Shown here: positions 1-52,759 of the stretch, in pieces
How positions within the stretch are numbered: the first letter of the stretch is position 1
Layout of the letters: every line of letters begins with the position of its first letter
NCBI GenBank assembly: GCA_021158465.1
Contig: JAGGUN010000031.1
Coordinates: 1 to 52,759 of the forward strand
DNA length: 52,759 nt
Source of the DNA: a bacterium
Lineage (GTDB): Bacteria > UBP14 > UBA6098 > 4484-93
Direction: 5' to 3'
Program-made: the position numbers and the translations under genes
The notes under the pieces: model-generated
Told to the model about the DNA's origin: nothing
What the model saw: the letters and a program-made list of their open reading frames with translations, nothing else
Databases searched by the model: none

Positions 1-1066
1 CAACCTTTGCATAAGCATTTGGAAAATTCATCTTGCTTGAAGGATCGATAAACCTTTCATCTCTTTTATAGTTAATACCAATTTCAGTGATATTTGTAGC
101 ATGAAGGAATCTTAAACCCTTATCAGCAAATTTTCTTCCTTTTCCATAAAGAGTTTTTCCAGTCTTACAATAAATTATAAAATTCTTAAGAGCAATGAAT
201 TTTACCTCTCTATTTATCAACTCATTTAAACTACTATGGTTCAAATTATGGTAGTAATAATAATCCATCCTATTAACCAAATTATCCGACTTAACTTTTA
301 TTACATTATTAATAATTCCTACTTTTTGAAAGTCACGAAGATATGCTGAATACTTTAGGCTGTTATTTCTTTTTTTCTCTAAAATTAAAATACTCGTCTT
401 AGCCGAGGTATCTCTAAAAATATTTCTTGGAAGGTTTATGATGTGTTTAACTTCCGTCTCTTTGAGTATGAATTCCCTAACATATCGATATTGAGGATTA
501 GATAATATCCCATCTGGAAGAACAATTATGATATAACCACCATCTTTCGCTAATCTAATAAATAGTTCGAGAAAAAGGACCTCTATTGCTTGCCCTTGCA
601 TCAATTTCCCGTTTCTATATGCCAATCTATAATTTACCAGGATGTTAGACTCCTTTATTCTTTGAAACCAGCTGCTAAACGGCGGATTTCCCACTACAAG
701 GTCAAAACCACCATTGGAAACAATATTCTTTATCTCGCAGTTCTCCCATGTCTCCTTCAATAAACTATCAGCTGTAAGACAGGTAGAATTTGGCAACTTC
801 ATCCTTTGGAAATTTTGAACCACGGAGCTATCAATATCTATTCCAAATAATTTTGCCTTGTTCCATCTTTTTGAGACTACTTTAAGAAAAACTCCGTTAC
901 CTACTGCCGGATCAATCACATTTTCTACTTCTCCATCTGGGATAAGTAAAAGTGCCTTTTCTACTGCAATTTTTGGTGTGAAATACTGGTTATGATTTTT
1001 TCTATTTTTATGCTTTATAGTTTTAGCTTTTTCAACAGGAAAAAGCTGTTGTTGAATTGATGCCAT
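1..1066 (-). CDS. N-6 adenine DNA methyltransferase, partial (C-terminus beyond window)
   Basis: Read directly from the reverse strand: 355 codons are open from ATG at 1066 to the window edge. The family transfers a methyl group from S-adenosylmethionine to adenine N6 in restriction-modification systems. Visible motifs are NQYFTP near residue 26, motif I DPAVGNGVFL at 52-61 (cofactor binding) and motif IV NPPF at 127-130 (catalysis), followed by an LPDGIL segment typical of HsdM and Eco57I-like gamma-class enzymes. The last part (KTGKTLYGKG and onward) resembles the start of a target-recognition region. A strong AAGGAGG lies 10 bases before the ATG, and an exact TATAAT at 1102-1107 without a good -35 box lies upstream. 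The gene is visibly AT-richer than its neighbours, suggesting transfer. A companion nuclease or specificity gene would be to the left. Type I HsdM versus Eco57I-like cannot be settled. Confidence 0.88.
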   Translation of the reverse strand, partial: MASIQQQLFPVEKAKTIKHKNRKNHNQYFTPKIAVEKALLLIPDGEVENVIDPAVGNGVFLKVVSKRWNKAKLFGIDIDSSVVQNFQRMKLPNSTCLTADSLLKETWENCEIKNIVSNGGFDLVVGNPPFSSWFQRIKESNILVNYRLAYRNGKLMQGQAIEVLFLELFIRLAKDGGYIIIVLPDGILSNPQYRYVREFILKETEVKHIINLPRNIFRDTSAKTSILILEKKRNNSLKYSAYLRDFQKVGIINNVIKVKSDNLVNRMDYYYYHNLNHSSLNELINREVKFIALKNFIIYCKTGKTLYGKGRKFADKGLRFLHATNITEIGINYKRDERFIDPSSKMNFPNAYAKV

Positions 1067-1226
1067 AATGGCAAAACCTCCTTAAAACTCCAGATTACTG
1101 GATTATATGAAAATAATCAGAATATTTCCCTCTTATAAACTTGAAATATGCTAATTTTTTCTGAGTTTTTCTTCATCTTGTGTTTCTGTTACCCTAAACT
1201 GCCCTTTTTAATCATTCCGTTTTCTT

Positions 1227-2246
1227 TTAGCTTGTCATCAGGATTTTCTGGTAGGAGCCGAACTTTGAGATTATCTTTCCAGTTCCTCGGACGACGCAGG
1301 TCAGCGGGTCATCGACAACAATCACAGGCAGATTAGTCTCCTTTTGGATTCTCTTGTCTAACCCAGAGAGAAGGGCGCCTCCACCTGTCAGAATAATCCC
1401 TTTGTCCCGAATGTCAGCGGCGAGCTCAGGTTTGGTCTTCTCCAGAGCCTCCCGTATTGCACCGATAATATCCGAGACCGGCTCGGAGAGGGCTTCCCTT
1501 ATCTCCTCAGATGTCACCGTGACTGTTTTTGGAATGCCGGTCAACAGGTCCCTACCTTCCACATCCATCGTTTTTTCCTCATCGAACGGGAATGCCGAAC
1601 CGATTCTGTTTTTTACCTTCTCCGCCGTGTTCTTGCCCACAAGCAGGTTCTTCGTTCGCTTGAGACATCGGATGATAGCGGTATCCATTTCGTCACCTGC
1701 AACGCGGATAGATGTATTGTGAACAATGCCTGATAGCGCAATAACAGCTATCTCCGATGTCCCTCCTCCGATATCTATTACCATATTCCCCGATGGGTCC
1801 TCAATAGGAAGTCCGATACCGATTGCAGCTGCCATCGGCTCCTTTACAAGCCAGACCTCCCTTGCACCAGCGTTTCCTGCATTCTCTCGGACTGCTCGCT
1901 TCTCCACCTCGGTAATACCTGATGGAACAGAGATAACAATCCTTGGCTTGATCAGTGTCCTTCGACGGATGACCATCCGGATGAACTCACGAAGCATCAG
2001 CTCGGTCATCTCGAAATCGGCAATAACCCCATCTTTCAGAGGACGGATAGCGGTTATCTCCTCTGGGGTCCTGCCTATCATCTTCTTAGCTTCCCTCCCG
2101 ATAGCGATGAGCTTCTTTGTCTTGGTCTCAACGGCAATCACCGACGGCTCATCGAGAACTATTCCTCTACCCTTCAGGTATATAAGCGTGTTTGCTGTTC
2201 CAAGGTCTATCCCGATATCGTTCGAGAAGTAATCAAATATGGACAT
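1227..2246 (-). CDS. mreB: Rod shape-determining protein MreB
   Basis: Bacterial actin homologue of 339 residues, the usual MreB length. It forms membrane-bound filaments that guide lateral peptidoglycan synthesis in rod-shaped cells. The phosphate-1 motif (DIGIDLGTANTLIYLKG) is at about 10-26, the phosphate-2 motif DIGGGTSEIAVI near 158-169, and the adenosine motif (LTGGGALLSGLD) near 286-297. The ATG overlaps the efp stop as TAATG, with AAGGAG 3-8 bases upstream, so the two are probably translationally coupled. It is the last gene of the aminotransferase-ilvE-efp-mreB chain. mreC and mreD, its usual partners, are not adjacent. MreB is far more likely than FtsA or DnaK because of length and the N-terminal sequence. 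Confidence 0.97.
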   Translation of the reverse strand: MSIFDYFSNDIGIDLGTANTLIYLKGRGIVLDEPSVIAVETKTKKLIAIGREAKKMIGRTPEEITAIRPLKDGVIADFEMTELMLREFIRMVIRRRTLIKPRIVISVPSGITEVEKRAVRENAGNAGAREVWLVKEPMAAAIGIGLPIEDPSGNMVIDIGGGTSEIAVIALSGIVHNTSIRVAGDEMDTAIIRCLKRTKNLLVGKNTAEKVKNRIGSAFPFDEEKTMDVEGRDLLTGIPKTVTVTSEEIREALSEPVSDIIGAIREALEKTKPELAADIRDKGIILTGGGALLSGLDKRIQKETNLPVIVVDDPLTCVVRGTGKIISKFGSYQKILMTS

Positions 2247-2803
2247 TATCTCCTTCCCAGATATTCCTTCGTTCTCGTGTCAACCTTCACCACATCATCC
2301 TCGTTGACAAAGAGCGGAACCTTTATAACAAGCCCTGTCTCGAGCTTAGCAGGCTTGGTAGGAGCGTTGACCGTGTCACCCTTAACACCTGGCTCCGTTT
2401 CCACCACCTTCAACTCAACAGAGGCAGGCAGGTCTATCGAGAGCGGTCTCTCCTCGAAGAATAACAGCTTGTACTCCGTTCCTTCCTTGAGGAACCAGCG
2501 TGAGTCTCCAAGCTGATTCGATGAGATTGAGAACTGCTCATATGTGCTGGAATCCATAAAGTGATACTCCCTTCCATCAGAGTAAAGGTACTGCACCTTC
2601 CTGACGGAGAAGTTGGGCTCTGGGAAACGCTCATCGGAAGAGAATGAATACTCCACTACAAAACCCGTTTTAAGGTTCTTCAATTTTGTGCGGACAAATC
2701 CTCTACCCCTCGCCATCATAACCTTCTGGAAGTCAATTATCTCATAAGGCTCGCCTTTATAGGATATCTTCATCCCCTTTCTGAAATCTGCCGCTGTTAT
2801 CAT
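2246..2803 (-). CDS. efp: Elongation factor P, arginine-tip variant
   Basis: The 185 residues span the three beta-barrel domains of EF-P, which rescues ribosomes stalled at polyproline stretches. The N-terminal KOW-like domain (MITAADFRKGMKI) and the C-terminal signature (GLVIKVPLFVNEDDVVKVDTR) are intact. The domain I loop reads MMARGRGFVRTKL; ungapped alignment to the common VKPGKGAAFVRSKL loop puts Arg32 where lysine normally sits. Arginine at this site is known from the EarP-rhamnosylated subfamily, but no earP is present here, so modification is unknown. It starts 12 bases after ilvE with an AGGGAG ribosome site and shares one base with mreB. Confidence 0.96.
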   Translation of the reverse strand: MITAADFRKGMKISYKGEPYEIIDFQKVMMARGRGFVRTKLKNLKTGFVVEYSFSSDERFPEPNFSVRKVQYLYSDGREYHFMDSSTYEQFSISSNQLGDSRWFLKEGTEYKLLFFEERPLSIDLPASVELKVVETEPGVKGDTVNAPTKPAKLETGLVIKVPLFVNEDDVVKVDTRTKEYLGRR

Positions 2804-2815
2804 GCCTTTCTCCCT

Positions 2816-3739
2816 TCATTCAACCCGGGTAAGCCAGTTATGCTTGTCCTCCACTTCGCCCTTGAGGATATCGAACAGATGTTCCTGTAGTTTTTCAGTT
2901 ATAGGACCACGTCCACCTTTTCCAACCGTTATCTTATCAACGGAGCGGATAGGGGTTATTTCGGCTGCCGAACCTGTGAAGAACAACTCATCAGCAATAT
3001 AGAGCATCTCTCTCGGTATAATCTGCTCGACGACCCTGTAGCCGAGCTCCGTCGCTATGGTAATTACCGAATCCCTCGTGATTCCAGCAAGCACTGACGC
3101 ACCAAGCGGTGGAGTGTAGAGGACACCGTCCCTGACAACGAACAGGTTCTCGCCTGACCCTTCGCTCACATAACCGGTAACATCAAGGGCAATCCCTTCC
3201 GTGTAACCGTTCTTGATGGCTTCCATCTTGATGAGCTGTGAGTTCATATAGTTTGCTCCTGCCTTCGCCATAGCAGGGAACGTGTTCGGTGCCATCCTTG
3301 CCCAGCTGGAAACCATAACATCAACGCCCTGTTCAAGTGCCTCAGGACCAAGGTATCTCCCCCATTCCCAGACAGCAATAGCCACATCAACAGGACAGTT
3401 GAACGGATTAACACCAAGGGATTCATACCCTCGATACACCAGCGGACGGATATAACACTCTTTTAGGTTATTCACCTTTATTGTTTCAATTACTGCCCTG
3501 TTTATCTCATCCTGCGTATAGGGGATATCCATCCTGTATATCTTTGCAGAATTGAAAAGCCTGCGTGTATGTTCTGGCAACCTAAAAACGGCTGGACCGT
3601 GCTTCGTGTTGTAGCAGCGGATGCCTTCGAACACAGAGCTACCATAATGAACCACATGGGATAGAACATGGATCTTTGCATCATCCCAGTTGACGAATTC
3701 GCCGTTCATCCATATCTTGTCAGCCTTTTTGAAACCCAT
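2816..3739 (-). CDS. ilvE: Branched-chain amino acid aminotransferase
   Basis: Fold-type IV PLP enzyme of 307 residues, matching IlvE length. It interconverts leucine, isoleucine and valine with their 2-oxo acids using glutamate/2-oxoglutarate. The N-terminal block ([18 protein letters not shown]) is characteristic. The PLP lysine is expected in [10 protein letters not shown] near 159-168, equivalent to Lys159 of the E. coli enzyme. The [11 protein letters not shown] and GITRDSVI blocks that bind cofactor phosphate follow. AAGGAGG lies just upstream of the ATG. It is second in the operon, 9 bases after another aminotransferase, suggesting shared amino-acid metabolism. D-alanine aminotransferase and aminodeoxychorismate lyase are family relatives but match less well. 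Confidence 0.96.
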
Positions 3740-3748
3740 TTCCCCTCC

Positions 3749-4930
3749 TTACTTCTTTAACGCTTCCTTGAACACATCGCCAAGCTTCTTTATCCCTATT
3801 TCTATTTCGTTCTCGGTTGGCTTGGAGAAGTTCATACGGATTGTGTTATGCCCTCCGCCGTTGGGATAGAATGCCGAGCCGGGGATATAAGCTACATTAT
3901 TCTCCACAGCCTTTGGAAGAAGCTCAGTCGCATTGATCTCCTCAGGTAGTATCACCCACAGGAACAATCCACCTGTCGGCTTTGTCCACGAAACTTCCTC
4001 AGGGAAGTACCTCTCGATACATTCGAGCATTACCTTCATCCTACGCCTGTAAAGCTTTTTAACATCCTCGAGATGCTGCTTCAGGTGTCCTGCGGCAAGA
4101 TACTCACAGACGACATACTGGGCAAAGGTATTAGTGTGCAAATCTGCACCCTGTTTTTGCTTGACAAGCTTTTCATAAGCCTCGTCTGGTGCAGCAACCC
4201 AGGCAATCCTTAGCCCTGGCGCAAGCAGCTTTGAGAATGTCCCAAGGAGAACCGTTCCTTCAGGATAGATACTCTTTATCGGTGGTGGAACAGTCCCTTC
4301 ATAGACAAGATAGCTATAAGGGTCATCCTCAATTATCGGGACATTATATCTTTGGGCAACTTCCACAATCTTTTTCCTGCGCGACAAAGGAAGGGTTCTG
4401 CCATCCGGATTCTGGAATGTTGGAACAAGATATATAAACCTTGGTCTGTTCTTCTCGACCAGTTCCTCCAACCTATCCACCGTCATACCATCGTCGTCGG
4501 ATGGAAGGGTAACATACCTGGGATTGAAGGCGTTGAACGCCTGGATAGCCCCAAGGTATGTTGGCTCAGCGGTCACAACGGCATCCCCCTCATCGATAAA
4601 TATCCTTGCCACAAGGTCGAGTCCTTGCTGTGAGCCACCAGTAATGAGTATATTATCAGGAGATACAGAAACACCTTCTCCAGCGAGTAAATCCGCTACC
4701 GCCCTCCTGAGTTTAGGATACCCCTCGGTCATAGCATACTGAAGAGCATCAGAACTATTCTCCCTTAAGACCTTTGCGCTCACCTCGATAATCTCTTCAC
4801 TGGGAAAAAGCTCAGACGCAGGTAGCCCCCCACCAAAAGAGATAACCCCTGGTTTCTTTGTTATCTTCAAAGTCTCCCTGATGATGGAGCTCTTTACCCG
4901 CCCCGCCATTCTCGAAAATCTCCAATCCAT
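3749..4930 (-). CDS. Fold-type I PLP aminotransferase (2-aminoadipate aminotransferase LysN-like)
   Basis: This 393-residue class I/II aminotransferase has the layout of Thermus LysN and MocR-type enzymes. The start (FSRMAGRVKSSIIRETLKI) and the ISFGGGLPASELFP block are typical. A YSYLVYEG block follows, and the PLP lysine is expected in GTFSKLLAPGLRIAW near 228-242. LysN-like enzymes have broad specificity (2-aminoadipate, leucine, aromatic amino acids); the substrate here cannot be read from sequence, but adjacency to ilvE hints at branched-chain or related amino acids. GGAGGTG lies 5 bases before the ATG and a good promoter lies at 4973-5000. It is the first gene of the operon ending in mreB. 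Confidence 0.92.
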   Translation of the reverse strand: MDWRFSRMAGRVKSSIIRETLKITKKPGVISFGGGLPASELFPSEEIIEVSAKVLRENSSDALQYAMTEGYPKLRRAVADLLAGEGVSVSPDNILITGGSQQGLDLVARIFIDEGDAVVTAEPTYLGAIQAFNAFNPRYVTLPSDDDGMTVDRLEELVEKNRPRFIYLVPTFQNPDGRTLPLSRRKKIVEVAQRYNVPIIEDDPYSYLVYEGTVPPPIKSIYPEGTVLLGTFSKLLAPGLRIAWVAAPDEAYEKLVKQKQGADLHTNTFAQYVVCEYLAAGHLKQHLEDVKKLYRRRMKVMLECIERYFPEEVSWTKPTGGLFLWVILPEEINATELLPKAVENNVAYIPGSAFYPNGGGHNTIRMNFSKPTENEIEIGIKKLGDVFKEALKK

Positions 4931-4972
4931 GTTACACCTCCAACCTTTTTGGATATCGCCAGATTGTATCTT

Positions 4973-5000
4973 AATATATGCTGATTTGATTTTTTGTAAA
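4973..5000 (-). promoter_or_regulatory. Putative promoter of aminotransferase-ilvE-efp-mreB operon
   Basis: On the minus strand TTTACA (4995-5000) and TATATT (4973-4978) are separated by 16 bases. About 42 bases follow before the ATG, including a GGAGGTG ribosome site. Spacer and -10 match the other predicted promoters here. Confidence 0.5.
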
Positions 5001-5010
5001 GAGAATTTAT

Positions 5011-5040
5011 TTGGTTGATTTTCCAGAAAAAATCTATATC
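5011..5040 (+). promoter_or_regulatory. Putative promoter abutting the exchanger start codon
   Basis: TTGGTT (5011-5016), an 18-base spacer and TATATC (5035-5040) end only 10 bases before the ATG at 5051. No Shine-Dalgarno sequence is present, so the transcript may be nearly leaderless. A second TTGATT gives a 14-base spacer, which is less likely. Confidence 0.33.
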
Positions 5041-5050
5041 TTGACCTGCT

Positions 5051-5983
5051 ATGCTAATCGCGATTCTGCTATTTCTCGCTGGGATAGTCTGCTTAAGCAT
5101 TGGAGCTGAAACTCTTGTGAAGGGTGCATCTAATCTTGCAAGAGCCTTGCACATCCTTCCATCGATAATAGGTTTGACCATCGTTGCATACGGGACATCG
5201 CTACCGGAGTTCCTAGTAAGCGCGACAGCGATATACAAAGGAGAAACGGGAATATCCATTGGGAACATCATCGGGAGCAACATAGCAAATATAGCGCTCG
5301 TTCTCGGAATATCGGCGATGGTACAACCCCTTTCCGTCCATAGGGTAGCTATCAAACAAGATTTGCCTATAATGATCATCGCTCTCTCCCTGTTTTATAT
5401 GTTTGCCATAAACGGATACCTATCAAAGCTGGAGGGAATGTTCCTCCTATTAGGGTTCGTGGCTTATACAGCCTTCACAGTGTATCGTGCGATGAGAGAG
5501 CCCTCCAAGAATAACCTGGGGCAAAAAGGGAGAGCCTCTTTTCTGCCGAACATATTTCTCCTCGTGGTGGGGATTGTCTGTCTTGCTGTTGGAACCCGTC
5601 TTGTTGTCGAGAACGCCGTTACTATCGCTCAAAAATTGAACATAAGCACGCTTGTTATCGGAATAACGCTTGTAGCTGTTGGAACATCACTGCCGGAGCT
5701 TGCCACATCAGTCGTGGCAGCCTACAGGAAGAAAACGGATATATCCGTCGGGAACATTATCGGGAGCAACATCTTCAACACGCTCGCCATCGGTGGAATA
5801 GTAACCCTCATAAGAGGAATAACGGTTGAGCAGTCGCTCATCTTTTTCAGCTTACCAATTATGATACTCCTCTCTATCGTGCTTCTGCCGGTAGTAGCCG
5901 ATTTTAGGATTACGCGTCTCGAGGGGGGAACGATAGTTGTAGGCTACATTGTATATATCTGTCTTATGTTCATCTATTCCTGA
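5051..5983 (+). CDS. Calcium/sodium antiporter (CaxA/YrbG family)
   Basis: Inner-membrane cation exchanger of 310 residues with about ten hydrophobic segments. The two inverted alpha repeats are clear: GLTIVAYGTSLPEFLVSATA with GNIIGSNIANIALVLG in the N-terminal half, and GITLVAVGTSLPELATSVVA with GNIIGSNIFNTLAIGG in the second. The acidic residue after TSLPE lies in the ion-binding site. The family exchanges Ca2+ for Na+ (some also K+); the ion used here is not shown by sequence. It stands alone, divergent from the aminotransferase operon, without a visible ribosome site. Its stop overlaps the 5'-nucleotidase stop tail to tail by 10 bases. Confidence 0.93.
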   Translation: MLIAILLFLAGIVCLSIGAETLVKGASNLARALHILPSIIGLTIVAYGTSLPEFLVSATAIYKGETGISIGNIIGSNIANIALVLGISAMVQPLSVHRVAIKQDLPIMIIALSLFYMFAINGYLSKLEGMFLLLGFVAYTAFTVYRAMREPSKNNLGQKGRASFLPNIFLLVVGIVCLAVGTRLVVENAVTIAQKLNISTLVIGITLVAVGTSLPELATSVVAAYRKKTDISVGNIIGSNIFNTLAIGGIVTLIRGITVEQSLIFFSLPIMILLSIVLLPVVADFRITRLEGGTIVVGYIVYICLMFIYS

Positions 5984-7599
5984 TCCCCCATATTGATAAA
6001 CCGCTTACTCTCGTCAGGGGAGAGCTCTTTGTGCACCTCAATGTAACGATACATTGCATCCCTCATAAGCATCCCTTGGAAAAACTGGTCTTTATGTGGT
6101 ATTGTCGTTAGTATCTTCATACCCGAATTCCCTTGCATTAGATAGTCGATCGTAGCGAGTTTGTATATCTTGTCCTCACGGAGAGGTTCACCGTTTACCT
6201 CCATCCTTATTATCCTATCGAATTCCTCTCTGTCGGGATCATACCAGACCACTACCCCCGAGAGGCAGATACCGTGAGACAGGCTCGATAGCCCCACCTC
6301 GATTATCTCTTTGAGCTTCTTGCCTGTTACACTGCAGACAACAAGCCTGTTGTCAAACGGTAGCACCCGGAAAACATCGTTTCTGGTAATACTCCCTCTG
6401 TATATATCATCCCTTATCCCGCCCTTGTTCACCATAGCGACATCAGCACCTGTAGCCTCAAGTATCGCTGTGGTTACCAAGTTTCCAATAGTTGTGTTCA
6501 AACCCTTGCTCTTGTGGAAATCCCCGAGAGCAACACCGATTGTATCATGCATACCAGCCTCTGCAAGGGACTGCTTTTCCTCTATAAAAGCAGAGACGGC
6601 TGGATCCGGCGGAAACTCATCCGGAAACAGTGTCACTATACAGTCTCCTTCTGGACACTCGTATTTTACTATCTTGTGTGTCTCCTTGTCGAAGTAGAAC
6701 CTGATATACCCGACAGAGGCTGTCCCTGAATAGTTCTGGACAGCGACCGTGTGCGTCACAGGGTCCTCCCACGGGGTATGATAACCCTTATGAATATGCC
6801 CCGAGAAAGCGATATCCACCCCAGGAACAAAATGGATAAGCTCCATCGTGTTCATATCCATACCACTCACAGTGTACTCGCCAGATTCTATCCTCTGTAT
6901 CTCTTCCCATCCCTTGTCAGGATCGTATGGCATCCCCGTGTGAAACAACCCGATAACAACATCCGCGCCGTTCTCACGAAGCTCCTTTACACATCTTCTG
7001 GTCGCCTCTGCCATATCGGTGAAAACGAACCCTTTAACATTAGTGGGAAAGCTCATACAGGGCGTTCTCGATGTTACAATCCCGAAGAAACCAAACCTTA
7101 TACCGAGCCTCTCCGTGATGTCCCAAGGCTTAACATATGGGACAAGTTCACCAGTCGCAGAATCGACAAGATTGGCGCAAACACAGGTAGCATTCATAAT
7201 GGTTGCCAGAGATTCTGGTATATCAGCGCCGTAGTCGAAATCGTGGTTGCCAAGCGTCCAGTAGTCGTACCCAACAAGGTTCATCGCACGAGGTATAACA
7301 GTCCCTCGCTCATACAACCCGATAAGTGTCCCCTGAAAAATGTCCCCAACATCCAGAACAAACAATGTGTAATCTTCCTTCGGAGCCTTTGCCTTAACCC
7401 TGTCGATAAATGTCTTAACAGATGCGAGCCCCCCCACCTTTGGAGGGAAGTCAGGGTTTATAAAGCGAGCCTCCTCAACCGTAATGTGACCATGAATGTC
7501 ATTGGTGTAAACAAAATCAACCGTAGCGTATTCCCCAGCAAAAGCAGAGCAGAGCAAGGAAAATACAAGGAAAATAGCAAACAAAAATCTTCTCATCAT
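5974..7599 (-). CDS. Exported UshA-like 5'-nucleotidase/metallophosphatase
   Basis: Protein of 541 residues with a clear signal peptide (MMRRFLFAIFLVFSLLCSAFA), so it acts outside the inner membrane. The N-terminal metallophosphatase domain carries the metal motifs NDIHGH near 33, DVGD near 83, GNHDFDYG near 116 and a late GHIHKGYH. The C-terminal 5'-nucleotidase domain begins around 345, with NKGGIRDD for substrate binding. Relatives hydrolyse nucleotides, UDP-sugars or 2',3'-cyclic nucleotides; which one is not evident. GGAGGT precedes the ATG, which overlaps the nadK stop. It is the last gene of the 13943-5974 chain, downstream of RNase G and NAD kinase, so a nucleotide or RNA-salvage role is an inference. 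Confidence 0.93.
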   Translation of the reverse strand: MMRRFLFAIFLVFSLLCSAFAGEYATVDFVYTNDIHGHITVEEARFINPDFPPKVGGLASVKTFIDRVKAKAPKEDYTLFVLDVGDIFQGTLIGLYERGTVIPRAMNLVGYDYWTLGNHDFDYGADIPESLATIMNATCVCANLVDSATGELVPYVKPWDITERLGIRFGFFGIVTSRTPCMSFPTNVKGFVFTDMAEATRRCVKELRENGADVVIGLFHTGMPYDPDKGWEEIQRIESGEYTVSGMDMNTMELIHFVPGVDIAFSGHIHKGYHTPWEDPVTHTVAVQNYSGTASVGYIRFYFDKETHKIVKYECPEGDCIVTLFPDEFPPDPAVSAFIEEKQSLAEAGMHDTIGVALGDFHKSKGLNTTIGNLVTTAILEATGADVAMVNKGGIRDDIYRGSITRNDVFRVLPFDNRLVVCSVTGKKLKEIIEVGLSSLSHGICLSGVVVWYDPDREEFDRIIRMEVNGEPLREDKIYKLATIDYLMQGNSGMKILTTIPHKDQFFQGMLMRDAMYRYIEVHKELSPDESKRFINMGDQE

Positions 7600-8462
7600 C
7601 TACCTCCGTCAATGGATTCAGGTGGTGTTCCCCAGTGGAATTTCTCTCTCAAGATGTGATAGAAATTATACCCACCACATTTAATAAGATTGAGGGTCTT
7701 TTGCGACCGAGAGACCCTAACCCTCTGCCCCTCAAAAAGCTCGTAACTTAACTGACCATCAACCGTAAGGTTCCCCTTCTTTTCCTTGACGGAACGGAAA
7801 CTAATCGCTATTTCGATCGTTTCATCAGCGGAGACAACAACAGGGCGGATAGATAGGGTATGCGCACAGATAGGACTAAGTAGCATCGCTGATGCACTGG
7901 GAGAGACTATCGCACCTCCAGCCGACATCGAATAGGCAGTGGAACCTGTTGGTGTAGCAACAATCGCACCATCGGCAAAGAAACGACTCAGAAATAAGCC
8001 GGAAATATAGGTTGTTATCTCCACCGGGCGAGGAGCTGCCCCCTTGTCTATCACAACATCATTCATGGCAATGACGCCAGAATCTTTGCCATCAACACAG
8101 AAGGCAAGTGTCAAACGCCTATCCACATCAAAATCATCGCGCAAAACAGACGGTAGAACGGTCTCTATATCAGACGGAACAAGCTGAGTCAGAAAGCCGA
8201 GATGCCCAAGATTGATGCCAACTATAGGAAGGTCTATGTTGTGTCGAGCCGCCTCAAGTAATGTACCATCACCGCCGAGAACAATCAAAAGCTTATGCGA
8301 AACTCCTTCCTCGTTAACCTTGTTCGACTGCCCCAGAAGGGTAGCAAGCTCGGCGTTCAACCGATAAGAGAAACCTGCCCTTCCAACTATACTGATTACC
8401 TTCTTTGCAACCGGAAGGATATTATCCTTCGTTGTGTTTCCCCAGACAAGAACGCTTTCCAT
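7596..8462 (-). CDS. nadK: NAD kinase
   Basis: Cytoplasmic enzyme that phosphorylates NAD to NADP with ATP or polyphosphate. Its 288 residues match the family. The catalytic GGDGTLLEAAR motif is near 64-74, MNDVVIDKG near 142 stands for the family NE/D motif, and the glycine-rich ATPTGSTAYSMSAGG motif is near 169-183. The start is supported by VWGNTTKDN, typical of the N-terminal strand, although no strong ribosome site is seen. It follows the secreted PNPFN gene by one base and overlaps the 5'-nucleotidase start by 4 bases. Confidence 0.95.
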   Translation of the reverse strand: MESVLVWGNTTKDNILPVAKKVISIVGRAGFSYRLNAELATLLGQSNKVNEEGVSHKLLIVLGGDGTLLEAARHNIDLPIVGINLGHLGFLTQLVPSDIETVLPSVLRDDFDVDRRLTLAFCVDGKDSGVIAMNDVVIDKGAAPRPVEITTYISGLFLSRFFADGAIVATPTGSTAYSMSAGGAIVSPSASAMLLSPICAHTLSIRPVVVSADETIEIAISFRSVKEKKGNLTVDGQLSYELFEGQRVRVSRSQKTLNLIKCGGYNFYHILREKFHWGTPPESIDGGR

Positions 8463-8463
8463 T

Positions 8464-9531
8464 TTACTTTAAGTAAATTACTTTTCTTATTACATTACAG
8501 TTAACTGCGCTGATTACAACAAAGTACATCCCACCTGGAATATCTCCAGTGGGAGACCAGAGAAGTTCACTCGTTAATCTACCGCTCGCAACTGTTGAGA
8601 CCTTCTTCCCGCCGATGTCGAAGATAGATACCTCGCATATCTCCCCATCAAGCGGACCAATATCTATATAAACAGAGGAGTTGAACGGATTAGGATAGCA
8701 TACAACATCTCTTCCTTCCGGTCCGGTCTCATCAACACCGGAGGGAGCGATGTACACTGTCCCCTCGGTGAAGTTCAAAAACGGCGTCCAGTTACCATCG
8801 CTGTCTCGCCCCCTGACCCAGACTTCATATGCACCCGAACTAAATCCTCTCGGGTCGAACTCCCCTCTGACGACATACCTACGACTGCCGAGATACTCGA
8901 TGGACATCGGGATAGCGTTCCCCTCACCCGGGTCACCATCTGGGGTCAGGTTGGGGGTATTGTCGAGCCAGAACTCAGCAGAGGAAAGCGAGAGCCTGTT
9001 GTCCCTACTCCAGACTTGGATAGTATCCGTAATTGTCACCCTGTCCTGGAACAGAACCACCGGTGGGTCAGCGGATATACTCTTCTCGTAGGGTTCGGCA
9101 CCGTTTATTATGAATGTCATAAAATCGACATCGCCGTCGCCCCTGTCGTTAAACCTAAGGAAATTCAAACCTATGGTCAAGAAACCTGGGAAAACAGTCG
9201 ATATAACCCCTGGCATCGGGTTGAAATCGGGTAGCCTGTAAGGGATAGATAGCGTGTCAAAGCTCATATCTCCGTCGACAACTATGGCAATAGGGTAGCC
9301 GGCAACTCCCCAGTCATCGAAAGGCGGAATGCTCGGAGTGAGCCAGCCATCATTGTTCGTATCACGGAACCAATGCACATCAACCGTATCAAACTGGCAG
9401 GCAAGGTCCCAAAGGGAGAAAAAGAAGACCCTGCCGTAGTCCACATAACCAAGCTCAGGCGAAACGGAAATAGCGAACAACTCACCCGAGAAGAGAACCA
9501 AGAGAAACGCAACACTGAGAATCAGCTTCAC
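8464..9531 (-). CDS. Secreted protein with C-terminal PNPFN (T9SS type A-like) sorting domain
   Basis: Unrecognised protein of 355 residues. It has a signal peptide (about 1-20), a central region of unknown fold containing WFRDTNNDGW (a possible Ca2+-binding Asp/Asn cluster), an Ig-like stretch ending in VWVRGRDSDGNW, and a final domain of about 78 residues starting at YPNPFNSS. That domain type is the type A sorting or FlgD-like module at the C-terminus of many secreted FCB proteins. The GTG start overlaps the rng stop as GTGA, so it is coupled to RNase G. Function unknown; probably exported to the surface or medium. Confidence 0.85.
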   Translation of the reverse strand: MKLILSVAFLLVLFSGELFAISVSPELGYVDYGRVFFFSLWDLACQFDTVDVHWFRDTNNDGWLTPSIPPFDDWGVAGYPIAIVVDGDMSFDTLSIPYRLPDFNPMPGVISTVFPGFLTIGLNFLRFNDRGDGDVDFMTFIINGAEPYEKSISADPPVVLFQDRVTITDTIQVWSRDNRLSLSSAEFWLDNTPNLTPDGDPGEGNAIPMSIEYLGSRRYVVRGEFDPRGFSSGAYEVWVRGRDSDGNWTPFLNFTEGTVYIAPSGVDETGPEGRDVVCYPNPFNSSVYIDIGPLDGEICEVSIFDIGGKKVSTVASGRLTSELLWSPTGDIPGGMYFVVISAVNCNVIRKVIYLK

Positions 9532-10991
9532 TTTAGTTCATCCCCTGTTGCAGAATTTATTATCTTGAATTCCGACGGATTGAGCGTTATATCCGACAGG
9601 ACATCGAACCTGCTTCTGAAGCTTCTTCCAAACTCGTGGAGAAGTTGTGCATTGTTAGCCAGCATCTCACAAGCAACGCTCGGATGAACGACAACGGTTA
9701 TATCCTTACCAGCTATGTTGTCAGATTGGCGCAGGAGGCATCTCTCTATCTGAGCAATCACCGTATCTGGGGACAGAATTCTACCCAGCCCGGAACAGTA
9801 GGGACAGGGTTCTGTGGTCTGCTCAAAGAGTCCTGGACGAACGCGTTGGCGGGTCATTTCTATTAGCCCAAAGTCACTTATCGGCAGAATGGAGAACTTC
9901 GCCCGGTCGCTTCTTAGTGCTCTCTTAAACTCCTGATACACAGCCTGTCGTGATTCCTTCGATTCCATACCGATAAAATCAATAACAATAAGCCCACCTA
10001 TATCCCGAAGCCTTATCTGTCTCGCTATCTCCCTGGCAGCTATTAGGTTTGTCTCAAGGATTGTCTGCTCCTTGTCCTTCCCCCTGCCCAGATATCCACC
10101 AGAGTTCACATCGATTGCCGTCAGTGCCTCCGTATGGTCGATAACTATAGAAACACCCTTTTTCAACTGGAGCTTTCGCGTAAATATCTTCTCTATCTCC
10201 GGCTCGATGCCGTAATGGTCGAATATCGGTTCCTTCCCGTTATACCATATGAGCTTGCTTGCCAGATTTGGTGCTGTCTCCTTGATATACCGATATACCC
10301 TCTCGTACTCTGTCCTACTGTCAAGGATCATCTCATCGACATCGGAGGAAAAGATGTCTCTAACAATCGATTCGGTAAACCCGACATCGCGATGGATAAG
10401 AGCTGGGGCGACGCTTTTCTCTATCTTCACCTGAAGGCGTTCCCAAGTCTCCATAAGCTCCGAGAAATCACGGCGCAAATCAACAGGTTTCTTGCCTTCA
10501 GCAATAGTCCTTACAATGATACCAAACCCGTTGGGGGTAAACTCCTTTGCTATCTTCCGGAGGCGAAAGCGTTCACGGGCTGAATGTATCTTCCGGGACA
10601 CTCCAAGAACATTCGAATGCGGGATGAGAACAAGATACCTACCTGCGATAGAAATTCTGGTGGTGACCCGGGGTCCTTTTGTTCCCCTTGGCTCCTTGAT
10701 TACCTTGACAAGAATCTCATCCCCCTTATGGAAGAGGGCTGATACATCCAGCGACGAGGCTTCGTCTGTTGATATATCTGATATGTGCAAAAATGCTCTC
10801 TTCTTCAGCCCAATATCCACAAAGACCGACTGTATCCCAGGGAGTACTCTCTCAACTTTACCCTTGTAAATATTCCCAACAATCCTTGTTGCATCGGGAT
10901 ATTCTACCAGAAGCTCAACCAGCTTTTCATCCTCCAAAAGAGCGATCCTCGTTATGTGTGTCTGAACATTTACCACTATCTTACTGGACAT
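9528..10991 (-). CDS. rng: Ribonuclease G (RNase E/G family)
   Basis: Endoribonuclease of 487 residues, the length of RNase G (about 489 in E. coli) and lacking the RNase E scaffold tail. It cuts 5'-monophosphorylated RNA in rRNA maturation and mRNA decay. The S1 RNA-binding domain lies near 35-125 (SVFVDIGLKKRAFLHISD). The catalytic aspartates are expected in AIDVNSGGYLGRG and LIVIDFIGM, and the zinc-link motif EPCPYCSGLGR that joins subunits is near 392-402. AGGTGAGGAAG lies upstream of the ATG. It sits between two secreted-protein genes and is coupled to the downstream one, an odd setting for an RNase. Confidence 0.95.
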   Translation of the reverse strand: MSSKIVVNVQTHITRIALLEDEKLVELLVEYPDATRIVGNIYKGKVERVLPGIQSVFVDIGLKKRAFLHISDISTDEASSLDVSALFHKGDEILVKVIKEPRGTKGPRVTTRISIAGRYLVLIPHSNVLGVSRKIHSARERFRLRKIAKEFTPNGFGIIVRTIAEGKKPVDLRRDFSELMETWERLQVKIEKSVAPALIHRDVGFTESIVRDIFSSDVDEMILDSRTEYERVYRYIKETAPNLASKLIWYNGKEPIFDHYGIEPEIEKIFTRKLQLKKGVSIVIDHTEALTAIDVNSGGYLGRGKDKEQTILETNLIAAREIARQIRLRDIGGLIVIDFIGMESKESRQAVYQEFKRALRSDRAKFSILPISDFGLIEMTRQRVRPGLFEQTTEPCPYCSGLGRILSPDTVIAQIERCLLRQSDNIAGKDITVVVHPSVACEMLANNAQLLHEFGRSFRSRFDVLSDITLNPSEFKIINSATGDELK

Positions 10992-11003
10992 CGAACCGCT
11001 TCC

Positions 11004-13943
11004 TCACCTCAAAAGGAGCAGCTTCCGGACAACCAAGCCACCACCGTATGTGAACCTGCAAAGATAGAGACCGGTCGGAAAACCGTTAGCATCCCAGATG
11101 ACAGTTGAAGAACCACTTCCAACATCGAATTCGGCAATCCTTTCCCCTCTCAATGTTAGTATTTCCAGCCTGCCCAATGAGAACCTGCCAGAAACCCCAA
11201 TTGCTACCTTCGAGTTGAACGGGTTAGGATAGGTAACCAAAACCGGCAGTCCACAAAGCGCTTCAGCAGTCTCAACATCGGATGTGTCAGGATATGTATA
11301 GAATATGGAGCAGGTATCCAATTCATTCTCCGCTACATCCTCTGCATGAATGCAAAACTGATAATCTACGCCCCCAGAAAGGCTCAATCCTGCCTCCGGA
11401 AGAGAAAACACAAATAAACTGTCGAAGAAACCGAGTACCTCCCCATCAAACCGATATACAGAGCCCAAAAAACTTACATAAACGGACACAGTGTCGAGGA
11501 TATTGTCGTCTGTTATGAAGAAAAGGAGCTCGGTTAGGGTCGAATCAACCGTATCGCCATACGCCGGAATGGTAAAAATAAGCTCAGGCGGGAGCGTATC
11601 AACGAACGGAGTATAGAAAACATAGCAGGTATCCAGCAGGTTCGGCTCCCCAAAGGTAATGAGGTCTCCTGCCGAGATACAAACGGTATATGAACTACCC
11701 CCCTCAAGCGTTATACCAGCAAGGGAGAAATAGAAGGCAAAGTTCGCACCGGAGAGCCTTAAGATATGACCGTCATACGGGAATTCCTCACCATCGAATG
11801 AGAGAACAACAGATGAGGTATCGAGCATGAAGTTATCCTCCAGCGCAAATCGGATGGAGGTTGTCGTTACCTCAATCATATCACCTGGACCAGGAAAAGC
11901 CCAGGAAAGATACGGTGAAAGGGTATCAACAAAGAACTCCACCCTCGCCGTGTCCAAAGCCGGGTTGCCAAGTATGTCCCTTAACCCGACCAGCTCTACC
12001 AGAACATCGCCCGAATACGGCTCAAGCGGCGTGAACACCACCGTGTCACCGGAGAGCGTAATAGCAGGAGAACCCCATTCAAACATATCACCATTGACAC
12101 GAAACCGAATAGATAATGTATCTATCCCCACACGAGTTGAGACGAGAAATAAGGCAGGTGTATAAGGGTCACTCGATATTGCACCAACAGGTGGAGACAA
12201 AGGAGAAGCTACCGGACAAGAAAACTCAAACGAAAAGCTCCAACAGACAGAATCCCTATTTGGGGGACCAATCTCAATCAAGTCCTCCGCAAAGACGCAC
12301 ACATCTACCGTATCAGCGAGGAAGATGCCAAGGTACGCCGTCGAGCAGGCAAATGTGTAGTCCCAGTGGAAGACAGCCGAATCAGAAGATGTGAAGACTA
12401 CATCGTTGATAACAAAATAGCAAGAATCATATAGAACCACACCACCAAAATCGGTGATAACAACCGAGACAAGATCAATCGTCGTGTCGAGAACAGCATA
12501 AGGCTCAGGCGTCATATCAGAAAAGGCAGGCGGTGAGAAATCGGTGTAAAAGACAACAGAGTCACCACAATATGTGAAGTTGCCCAGAGTATCCGAGACC
12601 TCAGTCACAACACCTTTTATTATCTCATGTTCTGGATACGGAGCAGAGGGAGAAAAAAACAGTGTATCGTTCTCAAATGATAGTTCGTCCGCCGAAATCC
12701 TGTATTCCTCACCATTTACCTCAAAGAGTATCGAGGATGGGTCCACACCGCTCGGGTCAGTGATAAGCACCTTCAAGGTCATCAACGGAAGAGATGTTAT
12801 TGCCCCAAAGCCAGGATATACCGCCACGACCTCAGGTCCCGTGGAATCTGTAACCTCCGGTGTGCGCGCCAGAATCATACCATACAGATCGGCATCCGCA
12901 CCGTTCCTTCCATCAGCCCAGACAACAAGGAACTCCCCACCCGTTGAGGCAACTGAAGGTGCAAACTGACTGTAAAAGTTGGTGCATATAGCAATCTCAT
13001 CCCCTATCACCGTTCCAAAACCGCTGATCCTTACTCCGTATATATCGGGAACGCCGCCTGCCCTGTTATCCTCCCAGACGACAAGATACCCTGTTGTATC
13101 TGCGGCAACATCGGGCTTCGACTGGCTCCCATCAGCAACACCAACCTCAGCAGTGGCTCCCAGCATCGAGCCACCAAGCGAGAACCGCTGAGCAAACACA
13201 TCCGAGCCAGTCCCAGAAGATACATACTGCCAAGCAAGGATAAACTCAAGGTTCCCAGCAGAGACCGCCGGATTGCGGAGGCTAAGGTCACCAGATACAA
13301 GCGCTGTCTCGTCATACAGTGGAGCATCCTCGTAAAACAAACGGCACATTATCCTCTTCATATCAGCAAGGCTGTCTTCCCAAACGATAGCAGCATACTC
13401 ATCCATAGAGGCAACAGCGGGATTCCCACGAGAACCTGCTGTGCCCGAGATGATAACCTCTTCTCCACCAGGCAGAACCTTTGCTTTCACAACTGCCCCA
13501 TCCAGCCAGACTACCAGATACCCCGAACCAAAAGCTGCAACATCGGGAGAGCTTCCCGAGGCAATCTCAAATACATCGCCATCGGTTGCCCCATCGAGAC
13601 TAACATACCTCCCATTGATACCACCTGTCGCCTCTTCCCAAACCACAAGATAATTCAATCCGTTGGATGCAACAGCAGGCGTTCTCTGGTTCCCTGGGCG
13701 AGTGCAAACCGGAACAAGTGTCCCTAAAAGCTCGCCGGTTGGAGCAACTATCTGCCCGTAAATGTTGAGGTTCGATGTCCCGCCACGGGAATCCGTCCAG
13801 ACAACAAGATAGTTATCACCAGAAGCTGCCACATCCGGCTCCGTCTGCTCCGCCGTGGCTGTTACAATAGGAAAATCTTCCCCCTCGGCAAGCGATGTGC
13901 AAAAAAGAAGGATAAGAAAAGCGATCCATAAACGATATTTCAT
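11004..13943 (-). CDS. Secreted seven-repeat (propeller-like) and Ig-like protein with PNPFN sorting domain
   Basis: The start is placed at ATG 13943, not 13961, because AGGAGA sits 10 bases upstream and the signal peptide (KYRLWIAFLILLFCTSLAEG) then begins at residue 2; this gives 979 residues. Residues about 22-360 hold seven degenerate repeats centred on YLVVWxD-like strands (YLVVWTDSRGG, YLVVWEEATGG, YLVVWLDG, AAIVWEDS, FILAWQYV, YLVVWEDNRAG, FLVVWADGRNG), the number expected of a seven-bladed beta-propeller. Ig-like domains with DSTGPEVVAVYP and DTLPPELIF openings follow to about 895, then a YPNPFNSK sorting domain of about 79 residues. Function unknown; probably a surface or released binding protein. 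It heads the chain leading into RNase G. Confidence 0.85.
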   Translation of the reverse strand: MKYRLWIAFLILLFCTSLAEGEDFPIVTATAEQTEPDVAASGDNYLVVWTDSRGGTSNLNIYGQIVAPTGELLGTLVPVCTRPGNQRTPAVASNGLNYLVVWEEATGGINGRYVSLDGATDGDVFEIASGSSPDVAAFGSGYLVVWLDGAVVKAKVLPGGEEVIISGTAGSRGNPAVASMDEYAAIVWEDSLADMKRIMCRLFYEDAPLYDETALVSGDLSLRNPAVSAGNLEFILAWQYVSSGTGSDVFAQRFSLGGSMLGATAEVGVADGSQSKPDVAADTTGYLVVWEDNRAGGVPDIYGVRISGFGTVIGDEIAICTNFYSQFAPSVASTGGEFLVVWADGRNGADADLYGMILARTPEVTDSTGPEVVAVYPGFGAITSLPLMTLKVLITDPSGVDPSSILFEVNGEEYRISADELSFENDTLFFSPSAPYPEHEIIKGVVTEVSDTLGNFTYCGDSVVFYTDFSPPAFSDMTPEPYAVLDTTIDLVSVVITDFGGVVLYDSCYFVINDVVFTSSDSAVFHWDYTFACSTAYLGIFLADTVDVCVFAEDLIEIGPPNRDSVCWSFSFEFSCPVASPLSPPVGAISSDPYTPALFLVSTRVGIDTLSIRFRVNGDMFEWGSPAITLSGDTVVFTPLEPYSGDVLVELVGLRDILGNPALDTARVEFFVDTLSPYLSWAFPGPGDMIEVTTTSIRFALEDNFMLDTSSVVLSFDGEEFPYDGHILRLSGANFAFYFSLAGITLEGGSSYTVCISAGDLITFGEPNLLDTCYVFYTPFVDTLPPELIFTIPAYGDTVDSTLTELLFFITDDNILDTVSVYVSFLGSVYRFDGEVLGFFDSLFVFSLPEAGLSLSGGVDYQFCIHAEDVAENELDTCSIFYTYPDTSDVETAEALCGLPVLVTYPNPFNSKVAIGVSGRFSLGRLEILTLRGERIAEFDVGSGSSTVIWDANGFPTGLYLCRFTYGGGLVVRKLLLLR

Positions 13944-14027
13944 CTCGCTATTTCTCCTCATTTTTTTCCTGGAACTCTTGCCTGTCGCTTCAAAGAGCGG
14001 AAACCCCTTTCAACTTACAGTGGTTTT

Positions 14028-14055
14028 AAGATACTCAATATATCCTCAAAGTCAA
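14028..14055 (-). promoter_or_regulatory. Putative promoter of the secreted protein-rng-nadK chain
   Basis: Minus strand TTGACT (14050-14055), 16-base spacer, TATCTT (14028-14033). The inferred 5' leader is about 80 bases and carries the AGGAGA ribosome site of the gene starting at 13943. Confidence 0.4.
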
Positions 14056-14068
14056 GTCGATTTGGAAC

Positions 14069-14097
14069 TTGACAATCCCTCGATCGGCTATTTATTT
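14069..14097 (+). promoter_or_regulatory. Possible promoter of the 2Fe-2S/flavoprotein genes
   Basis: An exact TTGACA at 14069-14074 is followed 16-18 bases later by AT-rich TTTATT/TATTTA (14091-14097). The -10 match is weak. The start codon at 14132 is preceded by AAGGAG. Confidence 0.3.
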
Positions 14098-14131
14098 AGT
14101 AGTCTTAAGGTTTAAACAAGGAGTTTAAGGT

Positions 14132-14437
14132 ATGAGGATAAAGGAGCATCCGATCCTTGAATTCAAGCGCACCCGGCTTGTCCCTTTCACATTCAACGGG
14201 AAGACACTCTACGGCTATGAGGGCGAGCCGATTATCGCCGCCTTGCACGACAACGGCATCAGGGTTCTGCGGGCAAGCCTAAAACTCAACCGACCAAGGG
14301 GGCTTTTCTGCGCCATCGGGCATTGCGCATCTTGCTTTATGGTCGTCAACGGAAAACCGAATACTCGAGTCTGCATCGAGCCACTCAGGGAAGGAGACAT
14401 TGTGGAGACCCAACACGGAAAAGGGGAGTTCAAGTGA
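14132..14437 (+). CDS. Small [2Fe-2S] ferredoxin-fold protein (HcnA/sarcosine oxidase alpha N-terminus-like)
   Basis: The 101-residue protein has a ferredoxin-type cluster motif: C-x4-C-x2-C (CAIGHCASC) then a fourth cysteine 12 residues on (TRVC). The opening ending in FNGKTLYGYEGEPIIAALH matches the 2Fe-2S-binding domain of sarcosine oxidase alpha and the small subunit of HcnA-like dehydrogenases. It probably passes electrons for the flavoprotein encoded immediately downstream; the two genes overlap as GTGA. AAGGAG precedes the ATG. The substrate of the pair is not identifiable; proline, hydroxyproline, opine and cyanide-forming glycine dehydrogenases use similar subunit pairs. Confidence 0.88.
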   Translation: MRIKEHPILEFKRTRLVPFTFNGKTLYGYEGEPIIAALHDNGIRVLRASLKLNRPRGLFCAIGHCASCFMVVNGKPNTRVCIEPLREGDIVETQHGKGEFK

Positions 14438-15531
14438 TAGAAAAAACTGAGCTTCTTGTCATTGGTGGTGGTCCGGCAGGGCTGACTGCCGCTCTTCACG
14501 CTGGAAGATACGGCACAAAAACTGTTATAGTCGATGACGCAATACGACCCGGTGGACAACTCATCAAACAGACACACAAGTTCTTCGGCTCAAGGATGGA
14601 ATACGCTGGAACACGCGGATTCCAAATCGCAAAACTCCTGCTAAAAGAATTGGAAAAACTCAACAATGTGAAGATATACGACCAGACCACCGCAACAGGA
14701 TACTACGAGGACGGTGTGCTGACCTGCCTGAAGGGGGAAAGATACTTTAAGATTAAACCAGAAAGGGTAATTGTCGCAACGGGTGCATTCGAGAAGACGA
14801 TACCGTTCGTCGGGAACGACCTGCCAGGTGTCTACGGTGCTGGAGCTGTGCAGACGATAATGAACCTCTACGGAGTCGTCCCAGCAAAGAGAGTGCTTAT
14901 GGTTGGAGCAGGAAATATCGGGCTTATCATCTCATACCAACTGCTCCAGACTGGGGTAGAGGTAGCAGCAATCGTAGAGGGAATGGACAAAATCGGTGGA
15001 TATCAGGTGCATGCCTCCAAGGTCAGAAGGATGGGGATTCCCATTCTCACAAAGCACACGATCGTCGAGGCAGTCGGAGAGCGTGAGGTCGAAGGCGCAA
15101 TAATCTCAAAAATAGACGAGAACTGGCATCCTATCCCGGGAACGGAGAAGAAACTGGATGTCGACACGATATGCCTCGCTGTGGGACTATCACCCACCAT
15201 CGACATACTGCGGCAAGCAGGTGCTAAGATTGCTTATATACCCGAGCTTGGCGGAGATGTCGCTATCCGAGATGAATTCATGGAAACAACAGCAAAGGGG
15301 ATATATGTGGCAGGGGACGCAGCAGGAGTAGAGGAAGCATCAAGCGCAATAATCGAAGGAGCGATAGCAGGAATATCTGCAGCAAAATCGCTTGGAAAGA
15401 GTATCCCGGATTTCGAGAAACAGATTGCCAAGCTGAGAGAAGAGCTGAACAACCTCAGGGCAGGACCGTTCGGTGAGAAAATAAAGCTTGGACTTAAAAA
15501 GTTAAAAGAATTAAACCAACAATCCAAATAG
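14434..15531 (+). CDS. NAD(P)/FAD-dependent oxidoreductase partner of the 2Fe-2S protein
   Basis: A longer reading from 14323 would overlap the 2Fe-2S gene by over 100 bases; GTG at 14434 is preferred because GGGGAG lies 6 bases upstream and the protein then opens directly with the FAD motif (IEKTELLVIGGGPAGLTAA). The 365 residues contain the FAD Rossmann motif near 9-17, a second dinucleotide motif VGAGNIGLIISYQL near 165-178, and the closing FAD motif GIYVAGDAAGVEEAS. This is the HcnB/sarcosine oxidase alpha-like class, which lacks the CxxC of thioredoxin reductases. It probably oxidises an amine or imino acid together with the upstream protein; the substrate is unknown. Confidence 0.9.
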   Translation: MIEKTELLVIGGGPAGLTAALHAGRYGTKTVIVDDAIRPGGQLIKQTHKFFGSRMEYAGTRGFQIAKLLLKELEKLNNVKIYDQTTATGYYEDGVLTCLKGERYFKIKPERVIVATGAFEKTIPFVGNDLPGVYGAGAVQTIMNLYGVVPAKRVLMVGAGNIGLIISYQLLQTGVEVAAIVEGMDKIGGYQVHASKVRRMGIPILTKHTIVEAVGEREVEGAIISKIDENWHPIPGTEKKLDVDTICLAVGLSPTIDILRQAGAKIAYIPELGGDVAIRDEFMETTAKGIYVAGDAAGVEEASSAIIEGAIAGISAAKSLGKSIPDFEKQIAKLREELNNLRAGPFGEKIKLGLKKLKELNQQSK

Positions 15532-15539
15532 GGGGAAAA

Positions 15540-15827
15540 ATGAGGTTTTATACTCTGCTGTCGCTTTCGATGTGCTTAATCTTTCTATTCTGTGGTATGG
15601 CTACCTGTCAGGAACCTAATCCAACTAAACCATCGGGAGCAGCTACTATTGACAACGATGAACCCGCTTTATCCAATATTTGCTTTCTCATCAGTGGGGC
15701 CCTAACCCTAACCGGCACTATTACATTCTACACTGGTTGCACTAAAGTGGAACATTACATCGTTCCTGCTGAGGAAACACAGATACGGGACCTTCGAGAA
15801 TTCCCCGCATCCTCCGATTTCGAGTGA
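15540..15827 (+). CDS. Small exported hypothetical protein, C-terminus altered by a duplication
   Basis: I do not recognise this 95-residue protein. It has a signal-like N-terminus (RFYTLLSLSMCLIFLFCGMA), a second hydrophobic stretch (NICFLISGALTLTGTI) and four cysteines; no canonical lipobox is seen. It starts 8 bases after the flavoprotein with GGGGG before the ATG. Its last codons fall in the first copy of a 37-base perfect direct repeat; the second copy begins just after the stop. Removing one 73-base unit would give a different ending (after TQIRD, PLPLQ then stop), so the present C-terminus may be the product of a duplication. Confidence 0.6.
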   Translation: MRFYTLLSLSMCLIFLFCGMATCQEPNPTKPSGAATIDNDEPALSNICFLISGALTLTGTITFYTGCTKVEHYIVPAEETQIRDLREFPASSDFE

Positions 15828-15865
15828 CTACATCGTTCCTGCTGAGGAAACACAGATACGGGACC
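15756..15865 (+). repeat. 37-base perfect direct repeat across the 3' end of a small gene
   Basis: Positions 15756-15792 and 15829-15865 are identical over 37 bases (beginning TACATCGTTCC, ending ACGGGACC). The offset is 73 bases, not a multiple of three, so the second copy is outside the gene's reading frame. The intervening 36 bases are unique. Confidence 0.97.
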
Positions 15866-15987
15866 CTTTACCTCTTCAATGAATCCACTTCATGAGTGAG
15901 GGTTAGAGGGCAGTGTATACATACAGGACCTTACTTCCTCCATCCAGAGCACCAAATAGAAGTAATTCGTATAAGTCGGTTTTCCAT

Positions 15988-16015
15988 TTGACTTCTCATT
16001 ATTATATATTATATT
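15988..16015 (+). promoter_or_regulatory. Putative amrS promoter, near-leaderless
   Basis: TTGACT (15988-15993), 16-base spacer, TATATT (16010-16015). The ATG at 16026 is only 10 bases after the -10 box and no ribosome site intervenes, so transcription should begin about 3-4 bases before the start codon. Confidence 0.5.
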
Positions 16016-16025
16016 AAACTAAAGA

Positions 16026-17018
16026 ATGGAAAAAGAGGCAGCATATTACAAAAAATTTGCCGACGGCAGTGTTCAATGCAACCTGTGCCCGCACAACTGC
16101 ATCATCAAGCCGGGGAGGGTGAGCATCTGTCGCGGACGAGTGAACAGGAACGGAACACTTTACGCCACAAACTATGGGAAAACCGTCTCCGTCGCACTCG
16201 ACCCCATAGAGAAGAAGCCGTTATATCATTTCTATCCTGGCAGACCGATACTCTCCATAGGTCCAAACGGGTGCAATCTCTTCTGCAAGTTCTGCCAGAA
16301 CTGGACAATCTCGCAGGAAAAAGCACCAACAGAAGAACTCCAACCAGAGACAGCCGTCAGAATGGCAAAGCGATACGGCTCAATCGGTATAGCCTACACA
16401 TACACAGAGCCTGTCATCTGGTTCGAATACATCCGCGACACAGCAGAGCTTGTCAGGAAAGCCGGTATGGTGAATGTTCTCGTCACCAACGGATACATCA
16501 ACCCAGAACCGCTAAACGAGCTCCTCCCGTATATCGACGCAATGAACATCGACCTAAAAAGCATGAAAAGCGAATTTTATAAGAAGCTTACCGGCGGAAC
16601 ACTGGAACCTGTCTTGAATACCATCACTATCGCATCCGAAAAAACACATATAGAGATCACAAACCTCATCATCCCAGGGGAAAACGACACCCCCGAGGAG
16701 ATAGCCCAACTGGTCGATTTCGTCGCGAGCGTGAACAAAAAGATCCCACTGCACTTTACAAGATACTTCCCCGCTTATAAGCTCACCAACCCGCCAACAC
16801 CAAAAGAAACGCTTCAGATAGCCTACAAGATAGCAAAGAAGAGACTGGACTATGTCTATCTGGGTAACATCCTGATAGGCAATACATCGGATACATTCTG
16901 CCCAAACTGTAACTCACTGCTTATCTCCCGCTTCGGGTTTAATGCCAATGTCACAGGTATCAGGAACGGAAGATGTATCCATTGTAACTCCGAGGTCGAC
17001 ATCATTGGCGCTCCTTAA
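16026..17018 (+). CDS. amrS: Radical SAM enzyme of the AmmeMemoRadiSam family
   Basis: The 330 residues match AmrS in length and layout. An N-terminal cysteine block (CNLCPHNCIIKPG) precedes the radical SAM motif CNLFCKFC near 88-95 (CX3CX2C), which binds a 4Fe-4S cluster and S-adenosylmethionine. A C-terminal zinc-ribbon-like pair (CPNC and CIHC) closes the protein. The family is usually encoded with AMMECR1- and Memo-like genes; neither is present here and the reaction is undefined. The AT-rich promoter abuts the ATG, with no Shine-Dalgarno site. Its 3' end overlaps the NusG-II gene. Confidence 0.93.
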   Translation: MEKEAAYYKKFADGSVQCNLCPHNCIIKPGRVSICRGRVNRNGTLYATNYGKTVSVALDPIEKKPLYHFYPGRPILSIGPNGCNLFCKFCQNWTISQEKAPTEELQPETAVRMAKRYGSIGIAYTYTEPVIWFEYIRDTAELVRKAGMVNVLVTNGYINPEPLNELLPYIDAMNIDLKSMKSEFYKKLTGGTLEPVLNTITIASEKTHIEITNLIIPGENDTPEEIAQLVDFVASVNKKIPLHFTRYFPAYKLTNPPTPKETLQIAYKIAKKRLDYVYLGNILIGNTSDTFCPNCNSLLISRFGFNANVTGIRNGRCIHCNSEVDIIGAP

Positions 17019-17364
17019 ACCAGCCGATGTAATCATAATATTCCTTATCGTCGCATTTGCTGGGGCATCATTTACATTCCCTCCCCAAAACGCCGGCGAG
17101 AAGTTTGTTGTCTCACACGATGGGAAGATAATCCTCGAAGGAGAACTCTCAAAAGATAGCGAATATAGTATAAACGGTTCCTTGGGAGAGATGAAACTCC
17201 TTGTCAGGGACGGAAAAATCTCGGTCGTCAAGTCGAACTGCTCAAGGAAACTATGCATAAAAAGAGGTAGCATTGCCAAACAGGGCGAGAGCATTATCTG
17301 CGTTCCAAACAGGGTAATTATAACAATTCAAGGGAAAGGGAAGGTTGACGGAATCACAGGATAG
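17005..17364 (+). CDS. NusG domain II-containing membrane-anchored protein
   Basis: The reading frame is open from ATG 16942, deep inside amrS, but TTG at 17005 is preferred: GAGG lies 9 bases upstream and the protein then begins just before its single N-terminal membrane segment (ADVIIIFLIVAFAGA). This gives 119 residues. The NusG-II signature KISVVKSNCSRKLCIKRG is near 69-86, followed by QGESIICVPNRVIITI. These proteins are common in anaerobes next to Gx transporters, as here; the exact role is unknown. The cysteines could bind metal or form a disulfide outside the membrane. The next gene starts inside its 3' end. Confidence 0.85.
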   Translation: MALLKPADVIIIFLIVAFAGASFTFPPQNAGEKFVVSHDGKIILEGELSKDSEYSINGSLGEMKLLVRDGKISVVKSNCSRKLCIKRGSIAKQGESIICVPNRVIITIQGKGKVDGITG

Positions 17365-17854
17365 GCTAAAAAGGGCTGTCCTGATCGCTCTTCTCGCATC
17401 AGCGGCAAGCAGCTTCTGGTTCTTAGAAAACCTTACTAACCCTTCTCCATTCAGGATTGGGATAGCAAATATGTTCACATTAACGGCACTCTACACCATC
17501 GGTGGAAGAGCTGCATTCCTTGTGAGCATAATTAGAATCCTAATCGGTTCCACACTCACAGGGAAACTCCTTTCACCTACCTTTCTTATCTCATCCTCTG
17601 GAGGGATACTCTCCGTTCTTGGGATGGTTACGGTAAAAAAACTAAATAGGTTTTCGATGATCGGAGTAAGCATCACCGGTGCCTTCCTAAACAACATAGC
17701 CCAGCTTTCAACAACATATCTCCTTATGGGGAAACCATCGGGGATGCTGTATCTCTTCGGATACCTCTCCATTGCCTCGATCCCAGCGGGGGCGTTCGTT
17801 GGATGGGGCTCATACCTCACAACAAAGAGGGTTTTGCCACTCTTCAGACGATAA
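17345..17854 (+). CDS. Gx transporter family membrane protein (HepI-like)
   Basis: Integral membrane protein of 169 residues with about five hydrophobic segments. FRIGIANMFTLTALYTIGGR near 36-55 and the glycine-rich segments are typical of the family once named heptaprenyl diphosphate synthase component I, now regarded as small-molecule transporters. TTG is the start, following AGGGAAAGGGAAGG, and overlaps the NusG-II gene by 20 bases. The cargo is unknown. It converges on queA, overlapping its 3' end by 11 bases without a terminator. Confidence 0.87.
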   Translation: MTESQDRLKRAVLIALLASAASSFWFLENLTNPSPFRIGIANMFTLTALYTIGGRAAFLVSIIRILIGSTLTGKLLSPTFLISSSGGILSVLGMVTVKKLNRFSMIGVSITGAFLNNIAQLSTTYLLMGKPSGMLYLFGYLSIASIPAGAFVGWGSYLTTKRVLPLFRR

Positions 17855-18875
17855 GCATCGCATCGCCATAAGAAAAGAATCGGAAGGAATTATCGATAGC
17901 ATACCGATACGCTCGCTTAATATTTTCAATACCGGCAAACGCCGAGACAAGCACCAAAAGCGACGAGCGAGGTATATGAAAATTGGTGATAAGTGCATCG
18001 ACGAACTTAAAGCGATACGGCGGATGGATGAAAAGATCCGTCCAGCCAGAGCCAGCCGAGACAGGATACTCCTGAGATTCCAGCGCCCTCACCGTTGTTG
18101 TGCCAACAGCAACAATCCTCCGAGAGGATGAGTACGCTTTGTTGATCGCCTTCGCTGTGGTATCTGATATCTCGTAATACTCACTGTGCATCCTGTGCTT
18201 GCGTATGTCGACTGTATTTATCCGCTCGAATGTTCCCCAGCCGACATTTAGCGTCAGATAAACTATCTCCACTCCAACAGAGGAGAGGGTCTCAAGTAAC
18301 TCTTTTGTAAAGTGAAGTCCTGCAGTCGGTGCAGCAACCGCACCAAGGGTTCTGGCGAATACCGTCTGGTAACGTTCCCTGTCCTGCTCCGTCTCCTCAC
18401 GCTTGATGTAGTGTGGGAGCGGAATATGCCCAAATCTGTCGAGCAGCGAGAAGAAGTCTCCCGAATATCGGAAGCGGACAAGCCTCGATGATCCGGACTC
18501 CCTCGATATAACCTCCGCCGAGAACCCATCTGCTATCACAATCTCCGTCCCAACCCTAACACGCCTGCTAGGTCTGGTAAGAACCCGCCAGATGTCATCA
18601 TCAACACGCTCCAAAAGGAATACCTCCACTCTACCACCCGTTCTCTTCCTACCATAAAGCCTTGCAGGAAACACCTTCGTATCGTTCAGGACCAGAATGT
18701 CCCCTCGCTTAAAATACTTGACAATATCCCGAAACATCCCCTCCTCAAGATGCCCGCTTCTTCTATCGAGAACAAGCAGTCTCGACTCATCGCGCCTCTC
18801 AACAGGATACTGAGCAACAAGCTCCTCCGGGAGATTGTAGTCGTATGTCTCTATGTTGAATATAGACTCAACCAT
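17844..18875 (-). CDS. queA: S-adenosylmethionine:tRNA ribosyltransferase-isomerase
   Basis: Its 343 residues match QueA, which moves the ribosyl part of S-adenosylmethionine to preQ1 in tRNA anticodons to make epoxyqueuosine. The N-terminus YDYNLPEELVAQYPVERRDE, the block LVLNDTKVFPARLYGRK, GAVAAPTAGLHFT, and the C-terminal LITNFHIPRSSLLVLVSAF are all diagnostic. It starts 6 bases after the OmpA fusion gene without a visible ribosome site, so it may rely on readthrough or coupling. Other queuosine genes are absent from the window. Confidence 0.97.
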   Translation of the reverse strand: MVESIFNIETYDYNLPEELVAQYPVERRDESRLLVLDRRSGHLEEGMFRDIVKYFKRGDILVLNDTKVFPARLYGRKRTGGRVEVFLLERVDDDIWRVLTRPSRRVRVGTEIVIADGFSAEVISRESGSSRLVRFRYSGDFFSLLDRFGHIPLPHYIKREETEQDRERYQTVFARTLGAVAAPTAGLHFTKELLETLSSVGVEIVYLTLNVGWGTFERINTVDIRKHRMHSEYYEISDTTAKAINKAYSSSRRIVAVGTTTVRALESQEYPVSAGSGWTDLFIHPPYRFKFVDALITNFHIPRSSLLVLVSAFAGIENIKRAYRYAIDNSFRFFSYGDAMLIV

Positions 18876-18881
18876 CGGGGT

Positions 18882-21677
18882 TTATTTCTCGAATGTTCTC
18901 TGGTAGTAAAACTCCGCAACGACCCTTCTGTTTGCTGTTCTGCCATAGGGGGTATTGTTGTCGCCGATAAGCAGTTCCTTCATACCATCGGGGGTAAACA
19001 CTTGGACAGAATAGGGGCGCGAGTAACCGTAACCAACCGGTTCAATCGTTATGTTTTTCTCCTTGAGCTTCTGTTCAAAGTCATCTCCCCATCTATCCTT
19101 CAACAGAGCCTTAATCCGCTCAACCTCACGCTCTGCCCTCCGCCTGGAAAGCGCTATGTTGTATTCTTCCGTGCCGATTCTGTCCGTATGTCCTCCGATG
19201 ACAACCCGGAGCCTATCGCCCTTGAACGCCTCAAGCCGCCTAACTACATCCTCTTCCCTGCTCTCAAGGAAAGACGAACTCGGGACAATCTCGTTGAATA
19301 TATACTCTACCAGTATGATACTCTCTATCTCACGGCGGCGCAACGACACCTCTGCCCTAAGCGGCTTGCTGCGGAATTCCTTCTCGTGTCCTGAGGATAC
19401 TACCCTGAGAACACAGTAATAACGCTCATCCGGGAGAATAAGGAAATTACCATCATATTTCCAGTTCCAGAAAAACTGTCCCGGAAGTTCACCTTCACCA
19501 CTGGCGAGCCTCCTGACAACATTCCCATAGGCATCCTCAATCGTAAGCTCGTAGCTGTCAAGCTCGCCTATATCCGCAGTGGGGACAACATCTATCGTGT
19601 CGATGAACTCGCGGTTCGGTAGATATTCTTTGACAAACGGCATCCCCACTCTCGGGCGGAAGACTACCCCCTCGGCAGAGAGATACCCTCTCACACAGGA
19701 TAGACCAACCCCTCCATCCAAGATGCGTACAAGCTTTTGCGGAAGGTATCCACGGAAGAAGAGCCTCACATTCTCTGCCCTGCGAAGAGGGAGTCCCTCA
19801 TCCTCCGACGAGTCACGAAACCCTTCTATAAACAGGAGAACATCGGGGTTTTTCTCGAGGAATATCTGAAGCCCCGTGATGTCAAGGCTGTCTAAAGGGT
19901 TTGCATCAACATTCGATGCTCCTCGCTCAAACTGGATCTCAAACAGCTTCCTAAGCGCTGTATCACTGACGACCGCCTCCATCTCGACGCGGCGGTTCTC
20001 CGCCTCGACCATATCGATGAAAAGCTGTGCAATCTCTGTCTCGGGCGGAACGCGCTTACGGCGGACATCTTCTGGCATCCGAACCAAGACCCTCCCTTCC
20101 AACGATGGGTCAAGTGAAAGGATATAATCCCTGACAGCCTCCGCACGCCTGATGGAAAGTGTGCTGTCAGGCTCGTCATCGTAGACAAAGCCAGAAAGAA
20201 CAAGCGAGACACCCGGGTTGGCGGATAAACGCTCCGCTATAGTCTTAAGAAGACGGTGGTAAACTGTATCAACAACGGATGAGTTCTCCTCGAAAAACAC
20301 CACAGGGACAATCGGCTCTTCCTCAACGCAGGTTGCGACCTCCTCGAGCGGCAGAACCGTCTGGTGTGGAAGAACCTTTATATCAAATGAGGGCTTAACA
20401 CGAACCTCGATGCTCAGCACATTGTTCTCCTCGTCGGTTTCCTTTATCCTGCCGACAACATCTGGGAAACTCGTTCCGTCGTCGTCTACGGAGAGAACAA
20501 GTTCAAACTTCCCTACCGAACCTGGCGTCCAGTCCCAGTCGAGCACAGCCTCGCTGTCAGGAGGCAGGCTCTCAATATACTTCTTCGGAAATATCGGACG
20601 ATACGAGCCGCCCTCGGTCAGGTAGTAAAGCGAAACAAAGAACTCAGAGACTTCCTTACCCCCTGTGTTCTTAACGATGCCGGTTACCTTGCCAGTTTCC
20701 CCGCGGAATAGCTCATTCGCTGTCAGGAACATTGCCGCAACATCCAGTTCCCTTTTCACAAGCCTTCTTCCCTGAATAAACAGTCCGAAGCGGTGCGAAC
20801 CACCGCTCACAGCAAAGGCAGAGGGTTCTGTCGGGAAGACAAGCGAATACTCTATACCAAGTCCATAGCTGGGAAAGGCGACAAACGCTCCACCGAGCGA
20901 GACCTCATCGATGTTATATCCGGCGGATAAAAGGAGCCGATTTTCGAGCAGATGCGAACGCAGCCCAATCCTCACCTGCGTCTCACGCCCGTAGCGGTTG
21001 TCGTGAACCTCCACAAGATCGAGGGCAGGAATAAGGTGAGGATACCTTGTAAAACTCACCCCCACACCAAATGCCCGCCTTTCCTTACCCTCCGGGACAG
21101 CTCCAAGAGATAAGTCGGGCTCGACAAGGTTCCTCCCAGAAATACCAAAGATGAAATCCCCCTGCTGAAGGACAAGACCGATATCAAAGCTGGGAGCAAG
21201 TTTAGAATCCTTTCTATCCAGAAGCGGGTCGGGCTCATCGAGCCGGAAGTTCTCGCTGTTGTATGAATTTGCATAGAGCCGAAGAGATGCCCCGATATCA
21301 AGCGATCTCTCCTTTCCCTGAAGGAAACGGCGGGAAAATCCCAGAAGAAGCAAGTTCTTCGAGTAGATATTATCAGAGATAGTCCCCCAGCCGAACCCGA
21401 CTGCACCAATATCCTCGAACATTCTTGTGATGGAAAAGTATCCCTCGTTCACACCACCAGAGATACCAGCGAACAGCTTGCCGTAACCTGCATTTATCCA
21501 GTTGGTCTGGACGGAATAGATTCCACCGGGGTTCTGGAAGATGGTGGTCGCATCCTGCGGATACCCGATGCCCGTCCTTCCTGCACCGAGCCGAACAACA
21601 CCGAAATCATCATCGGCGAAAAGAGGCAGAACAAACACCAAAAGAGCAAAAAGGAGAACACAAGATAGAATCCTCAT
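18882..21677 (-). CDS. PorV-like barrel-CARDB-OmpA fusion protein, copy 1
   Basis: Outer-membrane protein of 931 residues with a signal peptide (1-21). Residues about 25-300 resemble PorV/UPF0164 barrels: GAGRTGIGYPQDATTIFQNPGG near the start and a terminal strand ending in SHRFGLFIQ. About 305-430 is a CARDB-like domain (VTGIVKNTGGKEVSEFFVSL). Two degenerate OmpA-like segments follow (about 450-660), then a FlgD-like Ig segment (about 700-790). A complete OmpA domain (about 800-931) contains GGHTDRIGTEEYNIALSRRR with the peptidoglycan-binding Asp and Arg. It overlaps the cupin gene by 4 bases; GGAGGTAAAGG precedes the ATG. It is paralogous to the gene at 36333-39170, and both lie downstream of a giant Ig-repeat gene. 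Confidence 0.87.
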   Translation of the reverse strand: MRILSCVLLFALLVFVLPLFADDDFGVVRLGAGRTGIGYPQDATTIFQNPGGIYSVQTNWINAGYGKLFAGISGGVNEGYFSITRMFEDIGAVGFGWGTISDNIYSKNLLLLGFSRRFLQGKERSLDIGASLRLYANSYNSENFRLDEPDPLLDRKDSKLAPSFDIGLVLQQGDFIFGISGRNLVEPDLSLGAVPEGKERRAFGVGVSFTRYPHLIPALDLVEVHDNRYGRETQVRIGLRSHLLENRLLLSAGYNIDEVSLGGAFVAFPSYGLGIEYSLVFPTEPSAFAVSGGSHRFGLFIQGRRLVKRELDVAAMFLTANELFRGETGKVTGIVKNTGGKEVSEFFVSLYYLTEGGSYRPIFPKKYIESLPPDSEAVLDWDWTPGSVGKFELVLSVDDDGTSFPDVVGRIKETDEENNVLSIEVRVKPSFDIKVLPHQTVLPLEEVATCVEEEPIVPVVFFEENSSVVDTVYHRLLKTIAERLSANPGVSLVLSGFVYDDEPDSTLSIRRAEAVRDYILSLDPSLEGRVLVRMPEDVRRKRVPPETEIAQLFIDMVEAENRRVEMEAVVSDTALRKLFEIQFERGASNVDANPLDSLDITGLQIFLEKNPDVLLFIEGFRDSSEDEGLPLRRAENVRLFFRGYLPQKLVRILDGGVGLSCVRGYLSAEGVVFRPRVGMPFVKEYLPNREFIDTIDVVPTADIGELDSYELTIEDAYGNVVRRLASGEGELPGQFFWNWKYDGNFLILPDERYYCVLRVVSSGHEKEFRSKPLRAEVSLRRREIESIILVEYIFNEIVPSSSFLESREEDVVRRLEAFKGDRLRVVIGGHTDRIGTEEYNIALSRRRAEREVERIKALLKDRWGDDFEQKLKEKNITIEPVGYGYSRPYSVQVFTPDGMKELLIGDNNTPYGRTANRRVVAEFYYQRTFEK

Positions 21678-22045
21678 CCTTTACCTCCGGAGACCGTCTT
21701 CTCCCTCGAGAATGGTGGTGAGCTTATGCTCAGGAAGCGGAGTGGAACATCGGTCGGATTCTCTATCCTGTGGGAAAGCTCAGGCGGAATGAAAACGGCA
21801 TCCCCACGAGAGACAGAAAAACTCTCACCGCCAAGATGAACAACCCCTTCTCCATCGAGGATAAAATAGACCTCCTCGCACCCGATGTGATAATGCTCCT
21901 CAGATGAAACTCCTGGAGGAAGCGTTACCTCGTTCACAGAAACCCTCTCAAGAAGGCTGTTCTTGGGTGATATAACCCCCCGAAGCACCGCTCCACCAGG
22001 GAGACGAAAGCTCCTCATCTCATCCCTTCTTACAACATTCCTCAT
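21674..22045 (-). CDS. Cupin-domain protein
   Basis: Small 123-residue protein with a single cupin barrel. Motif 1 reads EEHYHIGCEEVYFILDGEG near 49-67, giving the two His and the Glu that usually bind a metal. Motif 2 (GDAVFIPPELSHRIEN) near 81-96 supplies the third His. Such proteins are often isomerases, dioxygenases or sugar/ligand sensors; the activity is not readable. The ATG at 22045 overlaps the upstream giant gene as ATGA; an ATG at 22018 with AAGGG upstream is an alternative start. It is inserted between the giant gene and the OmpA fusion gene; the second copy of the module lacks it. Confidence 0.85.
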   Translation of the reverse strand: MRNVVRRDEMRSFRLPGGAVLRGVISPKNSLLERVSVNEVTLPPGVSSEEHYHIGCEEVYFILDGEGVVHLGGESFSVSRGDAVFIPPELSHRIENPTDVPLRFLSISSPPFSREKTVSGGKG

Positions 22046-25000
22046 CTTGCCAGAACCACCTTACCGCTCGCATAAAATTTGCCGTTCCTCTCCACAATGT
22101 ATATGTATATCCCTTGCCGACAGGGTGAGCCAGAATCATCTCTCCCATCCCAGATGAGGGTAGAGACCCCATCTCCCTCGAGAACACGAACAGGATAGCT
22201 GTCGAGCGTGAAGAACCTCACCTTGTAAAAATCGGTGTCAGTGGTGAACCGTAGCCTGAACTCATCGTTTGCACCGTCCCCATTCGGCGTGAACGGATTC
22301 GGACCAGCAGTGAACCTATCCGGGAGACAGCTTACTCCCCTGCCTAAAAGATAGATCCTTGCAACAGGAACAAGCCCGAACTCCGCAGAATACAGATACA
22401 CCGTATCCGCATACTCCCTTACCTCCATCGGTGAGAAGAAGAAATCAAAGAAACAGCTGTCAGCTGGCTCAACCGTGAGAGGAGAGAAATCGCTACCGAA
22501 AGCAGGCTTCATCTCCGAGATGACCGTAAGCTCAATCGGGAGCGTGTCCATATTTGTAATAACCAGCGGGTAAACAGCTGTGTCGTTCCTGCAGACATCA
22601 CCAAAATCGAGCAGTGTATCCGAGACAAGAAGATGAAAACTGATAGGATAAACCCTTTTCACTCCACCTCTACCCTGCGTCCTATCCTCACACAAGCTAT
22701 GGTCGAAATCGTTGTCGAAGGCAAAAACCTCATACACAAAATCTTCACCACCGAACAGAGGAGATAACATCTCATCTGTTCTGAAGCGAGAAGGTGCTAA
22801 CTCAGATAATTTGACCTCACCGGATACAGTGGTATCGAGCTCACCGTCTATATCCCAGACAAGATATACCCCCTGCCCATCGGAGCCTGTCGAATCGTCA
22901 TACACCCCTGATGTATCCCTGATATCGCATTCGATATAGAACGGAACACCGACATTCTGATATGTCGGCGAGAAGCCGGAAAACAGAGGTCCTGTCGTGT
23001 CATCATCACCGATGATGAAACTAAGATGGTAAGGCTCCATCTCATTCGAGGGGCAAAAGTCGACAGAATCGGAGGCAAAAACAGTCACATCCACCGTATC
23101 CCGTTCCAAAAACATAACTCCAGCCAACTCCGGTGAGAAGACAAAGAAACTGTCAACAACAGACAATCCACCACCGAAGCTATAGTCAACTGTGTCAATC
23201 AAAAGATGAACAGAACCGAGCTCAACAGGCGAAAGCAAATCCTCGATGCAAACCCCAACCTCGGCAAGCGTATCAAGGACAACCTCCCCATCGGCAGGAT
23301 AGAAATCGGATATATAAGGTGGAGTTCTATCAAGTATTATGTTAAAAGTAAGCTCGCTACGGTTACCGAGAACATTTGCGGCGAAAACATAGACAGATAA
23401 ACTCCCTTCAGGGAAAATGCCAAGCGGATATTCGAAGGTAAGCGTATCAGATGAAAAATCGAACCCCGTTATAGCAGAATCGCCAAGATGAACGGAAATC
23501 GTCGAGCTATCTATTCCGTAGTCATCCAAGAGAAGTAATCTGAAACCGAAATCATCGCAGGAAATACGGGCATCCGGAAACGGGATAACAGGAGAAATAG
23601 ATGGTCCTCTCGGGTCGATGACAAACTCATAGCAGCTATCGAGCCGGTTTGCTCCACAGTATTGAGCCTCATCACTGGCAAAGATGCAAACAGAAACAGT
23701 GTCAAAAAGCGGCTCAGAAGGCGTATAGATAAGATGCTCGCCATCGAACGCAAAATCGACCGGCAAACCATCTACAACAAGCGAATCCACCAGAACAGAT
23801 GTCCTGTTGTCCGAAAGGGTTATATCGATAGTAGGAAATGTATCACCGATAACAGAGCCACCAGCAGGATCTGCCTCCATCACGGGCGGAAGCGTGTCGA
23901 TAACAAAATACCAGCAGAACGGAAGCGGCTCGGACAGGTTGAAAAGCGAATCCATAATATTGTCCAGACAAACATAAACAGAATCGGATGGATAAAACCC
24001 TATCGGTGTATAAGACAGATAACTATCGGAAAAATCAAATGAAACAGTTGCTCCATTTATAGCCATTATTATAGAATCAGAAATAACTCCATTAGTATCA
24101 ATAAGTTGAGCCAGAATTTGCTGGTCGGGACAGGAGGAAATAGAGGCATCCGCCGGATGTATTACCACAATCTCTGGTCCACCTGTAGGAATTACATAAT
24201 CAAAACAGCTATCGAGCTCATTGGAAGGGCAGATGACCGCCCTGTCGGAAACATCGATGCAAACGGTTATCGTGTCTCCACCGACAAAGACAAAATCGCT
24301 CATATCGAGCCGGACGAGGGTATCACCCTCGATCATCACACAGGAGGATGAGCTATCGAGATGCAGTGTGTCGAAATCTATCTCAAGCGTCGAGAAGTCA
24401 ACACCCGACAGAGAATCTCTGAGAACGAAACTAACAAGCTCAGGCACAGAGAAACCATCATCCGGCGAAAGCGAACTCAAAACAGGTGGCGAAAGGTCAA
24501 TCCGAAATGTAAGCGAGATAGTTTCAAGGTTTCTGTTCCCCCAGATGTCAGAAACACCGGAGATGGAAGCTGTTACCATATTGCCATCCGAGAATGGAAC
24601 AGCAGGGGTATATATCAATGTATCGTTCACAACCCGGATGGGCAATTCACCGAAGCGGAATGTGTCGGAGTTCACAACAAGCGAGATAGACTCAAGTTCA
24701 AGTGCCGATGTCTCATCAAATAGAAGCTGTATCTGCTGATACGGGCAGGAGCTCCAGACGCCTGACGGCGGCGACAAAAAACTATATACTGGCGGAGCTG
24801 CATCGACAAAAAATCTTATGCAACTATCGGGAGCAACATTCGGACCGCAGAGCGTTGCATTATCCGATAATGAACGGACACAAACAGAAACAGTATCAAC
24901 CGAATCGGCAGAAACACTGAAAAATAATGTATCACCAGAGAAACTGTAGTCGGTTATCTCCTCTCCGTTCACCATCGGGGTGAAGTCGGAGATGCCCGAA

Positions 25001-27960
25001 CCTGAATCAGATAGAAGGATTACAACAGGAATATCCGTCGAAACGACCGTTGTCCCCGGTAAAGGATAAACAAAGTCAAGAACAGGAGGCTCGTAGTCGA
25101 CTGTATACTCAAACGAGAGAGGCTCATCGAGCGGGTTCCTCAGCGAATCATCGGCTGAAAGCAACCCCACCGAAACCAGACTGCCCGACGGCGGCAGCTC
25201 ATCGAATATAAATGCAAGTGTATCATCAGAAAAACTAAGCTGGGTATCCGCAACCGTATAAACTACCCCGTTCACCTCAAGCCGAATCGAGGACTCCATA
25301 ACACCGTTGGAATCGGACAGAAGGAATAATATCCTCTGCTCCTCGCAGGCAGAAACAGCTCCATCATAAGGGTAGATAAGTGTCGCAGTCGGACCACCCG
25401 ATTCGATAAAATAGGTGAAACAGCTGTCAAGCTCATTGGGTCCACAGTAAGCCACAGAAACCCTATCGGGTATGTGAAAGCAAATATTAACCGTATCCCC
25501 ACCAGAAAGCGACACCCCAGCATAAGATACATCAAGCTCGATGAGCGTATCAGACACATCAACACCAAGAGGCGAAGGAACAAACCCGTTTATCTCAACC
25601 TCAACATCGGATGTATCCACCCCGGCAATCGAATCCACCACAGAGAAGCGTAAAACAGGGGTCACTGTCAAAAGCGTTTCACCAACAGGAGGCAAAAAGC
25701 CCGTTATAATAGGCGGAGAATAATCAACTATAAATTGCCAGGGAATCGAATCGAGCACATAGACACCATCGGTGGCATGCACAAGCATAACATCGACCGT
25801 GTCGCCATCCGACCAGTCGACAGGGGGGATGTATCTTAAGGTATCGAATTCGTATGTAACCTCTTCATCAGCAGGAGAATAATCAAATCCGTTAACATTT
25901 ATTATCAAGCTATCATCGATAAATCCAATAGGCGACCAGAGATACATCTTTGCTTCCTGAAAATGGCAGGCTGTTATCATACCGTCCGGCGGAAAGAAGT
26001 TCGGCTCCCTCGAATCGATATAGAACTGCCAACACTCATCAGGAGCAACATTTGGCTCGCAGATATCGGGTATGTCCCGAAGAGCTGACACACAGACCTT
26101 CACCGTATCGATACTGCCAAATGGAGATGATGGGTTAAACCTCAAGAGACCATCGGTGTAAGCAAGCTCGGTGGAATCGATGGTATAGTTCACACCATTG
26201 ACCTGCAAGATAACATTCTCACTATCCACGGGAGAGAGATTATCCTCGAGCATAACGAGTATCTCCTGGAGTGTGTCGGTTGCTATCTGCGACGGAGCAG
26301 GATAACGGTATGTTATCCGCGGTGGCTCGAGGTCAACATAGAAATACGAGTTCAGAAGGTTATAACCAACATTCCCAATGGTGTCGGAGACCGACTCGAG
26401 CACAATCTGGACAAGCTCCCCGTTCTCCCAGAGGGTTGATGGACTGAATATGAGCGTATCCCCGGAGAGTGTAAGCTCAAAAGATAGGTAGTTGTAAAAC
26501 AGACCACCAACTCTCAGTCCGATGCTTGCAGTATCTATACCAGCCGGGTCGTGAATCAGAATTCGTATCCGCTGGTCGTCACAGGATGAGACCTGCCCGA
26601 GAAGCGGTGTTATAAGCTCGGCGTAAGGTGGGTTGCCATCTATAAAGAAATACCAGCACCGATAGAGATGGTTTGGCGGACAGAAATCCGGCGAATCATA
26701 AGCGTTCACACAAACAGAGACGCTCTCACCAGCAGAGAAAACAACCGAATTCGGCAGAATAGAAAAAAGCTCCCCGTCGAAGGAGACATATTCCGAATCC
26801 CAGAGGGTAAAGGAGTAGCCATCGGACAGTGAGGCAAGCAGTGGGTTCGGTTCAAAGCCAAGCCCCGATACCGAATCCGCTATCCGAAACGAGACAGGAG
26901 GAGCCGTTGTATAGAGCGTTTCACCAGGAGAAGGGGTAAGCTCCCAGATATATGGTGAATCTGTGTCGAAATATATCAAAAAATCGAGCGGCTCCTCGAG
27001 CGGATTGCCAAGAACATCCGTTGCACGAAGAACAGCTATCCTGTTTGCACCGGGAACAAAAGGATAATCTATCCGCAGCGTCTCGCCATCGAATGAAAGA
27101 TACGATGTGTCGAGAAGCGATAGAGTATCATCGTTGACAAGCATAAGAATTGAATCCGGGTCAACGCCGTTCGCATCGAATATTCTCAAGAGCACTGTCG
27201 TATCAGGACAGGAAAGGTATGCTCCTTCAAACGGGAATATAGCCTCTGCCGTCGGACCACCGGATTCTATATAGAATTCAAAGCATCGCACGACCCGGTT
27301 CGGCGTGCAATAATCCACCATATCATCTGCACGGATGCAAACCCGAACCGTATCACCACCGGAGAACGACAGCCCGGCAAGCGTCAGCCGCGAACCATCC
27401 CACAAGACACCCGATGAATCAATCGTGTATCTTTTAGAACCGTTTATCACAACGAGAAGCGACTCTGCACGAACAGCTGTCAACAGGTCGTGGATGTCAG
27501 CAACAATCTCCGGATGAATGTTATCAACCGTTGAGCCGGGCGCAGGACGAACAATATCAATGACAGGCGGCTCAAGGTCAACATAGAAATCCCAGACAAC
27601 CGGTTCGCTCTCATTCAAGAATATGTCGGACACTGGCGCAAACCGGAGGTTCACCCTCTCTCCATTGCGGAACAGAACAGGAGCAGGAAATACAACGAGC
27701 GTATCAAATATCGTAGCCGATGTATCCTCCATACGAACGACTGTATCAGTGAGAGTTAGGGTCAAAAATATCGATGAGCGAAGTATCGGGCTCTCATCCC
27801 GAATGCAGAGCCAGACCGCTTGATTATCGCAGGATGTGTATGTGCCATCCAGCGGTTTCAGGATATGAACAATCGGCGGAATAGTATCAATCTGTGCAGA
27901 AAGCGAACCAGCAAACAGGAAAACAACAAGTATAAAGAGAAGAGTAAAAAGCTGCTTCAC
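22042..27960 (-). CDS. Giant secreted Ig-repeat protein with HYDIN-like and CHU_C/FlgD-like C-terminal domains, copy 1
   Basis: The frame is open from a TTG at 27975, but GTG 27960 is preferred: AAGGGGGG lies 4 bases upstream and the signal peptide (KQLFTLLFILVVFLFAGSLS) then starts at residue 2, giving 1972 residues. It contains about eight alternating pairs of Ig-like domains. One type opens with PxDGxxxSCxxQ (SSCDDQRIRI, SSCPDQQILA); the other ends with VCV-x-A-x-D then CGPNxLDSC-like cysteines. Near 1785-1875 is an ASPM/HYDIN-like choice-of-anchor domain (LLDFGDVCRNDTAVYPLVI). The last 96 residues (GPNPFTPNGDGANDEF, then a WDGRDDSG core) form a gliding/CHU_C or FlgD-like sorting domain. 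Probably a long surface filament or adhesin. It follows fxsA in the operon, with a cupin and the PorV-OmpA fusion downstream. Confidence 0.9.
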   Translation of the reverse strand: MKQLFTLLFILVVFLFAGSLSAQIDTIPPIVHILKPLDGTYTSCDNQAVWLCIRDESPILRSSIFLTLTLTDTVVRMEDTSATIFDTLVVFPAPVLFRNGERVNLRFAPVSDIFLNESEPVVWDFYVDLEPPVIDIVRPAPGSTVDNIHPEIVADIHDLLTAVRAESLLVVINGSKRYTIDSSGVLWDGSRLTLAGLSFSGGDTVRVCIRADDMVDYCTPNRVVRCFEFYIESGGPTAEAIFPFEGAYLSCPDTTVLLRIFDANGVDPDSILMLVNDDTLSLLDTSYLSFDGETLRIDYPFVPGANRIAVLRATDVLGNPLEEPLDFLIYFDTDSPYIWELTPSPGETLYTTAPPVSFRIADSVSGLGFEPNPLLASLSDGYSFTLWDSEYVSFDGELFSILPNSVVFSAGESVSVCVNAYDSPDFCPPNHLYRCWYFFIDGNPPYAELITPLLGQVSSCDDQRIRILIHDPAGIDTASIGLRVGGLFYNYLSFELTLSGDTLIFSPSTLWENGELVQIVLESVSDTIGNVGYNLLNSYFYVDLEPPRITYRYPAPSQIATDTLQEILVMLEDNLSPVDSENVILQVNGVNYTIDSTELAYTDGLLRFNPSSPFGSIDTVKVCVSALRDIPDICEPNVAPDECWQFYIDSREPNFFPPDGMITACHFQEAKMYLWSPIGFIDDSLIINVNGFDYSPADEEVTYEFDTLRYIPPVDWSDGDTVDVMLVHATDGVYVLDSIPWQFIVDYSPPIITGFLPPVGETLLTVTPVLRFSVVDSIAGVDTSDVEVEINGFVPSPLGVDVSDTLIELDVSYAGVSLSGGDTVNICFHIPDRVSVAYCGPNELDSCFTYFIESGGPTATLIYPYDGAVSACEEQRILFLLSDSNGVMESSIRLEVNGVVYTVADTQLSFSDDTLAFIFDELPPSGSLVSVGLLSADDSLRNPLDEPLSFEYTVDYEPPVLDFVYPLPGTTVVSTDIPVVILLSDSGSGISDFTPMVNGEEITDYSFSGDTLFFSVSADSVDTVSVCVRSLSDNATLCGPNVAPDSCIRFFVDAAPPVYSFLSPPSGVWSSCPYQQIQLLFDETSALELESISLVVNSDTFRFGELPIRVVNDTLIYTPAVPFSDGNMVTASISGVSDIWGNRNLETISLTFRIDLSPPVLSSLSPDDGFSVPELVSFVLRDSLSGVDFSTLEIDFDTLHLDSSSSCVMIEGDTLVRLDMSDFVFVGGDTITVCIDVSDRAVICPSNELDSCFDYVIPTGGPEIVVIHPADASISSCPDQQILAQLIDTNGVISDSIIMAINGATVSFDFSDSYLSYTPIGFYPSDSVYVCLDNIMDSLFNLSEPLPFCWYFVIDTLPPVMEADPAGGSVIGDTFPTIDITLSDNRTSVLVDSLVVDGLPVDFAFDGEHLIYTPSEPLFDTVSVCIFASDEAQYCGANRLDSCYEFVIDPRGPSISPVIPFPDARISCDDFGFRLLLLDDYGIDSSTISVHLGDSAITGFDFSSDTLTFEYPLGIFPEGSLSVYVFAANVLGNRSELTFNIILDRTPPYISDFYPADGEVVLDTLAEVGVCIEDLLSPVELGSVHLLIDTVDYSFGGGLSVVDSFFVFSPELAGVMFLERDTVDVTVFASDSVDFCPSNEMEPYHLSFIIGDDDTTGPLFSGFSPTYQNVGVPFYIECDIRDTSGVYDDSTGSDGQGVYLVWDIDGELDTTVSGEVKLSELAPSRFRTDEMLSPLFGGEDFVYEVFAFDNDFDHSLCEDRTQGRGGVKRVYPISFHLLVSDTLLDFGDVCRNDTAVYPLVITNMDTLPIELTVISEMKPAFGSDFSPLTVEPADSCFFDFFFSPMEVREYADTVYLYSAEFGLVPVARIYLLGRGVSCLPDRFTAGPNPFTPNGDGANDEFRLRFTTDTDFYKVRFFTLDSYPVRVLEGDGVSTLIWDGRDDSGSPCRQGIYIYIVERNGKFYASGKVVLAR

Positions 27961-27971
27961 CAATCCCCCCT

Positions 27972-28364
27972 TCAAAAATACTCGTAGTGCGTCCTAACCC
28001 CATACAACTTAACAACTATCCACCAGAAAGCATGTTTCAAAAGCTGTCTTGTCAGCGAGAAGACAAGCAGGACTCCAATTATATCGCTTATTATACCAGG
28101 AAAGAGAAGAAAAACCGCTCCAAGATAGACAAGAAATCCGTTCAGGATGTCCCCTGCAGGGAGTTCACCATCAACGAGGGAGAGCTTGATCCGCTTTAGC
28201 CAGCCCCGTCCAACCCATTTTAAGATGAGAACACCAGCGAGAGCGCTCAAACCCAGCTCGACGAGCAAAAAACCCACGCCAAACAGATAGAACATTCTAA
28301 CGAGAAGGTAGAATTCGAGGAACAGGAACAGCAGGAAAAGGAGCATTATCTTTATAAGCCACAT
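27972..28364 (-). CDS. fxsA: FxsA family membrane protein
   Basis: A frame extends upstream to 28451, but ATG 28364 is chosen: the promoter at 28400-28427 lies inside the longer reading, and the protein then starts directly at its first membrane helix (MWLIKIMLLFLLFLFLEFYL), as E. coli FxsA does. This gives 130 residues with about three to four membrane segments and the family motifs DGELPAGDILNG and LFPGIISDIIGVLLVF. FxsA relieves F exclusion of phage T7 when overproduced in E. coli; its normal role is unknown. It is the first gene of the chain leading to the giant Ig protein. AGGG lies 9 bases before the ATG. Confidence 0.88.
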   Translation of the reverse strand: MWLIKIMLLFLLFLFLEFYLLVRMFYLFGVGFLLVELGLSALAGVLILKWVGRGWLKRIKLSLVDGELPAGDILNGFLVYLGAVFLLFPGIISDIIGVLLVFSLTRQLLKHAFWWIVVKLYGVRTHYEYF

Positions 28365-28399
28365 AGAAATTACCCTGTTATCTGTGAAATCTCGAGTGA

Positions 28400-28427
28400 A
28401 ATATACCCTTTTATCAAGAAATGTCAA
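28400..28427 (-). promoter_or_regulatory. Putative promoter of fxsA-giant-cupin-OmpA-queA operon
   Basis: Minus strand TTGACA (28422-28427), 16-base spacer, TATATT (28400-28405): the best consensus match in the window. The leader to the fxsA ATG is about 28-35 bases. Confidence 0.6.
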
Positions 28428-28478
28428 TAAAGAATAGAACTCTACCGCCAAAACCTAAAACCCATATCCAAAGAAGGC

Positions 28479-28506
28479 TTGATTTAAGTCAGTTCAGATT
28501 TATATT
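28479..28506 (+). promoter_or_regulatory. Putative DUF2953-gerW-trkHA promoter, leaderless
   Basis: TTGATT (28479-28484), 16-base spacer, TATATT (28501-28506), then 6 bases to the GTG at 28513. Transcription would be expected to start at or next to the GTG itself. Confidence 0.5.
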
Positions 28507-28512
28507 GGGTTT

Positions 28513-29211
28513 GTGCTTATCCTGCTTGCCATATTAGGGCTGGTGGTTACGCTTCTTGTCCTGCTGCTATTTCAGAGGGTTCGGGCGCAGCTCATTTACA
28601 AAGGCGATAGGTGGAGATACAATGTAAATTCTCTCCTATTTTCCTATGCTCAGGACAAACGGCTAAGAATCCTTTTCTTCAGGCTGCGTAAGAGAAAAGC
28701 AAAGGAGAAAAAAGGGGGGAAACCAGAAGAAAAAAAGGAGGGAAAGAAGAAAAGGGCTAAATCAGACTATATAAGATGGGTGAAGGCGGGCAAGAGGTAT
28801 CTTCCCGAGCTTTTGAGTCTCGCTCGAAGAATACTTGGCGGACTCCGCTTCAGGATAAACATAATCTCTGCTACGCTCGCCTTCGAAGACCCATCCATTA
28901 CAGGTTTTTCTCACGGAATATACTTCGGACTCAAGAATTCTCTTGAAAAGAGGAATATTTATCTTAAATTTTCATACACGGAAGATAGTCCAAAATTGGA
29001 CGAGGTGAACCTCGAGCTTTCGGGCAGTTTATGGCGGGTAGTTTTACCAGTTCTGGCATTCGCCATAAAGACAGGGATATGGAAAGAGGGGGTAAAGAAA
29101 CTTTTTACAAAATCAAAGAGGAGGAGCAAAGATGGCAATGGTAACAGAGCTGTTCGAGACGATTCTCTCAAACATCGAGAAGATTGCCAAGACGAAGACA
29201 GTCGTCGGTGA
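28513..29211 (+). CDS. DUF2953 domain-containing protein
   Basis: The 232-residue protein has an N-terminal membrane helix (LILLAILGLVVTLLVLLLF), a very basic/acidic low-complexity stretch around 58-85 (KRKAKEKKGGKPEEKKEGKK), and a DUF2953 domain with LGGLRFRINIISATLAFEDP and a late SGSLWRVVLPVLAFA. B. subtilis has the same pair, a DUF2953 gene (ytfI) followed by ytfJ/gerW. The function is unknown; it is probably anchored in the inner membrane. The GTG start has no ribosome site and lies 6 bases from a -10 box. Its last 27 codons overlap gerW in another frame and look like unselected sequence. Confidence 0.8.
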   Translation: MLILLAILGLVVTLLVLLLFQRVRAQLIYKGDRWRYNVNSLLFSYAQDKRLRILFFRLRKRKAKEKKGGKPEEKKEGKKKRAKSDYIRWVKAGKRYLPELLSLARRILGGLRFRINIISATLAFEDPSITGFSHGIYFGLKNSLEKRNIYLKFSYTEDSPKLDEVNLELSGSLWRVVLPVLAFAIKTGIWKEGVKKLFTKSKRRSKDGNGNRAVRDDSLKHREDCQDEDSRR

Positions 29212-29488
29212 GCCGTTCACATCCGATGGAGTGACGCTTATACCCATTTCAAGGGTAAGGGTCGGTTTCGGCGCAGGTGGGAGTGAGCAGTCAGAAAAGG
29301 GAAAAGGCACAGGTGGCGGCGGCGGTGGCGGAATAAGCATAACACCCATAGCGTTCATCGTTATCCAGGATAAGGAGGTATTCCTTCTGCCAATGAAACA
29401 GGGACAGCTTGCCAGCATAGTCGAATCCATCCCGGATATTATCGCCAGGCTGAGGAAGTCAGAAAAGAAAAAAGAAGAAAATAAATAG
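29132..29488 (+). CDS. gerW: GerW/YtfJ family protein
   Basis: The 118-residue protein carries the YtfJ signature: KTVVGEPFTSDGVTLIPISR near 22-41, VRVGFGAGGSE, a glycine-rich run near 60-67, and ISITPIAFIVIQDKEVFLLP. In B. subtilis GerW is needed for normal germination with some germinants. Relatives are widespread in non-spore-formers, where the role is unknown. GAGGAGGAG lies upstream of the ATG. It overlaps the DUF2953 gene by 80 bases, unusually long for this compact genome. Confidence 0.92.
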   Translation: MAMVTELFETILSNIEKIAKTKTVVGEPFTSDGVTLIPISRVRVGFGAGGSEQSEKGKGTGGGGGGGISITPIAFIVIQDKEVFLLPMKQGQLASIVESIPDIIARLRKSEKKKEENK

Positions 29489-29516
29489 CACCGAAAACAA
29501 TCTGACCATACTCATC

Positions 29517-29529
29517 TCCCCAGAGGGGA
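29517..29529 (+). promoter_or_regulatory. Small hairpin covering the trkH ribosome-binding site
   Basis: TCCCC (29517-29521), loop AGA, GGGGA (29525-29529): a perfect 5-base-pair stem 4 bases before the trkH ATG. The GGGGA arm is the likely Shine-Dalgarno sequence, so pairing would hide it. Could be chance. Confidence 0.3.
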
Positions 29530-29533
29530 AGGC

Positions 29534-31270
29534 ATGCAGCGAGAACGGATACGAAAACTATTCGCCAATATTATGCATTTTGTGGCACTTCTTGCTGCAA
29601 TCTCCCTTGTTGCACGCTATGGGTTCTATATTCCTGAAGAGTATGCTGAACTCTTCACATTAGCAGATGAGATTGTTATAGGCGGGTTCCTCTTGAATTC
29701 CGCCATACAGCTACTGTTAGCAAAGGAAAGGGTTGCATATCTCAAGGCTAACTTCTTCGAGTATATCATCGCATTCTTGTTAGTGGCACAACTCTTCGTC
29801 TTGAGGTATCTCTTTTACAGCCCAAGGTTCACGGAGATCTTCCAGAAACTGAATATCGTCTCGCTCACGCAGGTATATATCGTCGTCTTCCAGGTCTACA
29901 TCGGGTTTCAGATAATAGTGGAGTTTGTAAAGGTGAACTCGGCGCTGAACACAATGAGTCTGCCACCGTATCTCCTTATTGCCGGTAGTTTCGCCATAAC
30001 AATCCTCATCGGATCAGGACTTCTCTCACTCCCGAAGGCAACTCACACCGGTATCTCCTACATAGATGCCCTCTTCACAGCGACATCTGCAACCTGTGTT
30101 ACAGGGCTTATTGTTGTGGATACAGGAAGATATTTTACCAGATTCGGACAGATAATAATTCTTATCTTAATCCAGCTGGGCGGGCTTGGTATTATGACCT
30201 TCGCAGCCTTCTTCTCCATTATGACAGGCAGAGGAATGGATGTCAGACACAACCTTGCACTTCGTGATGTCCTCTCCGTTGAGGTCATCGGGCATGTCAA
30301 GTCGACCCTGACATTGATTGTGCTTTATACATTTTTCATCGAGTCGGCAGGCTTTTTTACCCTAAACTGGCTGTTTAAGAAAGCGGGAGAACTCTCTCCG
30401 TTCTCGGCACTCTTTCACTCAATATCTGCCTTTTGTAACGCCGGATTCTCGCTCTACACCACAAACATAGCTGGTTTCAAACACAATATCCCCGTCATCC
30501 TCACTTTCGCCGTGCTCATAATACTGGGAGGGCTTGGTTTCCTCGTGCTGATCGACCTCGGAAGAGGGTTTGTTGCATCATTCGGGCGCGAAAAGGTGCC
30601 GATACTATCCCTCCATTCGAAGATTGTGCTCACAACCACCATACTCCTTATAATCCTCGGGGGGTTAATATTTTATGCACTGGAGAAGGACAATTCCCTC
30701 GTGGAGTTCCCGTTAGGTGAAAAGATTGTCAATGCATTCTTCCAAGCGGTGACACCGCGAACTGCCGGCTTCAACACGCTCGACTTCAGCAGTATGACCC
30801 TGCCCACATACCTGTTGATCATCCTGCTTATGATAATTGGTGCCTCGCCTGGATCAACAGGAGGGGGCATAAAAACCACGACATTCGCAGTGTTGCTCGG
30901 CCTTGTTAGGGCAAAGGTTAGAGGAGACCCGGAGGTCAATATGTTCAATCGCAGCATACCAAAAGATATCATCGATCAGGCTTTCGTGGTGCTTTCCTTG
31001 GCTCTCGCTACCATCTTTACGGGAACATTTATTATGTCCATCACTGAGGGGTACAGCCTAACGAGACTGCTTTTCGAGGAGGTTTCTGCGTTCGGCACGG
31101 TCGGGTTATCCACGGGAATAACATCCCATCTTTCTTCTGTTGGGAAGCTGGTGATTACTGTCACGATGTTCGTTGGAAGACTTGGTCCTATGGCTTTTGC
31201 GTACACGATACTCTATAGAGCAAGACCGAGGAAAACAAGATACATCGAAGAGAGGGTGATAATAGGATGA
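29534..31270 (+). CDS. TrkH/KtrB-type potassium channel subunit with N-terminal extension
   Basis: Membrane protein of 578 residues that conducts K+ (or Na+/K+) into the cell. The KtrB-like core begins near residue 140 (LPPYLLIAGSFAITILIG). The four pore loops are visible: TATSATCVTGL, SISAFCNAGFS, TPRTAGFNT and SAFGTVGLSTG; each has the conserved filter glycine. About 135 extra N-terminal residues form roughly four more helices, a form seen in larger Bacteroidota-type TrkH proteins. It overlaps the regulatory RCK subunit gene as ATGA. AGGGGAAGG precedes the ATG, partly inside a small hairpin. Confidence 0.93.
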   Translation: MQRERIRKLFANIMHFVALLAAISLVARYGFYIPEEYAELFTLADEIVIGGFLLNSAIQLLLAKERVAYLKANFFEYIIAFLLVAQLFVLRYLFYSPRFTEIFQKLNIVSLTQVYIVVFQVYIGFQIIVEFVKVNSALNTMSLPPYLLIAGSFAITILIGSGLLSLPKATHTGISYIDALFTATSATCVTGLIVVDTGRYFTRFGQIIILILIQLGGLGIMTFAAFFSIMTGRGMDVRHNLALRDVLSVEVIGHVKSTLTLIVLYTFFIESAGFFTLNWLFKKAGELSPFSALFHSISAFCNAGFSLYTTNIAGFKHNIPVILTFAVLIILGGLGFLVLIDLGRGFVASFGREKVPILSLHSKIVLTTTILLIILGGLIFYALEKDNSLVEFPLGEKIVNAFFQAVTPRTAGFNTLDFSSMTLPTYLLIILLMIIGASPGSTGGGIKTTTFAVLLGLVRAKVRGDPEVNMFNRSIPKDIIDQAFVVLSLALATIFTGTFIMSITEGYSLTRLLFEEVSAFGTVGLSTGITSHLSSVGKLVITVTMFVGRLGPMAFAYTILYRARPRKTRYIEERVIIG

Positions 31271-31965
31271 CAAGGGTACTTGTTGTCGGTGCAGGCAGGT
31301 TTGGCTACCGTCTCGCTGTCAGGCTGACAGGGCTTGGCTGTGAGGTTGTCGTTGTTGACAGGAATCCGAGACGGCTGGAAATACTGAAAAACAAGGTAGC
31401 ATCCGCAATACAGACAGACGCACTCGATAAGGATGCCCTGCTGGAGGTGGGATCCGATTTCGACATTGCAGTGATTGCCATCGGGGACAACTTTGAGGCA
31501 AGTATCCTAACGACCCTTACACTCAAGGAAGCAGGTGTTCCCTATATCGTCGGCAGGGCGTCAACACCGATACAGGGAGAGATACTCAGGCGAATAGGTA
31601 GCGATGAGGTAGTGATGCCAGAGGAGTTTATGGGGAAGGAAACGGCAGATATAATATTTTTCGGGGAACTTCCAAAACTTGAACTAACAGAAAAGGAGAG
31701 TATTATACAGCTTTATGCACCAGAAAGCCTCATCGGGAAAAAGGTCTCCGATATAGGGTTCCCAAAGCACCATATCGAGCTTCTGTTCATAAAACGAGGT
31801 GTAACGAAGCGGACCCTCTTCTTCAGAAGCAAAAGGGAACAGCTCATCAAGCCGAGCAGAAATTTCACAATTGAAAAAGGGGATATCTTTGTTATATTCG
31901 GACAGGATAAGGATATAGCGGGCTTCTCCAGAAAATTCAGGGGGACAAAAAGGAGACCAGAATGA
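31267..31965 (+). CDS. TrkA/KtrA-type potassium channel regulatory subunit
   Basis: Cytoplasmic RCK protein of 232 residues that forms a ring under the TrkH channel and gates it with nucleotides. The N-terminal Rossmann domain carries VVGAGRFGYRLAVRL near 6-20 and the acidic VVVVDRNP near 28-35, which favours NAD(H) or ATP. The RCK_C domain (about 135-225) has ESLIGKKVSDIGFP and KGDIFVIFGQDKDI. It overlaps both trkH upstream and trpS downstream by 4 bases. Confidence 0.95.
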   Translation: MTRVLVVGAGRFGYRLAVRLTGLGCEVVVVDRNPRRLEILKNKVASAIQTDALDKDALLEVGSDFDIAVIAIGDNFEASILTTLTLKEAGVPYIVGRASTPIQGEILRRIGSDEVVMPEEFMGKETADIIFFGELPKLELTEKESIIQLYAPESLIGKKVSDIGFPKHHIELLFIKRGVTKRTLFFRSKREQLIKPSRNFTIEKGDIFVIFGQDKDIAGFSRKFRGTKRRPE

Positions 31966-32966
31966 GAAAGAAGGTTCTTCTAAGCGGAATGCAGCCATCA
32001 GGAGAGACCGGAATGCTCCACCTCGGCAACTATGAAGGCGCCCTGAAAAACTGGGTAAGGCTCCAGAACAGCGGTAAATACGAGATGTACTGCTGTATCG
32101 TCGACTGGCACTCGCTGACATCCAACTACAAGCACACAAAAAACCTCACTAAGAGGATACTCAATGTGGCAGCCGACTACATCGCCTCAGGGCTTGACCC
32201 GAAGAAGAGCACAATATTCCTGCAAAGCCTCGTCAAGGAACATGCTGAGCTACACCTCTTACTATCGATGATCGTTCCTGTACCGTGGCTCGAACGCGTT
32301 CCATCATACAAACAGAAAAGCGTCGAACTGGGGCTCGATTCGTTCGGTTTCCTTGGCTACCCATTGCTTATGGCTGCAGACATCATGGTGTATAAGGGTG
32401 AGGTTGTTCCCGTCGGCAAGGATCAGGCGGCACACCTCGAGTTCACAAGAGAGGTCGTCAGAAGGTTCAACTCACTCTACGGCGAACTCTTCCCCGAACC
32501 ACAACCACTATGGACAGAAGTGCCTATCCTACCCGGAACGGATGGCAGAAAGATGAGCAAGTCCTACAACAACCACATATCACTCGGCGACCCACAAGAG
32601 ATCGTGAGAAAGAAAATCTCATCTATGTTCACCGACCCGAGCAAAATACACCGATCCGACCCAGGACACCCGAACAGATGCCCTGTATATCTTCTCCACA
32701 AACTTTATAACCCCGAGTATGAGAAGATCTACAACCCATGTGTTTCAGGCTCTACCGAGTGGGGATGCGTCAAGTGCAAGAAACTGCTTACAGAACATCT
32801 CCTCGCATTCCTCGACCCGATACGAAAGAAGAGAGAAGAGCTCCTCTCCGACCCCGGTGAGCTTATGCGTATCCTCGCATCCGGGGCGGAGAAGGCACGG
32901 GAAAAGGCATCCGCCACTATGCGTGAGGTAAGAGCAGCAATGCATATGCTCGAGGCAGAACTATGA
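31962..32966 (+). CDS. trpS: Tryptophan-tRNA ligase
   Basis: Class I aminoacyl-tRNA synthetase of 334 residues, the usual bacterial TrpRS length. The HIGH-like motif is GMLHLGNYEG near 17-26, and KMSKSYNNHI near 196-205 is the KMSKS loop. SGMQPSGETG near 8-17 and GKDQAAHLEFTREVVRRFN are TrpRS-specific. Four cysteines near 250-275 (CPVYLL, NPCVSG, WGCVKCKK) could bind a metal, as in some TrpRSs. ATGA overlaps link it to trkA and rpe. Confidence 0.97.
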   Translation: MRKKVLLSGMQPSGETGMLHLGNYEGALKNWVRLQNSGKYEMYCCIVDWHSLTSNYKHTKNLTKRILNVAADYIASGLDPKKSTIFLQSLVKEHAELHLLLSMIVPVPWLERVPSYKQKSVELGLDSFGFLGYPLLMAADIMVYKGEVVPVGKDQAAHLEFTREVVRRFNSLYGELFPEPQPLWTEVPILPGTDGRKMSKSYNNHISLGDPQEIVRKKISSMFTDPSKIHRSDPGHPNRCPVYLLHKLYNPEYEKIYNPCVSGSTEWGCVKCKKLLTEHLLAFLDPIRKKREELLSDPGELMRILASGAEKAREKASATMREVRAAMHMLEAEL

Positions 32967-33598
32967 CAATGATTGCACCATCTGTGGTCTGCGCTGACCT
33001 ACTCAACCTGAAACAGGAGATACTTCTCCTTCAGAAGGCAGGAGCAGATCTCTTCCATATAGATGTTATGGACGGATGCTTTGTGAATAACATAACATTC
33101 GGATTCGACTATGTAAAATCGCTTAAAAAGATAAGCAAAATACCTCTGTTCACCCATCTTATGATAGTCAAACCAGAGAGGTATGTGGAGCGTTTTATCA
33201 AGGCAGGAAGCGACCTCGTCACATTTCATATCGAGGCGACAGGTTCTCCCGAAGCGATAATAGACAGGATACATTCCCTCAGAAAGAAGGTAGGGGTCGC
33301 TTACAACCCGGAGACCGAGTTTGTCCCCAAAAGCTTTCTCAAGAAAGCAGACCTTATCCTCATTATGGGCGTTCATCCTGGTTTCTCACATCAGAAATTT
33401 ATCGAGGCTATGCTGCCGAAGATAAAGAAGGCAAAAGAGTTCACGCTCAGAACGGATGCACTCCTCGAGGTCGACGGTGGAGTCAACAGGGAAAACGCTG
33501 CGATGCTAAGAGAGATTGGGGTCGATATTCTGGTTGCCTGCGGGGCGATATTTGACGATAAGCGCTATGAAGAGAACATTTCCGCTTTGAGGGGGTAA
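32963..33598 (+). CDS. rpe: Ribulose-phosphate 3-epimerase, motif-divergent
   Basis: TIM-barrel protein of 211 residues that interconverts ribulose 5-phosphate and xylulose 5-phosphate in the pentose phosphate pathway. APSVVCADLLNLKQEI, HIDVMDGCFVNNITFG near 33-48, HLMIVKPERYVE near 65-76 and LEVDGGVNREN near 170-180 retain the expected metal ligands (His, Asp, His, Asp). Two motifs differ from the usual forms: FVNN for FVPN, and MGVHPGFSHQKFI for MTVNPGFGGQKFI. These are phosphate- and substrate-contact regions, so a related ketose phosphate epimerase (for example allulose 6-phosphate) is possible. It overlaps trpS as ATGA. Confidence 0.88.
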   Translation: MTMIAPSVVCADLLNLKQEILLLQKAGADLFHIDVMDGCFVNNITFGFDYVKSLKKISKIPLFTHLMIVKPERYVERFIKAGSDLVTFHIEATGSPEAIIDRIHSLRKKVGVAYNPETEFVPKSFLKKADLILIMGVHPGFSHQKFIEAMLPKIKKAKEFTLRTDALLEVDGGVNRENAAMLREIGVDILVACGAIFDDKRYEENISALRG

Positions 33599-33607
33599 GT
33601 TTTTTGC

Positions 33608-33635
33608 TTGACAAAACTGACATTCCGTGTATTTT
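33608..33635 (+). promoter_or_regulatory. Putative rpsT promoter
   Basis: Exact TTGACA (33608-33613), 16-base spacer, TATTTT (33630-33635). AAGGAGG follows at 33647-33653, 4 bases before the ATG. Confidence 0.6.
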
Positions 33636-33657
33636 AGTCCAAGAATAAGGAGGAGCG

Positions 33658-33915
33658 ATGGCGCATCATCGTTCGGCAATCAAGGCAGCAAGACGAGCGA
33701 AGAAACGCAGGCAGTGGAACCGTATCATCCGTGGGGACATACGCGCCACCATAAGGAAGATAAGAGGAGCATCAAGCAAAAAAGAGGCAGAAAAACTGCT
33801 GCCTCGGCTCTTCAGCGCCGTGGATAAGGCTGCAAAAAAGCATATCCTTCACAGGCGAACAGCAGATAGATACAAATCGAGATTGACCCTCTTCGTCAAT
33901 AAACTTAACGAGTAA
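33658..33915 (+). CDS. rpsT: 30S ribosomal protein S20
   Basis: The 85-residue very basic protein has the S20 layout: MAHHRSAIKAARRAKKRRQW opening, three long helices, and the closing HKLKRxKSRL-like segment (HRRTADRYKSRLTLFVNKL). It binds 16S rRNA early in small-subunit assembly. Alone after rpe, it has its own consensus promoter and a strong AAGGAGG. A weak bidirectional hairpin lies about 180 bases downstream. Confidence 0.96.
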   Translation: MAHHRSAIKAARRAKKRRQWNRIIRGDIRATIRKIRGASSKKEAEKLLPRLFSAVDKAAKKHILHRRTADRYKSRLTLFVNKLNE

Positions 33916-34095
33916 AAACTCACTTATAAAGATACTACCTGGGACAACCGTCGGGGTTATCATTGTTATCGACCCTAAGGTATGTGTTGGCTCAAAAAGA
34001 GCTATCTCGTTCCCTTCCAGCCGGAAATAGACACCCATGATAGATAGCCCCACAGATGAGGCGTTTCCTTAGAACAGAGAGTTAAAGTGAAAAAG

Positions 34096-34123
34096 AACCT
34101 TTCTGGAGGTGGAAAGTTTTTAA
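34096..34123. terminator. Possible bidirectional terminator between rpsT and the facing operon
   Basis: AACCTTTC (34096-34103) pairs with GAAAGTT (34112-34118) with one bulged base. On the plus strand a T run follows (GTTTTTAAGG); on the minus strand CTTTTTC follows. It lies between convergent genes ending at 33915 and 34160. The stem is AT-rich and weak. The rest of 33916-34159 shows nothing convincing. Confidence 0.4.
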
Positions 34124-34159
34124 GGAATAGAAACAACTAACTGTCTCGATTATATTTCT

Positions 34160-35443
34160 CTATGTTTTGAGCTTCTTTTTCTTCGCAGCCGGGAAAAGGA
34201 CATTGTTCAGGATAAGTCTGTATCCGGGTGAATTTTTGAAGAGTGAGAGGTCGGTTGCTGGGTCGCCGACAAAATGCTGATAATCCTCTGGGTCGTGCCC
34301 ACCAAGATAGGTGAATGTCCCACGCCCATAGTTCCCGTGTAAATACTTTACAACACCTGCCCCCTCAAATTCGCCCAGTATAACGACATTCCTCTTTATG
34401 AGATCCTTCTTGAACGCTGTCGTCTGACCGAGGAAATCCTTCACCACATTCACATGGTCCTGGACGAGCATCGTCGGAACAGGGTCGAACTTCGCCGAGA
34501 AATCAAATAGCGTGAAATAGGCTATGTTATCTGGTCTTTCCCAAGGAAGAGAAGGTGTGCAATCGATATCCGAAAACTCATACACATAGGGGTTAGTTAT
34601 CAGCTTAAAATCTTTAAAGGCAAAACTTTTTGAGTAATCGAGCTTCTCCTGATAATCCGGGTCAGGCGGATCACCATCGAACGGAACATCGACTATATCA
34701 ACATTCTCAGCAGCAAGAGCAATATCATAGGTGTCCGTGGCAGCACACATCATAAAGATAAAACCACCATTACGCACATACTGCTTTATAGCCAGCGCCA
34801 CCGCCTTTTTAAGATCAGATACCTTTGCAAATCCAAGCTCCCGCGCCATCTTCTGGTTTATGGCAACCTCCTGCTGATACCAGATAGCGTTCCTGTAAGA
34901 ACCGTAGAACTTGCCAAACTGCCCTGTGAAATCCTCATGGTGGCAGTGAAGCCAGTCATAATTATGAAGCTTCCCCTGAAGAACCTCTTTATCCCAGAGT
35001 GTTTCATACGGTATCTCGGCGTAACTCAGTGCAAGCGTCACAGCATCGTCCCAAGGCTCCTTGTTGGGCGGAGTGTATATCGCTATCTTAGGCGCCTTCT
35101 CAAGCAGAATATTGTTCATGTTCCCTTCCTCAATCTCCGCATATATACTCGCCGCATCAACATTGGAGATAACAGAATAAGAAACACCACGAAGCTTGCA
35201 TACCTTCTCAACGGCAGGGTTATAGTCAGTCATAAAGGACCCACCACGGTAGTTCAGAAGCCATTCAACATTCTGCCCCTGCTCAAGCGTCCAGTAAGCA
35301 ACTCCATAAGCCTTCAGATGGTCCGTTTGAGTAAGGTCCATATAAATTAGTATCTTGTCAGCAAACGCAGCCTCCACCAAAAGAAAAAGAAACAAAAAGA
35401 GGCAAAATATCACCCTATTTTTTCCACTTCTCAAGGAAATCAC
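34160..35443 (-). CDS. Exported protein of the family labelled asparagine synthetase B in Bacteroidota
   Basis: The frame opens at 35500, but that start overlaps ricT by 86 bases. GTG 35443 (AGGAGG 2 bases upstream) or TTG 35434 (11 bases from AAGGAGG) gives a clean signal peptide (SGKNRVIFCLFLFLFLLVEA); I take 35443, 427 residues. KILIYMDLTQTDHLKAYGVA and EWLLNYRGGSF match a secreted family widely labelled asparagine synthetase B, but no glutaminase or synthetase motifs are present and that name is not supported. GGFIFMMCAATDTYDIALA and FTYLGGHDPEDYQHFVGD suggest a flavodoxin- or ThuA-like alpha/beta fold. Function unknown. It is last in the 47836-34160 chain. Confidence 0.82.
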   Translation of the reverse strand: MISLRSGKNRVIFCLFLFLFLLVEAAFADKILIYMDLTQTDHLKAYGVAYWTLEQGQNVEWLLNYRGGSFMTDYNPAVEKVCKLRGVSYSVISNVDAASIYAEIEEGNMNNILLEKAPKIAIYTPPNKEPWDDAVTLALSYAEIPYETLWDKEVLQGKLHNYDWLHCHHEDFTGQFGKFYGSYRNAIWYQQEVAINQKMARELGFAKVSDLKKAVALAIKQYVRNGGFIFMMCAATDTYDIALAAENVDIVDVPFDGDPPDPDYQEKLDYSKSFAFKDFKLITNPYVYEFSDIDCTPSLPWERPDNIAYFTLFDFSAKFDPVPTMLVQDHVNVVKDFLGQTTAFKKDLIKRNVVILGEFEGAGVVKYLHGNYGRGTFTYLGGHDPEDYQHFVGDPATDLSLFKNSPGYRLILNNVLFPAAKKKKLKT

Positions 35444-36278
35444 GCCCTCCTTTCCTATTCCGCTTGAACTCAGCAAGCGACAGTATCCTCCCCCTCTCAT
35501 CCTCCTGATACCGAAGGGTTATCTTGTCCGCAAAATAGTTAACCTGCTCAACCACAGCCTTGCCATCATTCATCTCAACTACATCACCAGGAATAGGATA
35601 CCTTTGACTAAGCTCCTTGTAAAGCTCCTCCTCATAAACGAGGCAACACATAAGCCTTCCACATACACCTGACAGCTTCGCCGGATTGACGAATAGATTC
35701 TGGTCCTTTGCAAACTGCGTGGACACAGGGTCAAACTTCTTCAAGAACCTGGAACAACACAGTTCCTGCCCACAGGGACCATATCCACCCCTCATCCTCG
35801 CTTCATCCCGAACACCTATCTGACGAAGCTCTATCCTGGTCCTGAAGGTAGCAGCAAGATCCTTGACCAGTTCTCGAAAATCAACCCTATGCTCCGATGT
35901 GAAGTAAAATGTCAGCTTTGTTCTGTCCCATTGATACTCTGCATCGACAAGCTTCATATCAAGCCCTCGAAACCAGATAAGCTCCCTGCATTGAGCAAGG
36001 GCTTCTTTCTCGAGCCGCCTATTCTCCTCAAGCACCCTTAAGTCATCTTCTGAGGCTTTCTTTAGTATTTCCAGCGGGTATCTTCTGCTCGGGGCAAGAT
36101 ACCCCTCCCGGACAGGAAACAGGATAATACCGAGATCGCGTCCCCTCTCTGCTTGAACAATCACAGGAGTGCCACCTGGAAGATCAAACTTGTGTCTATC
36201 TATAAAATGGTCAAACCGCCTGTCCTTGAACTTGACAAGAAAGTGCCTTGGAGCAAGGCTTGCAGCAACATCAGGCAC
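35415..36278 (-). CDS. ricT: PSP1 domain protein RicT/YaaT
   Basis: The 287-residue protein has the PSP1 C-terminal domain with the cysteine clusters GGYGPCGQELCCSRFLKKF near 162-180 and SGVCGRLMCCLVYEEELY near 202-219. In B. subtilis RicT joins RicA and RicF in a complex carrying 4Fe-4S clusters that helps RNase Y process mRNAs; the cysteines seen here are the family signature. It lies 54 bases after the OmpA fusion gene. RicA and RicF are not in the window. The sporulation label of the family does not imply spores here. Confidence 0.93.
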   Translation of the reverse strand: MPDVAASLAPRHFLVKFKDRRFDHFIDRHKFDLPGGTPVIVQAERGRDLGIILFPVREGYLAPSRRYPLEILKKASEDDLRVLEENRRLEKEALAQCRELIWFRGLDMKLVDAEYQWDRTKLTFYFTSEHRVDFRELVKDLAATFRTRIELRQIGVRDEARMRGGYGPCGQELCCSRFLKKFDPVSTQFAKDQNLFVNPAKLSGVCGRLMCCLVYEEELYKELSQRYPIPGDVVEMNDGKAVVEQVNYFADKITLRYQEDERGRILSLAEFKRNRKGGRDFLEKWKK

Positions 36279-36332
36279 TTTTCCCCCTTTCTCTTCATGA
36301 GTATATAGGATTATGCAACCCTCCTTACAAGG

Positions 36333-39170
36333 TTAATCCTCTCCTGTCACCTCAATCCTGACCATAACGCGCCTGTTGACCATCCTACCCTCGGGAAAGT
36401 CGTTCTCCCCAATAAGGCGTTTCCCTTCCTCGGTCTCAATCTCATAAGGCACAGACGGACCAACCCCCTGAGATTTAAGCGATATATTGTGCTTCTTAAG
36501 CCAGTCTTCAAGCCGCCAGCCAACAGGGATACCAACCTTCTTGCTCAGATGAAGTCTAATATTCTCTTCCTCCCTTCTCGCACGGTCACTGGAAAGGGCT
36601 TTGTTACGAGATTCCATACCAATAATATCGGTATGCCCTTCAACAAGTATAACCATACTCTTATAACCGGTATCCATCTTCTTTAGAATGTTGTTCACCA
36701 GCTCCTCCGTCCTCGTCTCATAATACGGCGATATTGGGAGGTCAGTGTTGAAGTCAAAGAGAACGAGCGGCATGCTTTCCATCTCACGGACACGATGAAT
36801 TATCTCCACACTAATGGTGTCAGAATAGGCATCATACTCCTGCCCGAGTTCATCCTCTATATGAAGGTGTCCGAAGAACTTCTTCGATGGGTCGATTATC
36901 TCACCTGCATCATTTCGCCAGTTCCAGACGATGACCGTATCAGGGATTCCATCCTTTTCCTCTATATGCTTGACAATCTGTCCGCTCTCATCCTCGACGG
37001 TCACAATAGAACGGGTTACTCTGGCATCAGAGAGGATCGATACATGGAATCTGTTCAGGCTGTCCTCGACAACATATGAGACAGGTGTCAGTCTCCCTTT
37101 GTCCGGTCTGTAGAGGAGACCATCGGCAAGCAATGAAACCGTAACACAGCCTGTTTGGGGATGTTCGCCAACCGTATTGTAGATGCTGACTCTGTCCCTG
37201 AATCTCTCTGGGACGCTTTCAATTATGGAGCTTCTGACGAAATCTGCTCTCTGGAACGAGAGGCGTGCTGACTCCTTCTCCGACTTCCCTGTTTTGCCAT
37301 CAACGAGGATAAGAACATCTGGGTTGCGCTCAAGGATATTTATCCACTTGCTCGGTATTGGCGATATCTTTGCGGCGGTTCGCTTTGCGTTGGCAGGGAA
37401 CGGCACAACAAATCTTGCTTCATCGGGTGTTAATCCTCTTATCGAGGTCTCCATCTCCACTCGGCGGTTCTCCTCAAAGATCTCTTCTCTGTCCTTCTCG
37501 AGGAAGATACCCTCACCTGCCCGCTTCTTCGACTTATCATATCCACCATCCACCAGCTCCAGTTGATCCTTTGGAACACCAAGGTCAATAAGCTTATCAT
37601 AAACAGCCTTAGCCCGCAAGTCGGCAAGCGGTTCTTTGTCCTCTCCATCCGTCTCAGGGGAGTAGAAACCACGGATCTTAATAACGACATCTGGGTTCCT
37701 GGCAAGACGGTCAACTATCAGATCAAACAACGGTTCAAACCTCTTATCATCAATCTCGTGCTTTCCCTCATCAAAGAACACAAACGGAAGCCTCGGAACC
37801 TCCACCCTGACCGTCTGAACCTCCTCCAACCTCAGAAAGTTCTTCTCCGACACAATCGTCCCCTTCGGAGGAGCAAACACACGAACAGATACGCTATCTA
37901 TATTGTTGCTCTCCTTCTTTTCATCGATGTGCCCGTTGATGGTAGGGATTGCTGTTCCGTCGTCGTCGATAGCGGCAAATATAACATAATTACCTGGTTC
38001 ATCAAAGCTGACCTCCTTTTCCTCCGCCTTCGACTCACCAGAGAGAAAATCAGGATAAGACTTTTTCTCAAGAGGGTAGTAACTTCCACTGGGGTCACGG
38101 TAGTAAAGCGTCAGCGGGATGTTGGATATGTCATACAAGCTCCTATTCGCAGAAGAAAACGAGATGGTAAACTTCTCACCCTTCTTGAGCTCGGATTTTG
38201 AGGTTTCGAGCTTCTCAAGGACAAGGTCGTAACGGTAGACATTTGGTACCCTGACAGTCGCAGAGAATTTATGTGTTTGGGAGACCTTTCTCATCTCAGA
38301 TAGCGGATAGACGAAGGCATAATCTACCTGGAAACCCCATTTGCTCTGGAAACGATAGCTTGCCCCGAACGATAGCTCCCTCTCATCAGCTCCACCACGG
38401 ATAGCGAACATCTTCTCCGAGAACCAGGCTTCGACACCAAGATGAGGTGAAAATATATTCCCACCGTTTACTTCGTCATTTATGAACTGGAAATCAAGCA
38501 CAGGATACAAGAAATCCCGATAGTTGTAAGCAACTCCAATCCTGCCCGTAAAAGGTTTGGCACCGTTGCTGTAACCCTCAAGTGAGATGTCCGGCTGGTT
38601 CAGATCAGATAGAAGAAGCCCTACCGATAACCTGTCGTTCAGGACAAGCTTCCCGCCTATATCGAAACTGACACCTATCTTGCTTGTATTCTTGAAAAGC
38701 TCCTCGTTCGCGATGTCCACAGGCTCATCGGGGTTGGGAACAAACCTCGATTTGTTGTAACCGCTCATCAGTAGGTTCGTGTTCAGTCCGAGCCCAAGGG
38801 CAAACCCGGATACTGTAAACGACCTCGCATATGTCAAACTAAATCTGTTCTCCGTATAGATCCGGGAGGATAGGTTCTGCCATGTCAGACCAAATGTCCC
38901 GACCTTCTGGACAGGATTTACATAGGAGAAAAACCCCACACCGATATTGTCGTCATCAATTCCCCAATATAACCTCGAATACATCCCAGTAGCTTCCCTT
39001 TGAGGCAGGAAAGCCACTCCTCCAGGGTTCCAGACGGTGGCATTGGCATCGTCTGCTAACCCAACATATGCTCCACCAAGACCGATGGGTCTCGCACCGA
39101 CAAACTCCTGTGAAGAAACCCGGGTGGCTAAAATCATCAATACCGAAACGAGTATCGCCATCCTCTTCAT
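36333..39170 (-). CDS. PorV-like barrel-CARDB-OmpA fusion protein, copy 2
   Basis: Paralogue (945 residues) of the gene at 18882-21677, with the same domain order. A signal peptide (1-20) is followed by a PorV-like barrel (RPIGLGGAYVGLADDANATV near 27-46, to about 310), a CARDB-like region (about 320-440), two degenerate OmpA-like segments (about 455-690) and a FlgD-like Ig segment containing VIVWNWRNDAGEIIDPSKKF. A full OmpA domain (about 815-945) contains VEGHTDIIGMESRNKALSSD with the peptidoglycan-binding Asp, and the Arg of DRARREEE. It starts 11 bases after the second giant Ig gene; GGGGGTAAAAGA precedes the ATG. Probably anchors or exports the product of that gene. Confidence 0.87.
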   Translation of the reverse strand: MKRMAILVSVLMILATRVSSQEFVGARPIGLGGAYVGLADDANATVWNPGGVAFLPQREATGMYSRLYWGIDDDNIGVGFFSYVNPVQKVGTFGLTWQNLSSRIYTENRFSLTYARSFTVSGFALGLGLNTNLLMSGYNKSRFVPNPDEPVDIANEELFKNTSKIGVSFDIGGKLVLNDRLSVGLLLSDLNQPDISLEGYSNGAKPFTGRIGVAYNYRDFLYPVLDFQFINDEVNGGNIFSPHLGVEAWFSEKMFAIRGGADERELSFGASYRFQSKWGFQVDYAFVYPLSEMRKVSQTHKFSATVRVPNVYRYDLVLEKLETSKSELKKGEKFTISFSSANRSLYDISNIPLTLYYRDPSGSYYPLEKKSYPDFLSGESKAEEKEVSFDEPGNYVIFAAIDDDGTAIPTINGHIDEKKESNNIDSVSVRVFAPPKGTIVSEKNFLRLEEVQTVRVEVPRLPFVFFDEGKHEIDDKRFEPLFDLIVDRLARNPDVVIKIRGFYSPETDGEDKEPLADLRAKAVYDKLIDLGVPKDQLELVDGGYDKSKKRAGEGIFLEKDREEIFEENRRVEMETSIRGLTPDEARFVVPFPANAKRTAAKISPIPSKWINILERNPDVLILVDGKTGKSEKESARLSFQRADFVRSSIIESVPERFRDRVSIYNTVGEHPQTGCVTVSLLADGLLYRPDKGRLTPVSYVVEDSLNRFHVSILSDARVTRSIVTVEDESGQIVKHIEEKDGIPDTVIVWNWRNDAGEIIDPSKKFFGHLHIEDELGQEYDAYSDTISVEIIHRVREMESMPLVLFDFNTDLPISPYYETRTEELVNNILKKMDTGYKSMVILVEGHTDIIGMESRNKALSSDRARREEENIRLHLSKKVGIPVGWRLEDWLKKHNISLKSQGVGPSVPYEIETEEGKRLIGENDFPEGRMVNRRVMVRIEVTGED

Positions 39171-39181
39171 TCTTTTACCCC

Positions 39182-42100
39182 CTATCGAGCAAGGACAACT
39201 GTTCCGTTGCAGATAACCTTCCCGCCCCGTTCAATAAGATACAAATACACCCCCGGTTTCTGCAGCTTCCCTTTATCGTCCCTGCCATCCCATCTCGAGA
39301 GCTGCTTTGCCGACTGTGAGGCGGGAACCTTAATATGCCTAACCTCGACATTACGCAGGTTATAGATGAATATCTCCGCTTCCTCGAACCCCTGACCTGG
39401 AAAGGTGAATTGCACATAGGAATTCGTCGGGTTCTCAGGGATAAACGGCTTCGGGTAAGCAGCACAGATTATTCGCGGCATGGTGTAGAATACAAAGCAT
39501 GTATCAAGTAGATTAGGTCCACAGGTATCAGGCGAATCAGCAGCAGTGACGCAAACCTCAACGGTATCATCGGGACCAAGCTCAATCCCGAGTTCACCTG
39601 TATTGAACAAAACCCTGTCATCGGAGTATGTTATCCTCGCATCAGCCAGCGGAAACTCATAAGTGTTTATATAAATGCTCGTCTGTGAGATGTCCACACC
39701 ACTTATCGAGTCGCCAAGCTCAAGAGTAACATCCGGAGTATAATCTGTAACTATTTCTCCCTCGGATGGGCTCACAAGCGAGGCATAAGGTGGTGTCGTA
39801 TCCATCGTGAAGCTCCATGAAAGAACGCTTCTCGCCGTGTCACCGAATACATCCGCTATCTGAACAAGCTCAACAGAGACATTCCCATCATCGAATAGCG
39901 GGTCGGGAGTATACACAAGAAGCGTATCGGCAAAGAACTCAAGCTCGGTCGAGTCGACGGTATACATAATACCATCAACGCCCAGTATTATCGAACTCTC
40001 ATCGATCGGGTTCTCCGATATAACCCTTATCCTCACATCCTGGTCGACACAAGCAGAAATGATACCAGCCCGAGGTGTGATAATCTCAGCCTGAATATTC
40101 GAGCAGGGGGTCGTCTCGAAATAGAATGTATCAAAAGATACGACCTCAGAGCCAAACACGGTAGAGTCCTGTGTTGTGCCGTCATAGCAAAGATAATCGA
40201 GCGAGTATGAGCAGAAATTCCTCGCCACAACATACCAGATGTGGCTCTCACCGCAGCTGCAGACAACTGCATAATTCGTTGAGTCGATGCCGGATACGAT
40301 GAGCGAATCATCAAGATAAATATCATAGAATATCGGTTCGGTTCCTGTTGGAGCATTCCAGGAGAGGATTATATCACCTGGGTCGATATATCCGCCGGAA
40401 TCGGGCGGAGAAATAAGCTCAAAATCAGATAGCGGCTCGAACGGTATATCGATTACCACAGAATCGGTCGCCACACAGCCAATAGAATCGGTTACCTCAA
40501 GATAATATACCGTTGTCGATTCGGGAGAAACCGTTGGATTAGCCTCGACAAATGTATCGCCGTCCGCCGTGAACCAGATTATATTATAAGGCTCAACTCC
40601 GCCAGACACAACGGTCGAACAGCCAAGCACAACCTCCACACCGGGGCAGGATGTCTGGTCCTCGCCGGGGAATAGCGCGAGATTGGAGATGATAACCCTC
40701 ATAGAATCGGTCGCATATCCACCAAATGAGTCGGAGACCTCAAAATGCAGCCAGACGGAGGATTCAGGATGGGCAGTACCGGTTAGTGCAGTCGAATCCT
40801 CGAATAGCGAACCGGGAAACCAGCGATATTCAAGCGGCGGCTCGCCACCGGATATATCTGGTGTAAGCACCACCCGCTCAGGTGTCGAACAGTAGGCAGA
40901 ATCCGGACCAAGCTCAACGGAAAGCCCCGCAGCAACAACAAAATCCCAGCAGAATGTAGTATCATTCGGCGGACAATAGTCCGGGAAATCCTCAGCATAG
41001 GCACACACCATGACCGAATCGCCAGAGGAGAATGTCTCACTCCCAGAATAGGAGTAAATCCTATCGACAACCACTCCGTTCACGTAGACTATCATCATAG
41101 CAGAGTCAAGGTTCACACCGGTTATCGTATCGAACACATCGACCGAGATAGTCGTGGCTCCAGCAGGGATAATCGAGCCATCGGACGGAATCTCATCAGA
41201 GAAATCAGGCGGGCTCAGGTCAACGACAAAACTATCGGTAACCGGCTCCGGCAAGTGCCCACCGAGGGTATCCACAACATCCAGAAGCGTTGCAACAACC
41301 CACTCACCATCCGAGAAGCAAGGAGCAGGTGGAGTGAATATGAGCGTATCACCCGAGAATGTTATCTCGGTTTCATAACCATAATACTCTGTTCCGTTGA
41401 CATCAAGAACAACCGAATCGGGGTAAACTCCATACATCGACATAATCAGGAAACGGATTTCCTGGCACTCGCAGGCAGTCGATGCAAGACCATCGTGGTT
41501 CAGGTCAATCGGCATAAGATATGTGGCGGTCGGATATGCACAGGGAATAGTGGTAAATGTAAAGCTTGAACTTGTAAGTGTGTCATAGAAAACCGCATCC
41601 GGATCGCCTGGTAAATCTGCGAAGCAGGAATAATCGAGCGTATGACTGCAAATATTCGATGCAACCACACGCCAGCTATGGCTCTCTCCACAACCGACCG
41701 AATCGATTGTATAGAATGTGTCCGTCAATCCTGTGGCAAGAGCCGCACCATCGAGATAAACGTCGAAGAGGACAGGAGTCGTGCCCGATGGGTAACTCCA
41801 GACAAGCTCGACTGAACCAACTCCGAGCTCCTCACCATCGGCAGGAGAGATAAGCGCAAGCCCACTCAGGGTGTCATAATCTATTGTTATTGTCACCGTG
41901 TCGTAAGCGATACAGCCGAATGTATCCGTTGCCTCGAGATAATATGTGGTCGTCACATCCGGCGTAACTGTCGGATTTGGTATATCGAATACATCACCGG
42001 CGGTCGATGTCCAGCTATATGCAAACGGTCCAAAACTACCCGTCGCAGTCTCTTCGCATCCGAGGACAACAGGGAAGAACGGACAGGAAAGCTGGTCCGC

Positions 42101-45100
42101 ACCAGCAAAAGCCTCGATATCAGAAACATAGACAAAAACGGTGTCAAACGCCGTGCAGCCAGCAGAATCTATCGCAAAGAGATAGAATTCACAGCTCGAA
42201 TCAGGCATAACATAAGGGCTGGCAGATGTCGAATCAGAAATGTAAGCGTCACAGGAAGAGCTCCAACGATAAAATACATCCCCCGTCACTCCGCTTGCAG
42301 TAGCTGATAGCATAACAGAATCACCCGGACAGCTGAATCTGTCCGTTCCTGCATCGACAGAAAGCGAACATAGGAAGGAGACATAAAATTCCCAGCAGAA
42401 AGTATCAATATTGGCGTCGCAATAGTCGGGATTATCGGCGCCCCAGACACACACATATACCGTGTCACCGTCATCGTAGTCGGAGAAACCAGAGACGGAG
42501 ACTGTATCGAAGGTTGCCGTATCCGAGCCAACAACTACCATCATTCCAATGGATATCGAATCAACATAGCTCACGCTATCGCAAACAGAAACATCTATAT
42601 CAACCGAATGCGTTGACACAATGAATCCATCCGGCGGATGCTCACCTGAAAATACCGGCGGCGTCAGGTCAACAAGGAAGCTACCAGAAACAGCCTCAGG
42701 TAATGGTGTACCTGTCGAATCGAAAAGCTGCACAAGTGAATATTCCACAACCTCCGAATCGGCAAAGCAGGGTGGCGAAGGCGTAAATACCAGCGTATCA
42801 TAGCCAGAGGAGAAACTCAGGTTTCCACTTCCCCAGTCATAAGGCACTCCATTAACCTCGACGATTGTCGATTCAGGCAAAATCCCGTGCTCGGATGCTA
42901 TCTCAAACGCTATCGTCTGGCAGGTGCAAGCAGAAATTATATTGCCATCACCGTTGAGGTCAATCGGCTCGAGCACCGATGCAGAAATCTCACCTATCAA
43001 AACATAGAATGTCCAGCAACTGTCAAGCCTATTCGGCGGGCAGTATGGGTCGACGATGTCGCTTGCCGTGACGCAAACACGGACGGAATCACCATCGGAT
43101 AGCGGACCAAAACCAGAGTAGTTAAGCGAATCGATCGTCTCGACTAAAGAGCCGTTAACATAGACAGCCATCTGGAAACTGGTGGAATCCTCGCGCCACA
43201 CCCTATCGTCGACATTCACATGTATGTCTGCCGTCGTGGAATAGATACTCGAACCGTCTGGCGGGTATTCACCGTAGAAGTAAGGCGGCGTCAGATCAAC
43301 GAGGAAACTGCCTGTAACGCTTCCTGTAAGACCGCTTCCCGTCGAATCGACAAGATTGAGAAGAGCAAAATCCACAAACTCCGAATCGGCAAAACAGGGA
43401 GGCGAAGGCGTAAATACCAATGTATCATAGCCAGAGGAAAAGCTCAGGTTCCCACTTTCCCAGCCATAGGGCACTCCCTCAACCTCTACAACGGTCGACT
43501 CCGGGACAATTCCATATTCGGAGCTTATCTCGAATGCTATCACCTGACAGGTGCAGGAGACGACAACAAAACCATCACTGTTCAAGTCTATCGGCTCGAT
43601 GACAATCGCCGAAACCTCACCGATTGCTGCAGTGTAGATGAAACAGTATGTTGACCCGTTGGGAGCACAGTAATCATAATCTGGAATATCAACCGTTCGG
43701 ACGCATATCTCGATACTATCGCCATCGGAGAGCACAAGCGGGACAGGAGAAGCTGTCAGTGTGTCGAAGCTCTCTCCACCATGACCCCAGATATGAACAA
43801 ATATCCGCGTCGAATCTGTATTCACACCCGCAATATCATCAACAATGTCAAAGCTGACCGTAGCATCCGATGTATTGAACACATAACCAGGCGAAGGTGT
43901 TATACCCGCAAGGTAAGGTGGCTCGAGGTCGACGATAAACATACAGGAAACAACAGCCTCAAGCGGGCAACCGATGGTATTCACAGCATTTTGGAGCGTA
44001 ACGGTTACCGTATCGCCGCTTCCCCAAAGAAAACCAGAAGGGTCGAATCTCAGCTCTCCCGTCGCAGCATCCCAGAAAAGACCCGGATAATCTATATCAA
44101 ATGTCGTGTCACGAACAATACCGTTATTTCGCACAAGAAGCCCAACAGTGAAACTTGTATCAACTACATCGAACTCAGATGTATCCTGAACCGAAAAGAT
44201 GACATACTGGTCATCGCAGCTCGTTATATACCCGCAGGAATCGGGATAAATAACAGTTGCAAACGGAAGCACATCACAGAAAAGCACAGAGAAGTCCCAA
44301 CAGTAAGGCTCGGAAAGTCCGTTTGGCTGACAGGTGCATCCAGGGTCAAAGATGATATAGTCGATCGCGGATGTCACACAAACGGTAACAGAATCACCGT
44401 TGGAAAACTCCATTGTAGTATCCGTTCGACCGTAAAGATAATAATGGTCAACTGCACCGCCGATATGCTGAACGGTTATATCGACCTGAATGGAATCTGT
44501 CCAGACACCTGCCATCGAATCGAGCATATCGAACGATATATCGACAATGGATGTCGGAATAACCGAGCCATCGGGAGGCGTAACACTGCCCGCCACAACA
44601 AACGGCTCCTGCCTGTCAACATAGAAAACCATCGTATCGGGCGCGAATGTCGGACAGCGCAGATTCGGGAAGAGAATAACCATCACCGTATCACCGTTGT
44701 TCCAGCCAGCAGCAGGAGCAAGTATCCTGACCGTATCGAGATCCGTGTGTAACCGACTGTCGGGGTATCTTATTGTGTCCTCAGAGATAAATCCATCGTT
44801 GCGAACAGTAACCACCGCCGCGAAATCCTGCGGACGAGCAATCCCACCGGACAAAAGGAGATAATCCACCCACTGATACTGGCAGGAGGTGTATATCGGG
44901 CTGATATCCGGGCAGTTCCGGACGACATCGAGCGTCTCGCAGGGTGTAGAGAATGCCCAGCAACTGTCGAGCCTGTTCGGCGGGCAGGAGCATCCAAGGT
45001 CAGGGATATCATCGTTCGCAATCACACATACGGTCACCTCAGCACCAAACGGAACCTCGAGCGGAACGGACTCTGTCCCATAATACTGTGTTGTATCAGG

Positions 45101-45340
45101 CACTCCACCCGTATCAACAATGACATAGACCGTATCATTCGCAGGAATTACACCAGCTCCATCATCGTGCAGTGTGAACGAAACAGTAAACGATGTATCC
45201 TCCATCACCGTGTCCGGCGGTGGGAAGACATCCATCAGATAAGGTGGTCTGAGGTCGATTATGAACGAGCAGGTAAGCTGCGCTGATACCGCACCTGCCG
45301 ACAACAATATTAGAAGAAGCACAAGCAAAATCCTATTCAT
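39182..45340 (-). CDS. Giant secreted Ig/PKD-like repeat protein with FlgD-like C-terminal domain, copy 2
   Basis: Protein of 2052 residues with a signal peptide (NRILLVLLLILLSAGAVSA). It contains Ig-like pairs as in the 22042-27960 gene (PPxFxxExPPDG openings; SCxxQ and CPPNxLDSC cysteines). There are three linkers with a DLNxDG motif near 583, 794 and 1276 (possible Ca2+ sites), and two PKD-like doublets near 990-1150 and 1472-1633 (SYSWTSTAGD-like strands, TTYYLEATDTFGC), each followed by an FN3-like domain with GESHSW or GESHIW. A last Ig pair precedes a C-terminal domain of about 97 residues (YPKPFIPENPTNSYVQF, SRWDGRDDKG). AGGAGGACATA precedes the ATG. It lies between the Kazal-domain gene and the PorV-OmpA fusion. 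Probably a surface filament or adhesin. Confidence 0.9.
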   Translation of the reverse strand: MNRILLVLLLILLSAGAVSAQLTCSFIIDLRPPYLMDVFPPPDTVMEDTSFTVSFTLHDDGAGVIPANDTVYVIVDTGGVPDTTQYYGTESVPLEVPFGAEVTVCVIANDDIPDLGCSCPPNRLDSCWAFSTPCETLDVVRNCPDISPIYTSCQYQWVDYLLLSGGIARPQDFAAVVTVRNDGFISEDTIRYPDSRLHTDLDTVRILAPAAGWNNGDTVMVILFPNLRCPTFAPDTMVFYVDRQEPFVVAGSVTPPDGSVIPTSIVDISFDMLDSMAGVWTDSIQVDITVQHIGGAVDHYYLYGRTDTTMEFSNGDSVTVCVTSAIDYIIFDPGCTCQPNGLSEPYCWDFSVLFCDVLPFATVIYPDSCGYITSCDDQYVIFSVQDTSEFDVVDTSFTVGLLVRNNGIVRDTTFDIDYPGLFWDAATGELRFDPSGFLWGSGDTVTVTLQNAVNTIGCPLEAVVSCMFIVDLEPPYLAGITPSPGYVFNTSDATVSFDIVDDIAGVNTDSTRIFVHIWGHGGESFDTLTASPVPLVLSDGDSIEICVRTVDIPDYDYCAPNGSTYCFIYTAAIGEVSAIVIEPIDLNSDGFVVVSCTCQVIAFEISSEYGIVPESTVVEVEGVPYGWESGNLSFSSGYDTLVFTPSPPCFADSEFVDFALLNLVDSTGSGLTGSVTGSFLVDLTPPYFYGEYPPDGSSIYSTTADIHVNVDDRVWREDSTSFQMAVYVNGSLVETIDSLNYSGFGPLSDGDSVRVCVTASDIVDPYCPPNRLDSCWTFYVLIGEISASVLEPIDLNGDGNIISACTCQTIAFEIASEHGILPESTIVEVNGVPYDWGSGNLSFSSGYDTLVFTPSPPCFADSEVVEYSLVQLFDSTGTPLPEAVSGSFLVDLTPPVFSGEHPPDGFIVSTHSVDIDVSVCDSVSYVDSISIGMMVVVGSDTATFDTVSVSGFSDYDDGDTVYVCVWGADNPDYCDANIDTFCWEFYVSFLCSLSVDAGTDRFSCPGDSVMLSATASGVTGDVFYRWSSSCDAYISDSTSASPYVMPDSSCEFYLFAIDSAGCTAFDTVFVYVSDIEAFAGADQLSCPFFPVVLGCEETATGSFGPFAYSWTSTAGDVFDIPNPTVTPDVTTTYYLEATDTFGCIAYDTVTITIDYDTLSGLALISPADGEELGVGSVELVWSYPSGTTPVLFDVYLDGAALATGLTDTFYTIDSVGCGESHSWRVVASNICSHTLDYSCFADLPGDPDAVFYDTLTSSSFTFTTIPCAYPTATYLMPIDLNHDGLASTACECQEIRFLIMSMYGVYPDSVVLDVNGTEYYGYETEITFSGDTLIFTPPAPCFSDGEWVVATLLDVVDTLGGHLPEPVTDSFVVDLSPPDFSDEIPSDGSIIPAGATTISVDVFDTITGVNLDSAMMIVYVNGVVVDRIYSYSGSETFSSGDSVMVCAYAEDFPDYCPPNDTTFCWDFVVAAGLSVELGPDSAYCSTPERVVLTPDISGGEPPLEYRWFPGSLFEDSTALTGTAHPESSVWLHFEVSDSFGGYATDSMRVIISNLALFPGEDQTSCPGVEVVLGCSTVVSGGVEPYNIIWFTADGDTFVEANPTVSPESTTVYYLEVTDSIGCVATDSVVIDIPFEPLSDFELISPPDSGGYIDPGDIILSWNAPTGTEPIFYDIYLDDSLIVSGIDSTNYAVVCSCGESHIWYVVARNFCSYSLDYLCYDGTTQDSTVFGSEVVSFDTFYFETTPCSNIQAEIITPRAGIISACVDQDVRIRVISENPIDESSIILGVDGIMYTVDSTELEFFADTLLVYTPDPLFDDGNVSVELVQIADVFGDTARSVLSWSFTMDTTPPYASLVSPSEGEIVTDYTPDVTLELGDSISGVDISQTSIYINTYEFPLADARITYSDDRVLFNTGELGIELGPDDTVEVCVTAADSPDTCGPNLLDTCFVFYTMPRIICAAYPKPFIPENPTNSYVQFTFPGQGFEEAEIFIYNLRNVEVRHIKVPASQSAKQLSRWDGRDDKGKLQKPGVYLYLIERGGKVICNGTVVLAR
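42752..43477 (-). repeat. Near-identical internal duplication in the second giant gene (627-base offset)
   Basis: Positions 42752-42850 and 43379-43477 are close to identical (by eye near nine in ten bases). The offset of 627 bases equals 209 codons, so the frame is kept. The encoded pair share GYDTLVFTPSPPCFADSE exactly, within a larger repeat from the DLNxDG linker to the next Ig domain. Confidence 0.85.
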
Positions 45341-45406
45341 TATGTCCTCCTAACTTGTCCATTCTTATAAAAATATCAGTTCTTCCTCCCTCAAGTCAAG
45401 CATTAT

Positions 45407-47836
45407 TTACTTCCGCTTCTTGACGCATTCCCCCCTATAAGCCACATTTACACCCGCTCTATGGGCATAACATTCATTACTGTATGTCACACCATCACAG
45501 CCACAGACAGGGTCCCAGATATCGAGACAGGCGGTCGGACGCTCCTCGCACCTCCCACAGCTATCACAATCACCTGTCGCCTTCCGGCAGAACCAGCCAA
45601 CAGGACAATCCGAATTATCCCAGCATTCACAGGTATCCCTGGAAAACGTGGTCAGACAACTATCGACATTGTAAACTGAATCAAGCGAGATGACAACGGA
45701 GTCTCCGTCCTCATAAAGATAAACCACTGTCGCAATGAGCGAATCCGGTCTCCCCTCGAGGATTACATTTCTCGATGTCCCAACAAACTCCAATGTATCT
45801 TCCAAACCGTCCGGATGATTGTCGATTACCGTGAAATACAACCTCGATGTGTCTATGGCTACTCCCGTCGTGTCCTGAATCAAAAATATCATCCTCTGGT
45901 TGGCGCAGGAAGAAAACGACCCACAGGGTAACGGGCACAAAACCTCAGCATAAGCCGGGGTGCAATACCTAATCTCAAACACACAAGTGTCATACCCCCA
46001 GTTGCAGAAAGAATCTCGAGCTGCGACAACAAGCGTGCATTCTGGACAGGAAACAGCAGGTACAGACCAGATATAGGATGTATCGGGAACCTCATAACGC
46101 TCATCGATGCCGCAACCAAAGAAGTGAAGTGAACAAGGCTGGTTTATCCAAAAAGAATCTATAACAGACCATTCAAATGTGTATTCTTCGCCAGAAAAGA
46201 CTGTTGAGGGACAATCGCTGATTGTAACCGTTGGAGGACGGGAGTCAAGACAAGCTGTAGCAAAATCCTCACCGCGTAATCCTCCACTTATCACCATCCT
46301 CCCCTTGCAAGTCTCAGACCTGTGCACCCACCAATACCGATAAGAATAGGTTACCTGGACAGGATAAGCCGATTCAACAGCCACAAAGTTACTTACAAAC
46401 GGAGCATAATCCCCCTCATGATAATATGAAATATCACCAGCATCGAGGATGTAAGATGTGTCAATTATACCATCATCGGAAACATCAATCTCAATTAAAT
46501 TACTATCCGAGAATGAAACTATAGAGTATTGCACCCTCGGAAACCCATGCGAGCCGACGCTACCGGTAGGAGGTAAAACATATCGTCTGGACAGCTTTTC
46601 CTCAGGAAAAAGCTGGAAAGCATACATATATCTCCTGCGCTCATGGCTTCCCCACGGGTCGGTCGCATTTATATCCGAGATGTATGCAACCATAACAGGC
46701 TTATCGGATGAAACAGAAATCTCTGCCTCAGAGACATAGGTAACTAAATCACCTGCATCAGCAGAATAGGAGATCCCGTTTATTACGAGATTTGTAGCAT
46801 CCTCCGTCGCAACAACCTCAACCCTCGAATCCAGCGAATTAACATCCAGGGTATAAGGATGAACCTGAGGAGCAAAATAACTCATACCCAAACAGTCGAC
46901 AGGCAAAAGATAGTAAGCAGCGGTAGCACTATACCAATCCGAAGAGTGAAAAGAGTTTACTACTATTATCTTTTTGTCGTTATCCGTGTAGATGTGAGCT
47001 GGATGTGCAATGGTGGAGAAAGTATTATTCTCACCACTGTCAAGGGTAAATGTAAAATCAACAGTTCCCGAATAATCCGAATCGACATTAACTACCGTGC
47101 CATCATCTATAGCAAACACCGTTGTGAAATCGGCAGGCGGAACAGCATATTCACTACCAGCCAACTCGGCAGGATATATCGTGTAACTCAGACCTCCATC
47201 CTCATATAGACCGTAATCCGAACACCTATACCCGTAAAAGCACCAGAGCGGCTTAGTCGAAAATATATGCATACCAACAGCCATAATGGGCACCGAATAA
47301 GACCTGCTTTCATTAGCATCCAAAGCAAAAGAGGAATCAGGTGATCCATCATTATCAAAATCTATCTCCACATCGGTCGAATCATAATGAGCACGGAGGT
47401 AAAGCCGATTCGTGTGACCACTGGCACAGGCAGTATAATCTATTGTATAAGGAAGCCAGTAGTCATACGAGAACAAGGAGACCGCAACTTGGAAACCACA
47501 CCCTTCACTGTCCGGCATATCCTCGCTCATATCCCACCGAAAACAATGCGAATCGGGTGCCGTGGGAATAATGCCAGTGCCCAAATCTCCAGCGGTATCT
47601 GAAAGTGTGCTAAACCATCCCTCTCCCGCTTCAGTCCATGTCGCCCCACCATCGGCGCTCATCTGTACAGATATATCAGCTGTATCACCACTCAGGATGT
47701 AGCATATTGTTACTATATTCTGGCTATCGCAGTCGGTCTCCTCGGAAAACCAGACAGAATCGATGGAAGGTTGCCCCCAAGCAGCGATAGATAAAATGGC
47801 TACAAAAACAACTGCAAACCAAAATTTATTCCTCAC
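45407..47836 (-). CDS. Secreted protein with IgGFc-binding-like region and C-terminal Kazal domain
   Basis: Exported 809-residue protein (signal peptide 1-21; GTG start with AGGAGG 5 bases upstream). Residues about 150-500 contain repeats of a beta-rich unit (STDVEIDFDNDGSPDSSFAL, TVVNVDSDYSGTVDFTFTL, LIEIDVSDDGIIDTSYIL) reminiscent of the bacterial/animal IgGFc-binding N-terminal domain; this match is tentative. An Ig-like region follows. Near 735-768 is a cysteine cluster (CWDNSDCPVGWFCRK) like EB/whey-acidic modules. The end (770-804) fits a Kazal protease-inhibitor domain: DPVCGCDGVTYSNECYAH then RGEC. It heads the chain that continues into the second giant gene 66 bases on. Confidence 0.86.
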   Translation of the reverse strand: MRNKFWFAVVFVAILSIAAWGQPSIDSVWFSEETDCDSQNIVTICYILSGDTADISVQMSADGGATWTEAGEGWFSTLSDTAGDLGTGIIPTAPDSHCFRWDMSEDMPDSEGCGFQVAVSLFSYDYWLPYTIDYTACASGHTNRLYLRAHYDSTDVEIDFDNDGSPDSSFALDANESRSYSVPIMAVGMHIFSTKPLWCFYGYRCSDYGLYEDGGLSYTIYPAELAGSEYAVPPADFTTVFAIDDGTVVNVDSDYSGTVDFTFTLDSGENNTFSTIAHPAHIYTDNDKKIIVVNSFHSSDWYSATAAYYLLPVDCLGMSYFAPQVHPYTLDVNSLDSRVEVVATEDATNLVINGISYSADAGDLVTYVSEAEISVSSDKPVMVAYISDINATDPWGSHERRRYMYAFQLFPEEKLSRRYVLPPTGSVGSHGFPRVQYSIVSFSDSNLIEIDVSDDGIIDTSYILDAGDISYYHEGDYAPFVSNFVAVESAYPVQVTYSYRYWWVHRSETCKGRMVISGGLRGEDFATACLDSRPPTVTISDCPSTVFSGEEYTFEWSVIDSFWINQPCSLHFFGCGIDERYEVPDTSYIWSVPAVSCPECTLVVAARDSFCNWGYDTCVFEIRYCTPAYAEVLCPLPCGSFSSCANQRMIFLIQDTTGVAIDTSRLYFTVIDNHPDGLEDTLEFVGTSRNVILEGRPDSLIATVVYLYEDGDSVVISLDSVYNVDSCLTTFSRDTCECWDNSDCPVGWFCRKATGDCDSCGRCEERPTACLDIWDPVCGCDGVTYSNECYAHRAGVNVAYRGECVKKRK

Positions 47837-47860
47837 AAAATCCTCCTATCTTCATTGTTT

Positions 47861-47888
47861 ATTATATCTATCGTTCTATAAAAATCAA
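47861..47888 (-). promoter_or_regulatory. Putative promoter of the Kazal protein-giant-OmpA operon
   Basis: Minus strand TTGATT (47883-47888), 16-base spacer, exact TATAAT (47861-47866), then about 24 bases to the GTG with AGGAGG between. Confidence 0.6.
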
Positions 47889-47897
47889 TGGTTTTTC

Positions 47898-47926
47898 TTG
47901 CAAAAATGAAGGAGATCGACTATACT
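47898..47926 (+). promoter_or_regulatory. Putative promoter of the thioredoxin-fold gene
   Basis: TTGCAA (47898-47903), 17-base spacer, TATACT (47921-47926), then 19 bases to the ATG with AGGGGAGGAG directly upstream. Confidence 0.55.
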
Positions 47927-47945
47927 ATTAGCTGGAGGGGAGGAG

Positions 47946-48392
47946 ATGAAAAAAATTCTAAACATAATTCTTATCCTTATCTTTTTCGCCTTCCTCTATA
48001 ATCTTGTCGATATGATGTTCAAGCGGCAAAAGGAGGGTGGGCTGAAAGAGATAACTGTAGCAGGAAACATCCTTGAACAGCTCAAGAAGGAAAGCGCCAA
48101 TCCGACACTTCTCCTATTCGGGGAAAAGGGGAATGATGAGACGGAAAAAATGATTAAAATTCTAAAAGAACTCAAGCTTGACTATGGCTCGAGGCTAAAT
48201 ATCAACTTTGTCGATCTCGAGAAGAACCAGAATGTCAAAAAGAAATACAATATCATAAGGGTTCCTACTCTTTATGTAATAACCACACAAGGACAGGTCG
48301 CTCATAGGATTGTCGGAGTTGTTCAGAAGGAGAGATTAAGATTCTTGCTCAAGGAGGCAGGTCTGCGCAAGAAATGGAACCCGCTGGAATAA
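47946..48392 (+). CDS. Membrane-anchored thioredoxin-fold protein lacking the CxxC site
   Basis: The 148-residue protein has an N-terminal membrane helix (ILNIILILIFFAFLYNLV) and a thioredoxin-like domain: a beta strand TLLLFGEKGNDETEKMIK, a long helix, NINFVDLEKNQNVKKKYNI and the cis-proline loop IIRVPTLYVI. The active-site position that normally holds WCGPC reads GEKGND, and the protein has no cysteine, so it cannot act as a disulfide oxidoreductase. It probably serves as a binding or chaperone domain facing the periplasm. It has its own promoter and ends 4 bases from the facing barrel gene. Confidence 0.83.
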   Translation: MKKILNIILILIFFAFLYNLVDMMFKRQKEGGLKEITVAGNILEQLKKESANPTLLLFGEKGNDETEKMIKILKELKLDYGSRLNINFVDLEKNQNVKKKYNIIRVPTLYVITTQGQVAHRIVGVVQKERLRFLLKEAGLRKKWNPLE

Positions 48393-48396
48393 GGTG

Positions 48397-49140
48397 TTAA
48401 TACAGATAGTAGAATGTTACGAGGAGCGAACGATCTGGCTGAATGACACCATTCGAATTATTTAGAAGGTCGCGTAGAATAATGTTTATCTTAAAATTCT
48501 TCGCCATATTGAAGCTCAAAGATGAGTTCAGATAGCCATACCCTCCGGTAAGATCATTGTTTGTATCGGACAGTGCAGGATCGTATTCGAGATGAACAGT
48601 TACAAACTCGGTGAGATCTACATCGAATCCGAGAAAGGGAGAAACGGATTCGCTATCATTCCGCTCAAGCGTGTATCCGACCCCAGCGTGAATTCCAGCA
48701 TTCCCAAGAGGGTAGTAGAAGTTCTTGCTCAGAGCGAGATACACACCTACGGACCTGTACTGATAACGCTCCTGCTCCTCGAGATAAGCTCCCCTGCCGG
48801 ACGATGAGAAGCCGATGGATATTGCCGGATAAGTGTACCCCTCGTTTATGCACCTTAATCTTATCTCCCCCTCTGGGTGTGGCGATAGAACAGGTTTCCC
48901 GCTACCTATAACATTCGTCGCAGAGTACGAGAGCCCGATGTTTATTCTGTCGAAAAACCCAAACAGTAGCTCAAATCTGACCCCACCTTCCGAGAATATC
49001 TCCGTATCGAGCCTGTATGTCGAGCGGGGAATTATTCCTGATGTCGGTCTGTCAACTATGTAGAGCGGCTGGTAGGAAACAGCGAAAACACCGGATGGAA
49101 GAACAATCAGTATAATGGCAAATAAAAAACCTCTTCGCAT
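48397..49140 (-). CDS. Predicted outer-membrane beta-barrel protein
   Basis: Protein of 247 residues with a signal peptide (RRGFLFAIILIVLPSGVFA) and alternating hydrophobic strands throughout (GVRFELLFGFFDRINIGLSY, VGVYLALSKNFYYPLG, VTVHLEYDP), ending in an aromatic strand (SLLVTFYYLY) typical of BAM-inserted barrels. I do not recognise the exact family; YjbH-like exopolysaccharide barrels have related features. Its ATG overlaps the FadL-like gene stop as TGATG. Last of four coupled genes beginning with the serine-palmitoyltransferase-like enzyme. Confidence 0.8.
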   Translation of the reverse strand: MRRGFLFAIILIVLPSGVFAVSYQPLYIVDRPTSGIIPRSTYRLDTEIFSEGGVRFELLFGFFDRINIGLSYSATNVIGSGKPVLSPHPEGEIRLRCINEGYTYPAISIGFSSSGRGAYLEEQERYQYRSVGVYLALSKNFYYPLGNAGIHAGVGYTLERNDSESVSPFLGFDVDLTEFVTVHLEYDPALSDTNNDLTGGYGYLNSSLSFNMAKNFKINIILRDLLNNSNGVIQPDRSLLVTFYYLY

Positions 49141-50393
49141 CAGAACCTGTATCCCACTCCGAGGAACAATAGTTGATTATCGTATGCCTCCGTAAATTCC
49201 GAGTGTCTGTCCTTACGGCTAAAATAGCCTGCGTTGTATGCAGCATCGATCGTCAGCTGGTTTGCTACAAGCACACTCCCACCAAATGTGAAATAGTCCC
49301 TGTCGTTCTCTATCTTGCGGACAGTATATGGTATTGGGTCGGTGAAATATCCCGCCCGCAACCTTACATTTAACGGCAGGGTCACCTCGGCGCCAAGATG
49401 CAGTGAGATAACATCCCTGTAAGAATCGGGAATATAGCGGTTTTCATACAATATCCAGTCGGGGCTCTTGTATTCCAACTGTCTCCAGTCAGTCCAGTAG
49501 ACATCGGCAGCAAGCGTCAGGAATGACAGCCTAAATGCAGCACCTGCCCCAAGCGTATATGGAAGAGAGTATCTGTACTCCTCGGTAATCCCCGATGTCT
49601 CCGTGTAGACCTCAACCGTGTCGGTAAGGGAATCTGTCCTCTGCGTCCCTTCTTCTGTGACAGTGAGGGTTATCGGGAAGTTGACCACCATCCCAAGCTC
49701 GAGGAATTTCCAGGGAATAAATGTCATACCAAACTTCGCACCGAGCCCAGAATACTCATATTTGATATTGTCATCGAAAATAATCGAATCCCCCGAGGGA
49801 AAAGCCTCCTCCATCGTCCATGTGTAGTTCTCCACCCCGCTCCAGAAATCAATAGCTCCTCCCATAGATACACCTGGTGCGACCTGTATCCCACCAGACA
49901 GGTTAAACGCCTCCAACCCACCACCTGTCACCTCGAGACCATCCCTTCTAACCCCGTCCGCGTCTGTCCCGCAAACACGAAACACCCTGTCAAAGCTTGC
50001 TATCCTGTTGATGGAGATACCGAATGCAGCTCCACCCCTCTCAGCAGGCAGCGGAATCACTCCACCAAGGGAGTTCAGCGCCAGCTTCCCCTTCGACCTG
50101 CTCGATTCTGTCCCATAGTACGTTGTAGTATTCTCCGTGTTCTCATAAGAGAATGTTCCACCAACACTTAGTGCCTTGAGATAGCCAAGCCTCGCTGGAT
50201 TGTAGAACCCCGCCGTATAATCCTCTGCAACCGCTATGTGAGTCCCACCCATACCAAGCGCGCGGACACCAATATCGCAGTAAGAATCAACCAACCTTAT
50301 CTCGCTCGCTTCTCCCTCCACACCGGACAAAATCTGCCCGAAAACAAAACAGGGGAGAAATAGCATAACAACAGTCAGTATAACCCTTTTCAT
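49140..50393 (-). CDS. Outer-membrane protein of FadL/PorV-like type
   Basis: Protein of 417 residues with a signal peptide ([18 protein letters not shown]). The N-terminal block (VRALGMGGTHIAVAEDYTAG then FYNPARLGYL) is the FadL/OMPP1/PorV signature. Long amphipathic strands continue to a terminal aromatic strand (QLLFLGVGYRF). FadL carries hydrophobic compounds such as fatty acids through the outer membrane; in T9SS bacteria PorV relatives shuttle secreted proteins. Its position downstream of a sphingolipid-type synthase makes a lipid role attractive but unproven. AGGAGGCGAGG precedes the ATG, which overlaps the lipoprotein stop as ATGA. Confidence 0.87.
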   Translation of the reverse strand: MKRVILTVVMLFLPCFVFGQILSGVEGEASEIRLVDSYCDIGVRALGMGGTHIAVAEDYTAGFYNPARLGYLKALSVGGTFSYENTENTTTYYGTESSRSKGKLALNSLGGVIPLPAERGGAAFGISINRIASFDRVFRVCGTDADGVRRDGLEVTGGGLEAFNLSGGIQVAPGVSMGGAIDFWSGVENYTWTMEEAFPSGDSIIFDDNIKYEYSGLGAKFGMTFIPWKFLELGMVVNFPITLTVTEEGTQRTDSLTDTVEVYTETSGITEEYRYSLPYTLGAGAAFRLSFLTLAADVYWTDWRQLEYKSPDWILYENRYIPDSYRDVISLHLGAEVTLPLNVRLRAGYFTDPIPYTVRKIENDRDYFTFGGSVLVANQLTIDAAYNAGYFSRKDRHSEFTEAYDNQLLFLGVGYRF

Positions 50394-50791
50394 AATCCTC
50401 GCCTCCTCTCCGCTGGCGTATGTCTTTCCTCCTTCTTCTCTGTATCTTCCTCTTCAGATTTCTTCTCTTCCTTTGAACCACCAATAGCCCTCATCGCATC
50501 GAGCAACGTCCTGCCGAAGCTGCGCCTCCTCTCATACCGCCTTCTCTCCCTCGGCTGAACAGGAGCATGCTCATAGTCATCATGGTAGTAATCATACCAC
50601 CATGGGTAGTAATAATAGTAGTCCCAGTGATAGCACCAGGGACATCTCATACAACACGGCTCCTGCCATTCCTCCTTATCCTCCCTTCGGCGCTCGCTAA
50701 TCTTAGGACGAGGTAACTTGATAACCGTGTAGCAGGAGGAAAATAAAAGCGGAACCACAACCAAAAGGACAATCGAAAAGATCTTTTTCAT
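50390..50791 (-). CDS. Tyr/Trp-rich lipoprotein
   Basis: The 133-residue protein has a lipoprotein signal ([15 protein letters not shown]; lipobox FSSC, acylated Cys20). The mature part is highly biased: a basic segment, a cysteine cluster (CCMRCPWC), then an aromatic run ([20 protein letters not shown]), then arginine-rich and Lys/Glu-rich tails. No known family recognised. It overlaps both the upstream synthase (ATGA) and downstream FadL-like gene (ATGA), so the three are co-expressed. Probably anchored in the outer or inner membrane; the aromatic patch could bind carbohydrate, lipid head groups or membranes (inference). Confidence 0.8.
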
Positions 50792-51975
50792 TTTATCACT
50801 CCCAGCTTTTTCCCGACATACTCAAACTTCTTGACAGCAAAGGAGAGCTCTTCGATGGTATGCGTTGCCATAAACGAGACGCGAATCAGGCATCTGTTTG
50901 GCTCAACGGCAGGAGGGACAACAGGGTTTACAAAAACCCCCTCATCCTGGAGCATTCTGCACATCTTGAAGCAGGTGAGCATATCACCAACGACGACAGG
51001 AATAATCGGAGTCTCGGTATTGCCGACATCGAATCCGAGGCGACGAAGCTCGCTCTGCATAAAATGAGTGTTCCGCCAGAGATTCTCGCGACGCTCAGGC
51101 TCGCTTATCAAGATATCCAGCGCGCAGGAGACTGCTGCAACCGACGCAGGGGGTAGACTCGCCGAGAATATGAGCGCCCGAGAATGATGCTTGAGATAGT
51201 CAATGACCACCCTGTCCCCTGCAACAAACCCTCCGATGGATGCAAGCGACTTGCTGAATGTCCCCATAATGAGGGCGACCCTATCCGTTAAGCCGAAATG
51301 TGCCGCCGTTCCCTCTCCATTCGGACCCAGAACCCCTATGGCGTGCGCATCATCGACCATAACCTCCGCATTGTACCTCTCCGCAAGCTCAACAATCTCA
51401 GGCAATCTGGCAATGTCACCGTCCATACTGAACACGCCATCAACAACTATCAGTTTCCCAGCTTCGCGTGGGCAGGAGGATAGCCTCTGTTCAAGCTCAT
51501 CCATGTCGTTATGTCGGAATCTGAGTGCCCTCCCGAACGCAAGCCGAGCACCATCCACAATGCTCGCATGATCGAGCCGGTCGGTAAATACATAATCTCC
51601 CCTACCAACCAGGGTAGATATAACACCCTGATTCACCATAAACCCTGTACTGTAAAGGAGTGCCGCTTCCTTGCCAACAAACCTGGCAAGCTTCTCCTCA
51701 AGCTCGATATGAATATCAAGCGTCCCGTTCAGGAAACGCGAGCCAGCACAGCCTGTCCCAAACCGCCTGATAGCCTCAATCGCCGCTTCCTTCACACGCG
51801 GGTCATTGGTCAGACCGAGATAGCTGTTCGAGCCGAGCATCAAAACACGCTTGCCGTCCATCACAACCTCGGCATCCTGCTCGGAGGATATCGGGCGGAA
51901 ATACGGATACAGCCCCATCGAGCGAACATCTTCCGCATCAGTATAATTGTGGCATTTATCCAGAAGTCCCATCAT
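50788..51975 (-). CDS. Alpha-oxoamine synthase, serine palmitoyltransferase-like
   Basis: A reading from GTG 51996 exists, but ATG 51975 (or 51972) is preferred: a -10 box ends 4 bases upstream and the GTG lies inside the promoter spacer. The 395 residues form a fold-type I PLP enzyme: [40 protein letters not shown], the PLP lysine expected in [16 protein letters not shown], and [16 protein letters not shown]. The block [20 protein letters not shown] and overall pattern resemble Bacteroidota serine palmitoyltransferases, which join serine and an acyl-CoA to make sphingolipid precursors. 8-amino-7-oxononanoate synthase and 2-amino-3-ketobutyrate ligase are alternatives. It leads four coupled envelope genes. 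Confidence 0.88.
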
Positions 51976-51979
51976 TGAA

Positions 51980-52007
51980 AATATAAACTCCCACACAGGA
52001 AATGCAA
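51980..52007 (-). promoter_or_regulatory. Putative promoter of the serine-palmitoyltransferase-like gene, leaderless
   Basis: Minus strand TTGCAT (52002-52007), 16-base spacer, TATATT (51980-51985), then TTCA and ATGATG. The first ATG is 4 and the second 7 bases from the -10 box. Confidence 0.5.
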
Positions 52008-52057
52008 TAGAAAATAATTCGAGAATTCTTCCCTCGATAGATTGTGATATTTTTCTC

Positions 52058-52084
52058 TTGACATTCCAATTTAATAATTATGTT
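52058..52084 (+). promoter_or_regulatory. Possible promoter of the right-edge flavoprotein
   Basis: Exact TTGACA (52058-52063), 15-base spacer, TATGTT (52079-52084). Spacer and -10 are poor; the leader would be about 68 bases. Confidence 0.25.
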
Positions 52085-52158
52085 GTTTGTAAAATTAAGC
52101 AATGTGAAATGGATAACGCTTTAGGCAAAAGTAACAGCTCAATGGGAGGCAAAGAGGC

Positions 52159-52759
52159 ATGAAATACGAGATTACCCGCAAGGAAGACCTCAATCCGGAG
52201 GATTATCTAATCGAGGTTGTAGCACCTCAGGTGGCAGAAAGATTCCAACCTGGACATTTCGCGGTTTTGATTACTGTTCCTAATGGCGAAAGAATCCCGA
52301 TGTCAATTCAAAAAGCAGAAAATGGTAAAATAACAATGTTCATTAAAAGATTAGGTAAAACATCGAGAGAACTTGATACCTTCAAGGTAGGAGACTCACT
52401 TGAAGCAGTTATCGGACCTATGGGAAATCCACCCGAAATCAAAAAATATGGCAATGTTGTCTTTGCTTCTGATTTAGTTTGTGGGCATGCAGAAAATTAC
52501 TCTATGTGCAGGGAATTGCGAAAAATAGAAGGAAATCATGTAATTTCTATGCAAACTTTTCCTTCAAGTAGATATGTATATCCAGAAAGGGAGCTTTGCA
52601 GAGATGTATGTGATGAATATTATCTTACAACCTTAGATGGCTCTCGCGGAATTAAGGGACATTATCGTGAAATACTAAAGGATATGCTTGATAAAGGTAA
52701 AGTGGATATGATATTTGCAGGTGGAGATATACCTGGATTACGAGAGTTAGCAAAACTCA
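52159..52759 (+). CDS. Ferredoxin-NADP reductase alpha-like (NfnA/SudB) flavoprotein, partial
   Basis: Read directly: ATG 52159 with GGGAGGC and AAAGAGGC upstream, open for 200 codons to the window edge. FAD-binding motifs of the PyrK/SudB/NfnA family are present: PGHFAVLITVPNGERIPMSI near 32-51, LGKTSRELDTFKVGDSLEAV and GPMGNPPEI. The NAD-binding loop, normally a glycine-rich GGGVGTAP-like sequence, reads SDLVCGHAENYS near 104-115, so NAD(P) binding may be altered. The later pattern (YYLTTLDGSRGIKGHYREIL) fits the family. The C-terminal 2Fe-2S cysteines would lie beyond the edge. The first 35 or so codons use G+C like neighbours; the rest is AT-rich. Confidence 0.85.
   Translation, partial: MKYEITRKEDLNPEDYLIEVVAPQVAERFQPGHFAVLITVPNGERIPMSIQKAENGKITMFIKRLGKTSRELDTFKVGDSLEAVIGPMGNPPEIKKYGNVVFASDLVCGHAENYSMCRELRKIEGNHVISMQTFPSSRYVYPERELCRDVCDEYYLTTLDGSRGIKGHYREILKDMLDKGKVDMIFAGGDIPGLRELAKL

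Follow-up and report, generated by a model that had tools for sequence, protein, structure and literature searches.

Results

Genes and domains at the locus

The window, that is the whole stretch of DNA analyzed (52,759 nucleotides), is contig 9 of a 2.04-Mb bacterial assembly and encodes on its minus strand an 809-residue carrier protein (Table 1). The reading frame (45407–47836, minus strand) starts with a GTG codon at position 47836, preceded by a good ribosome-binding site, and its final codons encode CEERPTACLDIWDPVCGCDGVTYSNECYAHRAGVNVAYRGECVKKRK. Judged by its residues, the amino terminus resembles a signal peptide. Residues 142–300 together with a second stretch match the IgGFc_binding family (PF17517), and the carboxy-terminal part comprises an Ig-like domain, a six-cysteine cap and a Kazal domain.

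The carrier is the first in a run of minus-strand genes, its upstream neighbor at position 47946 being divergent. This adjoining gene (47946–48392) encodes a thioredoxin-like protein devoid of a CxxC motif. The next gene after the carrier encodes a 2052-residue repeat protein, for which we detected one internal copy of the Ig-like domain and a weak FlgD_ig match at the end. A search of the 66-base gap between these two genes yielded no terminator-like site; a promoter-like site is present before the repeat-protein gene, at a frequency of such sites close to chance. Based on gene spacing only, the carrier likely heads an operon with the repeat protein, in line with the initial annotation, which had placed it at the head of an operon with a giant protein. 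Each of the 17 genomes of the phylum contains relatives of the PorP/SprF–OmpA fusion encoded thereafter (36333–39170), with 10 matches in the genome of the window itself, and a second such fusion lies in the window at 18882–21677.

Table 1 Features of the carrier locus, with the basis of each assignment
Feature	Position	Strand	Basis
Carrier gene, 809 residues, GTG start, signal-peptide-like amino terminus	45407..47836	-	ORF list and sequence
AGGAGG, Shine-Dalgarno-like, 5 bases ahead of the GTG	47842..47847	-	Read from the sequence
IgGFc_binding-like region (PF17517) of the carrier	46664..47416	-	83.8 bits, cut-off 25.6
Ig-like domain, ~105 residues, usually carboxy-terminal elsewhere in the phylum	45644..45976	-	Profile and alignments
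Six-cysteine cap, Cys 736, 738, 744, 750, 757, 760	45551..45637	-	Alignment and sequence
Kazal domain, residues 763–804, Cys 763, 770, 778, 780, 789, 804	45425..45550	-	Pfam profiles, model, structural matches
Predicted P1 residue, Asp772	45521..45523	-	Position by homology
Cys780, additional cysteine of the CGC motif, predicted to pair with Cys763	45497..45499	-	Cysteine patterns across cores
2052-residue repeat protein, next gene after the carrier	39182..45340	-	ORF list and profile search
PorP/SprF–OmpA fusion, 945 residues, after the repeat-protein gene	36333..39170	-	Profile searches

The carrier ends in an authentic Kazal domain behind a cysteine cap

Profile searches assigned residues 763–804 to Kazal_1 (PF00050) with 31.5 bits (cut-off 21) and the same carrier to Kazal_2 (PF07648) with 23.9 bits (cut-off 22.8). 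Cap and Kazal core form a unit of about 70–77 residues, and the 77-residue module of the carrier scored alone reached 39.2 and 27.3 bits, respectively. An AlphaFold2 model of these 77 residues showed a pLDDT of 92.4 and a pTM of 0.79, and its top Foldseek match was the silk inhibitor 4hgu (E 1.1e-3, probability 1.00), followed by Fstl1 and follistatin. Structural alignment with VIA-align gave Z 5.7 (rmsd 1.9 over 40 residues) for the leech-derived tryptase inhibitor (LDTI) and Z 5.3 (rmsd 2.3 over 39 residues) for 4hgu, values that the program's own guidance regards as middling (Z < 8), with top rows that are all Kazal domains, in agreement with the sequence matches. The Kazal domain is thus authentic and of a widespread prokaryotic kind. 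The initial annotation had placed a Kazal domain at the carboxy terminus of a secreted bacterial protein; both profile scores, lying above the cut-offs rather than below, and the confident model with Kazal domains as its closest structures bear this out. The interval 45407–45535 given there does hold Kazal sequence, but cuts off the first cysteine, the whole domain spanning 45425–45550.

The preceding cysteine cluster had been called EB-like. A cluster of six cysteines is real, but it fits no Pfam family well: among 40 caps the best match was Dickkopf_N (0.00084), and the window's own cap had zero matches. The EB module, which we take to be PF01683, did not figure among the families listed for these 40 caps (E up to 1), which at about 25–30 residues are so short that matches may be missed.

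Compared with the families Kazal_1 and Kazal_2, the domain shares profile scores above cut-off, the modelled fold, a seven-residue reactive loop and the CGxDGxTYxNxC signature, but differs by an additional cysteine in a CGC turn, the lack of the canonical Cys5 and an aspartate at P1. The best sequence match in the PDB, Galleria silk protease inhibitor 2 (2m5x, 4hgu; E 7.6e-10), likewise lacks Cys5; unlike the window's module, it has only four cysteines in the aligned part and neither CGC nor cap. For LDTI (1an1, 2kmo) the core aligns gap-free, with a serine at the bacterial cysteine site and Cys5 present, in contrast to the window. The follistatin domain (follistatin, Fstl1) also comprises a cysteine hairpin followed by a Kazal part, and the alignments cover both halves; the cap alone, however, retrieved no follistatin-type hairpin (FOLN) from Pfam or the PDB. 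The Kazal part of follistatin keeps Cys5.

The module is a stock part of certain bacterial phyla

A scan of named genomes yielded 121 encoding stretches, of which 79 loci were kept. Most of them belong to Planctomycetota (Phycisphaerae), Myxococcota and other deltaproteobacteria, others to Verrucomicrobiota, Bacteroidota, Gemmatimonadota, a Spirochaeta and two archaeal MAGs. Module matches total 310, and arrays reach 12 modules. One array of this length (L019) stems from a MAG labelled Heimdallarchaeota, with all 12 Kazal modules in a 1445-codon frame; a binning error is possible there. With a threshold of E 0.001, 15 of 386 genomes had a Kazal_1 match (3/17 in the own phylum, 12/369 outside). 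Bacterial Kazal domains had been described as scattered, which agrees with this count; they are no isolated oddities, however, but a stock module, mainly of Planctomycetota and Myxococcota and often in tandem.

In an alignment of such modules, every one of the 96 members matched both profiles, Kazal_1 and Kazal_2, with an E value of 1 or less, the other 95 rows sharing 43–69% identity with the module of the window. The cap-plus-Kazal repeats of Phycisphaerae, Myxococcota and others are the same module, but mostly in tandem, whereas the window holds a single terminal copy that follows an Ig-like domain and is richer by one cysteine pair. Of the phylum's four modules, those of the window and of genome G002 have both members of this pair, and those of the paralogue and of genome G001 have neither. 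A tree of 97 modules, with 15 of 94 inner branches well supported, places the contig-4 paralogue (C4) beside the 4484_93 copy and the window near the G002 copy, the latter placement without firm support.

That Kazal domains are best known from animals and that the top PDB match is an insect silk inhibitor could suggest contamination or a recent transfer from an animal. This origin is already contradicted by the 52.8-kb contig with its bacterial neighbors and bacterial ribosome-binding site, by the second copy in the genome, by relatives from two other members of the phylum, and by many near modules in prokaryotes, leaving it a negligible probability. A third Kazal match in the genome (G000:C27, L003) was rejected, as a strong ORF runs antisense to it and it contains a stop.

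Several carriers combine the module with other domains. In a Roseibacillus protein (L052:1734-5219), eight Kazal matches come after VKOR and thioredoxin-like domains, so that an enzyme that makes disulfides is fused to modules rich in them; VKOR occurs in four Kazal carriers overall. In L057:2478-5918 a Kunitz/BPTI domain (9.2e-21) lies near the protein's end in the same frame as the Kazal module, and the L073 carrier contains antistasin-type motifs, the one antistasin match among 74 carriers.

One Kazal disulfide is probably relocated

The classical Kazal order, six cysteines with Cys5 a few residues after Cys4, does not apply to the window domain. The gap-free alignment with LDTI places Cys780 opposite the LDTI serine and shows the fifth Kazal cysteine replaced, and we therefore file the domain as a non-classical Kazal. 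Of the three Kazal bonds (1–5, 2–4, 3–6), the first is impossible in the window, since Cys5 is absent.

The same pattern holds widely. Among 325 distinct prokaryotic cores, 316 carry the extra cysteine, and the canonical fifth cysteine occurs in none of these 316. The set includes non-independent cores from one array or near-identical genomes, and the search that gave the 79 loci used two patterns, of which one requires CGC. The nine cores devoid of the extra cysteine comprise four with the fifth cysteine, all of which have Cys1, and five with neither, three of which also lack a Cys1 of their own; in L084 and L125, Cys1 is kept with neither partner cysteine present. A single core with the extra cysteine lacks its own Cys1 (L046), apparently an artefact of the boundary drawn for the preceding module. 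The subset of cores from other phyla picked by Kazal_1 alone (n = 37) gave 31 with the extra cysteine and no fifth, four with the reverse and two with neither.

Because the extra and the fifth cysteine exclude each other across cores, the most economical reading is a bond between Cys1 and the CGC cysteine. Based on this presence and absence of cysteines, one disulfide has probably been relocated, the new cysteine taking the place of the fifth as partner of Cys1. A non-Kazal disulfide arrangement, raised by the initial annotation as an argument against its assignment, hence probably applies to one of the three bonds.

Acidic residues are frequent at the reactive site

The reactive-site P1 position of a Kazal domain is, as we take it, the second residue after the second Kazal cysteine. 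With a separate core-finding rule, which returned 329 cores (a few from L045 may be false), the Cys2–Cys3 reactive loop was seven residues long in 317. P1 was Asp or Glu in 149 of these 317, and acidic in 86 of the 203 cores without the motif WDPVC; Arg and Lys together accounted for 28/317, with Leu, Gln and Thr among the other residues. Within the phylum, the modules of the window and G002 have Asp at P1, the paralogue has Ser and its G001 counterpart Thr. An acidic P1 is atypical of trypsin, chymotrypsin or elastase inhibitors, and Kazal inhibitors with Asp or Glu at P1 bind the usual serine proteases poorly. The aspartate found here and the frequency of acidic P1 residues thus argue against ordinary trypsin- or elastase-type inhibition.

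These data bear on the alternative that the module is a working protease inhibitor, which would shield the carrier and its neighbors at the surface or block proteases of competitors, predators or prey. Retention of the Kazal fold and of the seven-residue loop would fit such a role, as would the variability of P1 and the Kunitz domain or antistasin-type motifs in other bacterial Kazal carriers (L057, L073). The P1 residues of the four modules of the phylum and the acidic P1 of nearly half of the cores speak against it, and on balance we consider this alternative doubtful. Protease inhibition shielding surface proteins is possible, though not the best-supported function of the module; the protection of surface proteins suggested by the initial annotation finds no support in a domain with no known protease target, P1 Asp and a non-classical cysteine framework.

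A shuffled cassette with a phylum-restricted Ig-like domain

The last ~190 residues of the carrier are common to three further proteins at 52–54% identity, namely a 716-residue paralogue encoded on contig 4, the G001 counterpart of this paralogue and the product of a 447-codon frame in G002, with differing amino-terminal parts, so that one carboxy-terminal cassette occurs on three different amino-terminal parts. Conversely, the first 615 residues of the window carrier have four orthologues, two each in G002 and G005 (52–57% identity), which end without a Kazal module; Kazal_1 had no match in G005, and its one match in G002 was the contig-74 protein. From the differing amino-terminal parts and the Kazal-less orthologues we conclude that the cassette has been shuffled between proteins. 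In the same-genus genome G001, the orthologue of the contig-4 carrier (L010:6889-8987) is broken into ORFs of 519 and 239 residues.

All 17 genomes of the phylum contain the domain that directly precedes the cap, compared with 0 of 128 others. We call it Ig-like as a judgement from its sequence; a model of domain and module built on a three-row alignment gave a pLDDT of 39.2. Comparison of 24 copies with Pfam and NCBIfam yielded no convincing family (best E 0.014). When the Kazal carriers served as query, 27 other copies were retrieved, 20 of which reach to within four residues of the stop codon. With the profile, terminal positions were counted for the 64 best matches; many of the weaker matches lie in frames of more than 1500 codons. 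The 64 comprise the four Kazal carriers and 60 others. Of the latter, 51 end at most five residues from the stop, one at six and one runs off its contig, while seven continue; the profile was built mostly from terminal copies and is biased toward them. The four Kazal carriers have 72–78 residues after the domain.

The genome encodes the two components by which we judged the machinery for type IX cargo, both above cut-off: SprA (669.5 bits, cut-off 200) and PorU (608.6 bits, cut-off 420). A further 40 matches in the genome to the end of the PorU profile (position 967 on) are, by this profile match, probably type A sorting domains. A review (PMC10202324) recognizes three types of sorting domain, A, B and C, and states that type B cargo relies on a PorP/SprF protein encoded nearby; the order in the window, repeat protein followed by PorP/SprF–OmpA, resembles that arrangement. 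In profile searches, neither the carrier nor the 24 Ig-like copies matched a known sorting domain (type A, B or C), and the end of the 2052-residue protein stayed below every sorting-domain cut-off.

We tentatively raise a rather unlikely idea, in which the Ig-like domain would serve type IX sorting or anchoring as a so far undescribed kind, confined to this phylum and fourth after types A, B and C. In the carriers it would exceptionally be non-terminal, its end covered by the rewired Kazal cap, which would decide on anchoring. Among titles and abstract openings, with most subscription journals outside the scope of the search, we found neither such a carboxy-terminal domain nor the bacterial Kazal variant described. 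An improbable alternative is that the module shields the normal carboxy terminus of the Ig-like domain from cleavage by the PorU sortase or by proteases. The terminal position in 52 of 60 Kazal-less copies (at most six residues from the stop), the 72–78 residues added in the four carriers and the presence of PorU are in line with such shielding, but the sorting role of the Ig-like domain is itself only putative and 7 of the 60 copies are internal.

Discussion

Taken together, we propose, with a probability of roughly one half, that the carrier is exported and probably displayed by type IX secretion, and that its tip, a disulfide-rewired Kazal module, serves as a binding or capping head rather than as a classical inhibitor. 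The signal peptide would take the protein across the inner membrane, and the type IX system would probably bring it to the cell surface. Its carboxy-terminal tip would then be a small module with about six disulfides, combining the cysteine cap and the Kazal fold, in which Cys1 would pair with the cysteine of the CGC turn and not with the helix-borne canonical Cys5. Such a module would most likely act as a protease-resistant binding and capping head, in preference to an inhibitor of the trypsin, chymotrypsin or elastase type; if it inhibits at all, P1 Asp would point to a Glu- or Asp-specific protease.

Both the surface display and the function of the module are what we infer for the carrier. 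Display by type IX secretion is less secure because none of the sorting domains known for this system is present in the carrier. The binding or capping head is less secure because P1 varies, with Leu, Arg, Gln and Thr found too, as in true inhibitors, and because some bacterial Kazal carriers hold a Kunitz domain or antistasin-type motifs.

For the phylum, the Ig-like carboxy-terminal domain may represent a new export or anchoring signal, which is testable. For the Kazal family, the frequent acidic P1 is a warning against assigning an inhibitor function by family name. If the relocated disulfide holds, most of the prokaryotic Kazal modules examined would differ from the textbook fold by one bond, which would bear on the origin of the family and would provide a cleaner signature for annotation than the label 'serine protease inhibitor'.
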